From: Corallium rubrum
Taxonomy: Eukaryota > Cnidaria > Anthozoa > Scleralcyonacea > Coralliidae
Reading direction: 5' to 3'
NCBI GenBank assembly: GCA_964035015.1
Contig: OZ035998.1
Coordinates: 28,664,029-28,728,028, forward strand
Length of the DNA stretch: 64,000 nucleotides
The notes under the pieces were generated by a model. It saw nothing but the letters and a program-made list of their open reading frames with translations, was not told where the DNA came from and made no database searches. Made by a program: the position numbers and the translations under genes. Shown in pieces: positions 1 through 64,000 of this stretch. Each line of letters opens with the position of its first letter. Position 1 is the first letter of the stretch.

Positions 1-710
1 TTCTGTAGAACGACGACGGCGTTCTCTTTGCTCTTGGAATTTTAAATTGCTCATTATCATTGCTTTGAATGAAAAATGCTGTTGAATTCAATCGCCGTCC
101 GTGGCTCTAAAACGTCTGTTGCTTAAGCTGTCTATTATATTATACCGGCACCGTGTAAACGCAAGACTTTTTGGCCTGTATTTACACACCGGCATGATTT
201 TGTTCCGGATTCAAATTGTACCGGCATCGTGTAGACGTGGTCTGAATAAGGAGTTTAAATTATCAGGGGCACGTTTGCTAACAATATCATACATAAGATT
301 AGATAGGTTTTCAAAACGTATGAATGATACAGGTAAAACTTTCCGAGACGTTTCCCTTGACAAGTAAGAACGCCTGGCGTTAGATAGAGTATACTAAAAT
401 AGTAAAGTCTGCATGGTTTGAAAACAAACGACTCGGTTGGCAAGGAGTTAATCAAGTAATATTAAAGAACGAGGCAATTAAATATAATGAACTTCCACAA
501 TTTATACTGACCCTATAAACATTGACATACAGAAATCATGAAAGTGCGACAGGTATATATCCTATAATTGTACCTCTTATTTTTTTAAAAATATAGCTCC
601 CTCAGTGCAGTGTTTACACAATGTTTATTAAAGGGCAGTAAAACGGAAAATCTTCTCTTTAATTTTGATTTTATTTAGAAGTACTTTCCGTATGAGAAAT
701 ATATCGTTCT
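1..710. other. no gene recognised
   Basis: AT-rich sequence with short open frames only on either strand. None resembles a known domain, and I see no convincing splice-bounded exon. It leads into a dispersed repeat fragment that is shared with a site near 43.3 kb. Confidence 0.5.
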
Positions 711-793
711 TATCATAGTCAATCGAGATATGGTCTGGAAACTCGGCAAACTTCAAAGCGCCTATAATGAGCTGTGATTTTATGTTGAACCGG
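711..793. repeat. dispersed repeat fragment, copy 1
   Basis: About 83 bp are nearly identical to 43320-43399 in the same orientation, with a few differences (for example TGGAAACTC against TGCAAACTC). The copies are 42.6 kb apart and have unrelated flanks, so this is a dispersed mobile-element fragment. The family is not recognised. Confidence 0.7.
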
Positions 794-1123
794 TATGGAT
801 GAATAACCGATTGTTTGAAGTAATATTTCAAGTCCTCTGCCCAGTACTTCCCTGGTATTTCAAGTCCCTTCACGTTGTGCAATTCAGCGCTTCTGATTGA
901 TTGATTATCTCATGAATTATTAATGAGTTTGAGAAAGTTAGTTATTTGCACTGGTTATTCGGATTGTTAGTCAATCACATTTATCACACGGGAGACTAAT
1001 GCTCATTATTTTGTCCTGGTGCAAGTCACGCTACTTCTCTGGCCTTTTTAGAGTTTTCTTTTTCCATAAAAATTTGTTGATCAGACCAGTTGTATATATA
1101 ATAAATCTCTTATAAAAGGTTTC

Positions 1124-1181
1124 GGTGTGTAGTATCGCTGTATATTTTTACTCGTAAAAATATACAGCGATACTACACACC
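1124..1181. repeat. short hairpin MITE, family A, simple copy
   Basis: A near-perfect palindrome. Arms of about 28 bp starting GGTGTGTAGTATCGCTG and ending CAGCGATACTACACACC close on the trinucleotide TCG. The right flank (CAAAACATCTAATAAGATATAT) is shared with a longer copy at 9091-9202, so arm and flank belong to one mobile family. Confidence 0.8.
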
Positions 1182-2128
1182 AAAACATCTAATAAGATAT
1201 ATTTATTACATCAATATCTCATCATATTCCAGAGATATTCAGGTTTTTGTAAAATGAGATGCCTTATGACGTCATCTATTCACCATAGATCAAACAAACG
1301 TCCCAAATGAGGAATATATCAAGCAGTAACTGTGTACATTGCAATGTACCATTCGTATAAGAACAACTTCAATTAAAGTTTCAGCACAATCTATACCTAT
1401 TATTTCGGTAGATATTCCTCCTTTACGAAATTAGTGGAGTAGATGACGGCATAAGGTATCCTATTTGCATTTTTTAAAACCAAAATATATTTGGGACAAG
1501 ATGAGAAATTGAAAATGCGAAAAGGCTATTGTTCTTTATTTGAAAAACATTGCTAAATAAGATCAAAATTAAGATAGAGAATTTTGGCGTCTTACTGCCC
1601 CTTTATAATTATCTTTGTATAGTTATCGATTTAGAACTAATCGGAAATCATTTTTTTTTATGATAAGAACTTCCTAATCACCTGAGCGAGCGATGGGCGT
1701 TTCCGCCCTGTTTGGAAACCATTTATCTTTTTGGCATGACTTAACTTCTTTTGCGTAAAACTGCGTGAACGTAAATTTAGTATATCCTGTATTCATGGAG
1801 CTAGAATCGATAGTATCCTGGAAAAGCCCTTAAGTTGCAACACGTCAATGATGCAAATAACACGATTCTCCACAGCAATATATAAAGAGGGTTCACAATA
1901 ATAAGCTTCTTAATTCGATATCTGGCTGATCTAATCCCGACTAACGCCTTCGTTATTTAGGAATCCCATATCCCGTTGTTCGATCTCCTTATTTCTCGAA
2001 TCATGACAGCAAATATTTCTAGATTTCGTTTCCCATCCTTTTTTTGAAATGTTATTTTTCGCGTTATTACCGGCCGCGTCCCGATAAACCTATTGTAGAC
2101 CCTCGTATTATAAAGTTATACAAGCGCT
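1182..2128. other. no gene recognised
   Basis: AT-rich sequence with no long frame, no recognisable domain and no clear repeat structure on reading. Short homopolymer runs only. Confidence 0.5.
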
Positions 2129-2317
2129 TAAAGCCTGGTTCTCATATGTCGCCGATCGTCGGCGATTTGTGATTTAGATGCATGTTAAAACGGGAAGTGC
2201 AGCAGCATGTTAAGTAATAAAGAACAATGCAGAAAAGCAGTGCTTTTATTCTTTTACTTAACATGCATCTAAATCATGGGTCGGCGACGATCGGCGACAT
2301 ATGAGAAGCAGGCTTAA
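2129..2317. repeat. hairpin MITE, about 190 bp
   Basis: Terminal inverted repeats of roughly 55-60 bp. The left arm contains AGCCTGGTTCTCATATGTCG and the right arm CGACATATGAGAAGCAGGCT. The arms continue inward through GATTTAGATGCATGTTAA and its complement. Ends read TTAAAGCC and GGCTTAA. There is no coding capacity. Confidence 0.75.
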
Positions 2318-2339
2318 AAATGCTGGAAGTGCGATCAGG

Positions 2340-2522
2340 ATTGAACATGATTTTGGAGACGTTCTCTGGTTGAAAATATTTATTTATTACGAGCTTTCGG
2401 CTGCCAGACTGCAGCCTTCAACGGGTAGTTACAAAATACAATGATTGCAGACGACTACGAAAACAAATAACTGGATGTGACAGTTCCGCCTATATGATAC
2501 TCTGTGAACTCTAACGATTGTT
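2340..2522 (-). repeat. PLE-flanking inverted repeat, left arm
   Basis: This arm runs GACGTTCTCTGGTTGAAAAT, then a TTTATTACGAGCTTTCGGCT block, then the CTGGATGTGACAGTTCCGCC block. The same sequence returns in inverted orientation at 2936-3165, where an extra block of about 65 bp near 2995-3060 interrupts it. It bounds the GIY-YIG reading frame and includes a hammerhead-like motif. Penelope-like elements are known to carry such terminal repeats, but in inverted as well as direct arrangements. Confidence 0.7.
2385..2428 (-). ncRNA. hammerhead-ribozyme-like motif (PLE terminus)
   Basis: On the minus strand a CUGANGA-like box (TTGAAGG, decayed) is followed by a strong stem-loop GGCTGC-AGTCTG-GCAGCC, then CGAAAGCTC. 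That gives the GAAA core box and a minimal stem III (AGCU). This order is the type I hammerhead layout reported from Penelope-like retroelements. The first core box deviates from consensus, so activity is doubtful. Confidence 0.5.
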
Positions 2523-2935
2523 CTATTTCTTCAATAAAAAACGGTATTGTTCGGGTAGATGTTTAGAATTATTGTCAGCATTAGTTGTAGGCGCGGTGTG
2601 CCAGGATTCCAGTGTAGCTCTGTGGCGGTAGTTTGCTTTGTCAACTATCTTGCTGTTGTTGAAATCAATTTTATGGTCGTAAGACCAAGCATGATTCGCA
2701 ATATATGCGCCCGCTTTATATTTCTCGACATTTCTCATGTGTTCTTTTTTTCCGTGTGATGAACGCTCGACCCGTCTCGCCAATGTAGTTCCACGAACAA
2801 TCGGCACAATTTATACGATAGACTACATTTGTTTGTTCTTCGGATGGTGGTATGCCTTTCGGTGAAGGGAGCATTTTTTCAAGCGTACGTAGAGGTTTCG
2901 TTGTGACTCGTAGAGGTTTCGTTGTGACTTTAATA
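2523..2935 (-). pseudogene. Penelope-like element, GIY-YIG endonuclease fragment
   Basis: The minus-strand frame reads through a linker (PLRTLEKMLPSPKG) into the GIY-YIG core: VVYRINCADCSWNYIGETGR, then the segment with TRKKEHMRN and IANHAW, and ends at a stop near 2523. In PLEs this domain is the C-terminal endonuclease that nicks the target for reverse transcription. No reverse transcriptase precedes it; the frame instead enters the right inverted repeat, so only the C-terminal tail remains. A short direct duplication (ACGTAGAGGTTTCGTTGTGACT, partial) at 2888-2930 marks its upstream edge. The arrangement looks like an internally deleted element flanked by inverted ends. Assignment to PLE is firm from the CxxC-type spacing before YIGET; activity is not expected. 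Confidence 0.8.
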
Positions 2936-3165
2936 ATCGTTAGAGTTCATAGAGTATCATATAGGCGGAACTGTCACATCCAGTTATTTGTTTTTCATTG
3001 TATTGTTAATCGTAGCGAAGGCGTATAGTCTGTAATTGTAAACCGTAGTCGTCTGCAATCATTGTATTTTGTAACTACCCGTTGAAGGCTGCAGTCTGGC
3101 AGCCGAAAGCCCGTAGTAAATAAATATTTTAAACCAGAGAACGTCTCCAAAATCATCTTATACAA
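2936..3165 (+). repeat. PLE-flanking inverted repeat, right arm
   Basis: Inverted counterpart of 2340-2522. It starts AATCGTTAGAGTTCATAGAG and ends near AACCAGAGAACGTCTCC. It differs by an additional block near 2995-3060 and scattered substitutions. Confidence 0.7.
3071..3118 (+). ncRNA. hammerhead-ribozyme-like motif (PLE terminus)
   Basis: Plus-strand mirror of the motif at 2385-2428: GTTGAAG, stem-loop GGCTGC-AGTCTG-GCAGCC, then CGAAAGCCCGT. The core is recognisable but the first box and stem III are imperfect. Confidence 0.5.
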
Positions 3166-3288
3166 GCGCGTTGTAGAATTTGGAAATGATTGGCAACATT
3201 GAGTATAATTTGGCAATCCTTGCAGTGCCAGTTAACCTCAACTTCCTATAGACTCAATTGAAGTCTGCTCATTTTTGGCAACATCTTA

Positions 3289-3628
3289 TAGTCAGTTTCA
3301 GCTTGCTTTTGAAATCCAAAACGTTTAATTGAAGTGAACATTCCTAACTTACGTTGCAATGTTCAGAACGACATTGCGAGCAGGTAGATATAAATTTAAG
3401 CCGGCAATTTGTTTCTGTTTAACCAAGTATCTATTATTCTTCATTTCCATCAAACATTATAGGCTACAACAAATAAATAACTTCTACTCCGTGATTTCGC
3501 CAAAGGAATTCAATTCAAATCTTATTAAATTCGAACTTCACAATGAACTTCGCGAACTTCTGTACCTAGTTCCCAACCTTCCAACAAATGTTGACAAACG
3601 AATTTCAAAAGGAAGCCGAAACTGACTA
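3289..3628. repeat. MITE-like element with ~29-bp inverted ends
   Basis: The left end TATAGTCAGTTTCAGCTTGC is matched in reverse by GGAAGCCGAAACTGACTATA near 3610-3628. The interior of about 280 bp has an open frame of 88 codons with no recognised domain. The inverted ends and lack of a transposase fit a non-autonomous DNA element. Confidence 0.6.
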
Positions 3629-4012
3629 TAGTACCCCGGCCGTCGCCGCTTTGCCACTCATTTTTCGCTCTTACTCTTTCTTTATACTCTCATTTACAAA
3701 TACAAGGATTTTAAAAGCCGTTCACACTATTGGATAGCTTTAGCCTTTATGTATCCAGGCTTGGAAAGCTACCATGTGAACAGATTCGGCACGAAACAGC
3801 ACAAACTTTGTACAAAGTACAAACTGATCACACAATACCGGATAGGTTTTCTGTCACTAGGAAAACCATATAGAAGATTGGCATTTTGATCACACATAAA
3901 ACGTGTGTTTCAGAACAATTTTTGATTGATTTAATTTCCGCGGAACGATTCCAATCTCCGTTCACACTGGTGCAGGAATAGCATAGTATACCCGATACAA
4001 GATGTACAACTT

Positions 4013-4240
4013 TCAAGATTGGAGCAACATAGCGCCGGGAGCACGGGTGGCGTGTGCTGTTAGCGCGCTGCCTCTCACCAAAAAGTTAAGCTCGGATGGG
4101 TGACGACAGCTTGGGAATGACCCCGTTGTCGGGCTTGGACTCATGTGAGTAGAGTTGTAGTTGATCTCTCCTGTGCTTCGAGGGTTTTTCACCGGGTTCT
4201 CCGGTTTTCCTCTCTCCAAAGAATCAACGCCAAACATCTT
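4013..4240 (+). repeat. possible SINE body
   Basis: A stretch with markedly higher GC than its surroundings. It carries a GGTGGCGTGTGCTGTTAGCG segment that resembles a diverged tRNA-type head, and a downstream CACCGGGTTCTCCGGTTTTC block typical in style of invertebrate SINE bodies. No clear B box is seen, so this is tentative. Confidence 0.3.
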
Positions 4241-4547
4241 AGCTGTGATCCGTGGTCTGAACTGTGTCGTTGGCGGCTGCTTGGAGCGCCTTTGATATGC
4301 CTCGACACGGCCACGTTGATCTGCGTCCTTCGCAATTCAGCCACTGGCTGCAAGTACGGATGATTAGCCACCCAGTCTTTGTTCTTTGTAAAGTGTGTGT
4401 GAAGTCAAAATTTTCGATGGAGCAACATTTCCAAAAAAAAGAGGAAATAGATGTGCGGTGTACTTCTCGAGATGTTAAGCCAAAGTTGCGTCCCTGCCGA
4501 TGTTACAAAATAAGGAAAGACTGCGGGAATTAAATATTGATAGAACA

Positions 4548-4610
4548 GATGACGTATGCCGTTGGATTATTAATTTTAAAATCCATAGCTGTCCAACTGC
4601 ATACGTCATC
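4548..4610. repeat. short hairpin with 18-19-bp arms
   Basis: GATGACGTATGCCGTTGGA is followed about 26 bp later by TCCAACTGCATACGTCATC, which pair with one mismatch. It may be a remnant MITE. Confidence 0.4.
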
Positions 4611-5290
4611 AAGCATTCCAACCGAGCAATTAATTCAATACTTCAAAAGTGGAAAAGACATGGCAAACTTTGAGAGTCTATATAGCTCAAAAGAAATTTT
4701 CAGTGAATGCTCCTGTTAAGCTGATCTGTTCAAAACCGTTAAAAGGTTTTTCTTTTCATAGACACTTTAACGTTCTTGGCTTTAAAGTTCTTGTATGAGA
4801 CACGAATTTTATGAAATTTATCCCTAAAGGACACGGATGATAAAGGTGGTTGAATGTGCGTAGTTGTGACTTGTGTTATATAACTGAAATTTGCAATGAT
4901 GATAATTCGTTATGTCCGCGTTTGCCTTATGAATTTATGACAAAGAAATAATGCTGCATGGACATATACGTCATTATTAATTGGCTATCCTGTCCCCGGG
5001 TACATGTGATACCGATTTATATGCTGTGCTTCATGTGAGTTCTGTTACGCTACGCTGTGATACAAATTCGCTATGCTGTGAGACCGGTTTAATGCGCTAC
5101 ACATCTGGACGGGTGATTCTATCATCTTACGCTCCGCGTTGAGATCATAGAATCCCCTGTGCACGAGGGGTAAAAGATGCAGCTGCCCCGGGCCACAAGT
5201 AAGCGAGGGGTCTCCATGAGAAATAAAAGTAATTAAAAGTAGCATTTATTTCTTCTACTACTCCAGGGATATTTGAATTTTTAGGTATTG
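4611..5290. other. no gene recognised
   Basis: No domain-bearing frame and no clear exon. It ends at a paired foldback structure. Confidence 0.45.
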
Positions 5291-5820
5291 GATAAAACAC
5301 GAGAACGAGGGATTTATGCTATATAAAGACCCGAGGACGCGCAGCGTCCGAGGGCTTTATATAGCATAAATCCCGATGTTCGAGGGTTTTATCTGACTTA
5401 AATAATTATTGATTCCAACAAAGTTTTGTCTACTTTTTCTACCTTGGACAAAGATTTTTCTAGTTTTTTTCTTCATTTCTTTTCTAATTAGTATTCAAGG
5501 GCTTTATGCGATATAAAACAATTTTTTAATATAAGAGGAGGTATTCAGACATATAAATCCCAAAAGGCTCTATATCCGACGTACTTAGTTCATGATATTA
5601 TATGGCGATTTTGGAGGGTTTATGTGTATAAATACCTCATTAATAGTTAATGAAGGATTCATTCGGTAAATCCCTCATTAGAAATCCTTTGCATTTCTAA
5701 TGAAGGATTTAGTGAGAGATAAACCCTCGAACGTCGGGATTTATGCTATATAAAGCCCTCGTACGCTGCGCGTCCTCGGGTCTTTATATAGCACAAATCC
5801 CTCGTTCTCGTGTTTTATCC
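5291..5820. mobile_element. composite foldback element, 530 bp
   Basis: Two hairpins of about 104 bp (5291-5394 and 5718-5820) are reverse complements of each other with only a few differences. Each is itself a palindrome around TTTATGCTATATAAAG and CTTTATATAGCATAAA. The unit is therefore a foldback element whose long terminal inverted repeats are hairpins. The 320-bp interior contains further AATGAAGGATTT-type repeats and no gene. Confidence 0.7.
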
Positions 5821-8800
5821 TATACATACATATCAAATATGCAAACTTTTCTTCATGGGCAGAGAATTTTTCTCTATTAATCTGGAGAAAGGCCTGCATG
5901 AAAACTACATTTGGAGTCGGCTTTGCCGAACATCGCTGCCATTTGCCGTGTAAACGTCTACGCGTGCGCGGTGCGTGAGTAGCAAAGTAAACACAGTTAG
6001 AAATGCGGAAAATAACCGTGGCCATAATAACCAGACAGTGAAGACTAAAACTCGACTAATTAGCAGTTGGGTTTTTAAAAAAGGGCCATAAAGATATTGA
6101 TAATGAAGCTATTAACAAGCACGAAATTTTCAATGATTTTCTGAAAATTTGCAAGAAACGTGTGGCAGTCAGTGTCTCGAATTACAGTATAACAAAGTTT
6201 CGCTCTTTTTTTGGCTGTGATGTAATTTTTAATATTTAAACATAAATATATATATACAACCATTGTCAGTTTGTATTTCTTGGACGGATTCAGTTGTTTC
6301 AGCGTTTTGAATTTCTCATTTATGTTCTATTTATAATTTACTCAAGGAAAAGAAACTTGTTGATTGACCCATTTGACCCCCAGACGCTAAATACTATGTT
6401 ATTAGTGTTTCAAACGATTTTTATCCGTTTTTTAAAAATCCTATGTCTTTTCCTTCAGTTCCCAACTAAATTTTATTTTTTCTATATATACAGAAGCCTT
6501 GGAGAAGCTTAACATTACTCTCGCGACTACCATAGATTGAACAAGTGTTTCTCTTTAAGAATTTAAAAACAAAACGAGTCCGTGCGATTATGTCAAAAAA
6601 TATATATTATGCAGTAAATGGTACCTGGTGGAAGACGAGAAGAAATTAAAGAGATCATCTTGCAGTCCTGTAAAAATAACAGACTGGCGGTCACTGGCCC
6701 TATTCCAATCTTAAGACTGAAAGAATATAATTTATTCCAGTGGCGTAGGAAGCAATTAGTTGATCTGGGAGGGCAAGGACTTCAAAAGGACACTTGAAAC
6801 ACATGTTTTATCTTGAAATTTGAATGTATAAATACACCACCATTTAATACCACTGTTAAACTTTCTACCGTAGCCGTAGTCCGTTGTCTGAATCTTAAAG
6901 TCCCTACTACTTGGCAATAACCCGGTTGGGTTGATAGTCTCAAGCTTACGACTAGTTAGTTGGTCTAGACATCTCTTGGTCTTGTGCTTCGGAAGTTTTT
7001 CTACAGTTTCTACAATTTTCCAAGATGCGCCAAGAAGGCTGTGAGGTTTACTCAATAACCCATGCCTGTCTATAAAGTAAGCTTGGGGTTGAAGTTAGTC
7101 CATGATATAATCCGTGACTGATTGACGAATTGACCGTTTATACGACTGGTTTAAGCCGTTAGCTGTTAAGTGGCGGTTATACTACTTCCATTAGAGTCAG
7201 ATGAGTATATAGTAACTGTAGAAGGCTTAAATGATGTCAGATAAGATCCAATAAATAAATTTTAGACATCGGAGGATGAACACTGACGAGTGTTGAATAT
7301 AGCTTCTCAAACGAATCAATATTTTAAGAGAAAATCGAAGAACTCAAAATTTGCTAAATTTGACCGATTTCTAAATACAGATTAAATATTAATTTCTTTT
7401 GAATTTTCCTCATGAATTCCTAATGAGTTTCAGAAACTTTTATTGAAAGTTCTGCGCTTTGAATATGTTTACTTTTAGCCATATATTTTGGTGAATTCTC
7501 AGCAGTCCATGCATTACGCCTGGTTCGCACATAATGGTATATATGATCGTTGAAAACTCGAAGCTTGCAACGATACAGTGAAATATTAATAATAATATTG
7601 TCGTACGTATCTGGGTCGTAAAGATGTTAGTCCATATCGAAATACGCTCGTACAATTATAGTTGTATTGTGTGAGTGACAGTCGGACGATCCGCGTTACG
7701 ATTATATGCAAGAGAACTAGAAGCAGCTTTATGGATATTTTCACAGGGTCAAATACACCAATACACAAAATCATAGTGTTGTAAAACTGTAACCTATTCA
7801 CTATAATTAAGTTATTGTAGACAGAAAATGCACATCTCTACTTGGGGAAGGGACTTAATACAGGGGGTGGGTTAGAATGAGGGGGTTAGAATGAGGGGAT
7901 GCTTAATAGAGGAGATACGGTAACACGCGCAACCCCCCCCCCCCAACCCCTGAGCAGGCGTTCGGCAAACAGAAGTATATGTTGCCTTTTGGCTTTGCTA
8001 TGACGGTAGTCGCTATTCAGACGAATTCATTCAGACATTGCAAATTGATAACCAATGTTTCCGGCTCAATGTTATATTGCTGAAATAGATTTCAATAAAC
8101 CTCAATTAGCCATTGGAACTTTCGCTGCCACAGGGCACAGGCGTTCCAGAGTGTTTGGCTCGCAAATGGGAAACGTCTGGCATGTGGAATTTTACAGCTG
8201 GGAATCCTTTATTTCTTAACTCTTTCCAGCTATTACGATTGTGGAATTGGTCTTTACTCTTTAGTATTTTATTTTCGCTAACGCCAGACAAAATTTTATT
8301 ATTTTAATCACCTCTGAGGATTGGGGAAGCTACGTGCATTCAGTGACAAAACTCAAAAGTGTTGGGACAATTCGATTGAAGGGCACCATATTTTGCTTTA
8401 AGTATCACCCGGGCCCCCTATATTCAATGTTGGTTACTAATCTATTTGAGCTCTCTTCTCAACGTTTACTGGGTCCTTTATTTTCTATTCAACATTGAAC
8501 AGGGAGGGAGGGAAAGAGTAATTATTACGAAAAAATCAGTGTTAAATATAAGTAATTGCATGATTACCACAAATACGAAGTGTTCCAAAGTATTTTGTCT
8601 TTGCATGATTGTAGCTCTTCGACAGGAATGAGTTAAAATAAACAAACATATTAGTGAATATTATGTTTTGACGTTAAGGTTCTAAACATCTATATAGCGA
8701 TTTCCTTATCAGCTGGAAGGGACGTTTAGTAAAACACGAAACGGCGGAACACGGAACAGCGGAACAGCAAAAAAATTGAACACTTACATATATAATAACA

Positions 8801-9090
8801 ATAATAGACGACCGGCCAAGGCTTCAAAATATTACTTTTGATGGCATTTTTTTGTTACAAGAAGGTATAACCATGATAAATCATATCGGATAGTGTATAT
8901 TTTGAAGGTAAGGGGGGTTACCAGTCATAATTATTGATTTATATTCTAAAATTTGTAGCTTTTTAAAAGCACAATATATGTGAGGAATGGGATATCTGTA
9001 AAGTGCTGCCTAATATCTGGATTGGCTAAATTCAGAATGCTATCCAATCTGCGTGCCTGAAGTTCTGATTATTCTAATTCGCAATATTTT
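5821..9090. other. no gene recognised; poly-C tract at about 7932-7945
   Basis: I see no domain, no convincing exon pair and no long repeat. A 14-base C-rich run lies near 7932. Around 8730-8765 a GCGGAACA motif recurs several times. Short open frames on both strands look like chance. Confidence 0.45.
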
Positions 9091-9202
9091 GGTGCGTACT
9101 GATCGCTGTATATTTTTACTCGTTGTGCCGTATTTTGACTCGCCCTGTGGGCTCGTCAAAATACGGCACAACGAGTAACAATATACAGCGATACTACACA
9201 CC
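9091..9202. repeat. hairpin MITE, family A, copy with nested hairpin
   Basis: Outer arms match 1124-1181 (CGCTGTATATTTTTACTCG on the left and ATATACAGCGATACTACACA on the right). The loop is replaced by a second palindrome of about 62 bp (CGTTGTGCCGTATTTTGAC paired with GTCAAAATACGGCACAACG). The right flank again reads CAAAACATCTAATAAGATAT. Confidence 0.75.
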
Positions 9203-9230
9203 AAAACATCTAATAAGATATATATACTGT

Positions 9231-9253
9231 ATATATATATATATATATATATA

Positions 9254-9287
<34 letters not shown>
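9231..9287. repeat. AT dinucleotide microsatellite
   Basis: Near-continuous AT repeat directly after the hairpin element. It gives spurious Tyr-Ile open frames on both strands. Confidence 0.9.
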
Positions 9288-9290
<3 letters not shown>

Positions 9291-9886
9291 TACGTGCAAA
9301 ATTACGGTGCAAAAATCTGTTATTACTGTGCACAAAATTGTAATTACATTGCAAAAAGTGTTTAAAAGTGTTCTGATTGGTTCAAACACAGTAGAAACAA
9401 CAAAGAGCCAATCGTGTTCTAACGGATTTTAAAGAATGGTGTTTTCCTTCCGCAAATGCCAGAGTTGTTAGGGGACGTTTTGAGTTAAATTAAGTAAGTA
9501 CATTTGTGTTGAACATTTTCCTGTGTATTGTTAATATAGATTCATGTGTTAAAACTAAGCACACACTCGTGAGATTTTCAAAAACTCGTCTGTATATATA
9601 GTATGAAGTCTTTTCGGAAAAACTCAGTCGTGCATGTTTTTTTCCAAAGTTGCACTCAAAACCACGGTATTTATTATTTACAGATATATGTGTCTCTTCT
9701 CAAACATATGTGTGCCTTCACAACACGAGATATACCGGCCCAGTATGTATGTACTTATTCTTAATCGAGATGATCAAGAGATGGAAGGGAGACGTGTATG
9801 CGGTAAGACACGGAGGCGATAATGTGTTATCCTGAGTGTTTACTTTAGCTTCTGGAGCGCTCCTGTAAATTCGTAAATATAAGCGA

Positions 9887-9890
<4 letters not shown>

Positions 9891-9962
<72 letters not shown>
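9891..9962. repeat. AT dinucleotide microsatellite
   Basis: About 72 bases of pure AT repeat. Confidence 0.95.
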
Positions 9963-9965
<3 letters not shown>

Positions 9966-11060
9966 GTACTTCTAGTCGCATACATATGCGCGGCAACCCT
10001 TGTGCCTCCCCTCTCAGACTCGTGTCTGTCTGCTAAGAAAGCAGTAAATTGTCACCTGCATCGGACTAGTCTGCTATAGTTGAATCCCCTACTAACATTC
10101 AGCACTTCAGCCATGCAATTGTGTCCCACGGCAGCTCAATGGTTAATGCAGTATAGCCATGTCAATCAGGAGACTGTACATGGCCGTCTGGGTTTATCGA
10201 TTTCCAGTCAAAAAACAAAACTTAGAAATTATGTGATTCGATAAATCTTCTTTCAACGGTTTTTATGTGCGTAACTTTCACAACCGAACTAGCATACAAC
10301 TTCTCACCTAAGATGTATTAATTATTTAATATACACTTATACAGTGCAGTAAAAATATAACCTATGGCTATATATTAATATAGTGGTTGAATGTTTGAAA
10401 TGACTCACAGGAAATCAGAAGGAAGAATAATTATACAACTTTTCTATAACTTATATTCTAAGCATATACATGCATGCCTCGTCGTAACAACTATATGAAC
10501 AACCCATAATATAGTCGCCTTACTAACCTAAGAAGTAAATCCGTTATTATAGTACATGCATGGCCATGCCGGATCAGGTTACTGAAGTTTATAGCGGTAT
10601 ATATAGGCAAAGCTGTTAAGGTTGTACAAGCCCTGTTACTTATTTATATAGGTCACCCAGATACGTACACTAACGGGTTTAATTACCGCCTATATAGTTT
10701 ATAATATTTAATATGTAGAGACTATATCTATATGGGTTGTTACAGTTGTTACCACGAAGTGGAAGTATATATGCGCATGCAGAGAAAGGTTTTGTGGTTC
10801 ATTCTAGCTTTATGCATGGAACCCAGTTTCTCACCAAAAACAGCTTGTTCATTATTTATCATGTTCACGAGAACATAGTGAAAAGAAATGCAAAGTGGTC
10901 GACTAATAATGTCGTCTTTATAGCTATAGTGGTCTTCTAAATATGAATTAAAAATGTGACTTAAAAAACTAATTATTGAATATGTGTATATATATCTTTA
11001 TATACAGTGTTCAACTAGAAAAATCTCTATAAAACCAAACAAAGATACTAGAAGTCTTAC
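9963..11060. other. no gene assigned; possible tRNA-like SINE head at 10131-10215
   Basis: A segment CGGCAGCTCAATGGTTAATGC resembles a tRNA A box, with a GGGTTTATCGATTTCC stretch about 60 bp downstream that could be a decayed B box. The rest is AT-rich and would fall within the first intron of the minus-strand gene whose first exon lies just to the right. Confidence 0.3.
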
Positions 11061-11106
11061 CGTTTGAAATAACGACAGAAATTACAAGCAGGAACAGCGA
11101 TCTCAT
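11061..11106 (-). CDS. first coding exon of an unidentified secreted protein (signal peptide)
   Basis: On the minus strand an ATG at 11106 opens MRSLFLLVISVVISNG, a compact hydrophobic signal peptide with an early Arg. It then meets a strong splice donor (G|GTAAGAC) in phase 1 at 11061. A TATAAAG box lies about 90 bp upstream with a purine-rich leader between, which is the layout of a TATA-driven gene whose first exon ends soon after the signal peptide. The mature protein must lie in exons at lower coordinates; I could not identify them in the AT-rich sequence, so the product is unknown. Small secreted, Cys-rich or venom-like peptides often have this first-exon structure, but nothing here shows that. 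Confidence 0.45.
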
Positions 11107-11192
11107 TTTCGGTCTTCTTTTTCTTTCTTGAGACGTGTGACTTTCAGCGGAGCTTGATTTGTTCTTGTGATCCTTCCGGGCTTGCACTGGGG

Positions 11193-11199
11193 CTTTATA
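11193..11199 (-). promoter_or_regulatory. TATA box of the signal-peptide gene
   Basis: TATAAAG on the minus strand inside GTCTTTATAAAGCCCC, about 87 bp before the ATG at 11106. The spacing predicts a transcription start near 11165. Confidence 0.45.
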
Positions 11200-12806
11200 A
11201 AGACTTTACTTATCCGGTGGGTTGTTGGACTCTCAGGTAGGCATTGATTTCAGGAAGGAATAATAATTATCCACTCATATCCGTGATGGATCTAAAAAAA
11301 ACTCAAAAGAGGTGGGAACTGTTTTGAGTGGAATATCAACAAGACAAGAAAGCATGTTTGTACAAAAATAATTATGAGACGCAGCTGGAGCTTGCGAAAT
11401 GAATGATTATAAAAGAGTTTTTGCATGGCGAGAATGTTCAACCCTTAGGCTTTTATAGTGTGGGCGGTAAATTAAAATCGCGTGCGAGAGATGACGCGAA
11501 AACTATGGGGAAAATAATCGAACTTATGGTTGGCACAGGATCTGGGCTCTGTCAAGTCGTAATTTCCTGCGAGATGAGTTTAGACCACCCCTCCGCCAAC
11601 TTGTTTACTTGACTGGCCACGACAGAGCATGAATGATTTTCGTAATTTCGTCGTTTAGGTGTAAAATAGCCAAGCTAAGGGTCACGCCTAGTATATCGAG
11701 GAAATAGAATGGCGATGAGACGGATTCTTGGCCGTTTTTAAAACAAGCACCAAATCACATTTGGAAATTAAAGGTGACCATGCGCAAAAGTTAAAGCATA
11801 GATTGACTTAATACTGTTAAGGATTATAGAGAATTGTCTGCGTCGAAGCACGTCGAAGCGCATGGGGTTTTTAGTGTCTGATTAAAAAGACCCAAACATA
11901 ATTTTTAAATGTTTCCATACTGCTACAGCTTCCGTCTAATTTATACAGGGAAAACAAAGGTTTTGTAGGGTTGGTACTTAAACTATATCTGCGTGCATTC
12001 AAATCGCCAAATCTGAAGTTTTTGCTTATCGGATCATAATTCTGGGCGCAGACATTGTGCTTGTAAACATGCTTATCTTCGCCTGAGCTTTTACAAAAAC
12101 AACATCTGGATCTATTCATTTACAAATCTGAGTTCTATTAACTGGAACAACATACGGCAGTCTTCACGTCTGATGTGGTCAATGGCGGTCATGACAGGAT
12201 GCGCTGAAGGGAGGCGTCTGTGTGAATCGTAACTCTCATAATTTACTTTTTTTAATTTGTTGGGAGATCTTAATTCATCGAAAACGTCGAACATGAATCG
12301 TGGACAGTCCGCATGCTACCTTTATATATTTTCTGAAATGGAGTTTTTGTAATATACAGAAATTTCAGAATTAGCTGTCGTCGCGTTTTCGGATTGTTGC
12401 GAATTGGTAAGCCGGAAAAGGCCGATTAATAGGCTGAGTCTGATACTATCATAATCGCTTCAGTATGACGCCCTATCGGTTAGTTTAGTGGCGAAGGTTA
12501 GGCCTTGGCGTTTTCAGCCGCAAAATTTCATGACTATAGAGTCTTTTAAATTTTCGGCGAAATTCATGAGAGTTGAGACCCTCGTACAAAGCACTTATTT
12601 TACGATACTTATGGATGTCGATAGGATATGTCAATCCAAACAAATTCACAATCTCCAATTTAAGGTACAATGTTAGCCAGTTTGAATTAGGTAGATTTGC
12701 GGCGAGAGTTGGATCGATTGAAAGAGTCAGTGGGTTGGATCTTTCATTAACCTGCTGTCGTGAGTCATGGTTTCCTACTGGGAAAATTTCGCTTGTTTAA
12801 CGTAAA
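11200..12806. other. no gene recognised
   Basis: Two adjacent minus-strand frames (about 12294-12112 and 12119-11871) overlap in different frames and have protein-like composition, one with a CCFCKSSGEDK segment. I recognise no domain and would not call them genes. Confidence 0.35.
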
Positions 12807-12922
12807 GTATACTTGTGGTGCTAAATAACAGAAGTGTCGTTTTGGGAACGACACTTGGCTAATGGTATACTTGTGGTGCTAAATAACAGAAGTGTCGTTT
12901 TGGGAACAACACTTGGCTAATG
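12807..12922. repeat. 58-bp tandem duplication
   Basis: Two adjacent copies starting GTATACTTGTGGTGCTAAAT, differing at about one base (GGGAACGAC against GGGAACAAC). Each carries an internal stem AGTGTCGTTTTGGGAACGACACT. Confidence 0.85.
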
Positions 12923-13061
12923 GTAAACACTTCAGATTCACTCTGTCTTCGGGAAAGACAGTCTCAAGAGCGGGCATGGCTAAAGGGCTTGAATATTGGC
13001 ATATTTAATTCGACGCGCGGAAAGAGCAGTCGCCGATTCAAAGTGAAGTCACTGGCCAAAG

Positions 13062-13209
13062 TGAAAAGGTAGTAAATTGCCGAGATTAGCTTTGACAGCG
13101 AAATACTGATGTTCCGAACGGAGTCTTCGATCCGCTCGACAGTGCCTCGCTCGAAACGTCAGTATTTCGTTATCAAAACTATAATCTCGACAGTTTGCCA
13201 CCTTTTTTA
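13062..13209. repeat. hairpin MITE, about 148 bp
   Basis: Left arm AAAAGGTAGTAAATTGCCGA... and right arm ...TCGACAGTTTGCCACCTTTT pair over about 50 bp with mismatches. A related TTTCGACAACGAAATACTGACG segment recurs near 28685. Non-coding. Confidence 0.6.
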
Positions 13210-13599
13210 CTTTGTATTATCCAAAACACTGCCTATATTCATCACTCTTTTACTCAAATACATATGGCAAAATTTCCGAGACTGACAAACTTTTAAATTG
13301 AGCCACGAACAGTTAGGAAGCTGAGAACAATTTTCCACTGATGCAAAGCATTAATCCCTGTCAAGTGTGCGACAAGTAAGTCGGTATGATTAAAATCAAG
13401 TCCAGACTCGACTACATGAAAAGTTTTGTCTATACAAAAATTCTCATCTCTTGTACATGTTAGGTTATTTTCTAACGGTGATCAGTAGTGTCGCGATATT
13501 GTATCTTAATTTTTGTAAATACCGGTCGTGACTTTATCGTAACATCACATGTATTTGTGTAAAAAATTCTCTATTCTTTAATTTTTATTTTGAGTTACG

Positions 13600-13835
13600 T
13601 TCCGGCCGACCCAGAGGTTTGAAATCGGATGAAGGTTTCAGGCAACTGTTATTTCTATTATTTTAAAGAATGCACTAGACTCATTTACGAAGCAAGTCAA
13701 ATACTTGTCAGGTGAATAGTGCTTTTCACACGATCTGATTGACTCTTAGTTATAATCTCGGGATGTCCTGTGCCACTCACTATTCACCTCCAGGCGAAAA
13801 TCAAAATAGCGACTATAGTTTTTCTTTGTCTATAG
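13600..13835. repeat. fragment of the long-palindrome family (ATTCACCT family)
   Basis: Contains the family signature GGTGAATAGTGCTTTTCACA, followed by a GATCTGATTG / TATTCACCTCC pair. The copies at 15840-16000 and 26280-26560 show the same order. A truncated, diverged copy. Confidence 0.6.
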
Positions 13836-14264
13836 ATAATGAAGAGCATTATATAAGATTATACACACTCGTTATATTTCATGAAACGATTATGTACGTT
13901 TGTAAGTCCAAGTAAGTTTATAAGTAAGTTTATTTTTTGAACTGTAAGTAAAATTAAATTGTCGATATTAATTTAAAGTTTGTGTTTTAGTTTGGTATAC
14001 TCTACTGAAAAGAATATATTTCGATATTTTGTGTTGTCAGTGAGTGTTTAAACTGAAATGAACTTCTCCGGGCAGTATTGTTAGATTGGGTATACGTATT
14101 TCTTCTGTATGTCTTAACCAGACGATGTATACTGTAAGTCATTCACTATCATCAGTTTCACCGACGGTTAAAAGTTTTCGGTTATAAAGATTCTAAATAA
14201 GATCGAAAAAGCCGAGAGGTGCGAATTCGTCATGGTTTTCTCTAAATTAGTTTTCTCTACGTAA

Positions 14265-15690
14265 AAAATCTTCCTCTTTCGTTTCTTAGTTTATTATTAA
14301 ATCGGCAAACGTTTCATTCGGGCTGCCGGGTTATTCAATTTCTCGAGAAGTAGGTCAGATGACAATTCTTTACTGACCATGTTTGAACTTGCTTCTCACA
14401 CGCCAGTCTAGATTCTTTGAGAAAACAGAAATAAAAGTTGCCCAAAATCTTCCTCTTTCGTTTCTTTGTTTGGTTTATAAATTATTGATTCGCCAAACGT
14501 TTTGTTCGGGCTGCCATGCACTGCTATTCAATTTGTCGAGTAGGACAGAGGCAGTTCAGCATACTTATCTCAAAATCAAAGCTATAGATCGAGTTGATAG
14601 GGGTGTTAACAATGAACAATCCAATTCATTTTTTACAAAAAGATGCCATGATAAAGTCACAGCCCATAATAAGGAAATAATGCGCTTAAACAAAAATATA
14701 TAGAGGGGAAAAAAGGGCATAATAGATCTAGTGTATTTTTTGAGAAAATCGAAATTGAACAGTTGCCTAAAACTCGTTTCATTTTGAAACATCGAGGCGG
14801 CTGGCAAACCGATTTACTTAATTAAAAATGAAAATTAGAGAATAGAGTGTTAACGAACCTTCCAAATATTATTTGACACAAATATGCCATTATATATAAA
14901 TCACAGTCCGTAATAAAACCTTTTAAACAAAAACAATAATGCACGACATGTTGCATGGTTATATGCATGCCTATATATATATATATATATATATATACAA
15001 CATGTCGTGCATTATTGTTTTTGTTTAAAAGGTTTTATTGCCGACTGTGATTTATATATAATGGCATAGTTGTGTCAAATAATATTTGGAAGGTTCGTTA
15101 ACACTCTATTCTCTAATTTTCATTTTTAATTAAGTAAATCGGTTTGCCAGCCGCCTCGATGTTTCAAAATGAAACGAGTTTAGGCAACTGTTCAATTTCG
15201 ATTTTCTCAAAAAATACACTAGATCTATTATGCCCTTTTTCCCCCTCTATATATTTTTGTTTAAGCGGCATTATTTCCTTATTATGGGCTGTGACTTTAT
15301 CATGGCATCTTTTTGTAAAAAAATGAATTGGATTGTTCATTGTTAACACCCCTATCAACTCGATCTATAGCTTTGATTTTGAGATAAGTACGTCTGCTGA
15401 ACTGCCTCTGTCCTACTCGACAATTGAATAGCAGTGCATGGCAGCCCGAACAAAACGTTTGGCGAATCAATAATTTATAAACCAAACAAAGAAACGAAAG
15501 AGGAAGATTTTGGGCAACTTTTATTTCTGTTTTCTCAAAGAACCTAGACTGACGTGTGAGAAGCAAGTTCAAACATGGTCAGTAAAGAATTGTCATCTGA
15601 CCTACTTCTCGAGAAATTGAATAACCCGGCAGCCCGAATGAAACGTTTGCCGATTTAATAATAAACTAAGAAACGAAAGAGGAAGATTTT
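14265..15690. mobile_element. 1.4-kb palindrome (long foldback element)
   Basis: The left arm (14265-14970) and right arm (14998-15690) are reverse complements with high identity over about 700 bp, centred on an AT repeat at 14972-14997. Near the centre the arms read ACAATAATGCACGACATGTT and its complement. Inside each arm a unit with AAATCTTCCTCTTTCGTTTC occurs twice. The same short frame appears on both strands, mirrored, which is a consequence of the palindrome and not evidence of a gene. Any transcript would fold into long double-stranded RNA. Confidence 0.85.
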
Positions 15691-16115
15691 GGGTAGCTTT
15701 AGTTTCAATTTTCTCAAAGAATATATTAGACTCGTATACGAGAAGCAAGCTCAAACACTATGGTAAATCAGTAAAGAGTTGTCATGTACTGTATGTTGAT
15801 TTATATATTAGTTGATAACATTTATTTTCTTTTAACATATTCCTTGCAGGTGAATAATTATATAGTGCTTACGATCTGATTGGTTCCGTTATAACCTTGG
15901 GGTGTCTTGTATATCATCTCTCAGGAAAACAAAGTGGCGACCGGTAGTTTTGCTTTGTTGGACAAATGAGGAGATTGTCTTGATAAACAAGGCTGAGACC
16001 GGATTCAAACCGCCCGCAACATGATAAGGTAGACTGAGGTGAATAGTCAACAAAATTGTGTAAAAAATGCCTACGGTACACCTCAATTCAGACAATTCTG
16101 TTCTTTTCATCGTTA
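15691..16115. repeat. fragment of the ATTCACCT palindrome family
   Basis: Continues the family pattern outside the symmetric arms: TTCTCAAAGAATATATTAGAC, then a GCAGGTGAATAATTATATAG block, then AGGAGATTGTCTTGATAAACA. The last block matches the arms of the 26-kb palindrome. Confidence 0.6.
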
Positions 16116-16610
16116 TTCTGCTACATCAGCCTGTTTGTCAACACAATTTCCTTCTCCGTTTTTTAAAGCAAAACTGCATGGTAACCATTTTGTTTTGCCG
16201 AACTAGATGCATAGACGCTAGCCATCATCGGGGAAGAAATAATGGCGGGACACGCATGCGCCAAACGCGTACCGACTTAGAAAATTTTTAGCCAGATTTA
16301 GTCCGTGAGATTCATAAGGCTTACATCGGGAATACTAAAGAAGTCGCTACGTATATAGCACTTTCAATTTTGAAGTAACCTAATCGTATCAATCTGATTC
16401 AGGTTGTGTAACACTCTTCAATATCTCATAGATGTTAAAATCATTGCAGTAATTTACTATACGGCGGAGTCTAAATATGAGTAACCTTGCCTGGAATTTG
16501 TCAAAAGTGTACAATGAACCACCTTCGCACTCTTATCAATCTGATTCGACTAGTCGACATTTGTTGTTAAGATATAGCATAAAATTCGAGACAAAAGAAA
16601 GTTTACTGTA

Positions 16611-16721
16611 TTGTACTGTATTGCATTGCATTGCATTGCATTGCATTGCATTGCATTGCATTGCATTGTATTGTATTGTATTGTATTGTATTGTATTGTA
16701 TTGTATTGTATTGTATTGTAT
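16611..16721. repeat. pentanucleotide microsatellite, TTGCA then TTGTA
   Basis: A run of TTGCA units (about 16621-16668) passes cleanly into TTGTA units (to about 16721), so one substituted unit has spread through half of the array. It generates overlapping open frames on both strands that are artefacts. Confidence 0.9.
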
Positions 16722-16779
16722 TTGCATGCCTTGTACCTGAGGAAGCAACCCAAAATGGCCATTGTTTTCTCTAAATCAC

Positions 16780-17660
16780 TGTTTTCTCTGCACTATTTCC
16801 CAGTAATTGTCAACAATCAGTTTTTAAATTTTTGTTTAAAGGCTATTTCCTTATGGGCCGTGGCCTTATCATGGCATCTTTTTGTCAAAAAAAGTGGATT
16901 GTTCATTGTTAACAACTCTATCATCTCTAACATACTGATCTTGATTTTGAGATACCTCTGACCTAGTCCTGGAGAAATTAGGGACTTTAAGATCTCACGA
17001 CGTCAACCTCAACGACGACGTACTTGAGAAAATAAAATAATTAATTTTGCAAAACAACAAGTTTTGGTTTCTATATATATATATATATAGTATTGAAGTC
17101 AATCTTCACGGTGTTGAGATTAGAGACACTACAATCATTTTAGCAGTACCAAAGCGTTTTGGAAGTCATTAATTATACTAGCTTCAAATATGAAATATAA
17201 CAAATAGTCAACATGGGACTTCCTTAAATGGCAATGTTTGTGTTGCTTTCTAACCGCGCCGTTGTCGTAAGTCTAGGAGTATTTTTAAAGTCCCTATATA
17301 TTGAATAGCATGGCAGCCGAACGAAACGTTTGCCGTTTTAATAATTCATAAATGAGTGCGAGAAGTAAGTTTAAACATATGCATACTCAGTAAAGAGTTG
17401 TCATCTACTGTATATGTTGACTGTTTCGGATAAAAATTATTTTCTTTTAGCATATTCCTCGCAGGTGAATGTAATACTGTTCAATCTTGGGGTGTCTTGT
17501 GTACCTTTTTAATCTCCCGGCAAAACAAAGTGTCGACAGGTAGGTTTTCTTTGTTGAATTAACAAAATTAACAAACAAGGAGATTGTGTTGATAAACAAG
17601 GCTGGTGTATATATACATGCAGAATAAAAACGAAAATCAACAAAATTGAGTAAAAATGCC
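16780..17660. repeat. further fragments of the ATTCACCT palindrome family
   Basis: 16800-16960 matches the arms of the 14.3-15.7-kb palindrome (TTATCATGGCATCTTTTTGT and neighbours). 17300-17660 repeats the CGCAGGTGAAT ... GGAGATTGTGTTGATAAACA order. They are separated by a unique stretch with a short AT run near 17073. No gene. Confidence 0.55.
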
Positions 17661-17739
17661 TACCAGTGCAGGTATCACGGCACCACATTCATCCTTGGAT
17701 TCATCATCAGATTCATCACCACATTCGCAAAGCAAATTA

Positions 17740-18125
17740 AAGCTTCTTATTTTTCACATGCCTCGGTTTCCTTTGTCCTTTTAGGGGAATATATTCCATA
17801 GCACCTGGCAAAACAATAGATTAATATTCCCCTCTAAGGCTCTAATATTCCCCTCTACCATTCCGCGCTATAATATTCTCCTATAATCTTCCCATCTAAT
17901 ATCCCCCGCACCACTCCTTATCTTATGAAATCCTGTCAACCTCGCCATGTGAAAAATAAGTACGTTATTTTGAGGCCCCTCGAGGACATGTGTTTATTCA
18001 CCTTGGGCTTCGCCCTCGGTGAATAAATCACATATCCCCTCGTGGCCTCAAAATAACCTATACAAATTTTTCACATGCCTCGGTTCCCTTTGTTCTTTTA
18101 GGGGAATATATTCAATAGCCCCTGT
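17740..18125. repeat. direct repeats flanking a hairpin
   Basis: The sequence TTTTTCACATGCCTCGGTTT followed by TAGGGGAATATATTC occurs at about 17751 and again at 18067. Between them 17964-18057 is a hairpin (GTTATTTTGAGGCC paired with GGCCTCAAAATAAC around a TTCGCCC turn). Part of the hairpin recurs at about 22000-22055. A run of AATATTCCCCTCT motifs at 17820-17900 continues at 18220-18290. Confidence 0.6.
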
Positions 18126-18293
18126 ACATTAACTGTCTGAAAAGCTGGTGGCGGTTTTTGATTGTAACAGGGGAGTGCGAGGCTGAAAACAATGACTGAT
18201 AACAATGGCAAAACAATAGTTAATATTCCCCTGTAATATTCCCCTCCAATATTCCCCTCTCAGTCTGAACATTCCTCGCTCTAATATTCCCCT

Positions 18294-18452
18294 CTAAAGC
18301 CGGTTTTCCACTAGGCGATTTTTTTCGCGCGAAGCGACATTTTCTTTTGTCTCATGAGCTCTGAGCTGGAACTAATCAGAAATCTATTGAATTCGAACAA
18401 AAGAAAGTCACTTCGCGCGAAAAAAGTCGCCTAGTGGAAAACCGGCTTTAGG
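18294..18452. repeat. hairpin MITE, family B, copy 1
   Basis: About 155 bp with near-perfect arms from CTAAAGCCGGTTTTCCACTA to TAGTGGAAAACCGGCTTTAG. The GAGCTCTGAGCTGGA centre is shared with the copy at 23219-23374. Confidence 0.85.
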
Positions 18453-18781
18453 GTCTGTTTATATGATCCCGGTGTACCGGGACGGGATGGCAACCGGGAT
18501 GATTTTGATGTATTGAAATAAGTCACGGTCTTTGATTATGTGCATCGGAAAGCTTTCGTCTACATTTTTCAAGGCCTAGATTACTAAATAACTTCAACAA
18601 AAGCCATTTTCAATTGCCACAATCATTCACTTTTAACTTTAGGATCAGATCAACAAAATCTGAGTTTCTTCAGGCATCGCGTGGTTTTTCTGTTGTACGT
18701 GTTGACTTATTTCAATACATCAAAATCATCCCGGCTGCCATCCCGTCTCGGTACACCGGGATCATATAAACAGACCCTAAT
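18447..18781. repeat. hairpin MITE, about 335 bp, abutting family B
   Basis: Arms of about 75 bp: AGGGTCTGTTTATATGATCC on the left and GGATCATATAAACAGACCCT on the right, continuing through GTGTACCGGGA and ATGTATTGAAATAAGTCA. Its left end is directly adjacent to the preceding hairpin with no spacer, so one inserted at the edge of the other. Confidence 0.85.
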
Positions 18782-18845
18782 AAACAACATCAAGCACACT
18801 TGAACAATACACACTTTAATGAGCGTTATAACATGTTTCAACACC

Positions 18846-20440
18846 TCACATTTTAAATACAACTGAGCAATTGATCAAATTGAAATTACATGACTTACGT
18901 TCCAAGACAATATCGTCTAATTTAGATTTCTTTGTTCCTAGCCCATCCATAAAACAGTCTTTGCTTCCTTGCAATACTTCCGAAACCGACTCTTTATCTT
19001 TTGCACTAACCCTTTGGTAGGTATGAAGCGAACTTAGGTCTAGGTCAAACGTCGCTCTTCTCATGCGCCGAACCTAATGAAAATGAGCTAAATCCTTTGA
19101 ATTGTTTATGCTGATTTGCAAATCATATGCTGATTTGGTTCGGCGCATGAGAACTAAAGTCAAACTTCGCTCTTCAGAAGAGCGAAGTTTGACTTTAGCC
19201 TTACATTCTTATGGCCTGTGCGATCCATAATTAATTTATCAGGCACACCCTTCGACAACGCTAACGAGCAAGCTGTTGCCCTTAAAGAATGATTGGTTTT
19301 ATACCCTTCAATTCCTGCGTCTTTACATAAATTTGAAACTACACTACGAAGAGCATTTTTACCGATTGGTACTTTAGTGTACCACAGTTTACTTTCAGAT
19401 TTACATTGTTTCTTTGGTGTAAGACAAAACACTTCATCACGCTTAATATCTTTAGGGCATTTTAAAATATACTTCTTAAATAATCTGACACCACACCTTT
19501 CACTTTGCTCTTCATTCGCGTGCTGTTCAACGACTTTTGGTTTCACCCTTCGATCTTTAAGACCACCCCCATGATTTTTCTCTCCGTGAGATCTATACTG
19601 CAACCTTGCTCGTTCTGTCTCGTCTCCTTCAATTGCATTTAACTGCATGCACGTCAAGTTCCTGTGCTCTTCACCACTTCGTAAGGCAAAGAACTTTCCA
19701 AACAAAAACACAAGAGTGTAAAGCAAAATTTTTGGGTCACCATCTCCCAACACACCCCTTCGCCCACATTACTTCTTCATGTGGCTTAATTGGCTCCGCT
19801 TGCTTCGTGGTCACCCCGACACCTTTTCTTGTCAATGACTTTATCTGCGAACATAGCATCTTGAAAAAGCTTGAAATTCGGATGTTTGAATATTTCGAGT
19901 CCTGGCCAATCATCCCTCAAATGTCTTTGAATACCGACACACATTAACATTTAGTAGAGGCTGTTTGGCGGATATTCTTCACCTCCTCTCTCGAACCCCA
20001 TAAACAAGTCTGCTCAGCCAGAAACACAGTTCGTAGTCACAACATAAATGTAGTAATTCAGCTGAGGGAAGTAGGGAACTACGCAGAACTGGTCAACACC
20101 ATTCTCTGTAACAGCATTTCGTTCCTTTCCCCCATTCGTTCCAAACAGTTAAACACCACGATGTTGTCTTTTTAGTCTTTAGTGGTATCCGTTCACTATT
20201 CCTCGCCATGACCTCTGCATCATTTAGCGCGACAACTCCTCTCTTCAAACTTTTCTGTTCGGTTAGGTTCGTCATGAAATTGCTTTTCGCTTTCGTTCTC
20301 GAAACAAAACTGTTTCCCTTGATTACCGAGAATTTCATCCAATTCAATACTTGGAAATAACATACCGCGCAAAACTTGTGTTATACTGAAAAATCTCTTC
20401 GTCCGACTCACTCATGTCTTCCACGTAACTGTCTTTACCA
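18846..20440 (-). pseudogene. Crypton-type tyrosine recombinase (DUF3504-like) pseudogene
   Basis: Read on the minus strand in pieces. The N-terminal part (from about 20411) has the core-binding signature TKKTTSWCLTVWNEW. Next come YPPNSLY and MCVGIQRHLRDDWPG, then the catalytic part with FALRSGEEHRNL (Arg), TNHSLRATA (His-x-x-Arg) and TGHKN (Gly-His), and finally SSLHTYQRVSAKDK with the nucleophilic Tyr at about 19018-19020. These are the R...HxxR...H...Y residues of tyrosine recombinases, in the order seen in Cryptons and their domesticated relatives (the QRICH1/ZMYM-type domain). The gene is dead: frameshifts near 20108, 19820 and 19757, a TAA at 19951-19953 after the NSLY segment, and a MITE at 19037-19200 inserted between the Gly-His motif and the Tyr. 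No intron explains these breaks. Confidence 0.8.
19037..19200. mobile_element. MITE inserted in the recombinase pseudogene
   Basis: 164 bp with ends GGTCTAGGTCAAAC and GTTTGACTTTAGCC (inverted, two mismatches) and 3-bp TTA repeats on both sides (19034-19036 and 19201-19203). Inside is a second inverted pair, TTCTCATGCGCCGAACC at 19058 and its complement ending at 19153. Removing the element and one TTA restores a continuous recombinase reading across the site. The 3-bp TWA-type duplication fits a Harbinger-like element. Confidence 0.75.
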
Positions 20441-20839
20441 AGTTCTACCATATTCAACCAAACGAACACAACGATGTACAATTCAAATTTAACACTTCAG
20501 AATCCCACTGCATGGGTACCTTCGTACTTTGTTCATGGCCAGAAATTTGCGACATTGAGCCATTTTATGACCAGCGGCTAACTACATCAAATTGACAATA
20601 GCAACAAAGCCGTTTGCGGCCAGACATTCCACTTTCAATCCTTCATTCTTTCTTAAAATATGATTATTGGTTTGTTCAAAATCTTCAACGTTCGCTAGTT
20701 GACTTCTTAGTTGTTTAAACTCAAGGAAAATGCTCTCAATTGGCAATTACGGATCGAAATTGCGAAACGGAGCCCCCGTTGCGCAATATAAAAAGAAGAG
20801 GAATCATATTTCGCGTTGAGTCACGCAAGAGCACCCGTT

Positions 20840-21212
20840 GCTCACGTTGTAACCAGTAAACTACTGTAATTGTAAAGCATTGTATGCAGTAAGTTACTGG
20901 AAATTGTAAGATGCGCGAATTAACGGATTAAACTCACTGCGCATCCCACAATCTTTGTCAAGAACTGTTGACCATAAGTTAAAAACACTATTAGGGAGGT
21001 TGGACGGGTAGGAGGCGGCTTAAAAAGCCCCCCCGACAATTTTCAAGTTAGGGTTAGGGTTACCCCCGGGAAATTCACATTTTTGAGGGTTAGGGTTAGG
21101 GGGGGGGGGGGGGGGAAGGGTTTCATTAATAATCTCTTTATTAAACAATTTCCAGTAACTTACTGCATACAATGCTTTACAATTACAGTAGTTTACTGGT
21201 TACAACGTGAGC
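20840..21212. repeat. inverted-repeat element containing telomere-like motifs
   Basis: Arms of about 67 bp that look identical on reading (GCTCACGTTGTAACCAGTAA... and ...TTACTGGTTACAACGTGAGC) flank about 235 bp. The interior holds AGTTAGGGTTAGGGTTACCC near 21047 and GGGTTAGGGTTAGGGGG near 21088, followed by a 17-base G run. No coding capacity. Confidence 0.8.
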
Positions 21213-22069
21213 ATCGACTGGCAAGAGACAAGAAATAAATATAGAAATGCCAACTACGCTGAACAAAAATATCGCAGCCTCCAGTAAGATAATGTAAGAG
21301 AAAGCGCGTCGTCAGGGTTATATTTTGGTACCTTTTCCGAAGAAATCCACCAAATACAACGTCGAATATTCTACAAAGATGGATTTCTATTTCGCGCTAC
21401 TTCACTTACAGCGGGCCATCTCCTCATCCTTAAAATACTGTATTTCAGGAGCAAAATGGAATGGTCAAACAACGCGCGACTTAGTATAACGAAGAATCAT
21501 TGTGTAGTACAATACTTCAACTTTGCTACTCAAGGTACACAAATGGACTAGCGATGCTGTGTAACTCGCTACATAACCGTAAAGATCAAGGTATTCGTCA
21601 TTTTCTTCTAATAAACTATGATTTGCAACGTTAGCATATGGCTAGAGTAGCCCTAGAGTTCGTGTTCAGTTTGGAAAGGTTAAATTTACGAAGATAAACA
21701 TCAAATATAGCTTGAACTATTCATTTAATTATGTACAGGCTAGGACGAGGTGCACAAATTTGACTTATCTTGCGGTTAGACTTCTGTTTCAATTCTTGTG
21801 AAATGCGTAGACTAATTACTTGTTATTGCTAGCCGCCATGTTTTTCCGATGTTGCGCATGCTCAGCATCGCGTGTCGCGAATTTCTGACCATGCTATTAT
21901 TTCATTGCATGCGTTGCCTATATACGATTACAAAACATCCACTGAAAAAAGCATTTCTTTTCTATTGTGATTCCTATCAACCTCGCCCATGTGAAAAATA
22001 AGTTCGCCCTCGGTGAATAAATCACATATCCTCTCGTGGCTTCAAAATAACCTATACTTAGATAAACAA
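21213..22069. other. no gene recognised
   Basis: AT-rich. It ends with a partial copy of the 18.0-kb hairpin (GGTGAATAAATCACATATCC near 22012). No recognisable domain or exon. Confidence 0.45.
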
Positions 22070-22320
22070 ATAGAACAAATTCGCCAAGACGGTTTTGGGG
22101 GAAATTTCGATGGCTTCCGTTATTTTTTACCAGCTTTCCTATATATCAAATTAAAATGAAGCTCATTCTATCGTCTTGCTGGCCCAATAAAAATTAGAAG
22201 TGGCCCAGATCTGGTTTAAGAGTTATTCACTTACGTCCAAACTGTGAAGGTATCACAACATTCACTTGGGCCAGCAAGAAGATAGAACGAGCTTCATTTT
22301 GATATATATATATAGGAAAG
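22070..22320. repeat. dispersed repeat family C, copy 1
   Basis: Contains GATGGCTTCCGTTATTTTTT, then TTCCTATATATCAAATTAAAATGAAGC and GGCCCAGATCTGG. The same blocks recur at 24115-24180, 24285-24470 and 24535-24790. An internal inverted pair (GAAGCTCATTCTATCGTCTT against AAGATAGAACGAGCTTC) makes it a foldback. Confidence 0.6.
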
Positions 22321-22392
22321 CCAAATCTATTAATGAATATAAGAGCCCAGCATAAAACACGAAGCAGTGGCATTTTTAAAAATATTTATTAA

Positions 22393-22434
22393 GATCTAAC
22401 GTTTCGCTGTATTACGTACAACATCTTCAGAGAC
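22393..22434 (-). ncRNA. hammerhead ribozyme motif (PLE terminus)
   Basis: On the minus strand: CTGAAGA, stem II GTTGTA-CGTAA-TACAGC, then GAAACGTTAGATC. Both core boxes (CUGANGA and GAAA) fit consensus. Stem III is the minimal ACGU palindrome typical of PLE hammerheads, and the bases after the cleavage site (AGA) can pair with TCT just before CTGAAGA to begin stem I. This is the best preserved core in the window. Confidence 0.65.
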
Positions 22435-22545
22435 TAAATTACAATCACAGTAAAACTAGATATTTGAATTTACATAAAATAAGCTTATAGTAAAATAATA
22501 AAGGTGAGAAAAGTGGAAGGATTAAATGGTTGGTGACAGACAAAA

Positions 22546-23003
22546 TCAAAACAAGTAGAGTGGTGCAGAACCTATGTTGGCATTTAAGGAAGGTTTAAGT
22601 TTAGCAATACGCAAACTTTTATATAAAAGAAGTTCAGATTCAAAAGAACAAGGGGTGTCCAGTGCCAAGATAGTGTGAGAGAATGCTAGTTGGAGGAGGT
22701 GGATTTTTGCGTTTTCTTTCAGTAATAGCCGAAATGCCATAATCCATATATATGCTCTGAGACTCGCGTGTGAATGTGCCGGATTGTTTCACCGACATAC
22801 AAGGCTCCCCAGCCTTGACACGTAAATTTGTAAACAACATGCGATCTCAGACGTGTGGGAATACGATCCTTAAAGGGAAAATAATTACAGAACCTTAGCA
22901 TAGGACGAGAGGCAAAACAAATAGTGATGTGAGGAAAGGCAGAAGAGAACAGTTTTCGTAACTGAGTTTGCACTTGCAAAAAATGTGAAGCAGTGAAGAG
23001 CAA
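22546..23003 (-). pseudogene. Penelope-like GIY-YIG endonuclease remnant
   Basis: A minus-strand frame reads PHITICFASRPMLRF, then KDRIPTRLRSHVVYKFTCQG, then WGALYVGETIRHIHTRVSEH. This is the PLE linker plus the GIY-YIG core (YVGET; Arg and His of the HTRVSEH helix). A frameshift near 22740 moves the C-terminal part (ILSH, TGHPLFF, ELLLYKSLRIAKLKPSLNAN) to other minus frames. In intact PLEs this domain nicks target DNA. The reading is broken and no reverse transcriptase lies upstream. Confidence 0.8.
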
Positions 23004-23218
23004 CGTAAAGTAAATAGGGCGCTTGGAAACAGTAGATGGTTTTTCAGAAGGAGAAAATATTTTGTCTAAGAATGAATTGAAATAGTCAATAAGTCTTGCC
23101 GGAAAGGCGTTAGACCGAAAAATTCTTTTAAGCAGAAAAATAGAGTAATAAGTAGAGCATATACGGAAACAACGATTAACAAGAGAGAATACTAATCCTT
23201 TCTTGTACGCAAAAGGAA

Positions 23219-23374
23219 TTAAGCCGGTTTTCCACTAGGCGACTTTTTTCGTGCGAAGCGACTTTTTCTTTTGTCTCACGAGCTCTGAGCTGGAGCTAAT
23301 CAGAAATCTATTGAATTCGAACAAAAGAAAGTCGCTTCGCGCGAAAAAAATCGCCTAGTGGAAAACCGGCTTAA
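23219..23374. repeat. hairpin MITE, family B, copy 2, with TTAA ends
   Basis: Nearly identical to 18294-18452. Here the ends are TTAAGCCGG and CCGGCTTAA, so TTAA stands on both sides as a possible 4-bp target duplication (piggyBac-like). It interrupts the PLE at 22.3-23.6 kb. Confidence 0.85.
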
Positions 23375-23599
23375 GAGTTGAAATTTGTGAGAAGGCCAGT
23401 AAAAGTGGGTTTGCGCTAGACAGACGTAGAAAAGGTACCAGAAGAACGGTTAATAAGAATGTCAAGGAAAGGCAGACGATTATTATTTTCCGGTTCATGA
23501 GTAAAGCATATTTTTAAAAATGCGAGTTAAGCATATATTTTTGTATGAATAAACACTGCTTCGTGTTTTATGCTGGGCTCTAATTAAGCCCTCTGTTTA

Positions 23600-24110
23600 C
23601 ATGCCAACATTTAAGCGGGATCTGAGCCACACCTGACTTTAAGCGGGCTTAAAATGTCCGTGTAAAACAGATCGGCGTAAATTAATCGCGATTAGTTTGC
23701 ACCACCTCAAGGAGGTGGATTAAACTGAGCACGATCAGTTAATCGCGCTTAACTTGGCCGCGTGTAAACGCAAACGGGATTGAAAAACGTTTGCTATTAA
23801 TACATACGGTGTTATTAATACGATAAAATGCACTTTTTGCCCTGCTGTAGAAGCTTCCATCTCGCTATTCTTTGCACCTTTGTTTCTTTCTTTCTTTTAG
23901 CTATTACTCTTTCTTGTGTACCGATGTCTTCCGTTGTTCTTTGACGCACGCTACCCACGTGTTTAATTAGTAAGGGACGTGTTTAATTAGTAAGGGATTA
24001 TTAAATGACCCTGTAAACGCACCAAGGTGGCGCATTTTAAGCACGCTTAAGTAGCGTGCTTAAATTTTGGCCGTCTAAGCACGGCTTTATATTCATATCA
24101 ATAGATTACG
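23600..24110. other. no gene; MITE-like inverted stretches
   Basis: A GC-richer stretch (about 23600-23790) with AATTAATCGCGATTAGTTTG and ATCAGTTAATCGCGCTTAAC and a CACCTCAAGGAGGTGG hairpin. It is followed by a direct repeat ACGTGTTTAATTAGTAAGGG at 23957 and 23977. Near 24040 is a short palindrome AAGCACGCTTAAGTAGCGTGCTT. No frame of interest. Confidence 0.4.
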
Positions 24111-24114
24111 CTTT

Positions 24115-24870
24115 CCGCCTGGTCAATCTATAGCAAATATAGGAAAGCCGGTTAAAATTAAAAGAAATGGGACTCGTGTCCTGTTGATCATTCCTTCAAT
24201 CATGTTCAAGTATTGCATTCTTTATTTACTGTATATTTGCATTCTTGCATGGTTGTAAAGTTAATAAATAAATAATAAGCTATGGAAATTTTTCGCCAAG
24301 TGAATGTGGTGATACCTTCAGTTTTGGCGTAAGCCAATAACTCTTAAACAAAATCTGGGCCACTTCTAATTTTTCTTGAGCCAGCAAGACGATAGAATGA
24401 GCCTCAATTTGATATATAGGAAAGCCTGTTAAAAATAACAGAAGCCATCGAAATTTTCTCCCCAAAGGCTATGTCGGAAACTATACTTAATAAAGTGTTC
24501 TATTTTTGGCGCGCTGTGTAATTGACAGTTTGTTAACCGTGGTTAAATGCGAATAACTCTAGAACCAGATCTGGGCCACTTCTAATTTTTCTTAGGCCAG
24601 CACGACGATTAGAATGAGCTTCAATTTTATATATAGGAAAGCCGGTTAAAAATAACAGAAGCCATCGAAACTCTTCCCTCGAAACTTTTCCCCCAGGACC
24701 GTCTCGGCGAATTTGTTCTATTTGTTTATCTAAAGAGCGAGTACTTTCTAGCAAATCGTTATTTTTCTCCTCTATAAACTGTTCAAACAAACGCCGTTAA
24801 TCTTGGGCCAGAAAGATAGAATAATAAGCTTAATAGGCTGATTATTGAAGGTGAAATATTTGTTTTGTGA
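24115..24870. repeat. dispersed repeat family C, further copies
   Basis: Blocks TAGGAAAGCCGGTTAAAAAT, CAGAAGCCATCGAAA and CTTCTAATTTTTCTT recur at about 24140, 24360-24450 and 24560-24690, in tandem-like order, and match 22070-22320. They give short frames with the same peptide tail on the minus strand, which is a repeat effect. Confidence 0.6.
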
Positions 24871-24892
24871 ATGTGGTGATATATATATATAT

Positions 24893-25120
24893 TTATATCA
24901 CGATTGAGTCGGTTTTCTTTGATGTACCGGGGTGTATATACAGGTTATATCCCGTGCATAAATAATTGGATAAAACTTGTCGACAGAACTCGAAATATCT
25001 TGGTCGAAAATCTTCGAAATTGACGAAACCTTGCTCGAAAACCTCCTCAATCGTGATATAAGTTCGGTCCCAAGGGTCAATATATGACTTATATCCCAAG
25101 TTCGAGGTATATAACCTATA
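24893..25120 (-). repeat. MITE family D, copy 1
   Basis: Reverse-oriented relative of 63391-63674. Both contain TATATCACGATTGAG, TGATGTACC or its complement, a stretch with AATTTCGAAG in inverted form, and ATATATGACTTATATCCCAA. Ends are TATATCACGATTGAG-type. About 230 bp, non-coding. Confidence 0.75.
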
Positions 25121-25234
25121 TATATATATATATATATATTTGTGAAATTCATTACTAATTCATGAGTTTTGCAGCCAATCCAATTTCAGAAATTACGTCA
25201 CATGTATACCCCTGTAAACCCCATACAAACTAAA

Positions 25235-25470
25235 ACCAATGATGCTAATTAGTTACAACCACTAGTGGGTGTATACTCTTCTGATACAACCACCAGTGCT
25301 TGTAACTAATTAGCAAATTAGCATCTCAATATCTCAAAGGGATTTTTACTATTTATTCATTTCACAAGTTGTTTACAACACTCGTGTCCTTGTTGTATTG
25401 AATATACAATCACTCGCCTTCGGCTCGTCATTGTATAATTCAATACAACACGGCCGCTCGTGTTGTAAAC
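25235..25470. repeat. two adjacent hairpins
   Basis: 25235-25312 pairs GCTAATTAGTTACAA with TTGTAACTAATTAGC around a TACAACCACYAGTG repeat. 25373-25470 pairs TTTACAACACTCGTG with the complementary sequence ending at GTTGTAAAC around a CCTTCGG turn. Related motifs (TGTATTGAATATACAA) return at about 25690. Confidence 0.6.
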
Positions 25471-25732
25471 ATTACTTAAAATACTCATTAATAATTCATG
25501 AACAAAACACAAAAGAAATCATGACCGTGAAGGAGGTTGTATATCTGATACAAACCACGCGTGGTTGTATATCAGGTCTATCTCAACTCTAAAACATTGA
25601 AATTGAGCTTTTTCTGAATTAATCTGAACAAATATTACTCATATTTACATCAAAGACTTGGAGTATTTTAAGCTATTTCCGGCTCCAGCTTGTATATTCA
25701 ATACAACACGGTCACTCATATTGTAAATAGTA

Positions 25733-25737
<5 letters not shown>

Positions 25738-25773
<36 letters not shown>

Positions 25774-25807
25774 ATTAATATATATATATATATATATATT
25801 AATATAT

Positions 25808-25876
<69 letters not shown>
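25738..25876. repeat. AT microsatellite
   Basis: About 140 bases of AT repeat with a few interruptions. It gives a meaningless Tyr-Ile frame. Confidence 0.95.
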
Positions 25877-25878
<2 letters not shown>

Positions 25879-25904
25879 ACAATTATTCACCGAAGTGGAG
25901 GTGA

Positions 25905-26365
25905 ATAGTGCTGGATATTCACCGAGCCGCTTCGGCGAGGTGAATATCCACACTATTCACCGACACTGAGGTGAATAATTGTTTTAGCATATACCTCATA
26001 AATGAAATAACAAGTTTAACATTCTTATATTTTTCGGTATTTTTATACAAGACACGGCTGCTAGCAACTTGGGCACTTGGCGACGGCGTACTCGATATTT
26101 GTCGACAAAACAGTTTTTACAGCTTTTGAATATATTAATGGCTAGAAAATTGTAAAGAACATACCTGTGGACACTTTTCTACCTAATTTTGTTGACTTTT
26201 CTCGTTATTCTACTACATCAGCCTTGTTTATCAACAAAATCTCCTGCTTCGGTAAACATACAGCAAAACTGTCCGCCATTTCGTTTTGCCCGCAGGTGAA
26301 TAGTGCAGGATATCCCGAGCCAATCAGATTGCGCGAAAAGCACTATTCACCTGCGAGGTATATGC

Positions 26366-26419
<54 letters not shown>

Positions 26420-26929
26420 TATTTATTAATATATGTATTAATACAGATATTAATACTTAGCATATACCTCGCAGGTGAATAGTGCTTTTCGCGCAATCTG
26501 ATTGGTTCCTCTAGCTCGGGATATCCTGCACTATTCACCTGCGGGCAAAACAAAATGGCGGACAGTTTTGCTGTATGTTTACCGAAGCAGGAGATTTTGT
26601 TGATAAACAAGGCTGATGTAGTAGAATAACGAGAAAAGTCAACAAAATTAGGTAGAAAAGTGTCCACAGGTATGTTCTTTACAATTTTCTAGCCATTAAT
26701 ATATTCAAAAGCTGTAAAAACTGTTTTGTCGACAAATATCGAGTACGCCGTCGCCAAGTGCCCAAGTTGCTAGCAGCCGTGTCTTGTATAAAAATACCGA
26801 AAAATATAAGAATGTTAAACTTGTTATTTCATTTATGAGGTATATGCTAAAACAATTATTCACCTCAGTGTCGGTGAATAGTGTGGATATTCACCTCGCC
26901 GAAGCGGCTCGGTGAATATCCAGCACTAT
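25905..26929. mobile_element. 1.0-kb palindrome (long foldback element, least decayed copy)
   Basis: The left arm (25905-26365) and right arm (26460-26929) are reverse complements with very few differences, separated by an AT-rich core of about 95 bp. Within each arm, GGTGAATATCC hairpins lie at the outer end and CAGGTGAATAGTGC / GCACTATTCACCTGC pairs at the inner end. Mirror-image frames of about 100 codons on the two strands differ at only a few residues, showing how recent the duplication is. No transposase. This is the reference copy for the fragments at 13.6-17.7 kb and 27.4-29.5 kb. Confidence 0.9.
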
Positions 26930-27403
26930 TTCGCTGAAAGTGAAGCATTTTATAAGGGCTTTCAGATTCTGGAAAGGAAATCATGTTTTTTCATTTCTAA
27001 ACAAGGAAAAAGTGCATCGTTTAGTTTGTGTGAATATTCAAGTGACAAGAGGTTTTTCTCAAAGAAATGTTTTGAGTATAGGAACTTTAAAAAGCTATAA
27101 GTGAGCACGAATCTATCAGAATCATCTAAAAATTGATTGGCAATTTTCAAAGCATTATAGTAAATAGTTGTTCGCTTACAGCATTTCGAATTGGAATGAA
27201 AACTTTAATAAACAGAAGCGCTATTTTTTGTTTGCGTTCATAAAATGACCAAATGTTTTAATGCAGTCTTGTAGCCAGTTATATCAATTTTCGAATAATG
27301 TGTAGATGTTTGTATATGCAATAAATGGACGGAGCGCTATGTTTTCCCTAAAACGTAACTCGAAGGTCTACAGAATCTCACATAGGGCAAAACAGTGACT
27401 GGT

Positions 27404-27485
27404 CTCCATTTTGTTTTGCCGGGAGATTAATATAGTGCATGCACCTCCATTTTGTTTTGCCGGGAGATTAATATAGTGCATGCAC
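27404..27485. repeat. 41-bp tandem duplication
   Basis: CTCCATTTTGTTTTGCCGGG and the following GAGATTAATATAGTGCATGCA occur twice in a row. The unit is part of the ATTCACCT palindrome family (CATTTTGTTTTGCC block). Confidence 0.8.
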
Positions 27486-27889
27486 AAGACGTCTCAAGAT
27501 TATATACGAACCAAGCAGTTAGCAGATCGAGTGAATTAAGAGCATCATTTAGTATACTGTAAACAGGGCTGCAAATTACTGCCGGATATCGGACAATGTC
27601 TGACCAAATTTGGCAAATGGCAGAACGAAACCAAATTGTCATCAGACATAGTGTCCGTGCAAATAAAATATATTGTCTGATCAAGAAATTCGGCTTTAAA
27701 GAGAAACTTCTCTTTTTGAGAGAAAAATTCCGATTTCCCTTCGGTAATTCTATCGATTAGATTGAGCATGTTTGAATTTTAAATCTTCCGTAACTGAATC
27801 GGTATGCTGAGAGAAACTGATAGTACTTAATTACTCTGGTACCAAGGAGTTAATTAAAACAATGTATAAGTAATAACACACGGCCACGG

Positions 27890-28925
27890 AAACCGGTGTC
27901 ACAGGAAATGTGTCCCCCCAAAAAAATGTGTCCCCCCCAAAAATGTGTCCCCCCGGGTCAAATTTCCTAGGAAATGTGTCCCCCCAGGGACACATTTCCT
28001 AGGAAATATGTCCCCCCCCCCTCGGAAATTTGGCCCCCCTCAGAATGATTCCTTATACGATAATTTATATACGTGTAATGTGGACAAAACTTTTTGAAAG
28101 TAAAAAATATAGATGGTGTGCAACCAGTCCCTTGAGATTCGAAGGACAAAGATATTTTCGCCATGTTGGATGATATTATAATTGCAGATGATGAAAATCT
28201 CTTGAAACGTCAACCAACATGGCGACAATGACGTAGATGCACACCAGCAACATATTTCTGAATGACAAATTATAACAGCTAAATATATATTTACAAAAAC
28301 TACAATGTACAAACTTATTTATTTAATAAAAACTTTGGCTTAATTGGACTGTCACTAAACTAATCATTTTTACAAAGTTTTGATGGTGGAACACATGAAT
28401 GGCTTTGCCATTCCTGCATGATCACCTATCCCCCAGAATGGCAAAGAATGGCACATGAATGGCAAAGCCAGCATCACCTATCCCCCAGCTACTACACCAG
28501 TATGACCAATACGGATCGCTTTTGAGAGTCATCGCTCATTGAAAAAAGGCGTCTACTGCGTTTGCGAATCATGATTACCATGCACAATATATACTTCCGT
28601 ATATACCGTTTTTTGAAAAGCGGCATTTGTTGAACTACACTATTATATTAATAACAAAGCAAGAAAATGGTGAGCTACCGAGAATTTCGACAACGAAATA
28701 CTGACGTTTCACGCGGAGCCCTTCATTAACCTCGAGCCAACACGCTCTTTAGAAAGCAAAAAAGAGTTTCTTAGCTAAATATATATTAGCTGTTATAATT
28801 TATCATTCAGAAATATATATTTTTTACTTTCAAAAAGTTTTGTCCACATTATGCGTATATCAATTATCCTGTAAGGAATCATTCTGAGGGGGGGGGGGGG
28901 ACAAATTTCCGAAGAGGGGGATATC
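27890..28925. mobile_element. inverted-repeat element with poly-C/poly-G ends
   Basis: The left part (27896-28110) has repeated AAATGTGTCCCCCC units, then TCAGAATGATTCCTTA and GACAAAACTTTTTGAAAGTA. The right part (28815-28925) returns TACTTTCAAAAAGTTTTGTC, TAAGGAATCATTCTGA and a 13-base G run. The interior holds a local duplication (GAATGGCAAAGCC / CACCTATCCCCCAG, 28390-28500) and a MITE-like GAAATACTGACGTTTC stretch. No coding gene. Confidence 0.65.
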
Positions 28926-29074
28926 ATGAACTCAAAACTGTATTCTGAAGAATTATACGTCCGACAAAATGTAGTGATAATGGTTTTATGTCCAAACAAA
29001 TTTTAGTAATGTCTGACCAAAATTGGAAATGGATCATTATTCAGACACATGTCCTGTCAAGAAAAAATATTTAT

Positions 29075-29490
29075 TTTCAGCCCTGTTTACCTGCGAGGAA
29101 TATAATATACTAAAAGAAAATAGGTGTTACTGTATGTCAAACACATAGATAACATTCAACTCTTTACTGGGCGAGTCAGTTTGAACTTGCCGTTTCTCAA
29201 ACGAGAAAATAATCGAAATAAAAGTTGCCCAAAATCTTCTTTCGATCTCAAACCTCTATTTATTTCGTTCCTAATTGTTTGGTTTATGAATTATTAAGTG
29301 TCAGCAAAAGGCAATCAGATAAATCAAAAATATGTTACTTATTTCAAAATCAAAATTAGAGTTGTTAACAATGAACAGTCCAAAAATTTTTTAACACAAA
29401 GATGCCATGATAAATTTGTCACGGCTGGTAATAAAGAAATAACCTACATGCAAATATATAAAGAAAACATCACGACATGCTCGGACCAGA
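29075..29490. repeat. fragment of the ATTCACCT palindrome family
   Basis: Order ACCTGCGAGGAATATAATATAC, then CATTCAACTCTTTACTGGGC, then AAGTTGCCCAAAATCTTCTT, then GTTGTTAACAATGAACAGTCC and AAAGATGCCATGATAAA, which parallels the left arm of the 14.3-15.7-kb palindrome. Confidence 0.6.
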
Positions 29491-29864
29491 ACCAGATAGA
29501 CATATACTGATCATGCATAATTGACAATAATCATATATGGTATTAGATGACAACTTTTGGATTGGCAAGAGTTCGTGTTCAATAGAGGCAGAAGATCCGT
29601 TTTTGTATTGTGGGGTAATTCATCAAATAGAAAAATAGGGGATGTACTTTGACGCTTCTCTCAGGATATTTTAGGAAATTTTTAGCCCAATCTTCAATCT
29701 TCGTCGCAAATATTGGAGAGCTATACTTTCCCTCCGGTTCCGTCGCTCTTGTTCATGTTTCAACTCTGCACACTATTCTTGGCGTTCATCTTGGGTTAAC
29801 TATGTCTAAACTTGTATCCAGTCCATTTACCGAGCTATGTATAGTCAATCAAAATAAAAATAAT

Positions 29865-29975
29865 TGAAGCCCAACATAAAACACGAATATAAGGCATTGT
29901 AAAAGTGTAATAAAATTATTAAGGTTGTAACGTTTCGTTGCTTCACGCAACATCATCAGAGAGTGAATGATATAG
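29865..29975 (-). mobile_element. Penelope-like element terminus
   Basis: GAAGCCCAACATAAAACACGA opens the terminus, followed by a T-poor stretch and the hammerhead motif. The inverted counterpart is at 34240-34370 (TTACATTCGTGTTTTACGCTG). The pair brackets a 4.5-kb composite region. Confidence 0.7.
29928..29965 (-). ncRNA. hammerhead ribozyme motif (PLE terminus)
   Basis: On the minus strand: CTGATGA, stem II GTTGC-GTGAA-GCAAC, then GAAACGTTAC. Both core boxes are consensus and stem II is perfect. Stem III is the minimal ACGU form. Pairing for stem I is weak here, so a damaged stem I is possible. Confidence 0.65.
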
Positions 29976-30274
29976 GTATCAATAATTACGGTATATACAT
30001 GCTTTATTCATCAAATACCAACACAGGCACATATGAAAATATATTGACATAAAAGTACAGAACGTACCGGCGTAACATGAACTAGATAATACCATTCAAA
30101 CTATGATTAAAAGTGTAAAGGGTATGGTAATGTGAGTTAGATAATATAGCTAGAAGTACAGTGTATGGTACAGTATGGGTTAGACAATATAATGACTATC
30201 ATATAATAAAAGAATATCATGAAAATATTTCGATATTATTTTCATGATACACTTATCGTGTACATTTATTATAT

Positions 30275-32412
30275 ATAGAAATAAATCCTTTGATTAGGAA
30301 ACTTAGGAGGAAGTTTCATAGCGATACTTTGGATAAAATTAAAATCTTGGCAGATAGCAATCCCAAAGGGTTTTGGAATCTAGTCAATTCTATTAAATCG
30401 AATCGCTCTAGTTGTTCCAATGAAATATCGCCTGTTGAGTGGTTTAACTATTTCCAAGATCTCAATAAAATCAATTTTTCCTCAGAGAGCACCAGTATTG
30501 AGGCTCAATTAGTTAAAGATTTTCATCCCTGGGCGACCAGTAGTGATGAAATTCTTGACAAACCTATTTCATTAAAAGAAATTCACGACATCTCTAGAAA
30601 ACTCAAACCCAACAAGGCTAGCGCGAGTGATTCACTTACCAATGAAATTATCAAAACATCAACTACTAGCTTAGCACCTCACTACGTGAAGCTCTTTAAT
30701 GCGATTTTATCTAGTGGAGTTTTCCCAAAAATATGGTCAGAAGGCCTTATTACTCCTATGCATAAATCAGGAAGTGAAGTTGACCTGGAAATTACAGAAG
30801 TATATGCATCTCTAGCTGTTTAGGAAAATTTTTCACTTCAATTCTTAACGCACGTTTAAAAAACTTTTTCCTAAAGGAAAACAGCATTCTGACTAATTAT
30901 CAAATTGGTTTTAGACATGGATTTCGACCATCTGACCATCTGCTTGTTCTTAAAACATTAATAGACTTTTATAAATCAAGTCGAAAACCCTTATTCGCAT
31001 GTTTCATCGATTTCAGGAAAGCATATGATAGTGTTTGGCGAGAGGGTTTATTTTTTTGATAAAATATGGATGTAGCAGAAAGTTTGTTGCAATTTTGCTA
31101 AATATGTATTCTTTCGTTAAATCAGCGGTTAAATTAGAACAAGGTGTTACACCCTTTTTTCAATCTCATTATATATTGTTATGAAACAAAGATGTAACCT
31201 AAGTCCAACAGTGTTTAACATCTTCATTAATGATATACCTAATCCGTTTAATTCTTCTTGTGATCCTGTGAAACTTGGTGACACTGAGTTAAGTTGTCTA
31301 CTGTATGCTGACGATTTGATAATAATGTCAGAATCGGAATCCGGGTTACAATGCTGCCTTCAAAAACTTGAACTATATACCCGGAAATGGAAATTACAAG
31401 TTAACCTAAAAAAACTAAAGTCTTGATCTTTGGGACACATTCCCAAAGACGACTGTTTATCTCATCAAAGTGGTACTTTGGTGACAAACAATTGGATTGT
31501 GTAGACGAGTATACATATTTGGGGTTAACTTTTCATTTGGGTTTACCATTGTCTGATGTATAAACTTTCAAATGCAGAGAAAATACCGATAAAGACATTG
31601 CTAAAACTATTTTCCTCAGTAGTGGTTCCAGTTTTATTGTATGGTTGTGAAATCTGGGGAGTATGCCTATTGGGAAAAATCTCTTCATTTGAACTTTTTC
31701 AAAAGATATTTTTCAATATAGTAAATAAACTGGAATCATTACAGTTGAAATTTTTTAAACGTATTCTTGGAGTCTACTCTAAAAGTACAAATTTAGCTGT
31801 CTATGGCGAACAAGGTAGAATCCCTTTGATAGCACAGATCTCTACTCTAGTGACAAGGTATTGGATACGAATTAAAACCCCAGATTATATAGACACTCTT
31901 GTGGGAAAGGCAGCAAGTTTTAATATTCGAACTAATTCCCAGGCGGTTATTTTCACAAACTATGTTTTAAAATTATGTGATTTAAGATCACTAGACGTTA
32001 TTTCTCTTCCACTTGAAAGTTTAAACAATTTAGGTAAATATATAAAAAATAAATTATTCATTTACTTTACTGATTTCTGGAAAGGTCAGATGCAACAAAG
32101 TCGTTCTAATGGTAAACTGAGAACTCTAGTACAAGTTAAGAATAATTTTGGCTTTGAAGAGTACCTTCACAAAATTTGTAATGTTAAACATCGCCAGGCA
32201 GTAACAAGAGTGAGAATATCCGCACATAAACTATCAGTTGAATTTGGCCGATATAACAAAACCCCGTACGAGGAACGAAAGTGTACATTATGTCACTCGA
32301 ATGAAATCGGTGATGAATTTCACTATGTAATGTCCTGCTCCAACAAAATGTTTGTACAGCTTCGAAATACTTTTATAAATAATATATACAGTATCAACGC
32401 GTCTAATATATG
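30275..32412 (+). pseudogene. 5'-truncated non-LTR retrotransposon (LINE) reverse transcriptase
   Basis: Plus-strand reading in three frames. The first part (30290-30823) has a thumb/finger-proximal segment (KLKPNKASASDSLTNEIIK). The next, after a frameshift at about 30824, has YQIGFRHGFRPSDHLLVLKT and motif A CFIDFRKAYDSVW (about 30999-31040). The third (31181-31426) has CNLSPTVFNIFINDI and the catalytic LLYADDL. A last frame (31556-32412) has the C-terminal region with LYGCEIWG, the ILGVYSKSTNLAVYGE block and a Cys/His tail (CTLCHSNEIGDEFHYVMSC). These are hallmarks of a CR1/L2- or Jockey-like LINE. The endonuclease is absent and at least three frame breaks make it inactive. Its 3' end is cut by a PLE at about 32413. 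Confidence 0.8.
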
Positions 32413-33050
32413 CTATTTACATATTGGCGTTCGCAGGAAGTGAGAGAATGTAAGGTCTCACCTTAGAAAGCGAGGTGAGATAAAATGAGACGGGTTAAAT
32501 TTACTGATTAAACGACTTTCTCTGACAAGAAGTTCAGAAGGGGTAGAGCATGAAGATAAGATAGTGAACTCATCAGACAAAACCGGATGACCAGTGTCAC
32601 AATGGTGTGATAAGATACTGGTAGGAGGAGGATTGACACGCTTCTTACCAGTTATAATGGCAGAGACACCCAAGTTCAGAAGGGGTAGAGCATGAAGATA
32701 AGATAGTGAACTCATCAGACAAAACCGGATGACCAGTGTCACAATGGTGTGATAAGATACTGGTAGGAGGAGGATTGACACGCTTCTTACCAGTTATATA
32801 CAACGAATTACATCGTTGACACTTGAAACGATACACAACATGAGATCTAATAAGACATTTGGGAATCCTGTCCTTAAAGCCAATAAAGGTAAAGAATTGT
32901 GACAATCGAAGAGTAGGACGAAAAACTACACGGAGATTGACATGTGGAAAAGCGCTGGAGCATAGTTTAAGAATCTGCGTGCGAATCGGTAAACTATGTT
33001 GTCCTGTGAAAGGAAGGAAAAAATAAATAACCTTCGGTGCGAGAAAAACT
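32413..33050 (-). pseudogene. Penelope-like element fragment, minus strand
   Basis: Minus-strand reading: LPIRTQILKLCSSAFPHVNL, FKDRIPKCLIRSHVVYRFKC, QRCNSLYI, then ILSHHCDTGHPVLSDEF and ELLVRESRLISKFNP. These are the linker, GIY-YIG core start and C-terminal part of a PLE endonuclease; the segment between NSLYI and the TGH part is deleted. The element's end (CGCCAATATG-type, next to 32413) matches the end at about 34225 in the opposite orientation. Confidence 0.75.
32530..32797. repeat. 127-bp direct duplication within the PLE fragment
   Basis: AAGTTCAGAAGGGGTAGAGC through CGCTTCTTACCAGTTAT occurs twice with identical sequence on reading, separated by about 13 bp. It duplicates the CDTGHPVLSDEF coding block. 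Confidence 0.85.
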
Positions 33051-33054
33051 TTGG

Positions 33055-33185
33055 GAACCGAAATCGCGTTGTGTATCGTTTCAAGTGTCAACGATGTAAT
33101 TCGTTGTATATTGGTCAAACATGCCGACTTCTCTACACAGGCACACACGAATCTCTGATCACTTGGGTGTCTCTGCCCTTACTGT
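33055..33185 (+). pseudogene. Penelope-like GIY-YIG core, plus strand
   Basis: The plus-strand frame reads RVVYRFKCQRCNSLYIGQTC, followed after a one-base shift by RHTRISDHLGVSALT. It is the mirror of the adjacent minus-strand fragment, so two PLE copies lie head to head around about 33050. Confidence 0.75.
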
Positions 33186-33640
33186 AGGAAGCGTGTCAAT
33201 TCTTTGTCCAGCGGGGCAAACGTTTAGATCAATAACAAAACCAATTAAAACTCTTCCGAAAAAAACAATAAGAATAATAACTTTTAGTCATCCAAGAGAT
33301 CATAGTAAACCATTATTTCATGAATTAAAGATCTTAAATGTTGATGATTTAATTTCCTTTTATATATATTGCTGTTTACTTATCAATGTTATGAGACAAA
33401 CTGTTTACCCCAATTTTCTGATTATTTTTTCAGCTTATCAAGAGTACATCAGTATGAAACAAGACAATCAGCATCAGATAATGTATACATGATTTTTTAT
33501 ATCGACTGATCAATATGGTAAAAGAAGTATATCCAGGCGCTTCCCCCTGGACTAATGCACTCCCAAAAGATTTAAAACAAGTCATATACAGTTTTTAAAA
33601 AACTATTAAAACAAATGTTTCTGAAATTAGATAAATAGGT
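33186..33640 (+). pseudogene. LINE 3'-terminal fragment (CR1-like)
   Basis: The plus-strand frame has KKTIRIITFSHPRDHSKPLF, HELKILNVDDLISFYI, FFSAYQEY-like and later KEVYPGASPWTNALPKDLK, the usual C-terminal tail of CR1-like LINEs. At least two stops or shifts (near 33490 and 33595) break it. It lies between PLE pieces and interrupts the PLE endonuclease. Confidence 0.7.
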
Positions 33641-33929
33641 AACAAGTTACATTGCTGTTATGCATGCGCTTTTCTTCTTTCTTTTTTTATGTAAAATAAG
33701 CAAATACATATAACACCGATTCCACCGATTCCAAATACTCAATTATGATAACACCGATTCCAAATACTCAATTAATAAGGGATTCTCTCTCGCTTAGTTT
33801 TTACTATTAGAGAACCCTTTACTCATCAACCCTGTGATTTTCGTACCTGTATATATATATTTGTATTATCAAAGTTTCTTTTTTCCTGTCTGTTTATTTG
33901 TATTTAGTTAATCATAATGTTTTGTTGAT
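33641..33929. other. no gene; short tandem repeat
   Basis: AT-rich spacer. AACACCGATTCCAAATACTCAATTA occurs twice near 33730-33780. No frame of interest. Confidence 0.5.
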
Positions 33930-34370
33930 GGGTGAATTTATTATTAAAATCAGTAAAAATCAGTTCTCCTACCAGTATCTTATCATACCATTGCGAAACT
34001 GGTCATCCGGTTTCATCTGATGATTTCACTATCTTATCTTCATGCTCTTCCCCCTATGAACTTCTTGTCAGAGAAAGTCTTTTAATCAGTAAATTTAACC
34101 CGTCTCTCAATGCCAATATTGGCTCTTTACCTCTTTCCTTATTTTGACCATTTCTCACCTCATTTTATCTCACATCACTTTCTAAGGTGAGGCTTCACAT
34201 TCTCTCACTTCCTGCAAACGCCAATATGTAAATAGCTTATATGTGTATACCGTTATTATTGACACCAAAAGCATTCACTCTCTGATAATGTTGCGTGAAG
34301 CAATAAATTTTATTATTCTTTTACAATGCCTTACATTCGTGTTTTACGCTGTGCTTTAATTTTTATCATT
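33930..34370 (+). mobile_element. Penelope-like element 3' part and terminus
   Basis: The plus frame 33932-34147 encodes the PLE tail: SILSYHCETGHPVSSDDFTI, then ELLVRESLLISKFNPSLNAN, and a stop. It continues into the non-coding end (TTTCTAAGGTGAGGCTTCAC, CAAACGCCAATATGTAAATA), a decayed hammerhead motif and the terminal TTACATTCGTGTTTTACGCTG. The end is the inverted mate of 29865-29975. Confidence 0.75.
34276..34310 (+). ncRNA. decayed hammerhead motif (PLE terminus)
   Basis: CTGATAA, stem II TTGC-GTGAA-GCAA, then TAAAT. The first box has CUGAUAA instead of CUGAUGA and GAAA has become TAAA, so cleavage should be lost. It aligns with the 29928-29965 motif. Confidence 0.55.
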
Positions 34371-34529
34371 CGTCTATGATTCCCGCCTGGCTCATATGTT
34401 GGCCTTATCAACCAAGAGGCAAGATCTCGATTTGCTGAAAATGATCGTTTTCACTCACGTGATCGTTGACCCCGTTGGGGGTGGTGAGACAATACGAAAT
34501 GTTTCAACAAGAATAGAGTAAGGTTTCCA

Positions 34530-34640
34530 TAGTATAAAGATTGTGCACCAATATAGCCGCCGTTTTATTGTTTCCGTGCACCAATATGGCCGCCGTGACG
34601 TCAGAGAAAACCAAGAATTGTGTTTGTACGTAGCCTAGTT
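34530..34640. promoter_or_regulatory. promoter-like block (CRE, YY1/CCAAT-like)
   Basis: GTGCACCAATATAGCCGCCG and GTGCACCAATATGGCCGCCG stand about 30 bp apart, and the second runs into TGACGTCA, a perfect CRE. GCGGCCATATTGG is a YY1-like element on the reverse strand. A possible splice donor (AAG|GTAAGG at 35253) and acceptor (TTCTGTTTTAG at 35748) downstream would fit a transcript, but no coding exon is convincing. It may instead be part of a repeat. Confidence 0.35.
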
Positions 34641-36083
34641 TCTAAGCCTTCCTCGGTTGACACGTTTCGGAAGTGATCCGAACGGACCCGCTGGGGAAGG
34701 CCTAGCAAAATTCGTAAACACTTTCACTTTACAGCTCAGTTGTTTATTGAGGAAGAATTGTGATGTTATGACGTCCTAAGTGTTTCCCGACACTTACTAT
34801 TTCCATCTGCATAAAATAATACAAGCCTACTCACCTCGGATCGAGAAGGTTCACTGGCCTAGCTTTCTTATCACTAGCTTTCCTTCAGCAACCGCCAAAA
34901 GTTGAAAGTTAAACGGTTAAATTTTCATTTCGAGCTTCAATTCAGTGGAATATATTCCATCATTTTCTTCTTTCGATCTCCTTATGCTTTTTGCGTCTAC
35001 TGTACGTTTCTATAACAACAGTAGACAACATCTGACCGTCTGGCTGGCTGGGTATTGTCACTTTTGTGACATAATAGGTTTTCCTCTATCAGATTCATCA
35101 GCGCGCGAAACGTTTGGAGCGAATTACATAGCCAATATAAGCGAAGGTTTTGATTTAGTGAATATGGCGTCGACTGCTTCATTGCTTCGTCCATCTTGTC
35201 ATTGAAAACGAGTTGTTTCTTTTGATTTCGGGGAGATTTCAGATTTTATCAAGGTAAGGCATCAGACTTATGAAATAGTTGTTTGAAAGGAAATACCTAT
35301 TTGCAGTTGTTTAACTCTTAACTCAAGGCATTTTGTCCTCGACGTTACTGTAAACCCGACAGTTACAGACAAAACAGTTTATAGTTTCAAAAATAAATAT
35401 AGAAAGGATACCCTGATTCATTTTACGGGATTTTAATACTCTAAAAAGCCATTGTCGCATTAATATACGTCAAAATAGTATGCACTGGACTGTAAGCTTA
35501 TATTTTATTAAATGTGCAACTGTATATGCTATAAAGCAGTCCAACCAAGCGATCCATTTGACCATTTCTTCAAAAATGGAATCAGAAATTAAACTCTTAG
35601 TAAATGCTCTAGACTTGGATCAAGTCTGTGTCCAAGTATAGCTATAAATGTTCCTACCGGTACCACGACTATTATTAATAACACTTTTTTGCTTCGTAGA
35701 TACTTATATTCTTCACTAAATGACCTAATTTTTTGTTTTCTGTTTTAGAAATATTGACTGACATGTGTTTGTAGCTTGTGACAGTTGTTGCACAGGGACC
35801 AATGTGTTAGTGGTGACATTCTGATCAAACATTATCTGTGTAGTGAATTATCACATAACTCAAACTAAACAAACTTAACAAATTATTAATTGAAGTGTGT
35901 ATAGTATTTGTGTATGATAAGTTGTGCATATGCATGTACTATGTTTAAGCTCGTAAATGTACCGCATGCACGACATGTATAAGTACATGTACAACTCATC
36001 AGACCATTTTAACTACATCTCATATGCAAACGCTACCACTTAGGAGTGCATATGACTATGAATTTGCAACCTTAGCTCTCCAT
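34641..36083. other. no protein gene assigned; possible non-coding transcript
   Basis: Contains an 86-codon plus frame (34945-35205) without a recognised domain, a donor-like AAGGTAAGG at 35251-35259 and an acceptor-like polypyrimidine tract ending at 35748. A short palindrome ACATGTATAAGTACATGTAC lies near 35973. No product can be named. Confidence 0.35.
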
Positions 36084-36165
36084 CTGAGCCTCAGTGGCTC
36101 AGTGGTTAGATCATCTAACCAGTCATTGGAAGGTTGCAGGGTTGCAACCCTGTCTGGGGCTCAGA
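36084..36165 (+). repeat. tRNA-derived SINE head or tRNA pseudogene
   Basis: A 7-bp acceptor-like stem pairs GAGCCTC with GGGGCTC. The A-box region is TGGCTCAGTGGTTAGATC and the T-arm region is CAGGGTTGCAACCCTG (B box GGTTGCAACCC, one change from GGTTCGAATCC-type). The anticodon arm is irregular and no isotype is readable, so it is a tRNA-derived element and not a functional tRNA. Confidence 0.55.
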
Positions 36166-37636
36166 AATTTTTTCTGAGTAATTGAATTTGACGAACGTCC
36201 ACCAAATGTCTGTTATATATTGTGTAAATATGTTGCATTATTACTGAGGAAAGTAAATAACATTGAGGAAAACCTGGACCCATTGTTTATATAATTGACC
36301 GAGGTCAAAAATCTGCCAGTTTTAGTGAGGGCAAACAATCTGTGTCAGTTTTAGCTGTTGTTGACAGCAATGACATGCAGACAAGATATAGCCAGTATGC
36401 AACTTATTATGACAGTATTATTTCTGCAAGTGTATACACATGCAGTAGCAGAAAATTCTCATGCTAAACTAGTCAAAAGTTCTGAAAAGTTCTTAATATG
36501 TATTTTAGCAAATTAAATTGGCTATTTCCTGATTTGGTATTATTTATTGCTATGTCCTCTGTTATATTAATTACACATTTACACTGTAGTGCCTGTCAGT
36601 GTCTTTGATGATTATTTCAACCAAAGGCCCATTCACATGATCTGATTAATTGGACTCACTTTTACTCCTGGTGCATGTAATGTGCCTTTACTTACTATAC
36701 AGGTAGTAGTCAGTGATGTCCTATCGCAATTACTATACATGTAGTTGTTTTTATTAAATTATATGTATCATAAGAAAAATTAGATTATGTGAATAGATTG
36801 TTGCACATGACGTCACCATCATAATATATTGGTTGATTTTTTGCTTGGCAAACACTGTTGACACACCAGTCACCACGATGTTTGTTTTAGCAAGGGTATT
36901 AGAAATTAACGGAAATCAAGCAAGATGGCGTCCAATGCCACGTGATTGCAAACGATGTACACTGTACTGTAGCCCTAAACGTAGACGCATGTACGTATTG
37001 CGTACCTATTTTTATATAATATACTGTCGCTACGCTAGATCCCAGGAACACTCGAAGGTCCTGGCTATATTAGCTATCAAGCACCAAAAATAAGCCGCAT
37101 CTAGCACAGGCAGTCAAAGAAATGACACTAAATCTCGGGAATAAAATAAGTTTAACCCTACCTGAGTATAATCGTCGGTTTATATTTATACTAATCTGCG
37201 GCAATGCGCTGAATGATATTCATTATGGCACGTCTCGGTCCAAATTTCGAGTATATATATACACTGAAAAGCAGTAATATTTGTTGGTCATCTCATCAAC
37301 CAAGTCGAGAAAGCTAATTCGTTGTAAAAGTTCAATTGTAAGAAACTTTGTCTCTCCGGCATTTAAACGTCGCTAACGACCATTCTTACTCACAATTTAA
37401 ATTTTTATGCGCTAGTGTCATGTGACAATTACGTGACTCATTACCAGGTCTCGCGCATGCGCCGATCGATAAATTGTATGTCAGATGTAATATTGTATTC
37501 TACAAGATTTTTGGCTGGATTTTACAAGATCTTACAAGATTCTGTAAGTTCTTAGTAATTCTTTCTTAAGCCGACCAAAACGGCTCTTTCATTACATTAC
37601 TCTGTCTGATTTTATTTGTCAAAGACTCGAAGAGAG
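36166..37636. other. no gene recognised
   Basis: AT-rich. An 86-codon plus frame at 36833-37093 has a basic tail but no recognisable domain. CAAGATGGCGTCC at about 36920 resembles a YY1 site. Direct reading shows no long repeat. Confidence 0.4.
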
Positions 37637-38240
37637 AAATTTGAGAGTCCAAAATAGGTGATTAAACAATTCGGAAAAAGAATAAAACTAATGTTATGCA
37701 TAGGGGACTGTTGACTAGAAATAGTATCGCTACCAAATAAATAGCAACAGTTGTCGCTATGGCAACAATGACGTTTCAAAATGGCTGCCAATTACCCTTC
37801 AAACTAATTTAATTCGAAAAAAACTTTGGTGACCCCCAATTTTTCTTTCGTTAAAACTTTTCTTGTGGTATGAGTAATCAATATGCCGATTTTAAAAAAA
37901 ATTCTGTAGAACGAAATTTTTAAAAATTAACAAACATGATCTTTCCGGAAAAAAAAGTATTCGTTCTACAGAATTTTTCTAAAATCGTCCTATTGATTAC
38001 TCATACTTCAAGAAACGTTTTAATGAAAAAAAATTGGGAATCACCAAAGTTTTTTTCGAATTAAATTAGTTTGAAGGGTAATTGGCAGCCATTTTGAAAC
38101 GTCATTCTTGTCATAACAACAACTGTTGCTATTTATTTGGTAACAGTTTTTGATTGTCGAACTGTTTAACTATGCATAACATTTAGTTTTATTCTTTTCC
38201 CGAATTGTTTATGCACGTGTTTTGGACTCTCAAACTTGTA
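37637..38240. mobile_element. 600-bp palindrome (foldback element)
   Basis: The left arm (37637-37925) starts at GAGAGTCCAAAATAGG and includes AACAATTCGGAAAAAGAATA. The right arm (37955-38240) ends TTGGACTCTCAAACT. Arms of about 285 bp pair with scattered mismatches around an A-rich loop near 37940. Inner arm sequence ATTCTGTAGAACGAA is matched by TTCGTTCTACAGAAT. Non-coding. Confidence 0.85.
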
Positions 38241-38335
38241 TTTTCCATTTTTCAAGAAACTGTGTGGAGCCACCTTAACTGGGAATGACCCTGATCAGTT
38301 TCTTTGTTATTAACGTCATTTATGTTAGGATCCTA

Positions 38336-39830
38336 CAGTATATTTTCCCAGGAAGATCCTGCTCAGGGTGCTGCTATTAATTGTCAGGATCCTAGATTTT
38401 CCTGGTGGGATCTAGAGTTGCTCCTGCCGAGTGCCGACCTTTCCTCCCACCCATGCACCTGCCTCTTTCTCAGGATCCTTCTCAGGATCCTAGATTTCTT
38501 GGTAGGATCCTTCTCAGGATCCTAGATTTTCCTGGTAGGATCCTACTCAGGATCCTAGATTTTCTTGGTAAGATCCTACTCAGGATCCTAAATTTTCTTG
38601 GTAGGATCCTACTCAGGATCCTAGATTTTCTTGGTAGGATCCTACTCAGATTTTCTTGGTAAGATCCTACTCAGGATCCTAAATTTTCTTGGTAGGATCC
38701 TACTCAGGATTCTAGATTTTCTTGGTAGGATCCTACTCGGATTTTCTTGGTAAGATCCTACTCAGGATCCTAAATTTTCTTGGTAGGATCCTACTCAGGA
38801 TACTAGATTTTCTTGGTAAGATCCTACTCAGGATCCTAAATTTTCTTGGTAGGATCCTACTCAGGATCCTAAATTTTCTTGGTAAGATCCTACTCAGGAT
38901 CCTAAATTTTCTTGGTAGGATCCTACTCAGGATTCTAAATTTTCTTGGTAGGATCCTACTCAGGATCCTAGATTTTCTTGGTAAGATCCTACTCAGGATC
39001 CTAAATTTTCTTGGTAGGATCCTACTCAGGATACTAGATTTTCTTGGTAGGATCCTACTCAGATTTTCTTGGTAAGATCCTACTCAGGATCCTAAATTTT
39101 CTTGGTAGGATCCTACTCAGGATTCTAGATTTTCTTGGTAGGATCCTACTCGGATTTTCTTGGTAAGATCCTACTCAGGATCCTAAATTTTCTTGGTAGG
39201 ATCCTACTCAGGATACTAGATTTTCTTGGTAAGATCCTACTCAGGATCCTAAATTTTCTTGGTAGGATCCTACTCAGGATCCTAAATTTTCTTGGTAAGA
39301 TCCTACTCAGGATCCTAAATTTTCTTGGTAGGATCCTACTCAGGATCCTAGATTTTCTTGGTAGGATCCTACTCGGATTTTCTTGGTAAGATCGTACTCA
39401 GGATCCTAAATTTTCTTGGTAGGATCCTACTCAGGATTTTAGATTTTCTTGGTAGGATCCTACTCAGATTTTCTTGGTAAGATCCTACTCAGGATCCTAA
39501 ATTTTCTTGGTAGGATCCTACTCAGGATTCTAGATTTTCTTGGTAGGATCCTACTCAGGATCCTAGATTTTCTTGATAGGATCCTGAGTAGGATCCTAGA
39601 TTTTCTTGGTAGGATCCTAGATTTTCTTGGTAGGATCCTAGATTTCCTGGTAGGATCCTACGCATGATCCTAGATTTTGTTGGTAGGATCTTACTCAGGA
39701 TCGTAGATTTTCCCGCTAGGACCCTACTCAGGATCCTAGATTTTCCTAGTAGGATCCTACTCAGGACCCTAGATTTTCCTGGTAGGATCCTACCCAGGAT
39801 CCTAGAATGGCTAGTTTTAAATAATAGTAT
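38336..39830 (+). repeat. 33-bp GGATCC minisatellite, about 1.5 kb
   Basis: Tandem units of about 33 bp built on TTCTTGGTAGGATCC, TACTCAGGATCCT and ARATT, with two AGGATCCT palindromes per unit. The period is a multiple of three, so one frame stays open and repeats an 11-residue FLGRILLRILN-type peptide, interrupted where units lose bases. A larger pattern is visible: a variant junction (TAGGATCCTACTCGGATTTTC) recurs at about 38735, 39148 and 39375, the first two about 413 bp apart, so blocks of units have been copied together. The edges are degenerate. Confidence 0.95.
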
Positions 39831-40290
39831 CCTTCATAAAAAGATCTTCATATTGATTTCAGGATGTTCCCTAACAAAGATTCTGAGTTCCCTAACCAAG
39901 ATTCTGATTATAGGCTTCTGCAAAGCTTAGGATCCTGCCAGGATCTTGATTAGGATCCTGCATAGCTTCCTCCTGTAGTACTGTAACACTGAACCAATAA
40001 GAGATACTCGTTACTTGACTTCTAGAGAGAACATGGGAATGCCAAGGCTATTCAGTATAAATAAAGCTAATTTAGTTTACTCTAGTTTCTTCCTCTAGTA
40101 ACACTGTTCAGGATGCTGTCAGGATCCTGGCTAGAATCCTGCGAAGTTCAGGATCCTAGGTTAGGATCCTGTTAAGTTTAGGATCCTGTCAGGATCTTGA
40201 TTAGGATCCTGCAAAGTTCAGGATGCTGTCAGGATCCTGGTTAGGATCCTGCTAAGTTCAGGATCCTGGTTAGGATCCTGTTTAGGATTT
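39831..40290. repeat. diverged AGGATCCTG repeats
   Basis: The same AGGATCCT core continues in looser form (TCAGGATCCTGGTTAGGATCCTG at about 40210-40275), mixed with unique sequence. It looks like an older margin of the minisatellite. Confidence 0.7.
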
Positions 40291-40582
40291 CTACCAGGGT
40301 ATGCACTTATAGAGAGGTTGACATTTTGCAAATGTGATGGAAAGGAGTTGAAAATTCCGGGTGCTCTACAATAAAAGCTGTCTTGAAAAGTTAGAGCACC
40401 GAGAATTTTCAAACCAGATCAGTGGTTACAAGCTGGCATGTCATGAATTATGCATTTATCAGATTTATGCCTTTGGCTAGGTGACTAACTTACACGTAAG
40501 TTGCAAAAAGGTTGGTCATTATCATTGCAAAAAGTTGGTCATTATCGTATGACACCCCCCCAATCGTGATTCCTTCACCACA

Positions 40583-40635
40583 TCCCTGGTTGGTAAAGCA
40601 TTAGCTAGGCTAGTAAACCGAAGGTTGTGGGTTCG

Positions 40636-40638
<3 letters not shown>
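40583..40638 (+). repeat. tRNA-derived SINE head
   Basis: A-box-like TGGTTGGTAAAGCATTAGC and B-box-like GTGGGTTCGATTA are spaced about 35 bp apart, followed directly by an AT repeat. This is the usual head of a tRNA-derived SINE with a simple-repeat tail. Confidence 0.5.
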
Positions 40639-40688
<50 letters not shown>

Positions 40689-40692
40689 ATGT
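40639..40692. repeat. AT microsatellite
   Basis: AT repeat of about 54 bases, broken near its centre. Confidence 0.9.
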
Positions 40693-40809
40693 TATATATG
40701 TGTATTTATTTAATAACAAAACATAGAAAATTGTCTATGCGAGAGTCACTCAAAAATGTGATTGGGTAGAATCAAGAAAATTTTCTTATATACAGTATGA
40801 CTAATGCCA

Positions 40810-41075
40810 GGGATTTTACATATTTAGGATAGTAATACTGTTGAACCTCCTGAGAAGGAATGTAATATTATATCTTCCTTTTCTAAAATTCCATCTTCAT
40901 GGAATTTTTTGCTGGTAAAGTTGATGGATTGTGATGTCAAGGAAGGAATGTTGTTACTTTCATGAATCAACTTTAACAACAAAAAAAGTCCATAAAGATG
41001 AAATTTTAGAAAAGGATACGTTAATTTCTTCTCAAGATGTTCCAAATACCTTAAATATGTAAAATCCCCGTTTAG
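40810..41075. repeat. imperfect hairpin, about 265 bp
   Basis: GGATTTTACATATTTA at 40811 is matched by TTAAATATGTAAAATCC at about 41053-41069. Inner arms TTTTCTAAAATTCCATCTTCATGG and its rough complement pair as well. The minus frame across it is a by-product. Confidence 0.55.
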
Positions 41076-42479
41076 ACACTTTAAAGAGGAACTTACCAAA
41101 AAATGCAGAAGTATTCTCAATCTTTATACATTTTGGAGTGTAACTGTCGCTGTACCTTTAATTGCTTTAAATACTGTTTGTTTTTTGTTTTCAGTTTGCA
41201 TTTCCATCTTTTTGGTGATATTTTGGTATCTTTTAGTGGCATCTTTTGATATCTTTAGGTGAAATCTGTGGTATAATGTGGTGACTCTTTTTCAGCTTTA
41301 TCAACTGTCTAAAAAATTAAAAGTTAGTGCAAAATCAATTATATTTCTGGTTTGAGTACAAACATGTACAATACTACAATTATTTATTATAGAAAGTATT
41401 TATTAAACTAGACTTTCAAACAAGTATCAATCATATGTGACATTGTACAATAAATTTTAAAATGTCTTAAATGTGAGAGGTTAATATATAACTTGATGCT
41501 GGCAATGCTTTTTCCCATGTCGGCCATTTTGGATTCTTTAATAATACCTTGTCCGATCTCATCTCTTTTGTGTTTCTGCGCAAATTAAATGCGGAACTTT
41601 TATTGAATAAATGATGCACAACGTCCTGTACAAATCTAAATTCGATAACTAATACGTTTTATTGTTTATAAAAGTTTGAAAACGACGTCAATAATTTGAA
41701 GAACATCAGTTTAAAGGTCGGATTTGTCGCATGGTCGGACACTCGGACGAAGGCTTTCTTATAAATCTTATTCGCTATTTAATTCGCAAAACGCAAGCGT
41801 TTATATTTAATATTGCTTTAAAGCAGCTATTAATAACATATTACCTTCAAAATTAATCGGAAAAGACATGGCACAGAACAAGAAATTCAAACTCTCCCTC
41901 CATCTTCTCACATTCTTTCTCATCGATCACCGGAAGTCACGTGACAATCGACTCGAGTACATATTTATATTTATTAGAAATACATAAACGCAACAAACCC
42001 CACGCCCGCTTTTAATACGTTAAAATACACATAAATACACCCCCCCCCCCCCCGATTAAAATAAGCACATGATCCGTTTTTTGTATACAAATATAAACCC
42101 CTGGCCTCCTTTACTCCTGTTTTATCACTTTTATGAATGTAGTTTTTCTATTATTCACCTGAATTTCCAAAGCAATGCTTTATTCCAAAATAATGAAGCA
42201 GTGGCCGAGGAAAAACTTGTGTCACGACCTAATAGCACCAGAAACTGATAGCAAAAACAAACAATAATTACAGACGCTTTATATATCAAGGTGCCTATTA
42301 AGCTGTTTTAATATGATTCCTCATGTTCCAAATATAATGTTGAACCTCAAAGAAAAAACATCAGAACCAAAAAAAACGTAGTTAACAGCCTGAAAACTAT
42401 AGGTATAAGAGAGGAAAAACAACCAGGGAAGAACTATAATGCAAAGTTTCACTTGAACCATGGAAAAAACGCTGGAATT
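41076..42479. other. no gene recognised; poly-C tract at about 42039
   Basis: Unique AT-rich sequence with a 14-base C run near 42040 and no recognisable domain on either strand. Confidence 0.45.
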
Positions 42480-43230
42480 AAATTTACAGCGAGCGGTAGG
42501 TTGTTCCAAGTATGTGATACAATATAACTATATGAACCATGCAAGTAACGACTATTATTTATATCCTGTTCAACGTTAAGACCATTATGCCTTAATTTAA
42601 GTGGGAAAATGTATATTATTTGACAAGATTTTTGCTGTTTTAACTGAGTTTAATACAGAAAAATCTAATACATTGGTTATAAAAGGATATTATAGAATAT
42701 AAAACTATTAAATATAAATGTATAGTTATAAAGCTACTATAGAAATACAAAAAAATAAATTATATACAAAAATGGCATTGACATCCTATTAGTTCACAAT
42801 ATTTCAATTGTGACTTAAATTTACAGCGAGCGGTAGGTTGTTCCAAGTATGTGATACAATATAACTATATGAACCATGCAAGTAACGACTATTATTTATA
42901 TCCTGTTCAACGTTAAGACCATTATGCCTTAATTTAAGTTGTTGGGAGAAATAGTACGCGGTTTAGAGAAGTCGGAGATATACACAGGCCCTCCTTGTTT
43001 AAAACTTTTAAAACACAAAATTAAAGATTGTTCAAGTCTTCTACGTTGTAATGTTCGCATAGATGCTAATTCCAGAAGTTCTTTATAACTAACATTGTTA
43101 CCTAAGTTCATTACAGTTCTCAGGCCAAAGCCATTAGCTTTTCAAGTTTCTTAATCAATGCAATGTTTTATTCACTCCAATCAGCAGTTGGGAACAATAC
43201 TCCATGTTAGGTATAAGTCGTATAACATAT
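42480..43230 (-). pseudogene. LINE 3'-terminal fragment with internal duplication
   Basis: Minus-strand reading from high to low coordinates: AYVIRLIPNMEYCSQLLIGV, then MRTLQRRRLEQSLILCFKSF, KQGGPVYISDF, and LRHNGLNVEQDINNSRYLHG, SYSYIVSHTWNNLPLAVN. This is the C terminus of a CR1-like LINE. The last 122 bp (42820-42939) occur a second time at 42480-42602 in the same orientation, separated by AT-rich sequence. Broken by stops; no reverse transcriptase core remains. Confidence 0.7.
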
Positions 43231-43233
43231 GCT

Positions 43234-43400
43234 TGACGTCATTTGAACATGAAAGAAGTTGAAATGACGTCAAACGTACCTTTATAAGAGTACATATGCA
43301 CAGGAGCGGTATGTTTTATCATAGTCAATCGAGATATGGTCTGCAAACTCGGCAAACTTCAAAGCGCCTATAATGAGCTGGGATTTTATGTTGAACCGTA
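43234..43400. repeat. truncated hairpin MITE, family E, plus dispersed fragment
   Basis: 43234-43318 carries GACGTCATTTGAACATGAAA and GTACCTTTATAAGAGTACAT, the arm of the complete copy at 43812-44000. It is joined to a copy of the 711-793 fragment (43320-43399). Confidence 0.75.
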
Positions 43401-43811
43401 CCTTACACCGTGCACATCCTTTGTTTTAGGTTTATTAATATTTAAATAGCACGGTTGAGTGATTGAACTGAAACGTTGCTATTGGACAATTCGTTCATTA
43501 TACTAAAATACAATGTGTTCAGTGACCGTACACCGTGCACAAAAATGCATAAAGGCGAACAAAAAGATAGACCAAAGACTTTAGCTGAGTTTCCAGACCA
43601 TATATCTCGCTTGACTATGGTTTTATTTATAAAATATGGTGCCCTCTACGCAGGCTCTATTGGTTGGGCTCCGTGCATTTATAAGAGAACAGAGATCATG
43701 AATGACGTAAAATGGCGTAGAATGCATGGCGTCAACTGGCGTAAAAAGCCCGCCAAATTCCAAAAATACCTCACTTTTAGCTTGATTTTTCTGCTTCTTA
43801 TTTTATAAAAC
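43401..43811. other. no gene; repeat-derived frame
   Basis: A 110-codon plus frame (43476-43808) contains AEFPDHIS, also encoded in reverse by the dispersed fragment at 711-793, so it is at least partly mobile-element sequence. No known domain. Confidence 0.4.
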
Positions 43812-44000
43812 AAATAAAACATACCGCACCTGTGCATATGTACTCTTATAAAGGTACGTTTGACGTCATTTGAACACGAAAGAAGTGTAAAGGCACTCGG
43901 CTATCGCCTCGTGCTTCTCTACTCAACTTCTTTCGTGTTCAAATGACGTCGAACGTACCTTTATAAGAGTACATATGCACGGAGCTTTATGTTTTATTTG
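43812..44000. repeat. hairpin MITE, family E, complete copy
   Basis: Arms of about 72 bp, AAATAAAACATACCGCACCT to CACGAAAGAAG and the complement CTTCTTTCGTG to TTTATGTTTTATTT, around a GC-richer loop of about 40 bp (CACTCGGCTATCGCCTCGTG). Contains TGACGTCA-like CRE half sites. Confidence 0.85.
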
Positions 44001-44149
44001 TTAAATATACATACATTTAAACATCTCGCAGAATTTCTTTCCCCTCGCGCGTAATTTCGCGTATAAGTGGACTCCACGCGTGTCGAGATTAGCGCCCTCG
44101 CCCGGGCTCGGGGATTATGTGGAGAAGCACAGCAAAATCCTGATTCTTA

Positions 44150-44570
44150 TTTTAAGAAAAAAAATACTTGTTTTAAGCAAACAATTGCTTAAAACAAGTA
44201 AGATTGTTCTTGTCAGTATAGTAAGAATAATATTCTTACCAAGAATCTTGTCAAGAATCTTGTCAAGAATATTATTCTTACCTAGAATTTTTCGAGAATA
44301 ATTTTACTTAAAATAAGAAATAATATTCTCGTGCAATTCTTGTTTCAAGCAAAAAATTACTTGTTTTAAGTAACATATTGCTTAAAACAAGCAAAATAAT
44401 TCTTGTCAGTATAGTAAGATTATTCTAGACTAGAATTTCATAAAGAATATTTTTACTTAAAATGAGTAAAAATAGTCTGCAAGTAAGTAAAATTTTCTAG
44501 CACTGATTCTAGAATGGATTCTTGTTTTAAGAAACAAGAAAATTCTTATTTTAAGAAAAAATTAAATGTA
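44150..44570. repeat. array of short palindromes (AAGAAT/ATTCTT, CTTGTTTTAAG)
   Basis: Repeated CTTGTTTTAAG, AATATTCTTACC and CAAGAATCTTGT words in both orientations over about 420 bp, so the strand can fold on itself at many registers. Unit order is irregular, unlike a simple tandem array. Confidence 0.65.
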
Positions 44571-44665
44571 CATGTACTGAGTTGCATTATTTATTAGTTA
44601 TTTCCATGTGTTCTTAAGAGCACTAAAGTTACTATATACTTCAAGTAAATGACAAATGTTTTCAA

Positions 44666-44702
44666 CGTAGACATGTTTTGGGAACTTATGCCATCTTCAA
44701 TA
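44666..44702 (-). ncRNA. decayed hammerhead-like motif
   Basis: On the minus strand TTGAAGA, GGCATAAGTTCC, then CAAAACATGTCTAC. It mirrors the plus-strand motif 50 bp away and fits a PLE-type hammerhead with ACATGT stem III, but both core boxes have changes. Confidence 0.4.
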
Positions 44703-44750
44703 GAATATAAGAATAATTATTTAAATATATATCAAAATAATTCTTTCATA

Positions 44751-44787
44751 TCTTGTACTGGCATAAGTTTACCGAAACATGTCTACA
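44751..44787 (+). ncRNA. hammerhead-like motif, inverted mate
   Basis: TTGTACTGGCATAAGTTTACCGAAACATGTCTAC: the GAAA box, the self-complementary ACATGT stem III and GTC cleavage triplet are intact, but the CUGANGA box is degraded. Together with 44666-44702 it marks a small inverted pair of PLE ends. Confidence 0.4.
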
Positions 44788-45046
44788 GAAAGTCAAATTT
44801 AAGAATACTAACAGTATAAATTATATAAAAAACATGCAGACATTATACATACAAATGTTCTAACATTCTCCACAAGAGCAATACTTTTGCAAGTCATTCA
44901 CGGTTTTGGTAACATCCAATTTGAAATCACACCAGGAAGACACTTGTCACCAAAGATTAGGTCTTGCAACTTTCACAGCAACATCCACCATCCTTGAAGA
45001 TACAGGTCAGTACAGTGTATGCCAAATCCAATTACTAGAATATTGC

Positions 45047-45180
45047 CTATAATGTCACAACAGCTTCAAACATTTTGCTTTTCTTGAACATACACAGGAT
45101 TTGCCTTCCACAACCAGACACCATAAGACCAGGGGTAAAGCTGGACCACTTCCACAGCCACCTGTCAAGTTGCTCATCAT
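45047..45180 (-). CDS. possible terminal exon of the minus-strand gene
   Basis: After an AAG acceptor at 45181, the minus strand reads DEQLDRWLWKWSSFTPGLMV, SGCGRQILCMFKKSKMFEAV and VTL, then TAG at 45047-45049. Composition (Trp-rich, no low-complexity) and the stop-plus-acceptor layout look like a real last exon in phase 1. I do not recognise the protein. The polypyrimidine tract is only moderate and intervening exons toward 47.6 kb were not found, so the link to the 47.6-kb start is inference. Confidence 0.3.
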
Positions 45181-47597
45181 CTTAACATTACAAAAAGTCA
45201 AAAGTAATATTAAAATAAAGGTTTAACTTAAGTGGGAAGCACAGATAAAAGTGTTAGTGGTAAATACATATGGCAGGTCTAAATTGCAGCCTGCAAACTG
45301 GAAAAATTAAGACCAGCAAACAAATGATACTGTAGGTAATGTGAGGCTGTAATAGAATTCTTGGTTGGTTGACCAAAATCTTATCTTTCACTAAATAGAA
45401 CTGTTTAAAATGTATTTTATTGTGCAACATATGCAAATACAGTAGGCACTGCATATTTTTTATTCATATGCCTGACTGAGTCATTTCTTTTTTCTTGATA
45501 TTTAGCATTGCGTGATTAATTCATGAGCTATTAAAATCTCTCCATGATTAACCAAAAGCCAAAATCTATTTGCCCAAGTAAAACTTTGGTTGCTCCGGGG
45601 CAATCAAGCAACAAGTAATTTGGAACCCGGCATAGGCTCAATTTTACCTGACCCAGTTATAATCACATATTAATAAATAAAATGATCAGTCCCTGACAGA
45701 TAGAAGTGATACTCCAGTCTATCATATAACAAGTTACACACTTAAGTCCAGTTATAAGTATAACTTAAATTATGGAAACCTTTTTAGTTTTCAATTTTTA
45801 AAGAAAAAGCTCTATGGTGTGAAAATTCTTGAATAAAGATCTAATAATCTTTCCACACTAGATATTTTAACTAAAATGTGGTAACAATACATATAGCACC
45901 TCTAATTAAAATGTGATTTCATCACTATGATTATTATAACCTCTTTATTGAGAAATGTGCTGATACTGGTAGGATAAAGTTTGCATGTAGTTGCTACAAG
46001 CCTACACAGCACATCTCAGTCCATGTACATGTTTCTTAATTTTTTCAGCATATGTGAATACCCCCAGGATTAAGTAATGAATTTCATGTTAGGCAGCTAT
46101 TTGTTGCATATATATTAGTTTCTCATCCAGGACTTTACCAAAAGTTCATGCGGGAGGGCAGCCATTACCATTAACCCATTATTGGGGCAGTACAGTACAT
46201 TGAAAAGCAGAACTAAGTACCACAGTATGTTAAAAATACAGGCATATGACATGCACATGAAAAAACATGAGCACACCAAATGACACCCAAGCTCCTTTGT
46301 GATTTCTGAGCCGAGGTTTCCTCATGGTTGTGTTAATAATAATAACATTAATAATAATAATAAAACTTGAGTTGGGCTGGAATAGTTGGGCAAAAATGTG
46401 AGTGGGAAAATGAGAAACTAATATGCAACAAATAGTGGCCTTAATTGATTAAAGTTTTGGTATGAAAACTATATATAGCACTACTAGACACATAATTTTT
46501 TAACAAATTCTTAGTCCAAAACAGTTGAAAGCTTCAATTTTGAACCATCATTTGTAAACATGTGCATGAATGTGATAACTACAGAACTGTTAAGAAATAA
46601 AACTTTACATTAGATACTAACCAATAAATCAATTGATATCTTTTCACACATGTCTAAACTCAAAGAACAATGTTCTCTTTATTTATTTTGTTCTGTCATG
46701 AATTGGGGTTCCAGTACTATCATCATTTCCAGTCTAAGGTATATGATTTTGGTCTTGATAATCCTTTAATAAACTAAGACAAAGATTTTGTTAGTATACA
46801 GCCAAACACATACACTGTGTATCCCCTTCTTGGTTTGCACCGATACATTGCAAAATTAAATAATTATAGTAAGTTTAGCCTGGCACTAGCTGAAGCTTCA
46901 TGCAAACCATGTGACTACATTTAGCTACTTAAAGATTGTTGTAACCTTGTGTGTAACTATGATCAGCCTGTATCAGGCAAGTGCTTCTGAAACAATACAA
47001 ATATATCAGAAGAAAAGCCTTATTTTTTTAACTCTCAACAATACCATGGATTAACTGCTGAACATATTTGTTTAATTAACTCTGAACATGCAAACAAAAA
47101 GGTAACATGTTTAATATTCTTTGCAGTCTGGTTTATAGCATACAATCCATACTGTAATAAGTTTGCCCCCAGATTCCAAACAAAGAACATTGCTGTCTAG
47201 GAATACCTAGTTGTCAAGCTGTGTTGTTAACACAGTAGAGCCTTTTCTTAAATTAAATATCGAAACATAACAGTTGTATGCATCAAAAGGGGAACCAAAT
47301 GGTCGACTTTTAGTAAATGAATTTTACCTATGCATTGTTAAATATTCAAAATTGCCGCCGTTAATTGTTGATCAACACAAACAATTTGTCAATTCCCAAA
47401 ACAAACCATAAGTAACTCCTTCAATTGTAATACTTATAAACTAAGAAAATAAACATATTTTGTAAGGATCAAACGGCAAATCTTTGTAAGAACATTTCTA
47501 TTCCGTAGCGACTTAGCGAATAAATAAATGAAGCTACATACATTTGCTGAATCAGTATACAAAATTGCTGATTTACATGTAAGAATCTATGACTTAC
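45181..47597. other. no exon assigned; probable intron of the minus-strand gene
   Basis: AT-rich unique sequence. A short minus-strand stretch near 46140-46195 (ending LPHELL before GTAAAG) could be a small exon, but the evidence is thin. A GAATAATAATAA-type run lies near 46340. Confidence 0.35.
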
Positions 47598-47621
47598 CGT
47601 CAATAATGTGATCGCATCCAT
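47598..47621 (-). CDS. first coding exon of an unidentified minus-strand gene
   Basis: On the minus strand ATG at 47621 opens MDAITLLT and meets a consensus donor ACG|GTAAGT in phase 0. It lies about 485 bp from the start of the plus-strand ZAD/DUF6589 gene, head to head, with promoter-type motifs between. Only eight residues are visible, so the product is unknown. The downstream exons should be at lower coordinates; 45047-45180 is one candidate. Confidence 0.45.
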
Positions 47622-47739
47622 CGTCTGTATACGTCTAGCGAAGAACCATTTACAAAACAAGCAATAAATTGCAAAGCCATAATGACAAACAATCGCCAAC
47701 GGCCAACGAACTTCGAAAACACGCCGTCACCGGGTTCCC

Positions 47740-48105
47740 GCGTCATCATGGGATAATTAGACAGATTTAGCAAACAGGACGTGTACCAACCTCGTACCCA
47801 GGGCCATTTGTAGGGGCTGGGCCAAGATGGCGGCAAAAAACAAAATGGCGGGAACAAATGGCCCTGGTGGAGGCTAGGCTATCTCAGCCTCTGATTGGTC
47901 AAGAGCATATTGCATAAATTAGATATTTACGTCATTTTATTATTATTTTAAAATCAAATTATAATAATAAACTCAGGTTTGACAAATATCCCTCCCGCCC
48001 GAAACCAACCCCAATTCGCAGGTTAGGTTTAAAAGGATCGTAAAATTAATAACAAAGACGAAGTAGCGGGATATTTAAACAAACGTTTCTTTTCCATAAT
48101 GTAAA
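47740..48105. promoter_or_regulatory. divergent (bidirectional) promoter region
   Basis: A locally GC-richer stretch between two head-to-head starts. It has a perfect YY1-type AAGATGGCGGC at 47824-47834, a second AAAATGGCGGGA just after, and an inverted CCAAT box (CTGATTGGTCA) at 47891. No TATA box is evident. These are typical features of housekeeping-type bidirectional promoters. Confidence 0.5.
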
Positions 48106-54295
<6,190 letters not shown>

Positions 54296-54549
54296 CTTGT
54301 ACAGTACTTCAAAAAGTTATCAATCCTAACCATAAGTGCACCACAGGTGCACCAATTGGTGTAACAAAGGTATAACAGCCCGCGATACATTCGTTTAAAA
54401 ATATATATATGAAGGCTCAGGGCTTGAAATTTGCAGTATCCCGATATCCACGGGATACTAGATTTTAGTTTTTATACTAGAAGTTTTAAATTCAGTATCT
54501 TAACGGGATACAATAAAATTTTCGATAGCCCACAGCCACAGAATCTGAA
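54296..54549. other. 3' flank of the DUF6589 gene
   Basis: AATAAA at 54512-54517 is a possible polyadenylation signal about 220 bp after the stop. A CCCGATATCCACGGGATAC palindrome lies near 54439. No further exon seen. Confidence 0.45.
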
Positions 54550-54700
54550 ATAACGTCTTACAATCGGTAACGCAATGTCTTACAATGTAACGCAACACCG
54601 CGTCTTACAATGTAGCGTAACGTCTTACAATGTAACTGGTAACGTCTTACAATTTAACGTAACGTCTTCTAATGTAGCGTAACGTCGTATAATGTATATA
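54550..54700. repeat. ~20-bp tandem repeat (GTCTTACAATGTAACG)
   Basis: About seven degenerate copies of ACGTCTTACAATGTAACGTA in a row, with loss of identity toward the right. Confidence 0.8.
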
Positions 54701-54719
54701 ATAATATATATGAAAAAAT

Positions 54720-55100
54720 TTCTCAATTCTGATTGGCTGCGAGGAGCGCAATTTTAGTGTAATTCAGTGCAGAAAAATGAAATACAGTGCAAATTTTGTA
54801 ATTTTTTAAATTTGCACAAAAATCATTTTTTACTAGAAAAAAAGTTCTTCCTGTTAATTTTTTTTTTCATGTATGTTATTTGAACAAAGCATTTTGATTA
54901 GAAAGATTCTCTTTATGATAAATTTTTTCATGTATATTATTAATAGGTAATAGCATGATTTCTCGTGCAATTTGAAAAAAACACGCACTCGTGAGTTTTT
55001 CAAAGACCTCAAATAGCACTCGTCCTTCGGACTCGTGCAATTTTGATAGTCTTTGAAAAACTCACTCGTGCATGTTTTTGTATCTGCGCAGCAGATATAT
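54720..55100. repeat. hairpin MITE-like element
   Basis: TTCTGATTGGCTGCGAGG opens the element. 54986-55073 pairs GCACTCGTGAGTTTTTCAAAGA with TCTTTGAAAAACTCACTCGTGC around a CCTTCGG turn. A related stretch (CACTCGTGAGATTTTCAAAA, CTCAGTCGTGCATGTTTTTT) lies at about 9560-9640. Confidence 0.6.
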
Positions 55101-55157
55101 TGCTATCGTGTTGTGTGTGGGTGTGTGGGTGTGTGGGTGTGTGTGTTTGTGTGTTAA
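55101..55157. repeat. GTGTGTGG-type microsatellite
   Basis: GT-rich run with GTGTGTGG units just before the transposon gene. Confidence 0.85.
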
Positions 55158-55184
55158 CTTTTTTGTGTAACCACTGACCTGTAG

Positions 55185-56010
55185 TGTGCGCTGTGGTGTA
55201 ACTCTAACCAATGCGCGACAATTATATCGGGGACAATCGGAGGTCAGGATTTTTTGGCGTCAACGTACGAACTGTCAGTCTGAACGATGGGAACAAGTAT
55301 TTTTCAATCCGTGTTTACGATATTTCGTCGCCATCCTCTCGGTTTTCGTGGTTGTTCTCGTTTTGATATTTCGACGCCATTGTTTCAAGAACACATTCAA
55401 GAAGAACTCTTTACAATTTGGTAAGTATTTTGAAGATGAATTGTAGTAAATTTGCAAGTGTGATCTACAACAGTTTTCGTGGGTTGTAGGAGTCACAAAA
55501 GATTTTCAAAGGCTGGTTAAAATAGTCAAATCCAGCCAAGACGGTCAAGTGGGCGAACACGTGTTTGACCAGATGGGCCAGATAGAGCTAGTTACAAGAA
55601 AGGATAACTCTCTTCGGAGGGCAAATCAACCTCTTCGGAGGGCAAATCAACCTCTTCGGAGGGCAAATCGACCTCTTCGGAGGGCAAATCAACCTCTTCG
55701 GAGGGCAAATCAACCTCTTCGGAGGGCAAATCAACCTCTTCGGAGGAATTATGATGAGCCTCTTCGGAGAAAAAATGAGCCTCTTAATAATCAGAGGAAT
55801 TATGATGAGCCCCTTCAGGGAAATAATGAGGCTCTTTTGAGAAAAAATGAGCCTCTTGTGAGGCAAGATGATCCACAACAATATACGAAACCTGTTGTAG
55901 TTCACAAGCAAACTATAAATGCTATCTACGATACCTACAATTCAGATCTTTGTTTAAATGAATACAGATCTTCTGTAAGAAAGTTAATTAAACAGCCAAA
56001 TGTCAAATGA
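55185..56010 (+). pseudogene. N-terminal part of the Helentron polyprotein (membrane segment and LRRANQP repeats)
   Basis: An exon ending at 55420 (donor TTTG|GTAAGT) joins in frame to 55490 (acceptor TTGTAG). The join links SLQF with GVTKDF. The first part has one likely membrane helix (YFVAILSVFVVVLVLIFRRH). No ATG lies in this frame, and CTGTAG at 55179-55184 could be an acceptor, so the true start may be further upstream. A different ATG frame begins at 55211 but stops at 55366. From 55609 a 21-bp unit encoding PLRRANQ repeats about seven times, followed by degenerate PLRRKNE-type copies. The frame ends at TGA (56008-56010), but it is open again directly after and is the same frame as the OTU/Rep gene. 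I therefore treat it as the N terminus of one long product. Function unknown. Confidence 0.55.
55609..55745 (+). repeat. 21-bp coding repeat (PLRRANQ)
   Basis: About 6.5 copies of CCTCTTCGGAGGGCAAATCAA differing by one base in one copy. CCTCTTCGGAGG itself is a near palindrome. Confidence 0.95.
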
Positions 56011-56061
56011 TATAGAGACCGTGAACCATCTAGAATACCTCTCAAAAAAATTATATTAGCC

Positions 56062-57366
56062 ATGAGAAAGAGAAAAAATCGACGAATAGTTAAGTATGTT
56101 CTTAAAAGATCGACTCCTGTGTCATCTGTTTTAAACAAGTTAGCTACCAATTTTAAAGAATATTGTTTAAAATCTGTGCACATGCAACATTTTTTCATGA
56201 AGACCTTCTGGTATTTTACACCAGTTAATTTTGTTAAAGTTCAGAAAAGCATTGGCGTAGCTGAACATTCCTTGTCCTATGTATTCAACAGTCCATGTGC
56301 CAATTCTAATTTTGAGAATCAACAATATCATGAATCTAAAAAAAAGCTTTTAATGTCTGGGGATATTGAATTAAACCCAGGTCCTGTGGAAAAGAGCACT
56401 AATGAAACTAGTATAACAATACCATCACATTTACGATTAGAGCAAAGATTACGTATATTTCAGTTGACACCACTTGATGTTGGTGGTGCAGGTGATTGTT
56501 TCTTTCGAGCTGTTTCACATCAGTTATATGGTGACCCAGGTCATCACTTAGATATTAGAGCTGCTGGTATTGCATATATGAGAGAGAATCCTGAGAGATT
56601 TATTGAAAGTAATACAGAGTATTCTTGGTTACAATACCTTAATAATATGTCTATGCAAGGAACATGGTGTGATGGTTTGATTATACAAGCTGTTGCTGAT
56701 CAACTTAATTTAAGAATTGTTATTACTGAGTCACATGAACATTTTTGTGAGGTCAATTTTATACGAGCTGTATCTTCAACACAGCGACCAACTGATGTTT
56801 TTTTGGGACATATAGATGAATACCATTATGTATCAACAGTGCCGTTTTCTGCAAGTTCAAATTTATCTGAAAATCCACAAACTGATTTGGAAAAATTAGA
56901 GGGAAACTTTTTAACAAATCAACTGCTTGATGAGAATATTCATAATTTTAAAAAGAACCAAAATATTCACATGAAGAAATATACAAAGAAAACAGGCTCT
57001 TGTAGAGAGAAAAAGAATGCTTACATGAAGGAATATATGAAAACAAAACGGTCAACTGAGGACCCTCCATCTAAGCAAAAAATAAATGATCGTACGAAGG
57101 AATATATGAAAAGAAAACGATCAACTGAGGACCCTCAGTCTAAGCAGAAAATGAATGAGCACCAAAAGGAATATATAAAAAGAAAACGATCAACAGAGGA
57201 CCCTCAGTCTAAGCAGAAAAGAAATGAGTGTAAGAAAGAATATATGAAAACAAAACGATCAACTGAGGACCCTCAGTCTAAGCAGAAAAGAAATGAATGT
57301 AAGAAAGAATATATGAGAACAAAACGATCAACCGAGGACCCTCAGTTTAAGCAGAAAAGAAATTAG
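56062..57366 (+). pseudogene. Helentron polyprotein, 2A-OTU-repeat part (434 residues before a nonsense codon)
   Basis: Numbering from the ATG at 56062. Residues 1-40 are basic. 99-108 are SGDIELNPGP, a perfect match to the 2A consensus D(V/I)ExNPGP, which makes ribosomes release at Gly107 and resume at Pro108. 134-260 form an OTU cysteine protease/deubiquitinase domain: GGAGDCFFRAV with Cys146, and EYHYVS with His255. From about 324 begin 23-residue units KEYMKTKRSTEDPQSKQKRNECK. The TAG at 57364-57366 replaces the GAG present at that place in all other units, so a single G-to-T change separates this part from the 1854-residue remainder, in the same frame. OTU plus KEYMK-type repeats are known at the N terminus of Helentron/Helitron2 proteins. 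Whether the stop is suppressed cannot be told. Confidence 0.8.
56356..56385 (+). other. 2A (StopGo) ribosome-skipping site
   Basis: Encodes SGDIELNPGP. All residues of the canonical D-I-E-x-N-P-G-P motif are present, and the upstream LLM is as in LINE-encoded 2A peptides. Translation should yield an upstream peptide ending in Gly and a downstream product starting with Pro, the OTU-Rep-helicase part. Confidence 0.85.
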
Positions 57367-57741
57367 TATAAGAAAGAATATATGAAAACAAAACGATCAA
57401 CTGAGGACCCTCAGTCTAAGCAGAAAAGAAATGAATGTAAGAAAGAATATATGAAAACAAAACGATCAACTGAGGACCCTCAGTCTAAGCAGAAAAGAAA
57501 TGAATGTAAGAAAGAATATATGAAAACAAAACGATCAACTGAGGACCCTCAGTTTAAGCAGAAAAGAAATGAATGTAAGAAAGAATATATGAAAACAAAA
57601 CGATCAACTGAGGACCCTCAGTCTAAGCAGAAAAGAAATGAGTGTAAGAAAGAATATATGAAAACAAAACGATCAACTGAGGACCGTCAGTCTAAGCAGA
57701 AAAGAAAGGAGTGTAACAGGGAATATATGAAAAGAAAACGA
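57031..57741 (+). repeat. 69-bp coding repeat, 10 units plus a partial
   Basis: Units of ATGAAAACAAAACGATCAAC... (23 codons) are nearly identical, later ones more so than the first two. One unit contains the TAG at 57364. The high identity suggests recent expansion by unequal exchange or replication slippage. Confidence 0.95.
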
Positions 57742-60700
57742 TCTGAACCTGTCAATCAATCAATACAAAGTTTAATTTTAAAATTCCATAATATTGTGTC
57801 CCAAGGACCACTTTATATATGCAGTTGTTGTGACCAATTGTGGTATAAACACAGTGTGTTGCCTGCTGCAACACTAAAGAAAACTAATCCTGCTATTGAA
57901 AAAAATCTTCATAAAACAAGTGTTGATAACATTGAATGGTTGTGTAGATCATGTTATAATTACTTAGTAAAGAATAAAGTGCCACCTTGTGCTGCCATAA
58001 ATGGGATGCAATTCACAGTAAAATCAACATTTTTTGACCTGAATGAATTGGAATGTCGATTGCTTGCTCCTAGATTAGCATTTCAAAAACTTATGCAAGC
58101 TCCTAGAGGGAGACAACTCAAAATCAATGGCAATATTGTCAATGTACCAGCAGATATTTCTAATACCATTAGCATGTTACCAAGGTTACCAGATGAAACT
58201 GGAACCATTAAAGTAAATCTAAAGAGAAAACTGCAATATAAAAGTTCAGCTTTATCATTAAATGTTCGGCCACACAAAGTAGTACAAGCTGCGAAGTGGC
58301 TTGTCAATAACAGTACTCTTTATAGAGAAGAAGGTATAAGTTTTAATCAAAATTGGCTTGACAATTATTCCAATGGGTTATTACTACAATGTGAAGGTGA
58401 TATTCAGGAAAATGAACATCAAACAGAAAAAATAAGTTATGATCAAGTACCAGTTAACGATGAAGATACCTGGAGTGAGGATGAGGTAGAAATACATGCT
58501 GGTGTTACAGACACCATGTTAACAGCAACTGATTTCATGACAGACAATGAACGTCAAAAAATTCTGAATGTTGCACCAGGTGAGGGCAGTACACCTCTAA
58601 GTATTTTCAGAGATAAATATTCTGAAGAATTGGCATATCCAGGTATCTTCCTTGGTGAAAAACGACCTGACAATACTAGCAGAATTACAGATGTTCATTA
58701 TAGCGAAATTTGCAAATCTGAGTTAAGACGGTCTGACAGAAGAGCTGCTATGTGTGTTGAGAATATTTTCTTTAAAACAAAGAAACTACAAATGAAAATC
58801 TTACTTGGGCAATCTCAAGTTGCCTTAAGGAAATGTCAAGGAAACAATGGATCAATTAAAGCAGGTCAGCTCAAACAAAAAGGGGCATTAGAAAAACTAA
58901 TTCATCACGATGAAGGGTTTAAGTTTCTGAGAGCATTAAGAGGCTCGCCTCCATATTTTGAAAAAGCTAAAAAAGATATATTTGCCATGATTAGACAATT
59001 AGGCTCAGCCTCATTATTTTGCAGTTTTTCTTCTGCAGAAACACAATGGGTTCATCTTCTTCGAATACTTAGTAAACTTGTTGATAACAAAGAATACACC
59101 GACACTGAGGTAGAAAATCTTAACTGGGAGGAAAAATGCAAATTAATTCAAAGTGATCCTGTTACATGTGCAAGACATTTTGACTATCAAGTAAATCAGT
59201 TTTTGCGAAACTTTCTCATGAGTAGTCAAGCACCTCTGGGGAAGATTGCTGATTGGTTTTATAGAGTTGAGTATCAACAAAGAGGCTCACCTCATATTCA
59301 TATGTTAATATGGTTGGAAGATGCTCCAATTTTTGGTGTTGATAATGATATTGAAGTTATAGAATTTATTGATAAAATAATTAGTTGCAAAAGGCCAACT
59401 GATAACCCTGAATTACATAAACTTGTAAACAGACAAGTCCATCGCCATTCTCACACTTGTAGAAAAAAATCTAAGGCACAATGTCGTTTCAATTATCCAC
59501 AGCCGCCCATGCGGTCAACAAAAATTCTTTATCCCTTAGATGTTGATGAGGAAAACAGTGAAAAGCACAAAAATATGTGGAAATCAATAAAAAAGCATTT
59601 GAATGATTTGAAAGAGGGTGAAGACATCACATTTGATGAACTGTTAATAAAATTGGATATAACTGAGCAAAATTATTTGCTTGCCATACGATCAGGGCTA
59701 AATGCACCAACCATATTTTTAAAGAGGCAGCCAAATGAATTAAGAATAAATAATTATAACCCTGCTTGCCTTAGTGCATGGCGAGCAAATATGGATATTC
59801 AATTTGTCCTTGATGTCTATGCATGTGCAATGTACATTGTATCATACATTTCTAAAGCACAAAAAGGCATGAGTGAACTTTTGAGAACTGCATGTGCTGA
59901 AGCTAGACGAGGAAACTCTACTATTAAACAACAAGTAAGAGACATTGGTAATAAGTTTTTGAACAATGTTGAAATTAGTGCACAGGAAGCAGTTTATATT
60001 GTGCTTCAACTTGCAATGAGAAAATCATCTCGTCAAGTGGTATTCATCAATACCTCACCTCCAGAAAACAGGGTTTGTCTTTTAAAACCAATGAATGACA
60101 TCAATGAAATGGAAGATGATTCAGAAGAAATTTATGCAACAGGTCTGCTAAAGCGATATACCAAACGACCTGCTAGCCTTGAACATGTATCTCTTGCTGA
60201 CTGGGCTGCATGGTATGATTCATGTGGTAAGCCACATGTCAAAAAATCTCACGAACTTGATATTGACAATCTTCCAATTGAAACAAACTTTAATGGTATT
60301 AATGACGATGAAGAGGAGGAGGAAGAAAAAGAGCCTTCAAAAAATAAGAAGAGATCAAAAGCTAGAATTATACGAAGTGTTTGCTTTAATAAGGAAGTAG
60401 ATTCTGAGAAACATTATCGTGAACTAATCATGCTGTTTACAGCATGGCGAAATGAACAAACTGACTTGATTGGTAATTGTTCTTCCTATCAAGAATATTT
60501 CTTTCAAGTAAAACATTTAATAGATGAGCAAATGAAACAGTATGCTATATGCAGTGAAGACTTAAATGAAATTCAAAATCAATTAAGTAACATGGATGAT
60601 AATGATGATAATTATGACTTAATTGCCCCGGGAACACAGAACATTGAGTGCCAAGATGAATCTGAGGGTGCTCAAGACCTGCATCCTGATTTTAATGAAA

Positions 60701-62946
60701 ATTATGATCTTTCCAGTGATATTGGAATCCCTTCTACTGCCTCAAATAGTGAACAACTTATATTAAATGAATTAGAGGACTGTGATTACAGACAAATGGT
60801 ACAGAAACTGAACAAAGAACAAAAAGAGTTCTTCTTTCACATTTTACATCTGATTAAAACAACAGATAAGCCATTTCACTGTTTTCTCAGTGGAGGAGCT
60901 GGTGTTGGAAAATCACATCTGACTAAAGCACTGTATCAAGCAGCACTAAAACATTACAATACAAGAGCTGGTGATGACTTTCATCAAGTAAAGGTGTTAT
61001 TGCTTGCCCCAACTGGTAAAGCTGCTTTTAATATTAAAGGGAATACAATCCACAGTGCCCTCGCAATACCAGCATGTCAATCATTAAAGAATTACAAACC
61101 TCTTGACTCAAGCAGACTGAACACCTTAAGAAGTCAACTTGGTGGTGTAAAATTAATATTCCTTGATGAGATTTCAATGGTGGGTAGTACAATGTTTAAT
61201 GTTCAGATAAACAACAGACTCAAAGATATTAAGGGAAGCACAGAAAACTTTGGAGGTGTAAGCATAATTGCAATTGGAGACTTGTTTCAGTTAGAACCAG
61301 TGATGGATAGATATATATTTAAGGAGCTTGACAATTCAGAATATGCTATTCTTGCTCCTAATCTATGGCAAGACTACTTTAAAATGTTTGAGCTTAAGGA
61401 AATTATGAGACAGAGAGAGAGCAAAGTGTTTGCTGAAATTTTAAATAGATTAAGAGAAGGCAATCACACAAAAGATGACATTTTAAAAATTAAAGAAAGA
61501 ATGATTGAAGAAAATGGTGCACATGATCCAATGGATGTACCACATTTGTTTATCCAAAATATTAAGGTAAATGAGTTCAATGCAAGGGTCCATCATGCAG
61601 CAACTGGTGAGAAGTACTCTATAAGAGCAGTTGATAGTGTGATAGGAGCTAACTCTGCCCAACTCAGAGATAAAATTATCAGTCAAATACCAAGTGATCC
61701 CAGGAAGACTAAACAAATTATTTCAAACCTCCAATTATCGGTAGGTGAAAGAACAGAAGTAGCAGTAAATGTACGAACTGAAGATGGCATGACAAATGGT
61801 GCTGGTAATGTTATTAAAAAGATACAATTAAACCAAAGAGATAAACCATCAGGGATAATATGGGTACAGTTTGACCATGCTGATGTTGGTGAGAAGACTA
61901 GACATGAGAATAGACAACTTTATGTTCAGGGTATTTCACCCACATGGACTCCAATAAAACCAATTACTACTCAGTTTGCTGTTGGTAGAAACCAGACTGC
62001 ACAAGTTGTCAGAAAACAGTTTCCATTGCGGCCTGCTGCTGCAAAAACAATTCATCGATCACAAGGTGATACTGAGCAAAAAATAGTTGTTAACTTTAAC
62101 ACTAGAAGAGCAATACCTCATATACATTATGTTGGTCTTAGCAGAGTAACAACCATAGAGGGGTTGTATATCACTGATTTGTGTGAACAAAAAATAGCTG
62201 TCAATCCTTATGTGAAGACTGAAATGGAGAGTCTAAGAACAGAGCGCTATCTTAAACTTAGTGTGTCTCCTGTTTATAGTTTTGATCCGGTATCATTTAA
62301 ACTTTGCTTCCTTAATGCAAGATCATTGCACAGACATATTGATGATGTTCGCCATGATTTAAATTATACTTCTACTGATATCAATATTTTTTCAGAAACA
62401 AGATTTACTAATTCAGATAATGATAATATGTATACAATTGATGGGTATACCTTATTTAGAAATGATGCTCAACCTTCTCTGACTTCAAGACCTTATGGAG
62501 GTACAGCAGTGTTCAGCAGGGTTGATTTTATCCCTGGCTATCCACGTGCTCATAATATTAATGGTATTGAAATAACTATTATGAAAGTAATGATTCTTCC
62601 ACATGTAACGATAATAGGTGTATATCGCTCACCTAAAATTCCAGTACAGCAATTGTGTCATGCTTTAAATGAGGTACTCACCTTTTCAACTTCTCAGTTC
62701 AATATTGTTATTGGTGATTTTAACATTAACTGGCTTGATGAATGTAGTAGAAGACCTCTATATAATCTATTTGTTAATGAAAATAATTACAGACAACTAA
62801 TATCCAAATATACTACTGACAACCAAACCGCTATAGATCATATTTATACAAATTTACCAGAATCACAAACTAAAAGTCACGTGTTAGAAACCTATTTTTC
62901 TGATCACAAATCAATTTGTGCATTAATTAATTGTTTTAACAAATAA
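57382..62946 (+). CDS. Helentron/Helitron Rep-helicase-endonuclease polyprotein (1854 residues)
   Basis: Rolling-circle transposase in one frame with the 56062 start (add 440 for full numbering, used here). Residues about 442-560 are 23-residue repeats; 587-640 a Cys-rich zinc-like region (CSCC, CRSC), DUF6570-like. 960-1270 form the Helitron Rep domain: HUH motif HIHMLIW (His1078, His1080) and YIVSY with Tyr1258 and Tyr1262 of the Y2 type, which nick and join DNA. 1590-2040 form a Pif1-like SF1B helicase: Walker A GGAGVGKS (Lys1617), LDEIS (Asp1702-Glu1703), GDLFQLEP, TIHRSQG and YVGLSRVT. 2075-2294 form an exonuclease-endonuclease-phosphatase (AP-like) endonuclease: NARSL, SETR (Glu2112), YRSP, GDFN (Asp2219, Asn2221), DHIY and FSDHKS (His2282). 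All key residues are present. A C-terminal endonuclease defines the Helentron group. The only lesions in the whole frame are upstream TGA 56008 and TAG 57364. Confidence 0.9.
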   Translation: MKTKRSTEDPQSKQKRNECKKEYMKTKRSTEDPQSKQKRNECKKEYMKTKRSTEDPQFKQKRNECKKEYMKTKRSTEDPQSKQKRNECKKEYMKTKRSTEDRQSKQKRKECNREYMKRKRSEPVNQSIQSLILKFHNIVSQGPLYICSCCDQLWYKHSVLPAATLKKTNPAIEKNLHKTSVDNIEWLCRSCYNYLVKNKVPPCAAINGMQFTVKSTFFDLNELECRLLAPRLAFQKLMQAPRGRQLKINGNIVNVPADISNTISMLPRLPDETGTIKVNLKRKLQYKSSALSLNVRPHKVVQAAKWLVNNSTLYREEGISFNQNWLDNYSNGLLLQCEGDIQENEHQTEKISYDQVPVNDEDTWSEDEVEIHAGVTDTMLTATDFMTDNERQKILNVAPGEGSTPLSIFRDKYSEELAYPGIFLGEKRPDNTSRITDVHYSEICKSELRRSDRRAAMCVENIFFKTKKLQMKILLGQSQVALRKCQGNNGSIKAGQLKQKGALEKLIHHDEGFKFLRALRGSPPYFEKAKKDIFAMIRQLGSASLFCSFSSAETQWVHLLRILSKLVDNKEYTDTEVENLNWEEKCKLIQSDPVTCARHFDYQVNQFLRNFLMSSQAPLGKIADWFYRVEYQQRGSPHIHMLIWLEDAPIFGVDNDIEVIEFIDKIISCKRPTDNPELHKLVNRQVHRHSHTCRKKSKAQCRFNYPQPPMRSTKILYPLDVDEENSEKHKNMWKSIKKHLNDLKEGEDITFDELLIKLDITEQNYLLAIRSGLNAPTIFLKRQPNELRINNYNPACLSAWRANMDIQFVLDVYACAMYIVSYISKAQKGMSELLRTACAEARRGNSTIKQQVRDIGNKFLNNVEISAQEAVYIVLQLAMRKSSRQVVFINTSPPENRVCLLKPMNDINEMEDDSEEIYATGLLKRYTKRPASLEHVSLADWAAWYDSCGKPHVKKSHELDIDNLPIETNFNGINDDEEEEEEKEPSKNKKRSKARIIRSVCFNKEVDSEKHYRELIMLFTAWRNEQTDLIGNCSSYQEYFFQVKHLIDEQMKQYAICSEDLNEIQNQLSNMDDNDDNYDLIAPGTQNIECQDESEGAQDLHPDFNENYDLSSDIGIPSTASNSEQLILNELEDCDYRQMVQKLNKEQKEFFFHILHLIKTTDKPFHCFLSGGAGVGKSHLTKALYQAALKHYNTRAGDDFHQVKVLLLAPTGKAAFNIKGNTIHSALAIPACQSLKNYKPLDSSRLNTLRSQLGGVKLIFLDEISMVGSTMFNVQINNRLKDIKGSTENFGGVSIIAIGDLFQLEPVMDRYIFKELDNSEYAILAPNLWQDYFKMFELKEIMRQRESKVFAEILNRLREGNHTKDDILKIKERMIEENGAHDPMDVPHLFIQNIKVNEFNARVHHAATGEKYSIRAVDSVIGANSAQLRDKIISQIPSDPRKTKQIISNLQLSVGERTEVAVNVRTEDGMTNGAGNVIKKIQLNQRDKPSGIIWVQFDHADVGEKTRHENRQLYVQGISPTWTPIKPITTQFAVGRNQTAQVVRKQFPLRPAAAKTIHRSQGDTEQKIVVNFNTRRAIPHIHYVGLSRVTTIEGLYITDLCEQKIAVNPYVKTEMESLRTERYLKLSVSPVYSFDPVSFKLCFLNARSLHRHIDDVRHDLNYTSTDINIFSETRFTNSDNDNMYTIDGYTLFRNDAQPSLTSRPYGGTAVFSRVDFIPGYPRAHNINGIEITIMKVMILPHVTIIGVYRSPKIPVQQLCHALNEVLTFSTSQFNIVIGDFNINWLDECSRRPLYNLFVNENNYRQLISKYTTDNQTAIDHIYTNLPESQTKSHVLETYFSDHKSICALINCFNK

Positions 62947-63343
62947 TTGCATATACATGTACTGTACCCCAGTACTATTGTACGATCATTGGTAGCTTAT
63001 GCATAGTGGGTATATCTTACAGTGCATAAACGCTTCACATGTAGCTCCAAATAAGGAGATAATTTCGCTCTGAATAGCAGACAGGTAGTTTGAATACAAT
63101 AGAGACAACACTTTGACAATTAAGTATTTTTATATTATTGTTATTTATTTCAGTTTCCAAAGTTACAATATCAGGTGAGCATATTTTATTTTCATTTTAA
63201 AGACGTTAGTTACCCCCTTCTTCTCTGCCATATAATTTTCCTTATTTACTTTAGCCGTTTCGTTTTACTTTCTTATTTAAATTTTATTATTTTTTAAAAC
63301 ACTTGTAATCTTTAATATATAATTATTAATTATACTCACCATA

Positions 63344-63347
<4 letters not shown>
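62947..63347. other. 3' flank of the transposon, boundary not resolved
   Basis: GTACTGTACCCCAGTACTATTGTAC at about 62957-62981 forms a small hairpin that could belong to a terminal structure. At 63153-63173 a 21-base stretch (TTTCCAAAGTTACAATATCAG) sits between a TTATTTCAG acceptor and a GTGAGC donor and could be a microexon of a gene continuing at 63866. The exact transposon end cannot be set by eye. Confidence 0.35.

Positions 63348-63390
<43 letters not shown>
63348..63390. repeat. AT microsatellite
   Basis: About 42 bases of AT repeat at the edge of MITE family D. Confidence 0.9.
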
Positions 63391-63393
<3 letters not shown>

Positions 63394-63665
63394 AGGTTAT
63401 ATCCCGAGAACGCGGGATATAAGTCATATATTGACCCGAGGGGCCGAAGGTCCCGAGGGTCAATATATGACTTATATCCCAAGTTCGAGGTATATAACCG
63501 ACTTATATCACGATTGAGGAGGTTTTCGAACAAGGTTTCGTCAATTTCGAAGAGTTTCGATCAAGATTTTTCGAGTTATATCCACAAGTTTTATCTAATT
63601 ATTTATTCACGGGATATAACCTGTATATATCCCGCGGTACATCAAAGAAAACCGACTCAATCGTG

Positions 63666-63674
<9 letters not shown>
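63391..63674 (+). repeat. MITE family D, copy 2, with nested palindrome
   Basis: Relative of 24893-25120 in the opposite orientation (TGACTTATATCCCAAGTTCG, TATATCACGATTGAGGAGGT, CGATTGAGTC-like ends). It contains an extra GGATATAAGTCATATATTGACCC palindrome around GAGGGGCCGAAGGTCCCG at 63413-63478. Confidence 0.75.

Positions 63675-63708
<34 letters not shown>
63669..63708. repeat. AT microsatellite
   Basis: AT repeat directly following the MITE. Family D is bounded by AT repeats in both copies, so it may insert into or generate them. Confidence 0.85.
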
Positions 63709-63715
<7 letters not shown>

Positions 63716-63865
63716 CTCAGTTAGAGTACTGATATACAAGCTCAGGGTCATTGCCTTTTATTTCCAGCTGAAAGGCCTGCATGATAGTTGTATTCTTGCA
63801 ACTGGTCCTATATAGATCGACATATGTATAATATATTTATCACACTTACATTTTTCTCTCACTAG

Positions 63866-64000
63866 TACAGTACCTAATCCAAACAAGACAGTAAACAAGT
63901 CCAGAAGAAAATACTTTGGCTGCAAAGTTCAAACAACACAAGAAGAAGCTGTCAAAGTAACTGATATGTTTGTCTTCTGGAAAAATCAACCTGCAACAGA
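63866..64000 (+). CDS. possible exon of a gene running off the window
   Basis: After a pyrimidine-rich acceptor TTTTTCTCTCACTAG the frame reads TVPNPNKTVNKSRRKYFGCK and VQTTQEEAVKVTDMFVFWKN without a stop to the end of the window. The preceding 21-base candidate microexon (63153-63173) joins in phase (FQSYNIS). Composition is protein-like; I do not recognise the family. Partial, no start seen. Confidence 0.4.

Follow-up and report, generated by a model that had tools for sequence, protein, structure and literature searches.

A conserved 2A/StopGo signal ahead of deubiquitinase domains in Helentrons of Corallium rubrum

Can a rolling-circle transposon make two proteins from one reading frame by means of a virus-like 2A signal? 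The question is raised by a locus of Corallium rubrum (GCA_964035015.1, contig OZ035998.1, positions 28,664,029-28,728,028 of the forward strand; this 64,000-nt stretch is below called the window). The element in the window is a Helentron whose reading frame is damaged in this copy. Its intact relatives probably (probability about 0.8) encode one long frame that yields two proteins through 2A skipping; both the skipping and its efficiency are what we infer.

The Helentron copy covers 55076..64000 on the forward strand, on which all features described here lie. These limits are those of the homology to the copies L039 and L041, and the element runs beyond the window end. Its 5' end was placed by eye, against L039 alone, at about 55075-55080 inside a T run. 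The insertion target of Helentrons is T-T. Homology to L041 extends to the window-equivalent position 65187, which is the end of L041 as fetched, and the 3' end of the copy would lie outside the window.

The modules follow each other in frame as a leader, the 2A, an OTU domain, basic repeats, a DUF6570/HUH-Y2 Rep, a PIF1 helicase and an endonuclease. Downstream of the repeats a motif scan revealed a Cys-rich segment (CSCC...CRSC, 57820..57954), and Pfam identified DUF6570 (PF20209, 2.6e-17; 57970..58359). The Helitron_like_N/HUH Rep region at 58924..59847 contains the match to PF14214 (7.5e-25; 58924-59310), HIH at 59293 and YxxxY at 59833. The PIF1 helicase (PF05970, 3.7e-25; 60805..61473) has its Walker A motif at 60892, and the AP-type endonuclease domain at 62317..62907 (PF03372, Exo_endo_phos, 9.4e-06; 26 bits against a cut-off of 24.5) has GDFN at 62713. 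The Pfam matches thus stand in the order proposed in the initial annotation, and the diagnostic residues (HIH, YxxxY, Walker A and the OTU Cys/His) are in place. The two-tyrosine HUH Rep, the PIF1-type helicase and the C-terminally fused AP endonuclease identify the element as a Helentron. Non-LTR retrotransposons that bear a 2A have a reverse transcriptase. In a Pfam scan of both ORFs of the window copy no reverse transcriptase domain was detected at E<=0.1, the sole retroelement-named match being Exo_endo_phos_2, an endonuclease part, and identity as such a retrotransposon was rejected. A decayed frame downstream was considered as a possible RPA and gave nothing above the Pfam cut-off.

The modules had been proposed to lie in one frame. 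They do share a frame, but the window copy is not a single ORF. An in-frame TGA at 56008..56010 interrupts the leader, where the frame is open in L039, L040 and L041, and reading of the frame also revealed a TAG at 57364..57366 inside the repeats. The ATG-started ORFs are accordingly 56062-57366 and 57382-62946, and the start first assigned to the gene, 55185, is one base out of frame. In two relatives from the same genome, L040 and L041, everything is encoded in single open frames of 2401 or 2439 codons, 2A included. The repeats, identified by TRF at 57027..57743, are 69-bp tandem units in 10.4 copies and encode a Lys/Arg-rich sequence. The window copy is a mosaic, and the shift in identity falls within these repeats.

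The leader was initially thought to be a membrane-anchored peptide. A hydrophobic stretch, LRYFVAILSVFVVVLVLIF, is found at about 55315..55371 (Kyte-Doolittle maximum 2.79), but two in-frame stops lie downstream of it in the window, and no comparably hydrophobic segment was found in the leaders of L040 and L041 (maxima 0.73 and 0.84; hydropathy only). Judged by hydropathy, a membrane leader is unsupported for these two intact copies. What L040 and L041 do share with the window are heptads similar to the LRRANQP heptads, encoded here by 21-bp tandem repeats at 55610..55746 (TRF). A splice-donor-like GTAAGT can be read near 55421. At 56011..56211 lies a conserved basic leader domain (RDREPSRIP...), which AlphaFold2 predicts to form four helices, with block means of 92-96 at residues 11-50 and a mean of 68.7 for the whole model. 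Its fold had no structural match at E<=0.001 among PDB or viral structures.

The OTU cysteine protease domain matches Pfam at 56485..56766 (PF02338, 2.2e-10) and OTUD3 in Foldseek (2.5e-06). The catalytic Cys is encoded at 56497-56499 (GDCF, from 56491) and the His at 56824-56826 (YHY, from 56821), just past the Pfam match. The OTU fold and both catalytic residues are recognizable, in a structure model of low overall confidence (mean pLDDT 52.5), and the domain is a putative deubiquitinase. According to the portion of PMC9741609 available, OTU domains had been assayed neither from viruses, in the alloherpesvirus context, nor from transposons. Other Helentrons carry a second deubiquitinase class behind the 2A, the herpes-tegument-like VTD.

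The 2A/StopGo signal itself, KLLMSG-DIELNPGP, was recognized by motif reading, pattern match and conservation at 56344..56385. Its core octapeptide DIELNPGP is encoded at 56362-56385, directly after KLLMSG, and the break is predicted between Gly 56380-56382 and Pro 56383-56385. The core fits (D/G/C/N)(V/I)ExNPGP and is canonical at every core position, and a search at the DNA level for D-(F/L/I/M/V)-E-x-NPGP, with a degenerate pattern, gives a single match over the two strands of the window and none in 100 shuffles. Compared by eye, KLLMSG fits the L-rich, (A/S/C)G-ending upstream class described in the accessible part of PMC12846837. The same part reports that a motif-6 example of this class, in which p12 is Asp, supports activity in rabbit reticulocyte lysate, and that Gly is strongly preferred directly before the core Asp (PMC12846837).

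The core is kept in 77 of the 89 aligned copies in the C. rubrum genome (76/88 without the window itself). The tally includes 92 copies, three of which (L091, L092 and L143) are not aligned over all eight residues. It rests on 94 of 139 matches; the other 45 do not reach the core or are overlapping pieces of counted copies. Among the matches reaching the core and included are C285:105493, C49:5518540, C8:35488835 and C1:47438711, as well as better pieces for L034 and L036. The counting motif allows T as its second residue; if this residue is restricted to V/I, the numbers become 76/89 copies and, for the homologous proteins described below, 48/134. In an 88-piece set, which is not the final set of 92, the core ranks 2 of 257 octapeptide windows, and rank 1 overlaps the core. 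Also within that set, 14 hand-chosen copies gave a pN/pS of 0.042 for the core, 0.70 for the leader, 0.81 for the linker and 0.43 for the OTU domain. Of the matches listed, 11 are open over 2000 codons or more without a stop, and all 11 have DIELNPGP. In a sample of the GATGT-type 2As of the genome, 35 of 48 are found in Helentron-type sequence (30 by HMM, five by reading the flank). The VTD-type 2As sampled all have Asn before the Asp (34/34, e.g. LLRMAN-DVEENPGP), and their activity is less certain because StopGo prefers Gly at this position.

Among 134 related proteins the 2A core is found in 49, in each case ending 11-40 residues ahead of a deubiquitinase domain, which is an OTU in 36 and a VTD in 13. 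When proteins are required to have 40 or more residues ahead of the deubiquitinase, 49/55 have the 2A and six do not; for OTU-bearing homologues the figure is 36/41. Together with the own-genome copies, these homologues bear out the proposal that a real 2A lies upstream of the OTU domain in a rolling-circle transposon, for which a search of homologues had been suggested. Proteins with no detected deubiquitinase have no 2A (0/67), and four permuted or reversed motifs gave no match in the 246,884 residues of the 134-homologue set. A search of viral contigs with P0130, a protein of the OTU type without a 2A, confirmed no relative. Since copies and homologues share ancestry, these counts are of non-independent events. 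That the motif arose by chance in the window copy alone is practically impossible in the light of the shuffles, the own-genome copies and the homologues.

Conservation follows the StopGo pattern (D-I/V-E-x-NPGP, x being variable), whichever of the two leader types comes first and whichever of the two deubiquitinase classes comes after. Around the 2A the types of leader and of deubiquitinase have been swapped, and on the Rep tree each requires three changes. The state at the 2A place (2A, L[KN]GG, start or none) requires eight changes, some possibly reflecting truncated predictions. One clade of homologues has no 2A, and five 2A-less OTU relatives have a ubiquitin-tail-like L[KN]GG in its place. 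Six VTD proteins that form one group in the Rep tree, with a support of 93, likewise have no 2A; in these, 7-11 residues separate the start from the VTD domain. It is a tentative idea that leader release is a required step achieved interchangeably by 2A skipping, by a start codon directly before the deubiquitinase, or, in the OTU clade without a 2A, by self-cleavage of the OTU domain at L[KN]GG.

The fact that relatives keep the signal before two unrelated ubiquitin-cutting domains suggests, at the level of sequence, that the 2A is functional rather than accidental. A ribosome arriving at LLMSGDIELNPG followed by P would skip the Gly-Pro bond and release a basic leader peptide consisting of heptad repeats and a small helical domain. 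Translation would then continue into a second protein with Pro first, containing the deubiquitinase, Rep, helicase and endonuclease. The separation would leave the deubiquitinase-Rep enzyme with a free N terminus, and for the leader a role in trans is probable, as an accessory in the nucleus or one that binds nucleic acids.

The 2A could also be leaky by design, so that partial skipping would give leader-fused and leader-free forms of the deubiquitinase-Rep protein differing in location or activity. Dual targeting by partial skipping is known for sea urchin NLRs (PMC4981915, in part), and the VTD-type 2As are atypical with their Asn at p11. The window sequence is, however, canonical throughout the core, and by hydropathy the leaders of L040 and L041 have no strongly hydrophobic segment; deliberate leakiness would thus seem rather unlikely. 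It is improbable that the 2A is a relic and that the deubiquitinase-Rep protein is obtained by splicing or from an internal AUG, as could be read from the six grouped VTD proteins and the GTAAGT of the window. A pN/pS of 0.04 in the core, when the flanking leader and linker have 0.7-0.8, is unlike that of a relic, and a single open frame spans the 2A in L040 and L041. Conservation by itself cannot name a function, and the octapeptide might be kept for another role without skipping, for instance a protein-protein contact. This is very improbable, given that the conserved positions coincide with those of StopGo across both leader types and both deubiquitinase classes. Arrival of the 2A together with the LINE-like endonuclease is unsupported, since the endonuclease sits at the opposite end of the protein.

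Helentrons with a VTD inside the Helitron ORF, or with an OTU added as a domain or as a further ORF, are described in the accessible parts of PMC4067079 and PMC9741609, and share with the present element the Rep, the PIF1 helicase, the C-terminal endonuclease and a cysteine protease. The terms 'NPGP' and '2A peptide' have no occurrences in the portion of the PMC9741609 main text available; relative to that portion, what is added here is the 2A and the fact that it is paired with either deubiquitinase. The RNA-virus StopGo elements treated in the available part of PMC12846837 have the core octapeptide and the LLLLSG-like upstream class in common with the Helentron signal. That paper surveys RNA viruses, and words starting with 'helitron' or 'transpos' are absent from its main text. 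The sea urchin NLRs likewise have a 2A near the N terminus that parts a leader from a larger protein, but their leader is a signal sequence while those of L040 and L041 are basic and without a strongly hydrophobic segment (PMC4981915, in part). Non-LTR retrotransposons share with the Helentrons a virus-like D(V/I)ExNPGP within a mobile element. Such 2A-like sequences were reportedly described by Odon in 2013 and Heras in 2006. LINE-like examples can also be read in the C. rubrum genome sample; these are followed by what looks like the beginning of an endonuclease (NARSL and similar), while in the Helentron a deubiquitinase follows the 2A and the endonuclease is far C-terminal. The literature searches, whose coverage did not extend to the Rao 2025 survey, turned up no Helitron protein reported to have a 2A.

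Among DNA transposons, the class of Helentrons that carry a deubiquitinase thus has a conserved 2A as a recurrent component, and this 2A links the OTU and VTD deubiquitinases of Helitrons. It directs attention to the leader peptide, and the biogenesis of the Helentron enzyme becomes directly testable.

The Helentron copy lies in C8:28664029-28728028 of a 474-Mb assembly. Its coding frame runs on the forward strand to 62946 and encodes a basic leader, DIELNPGP, an OTU domain, about ten 69-bp Lys/Arg-rich repeats, a Cys-rich segment, DUF6570, Helitron_like_N, PIF1 and an endonuclease. The 2A octapeptide DIELNPGP was located in this frame by a motif scan (56362-56385), and KLLMSG-DIELNPGP fits, by eye, the L-rich upstream class as given in excerpts of PMC12846837. 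The OTU part of a low-confidence structural model matches OTUD3, OTUD1 and DUBA in a structure search. The initial annotation placed all modules in one frame; their order and shared frame are as described, but the frame is broken by two in-frame stops, TGA at 56008-56010 and TAG at 57364-57366, and the proposed start at 55185 is one base out of frame. An inverted repeat of about 100 bp (54977-55079) is found immediately 5' of the element, and a tandem-repeat stretch at 51341-51751 overlaps several ORFs on both strands.

Three 10-kb stretches of the same genome, L039, L040 and L041, were compared with the window. L039 is about 98% identical and likewise interrupted, while L040 and L041 each have one unbroken frame from the leader through 2A to the endonuclease (2401 and 2439 codons). 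Over leader-2A-OTU, its 5' half, the window copy shares 91% identity with L040 and 79% with L041; over Rep-helicase-endonuclease, its 3' half, it shares 85% with L040 and 97% with L041. Judged from these identities the copy is a mosaic, with a 5' module near L040 and a 3' module near L041. The shift is located at the 69-bp repeats (57008-57743); a 300-base piece inside OTU (56491-56790) is about equally similar to both (93.7% to L040, 93.0% to L041). Downstream, a stretch of about 270 bp with an inverted repeat (63395-63665) is absent at the same place in L039 and L041, and is probably a small insertion adjoining AT repeats. A decayed frame with a CxxC...C stretch (63880-64000 and L100:1-800) is kept in L039 and L041, and gave no Pfam match above cut-off.

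A genome search with the leader-2A-OTU part gave 139 matches, from which 92 copies were taken. The core, (D/G/C/N)(V/I/T)ExNPGP, is kept in 77 of the 89 aligned copies; T at the second position widens the published motif, and with V/I only the count is 76/89. In the 12 copies lacking the core, either the octapeptide is altered at one or two positions or the frame is disrupted. All 11 listed matches whose frame stays open over 2000 codons or more, without a stop, carry DIELNPGP. In a smaller set used for ranks and pN/pS (88 pieces, 85 aligned, core in 73/85), GDIELNPG and DIELNPGP rank first and second of 257 windows by mean conservation, the best leader window scoring 0.77 versus 0.95. Among 14 hand-picked copies, including that of the window, pN/pS was 0.042 for the core, 0.70 for the leader, 0.81 for the linker and 0.43 for OTU; the core value comes from about 191 synonymous and 27 non-synonymous differences between pairs. 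All are raw pairwise values that ignore multiple hits and shared ancestry.

Three protein searches, one represented by the best 120 of 802 matches, gave 134 distinct homologues. The core was found in 49 (48 with the V/I-only motif), and four reversed or permuted control motifs gave no matches in the same proteins. The minority of 2A-bearing homologues with a named source are anthozoan, from Paramuricea clavata (P0025) and Oculina patagonica (P0043, P0044, P0125, P0126). With deubiquitinase classes assigned by HMMs built from the homologues themselves, 2A is present in 36/41 OTU and 13/13 VTD proteins with at least 40 residues upstream. The end of 2A lies 14-40 residues before the start of OTU and 11-15 before that of VTD. 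The initial observation is real and reaches further than claimed.

The motif is absent from the 67 proteins where a deubiquitinase was not detected (in 49 of them, 40 or more residues precede DUF6570), from P0121 (OTU plus VTD, labelled partial; the only such protein), from P0128, and from proteins with fewer than 40 residues upstream (OTU 0/1, VTD 0/11). Short upstream parts may be truncations, because many homologues are gene predictions on contigs. Six of the VTD proteins (P0081, P0082, P0096, P0109, P0118, P0119) group together (support 93, not starred) and start 7-11 residues before VTD, near the N terminus expected after 2A; five further short ones may be truncated predictions.

Five proteins, P0129, P0130, P0132, P0133 and P0134, lack NPGP, and all five have S-x-L-(K/N)-G-G-(M/V) at the 2A position, the rest of the linker being variable. 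Four have the RDREPSR leader, while P0134 begins downstream of it. No endonuclease family was found in P0130 at E<=0.01. Deubiquitinases cleave behind the GG of the LRGG tail of ubiquitin, so self-cleavage by OTU at L[KN]GG is conceivable by analogy. Alternatively, the site may be what is left of a 2A, or a pattern peculiar to this clade: the best BLASTP alignments among its five proteins show 61-77% identity.

Two leader types were recognized, RDREPSR (as in the window) and a short one with an LLIRLAN-like end; some leaders were assigned to neither. Each is found upstream of both deubiquitinases, as in P0047 (RDREPSR leader with VTD) and in P0122 and P0131 (short leader with OTU). A Rep tree with 62 rows, made by a quick method, unrooted and with some long branches, requires three changes in deubiquitinase type, three in leader type (classified rows only) and eight in the state of the 2A place.

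A membrane N terminus had also been proposed. In the window copy two stops come after the hydrophobic stretch (about 55315-55371), and the L040 and L041 leaders, assessed by hydropathy values only, lack a strongly hydrophobic segment (19-residue maxima 0.73 and 0.84; net charge +38 and +50), so the proposal is not borne out here. Among the remaining leaders with 60 residues or more, net charge ranges from +2 to +67 and is lowest in the short type (+2 to +8). A membrane role may apply in some relatives, because P0047 (2.23), P0100 (1.95) and short-type leaders (1.1 to 1.9) reach higher hydropathy. The leader has a confidently predicted helical domain (residues 11-50, block means 92-96), for which structure searches found no match.

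A GATGT-anchored 2A pattern, which misses the GATAT codons of the window itself, occurs at 152 places in the genome (78 on the forward and 74 on the reverse strand; none for the backward control). Among the first 48 as listed, HMMs placed 29 before VTD and one before OTU. The other 18 were read by eye: in five the sequence beyond a VTD-type flank is damaged or truncated (L005, L101, L103, L125, L139), nine look LINE-like from an endonuclease-type start (L007, L106, L111, L114, L118, L123, L128, L136, L140), and L119 and L122 are ambiguous. In the remaining two, L115 and L126, the stretch after 2A is Cys-rich and PHD-like, unlike a Helentron deubiquitinase or the start of an endonuclease. Asn immediately precedes Asp in 34/34 VTD-type 2As, e.g. 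LLRMAN-DVEENPGP (L001-L006, L008 and the VTD-type loci among L101-L139), whereas viral 2As with Asp prefer Gly there, according to excerpts of PMC12846837.

VTD and OTU in Helentrons are already published (PMC9741609, PMC4067079). No report of 2A in a Helitron protein was found in the open-access literature searched. Words starting with 'helitron' or 'transpos' are missing from the main text of the 2A review PMC8623073, and 'self-cleaving' alongside Helitron in PMC4778049 refers to the T2A of a reporter construct. An earlier listing in Rao 2025 is possible, because this work surveyed viral and cellular proteomes, as stated in excerpts of PMC12846837. The element kind, the deubiquitinases and 2A are each known; what seems new, within the literature searched, is that they occur together in a conserved combination. 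By homology to StopGo, the ribosome would not make the Gly-Pro bond at 2A, the leader would be let go and translation would go on. We infer that the products are separated in this way, and that the leader would act in trans.
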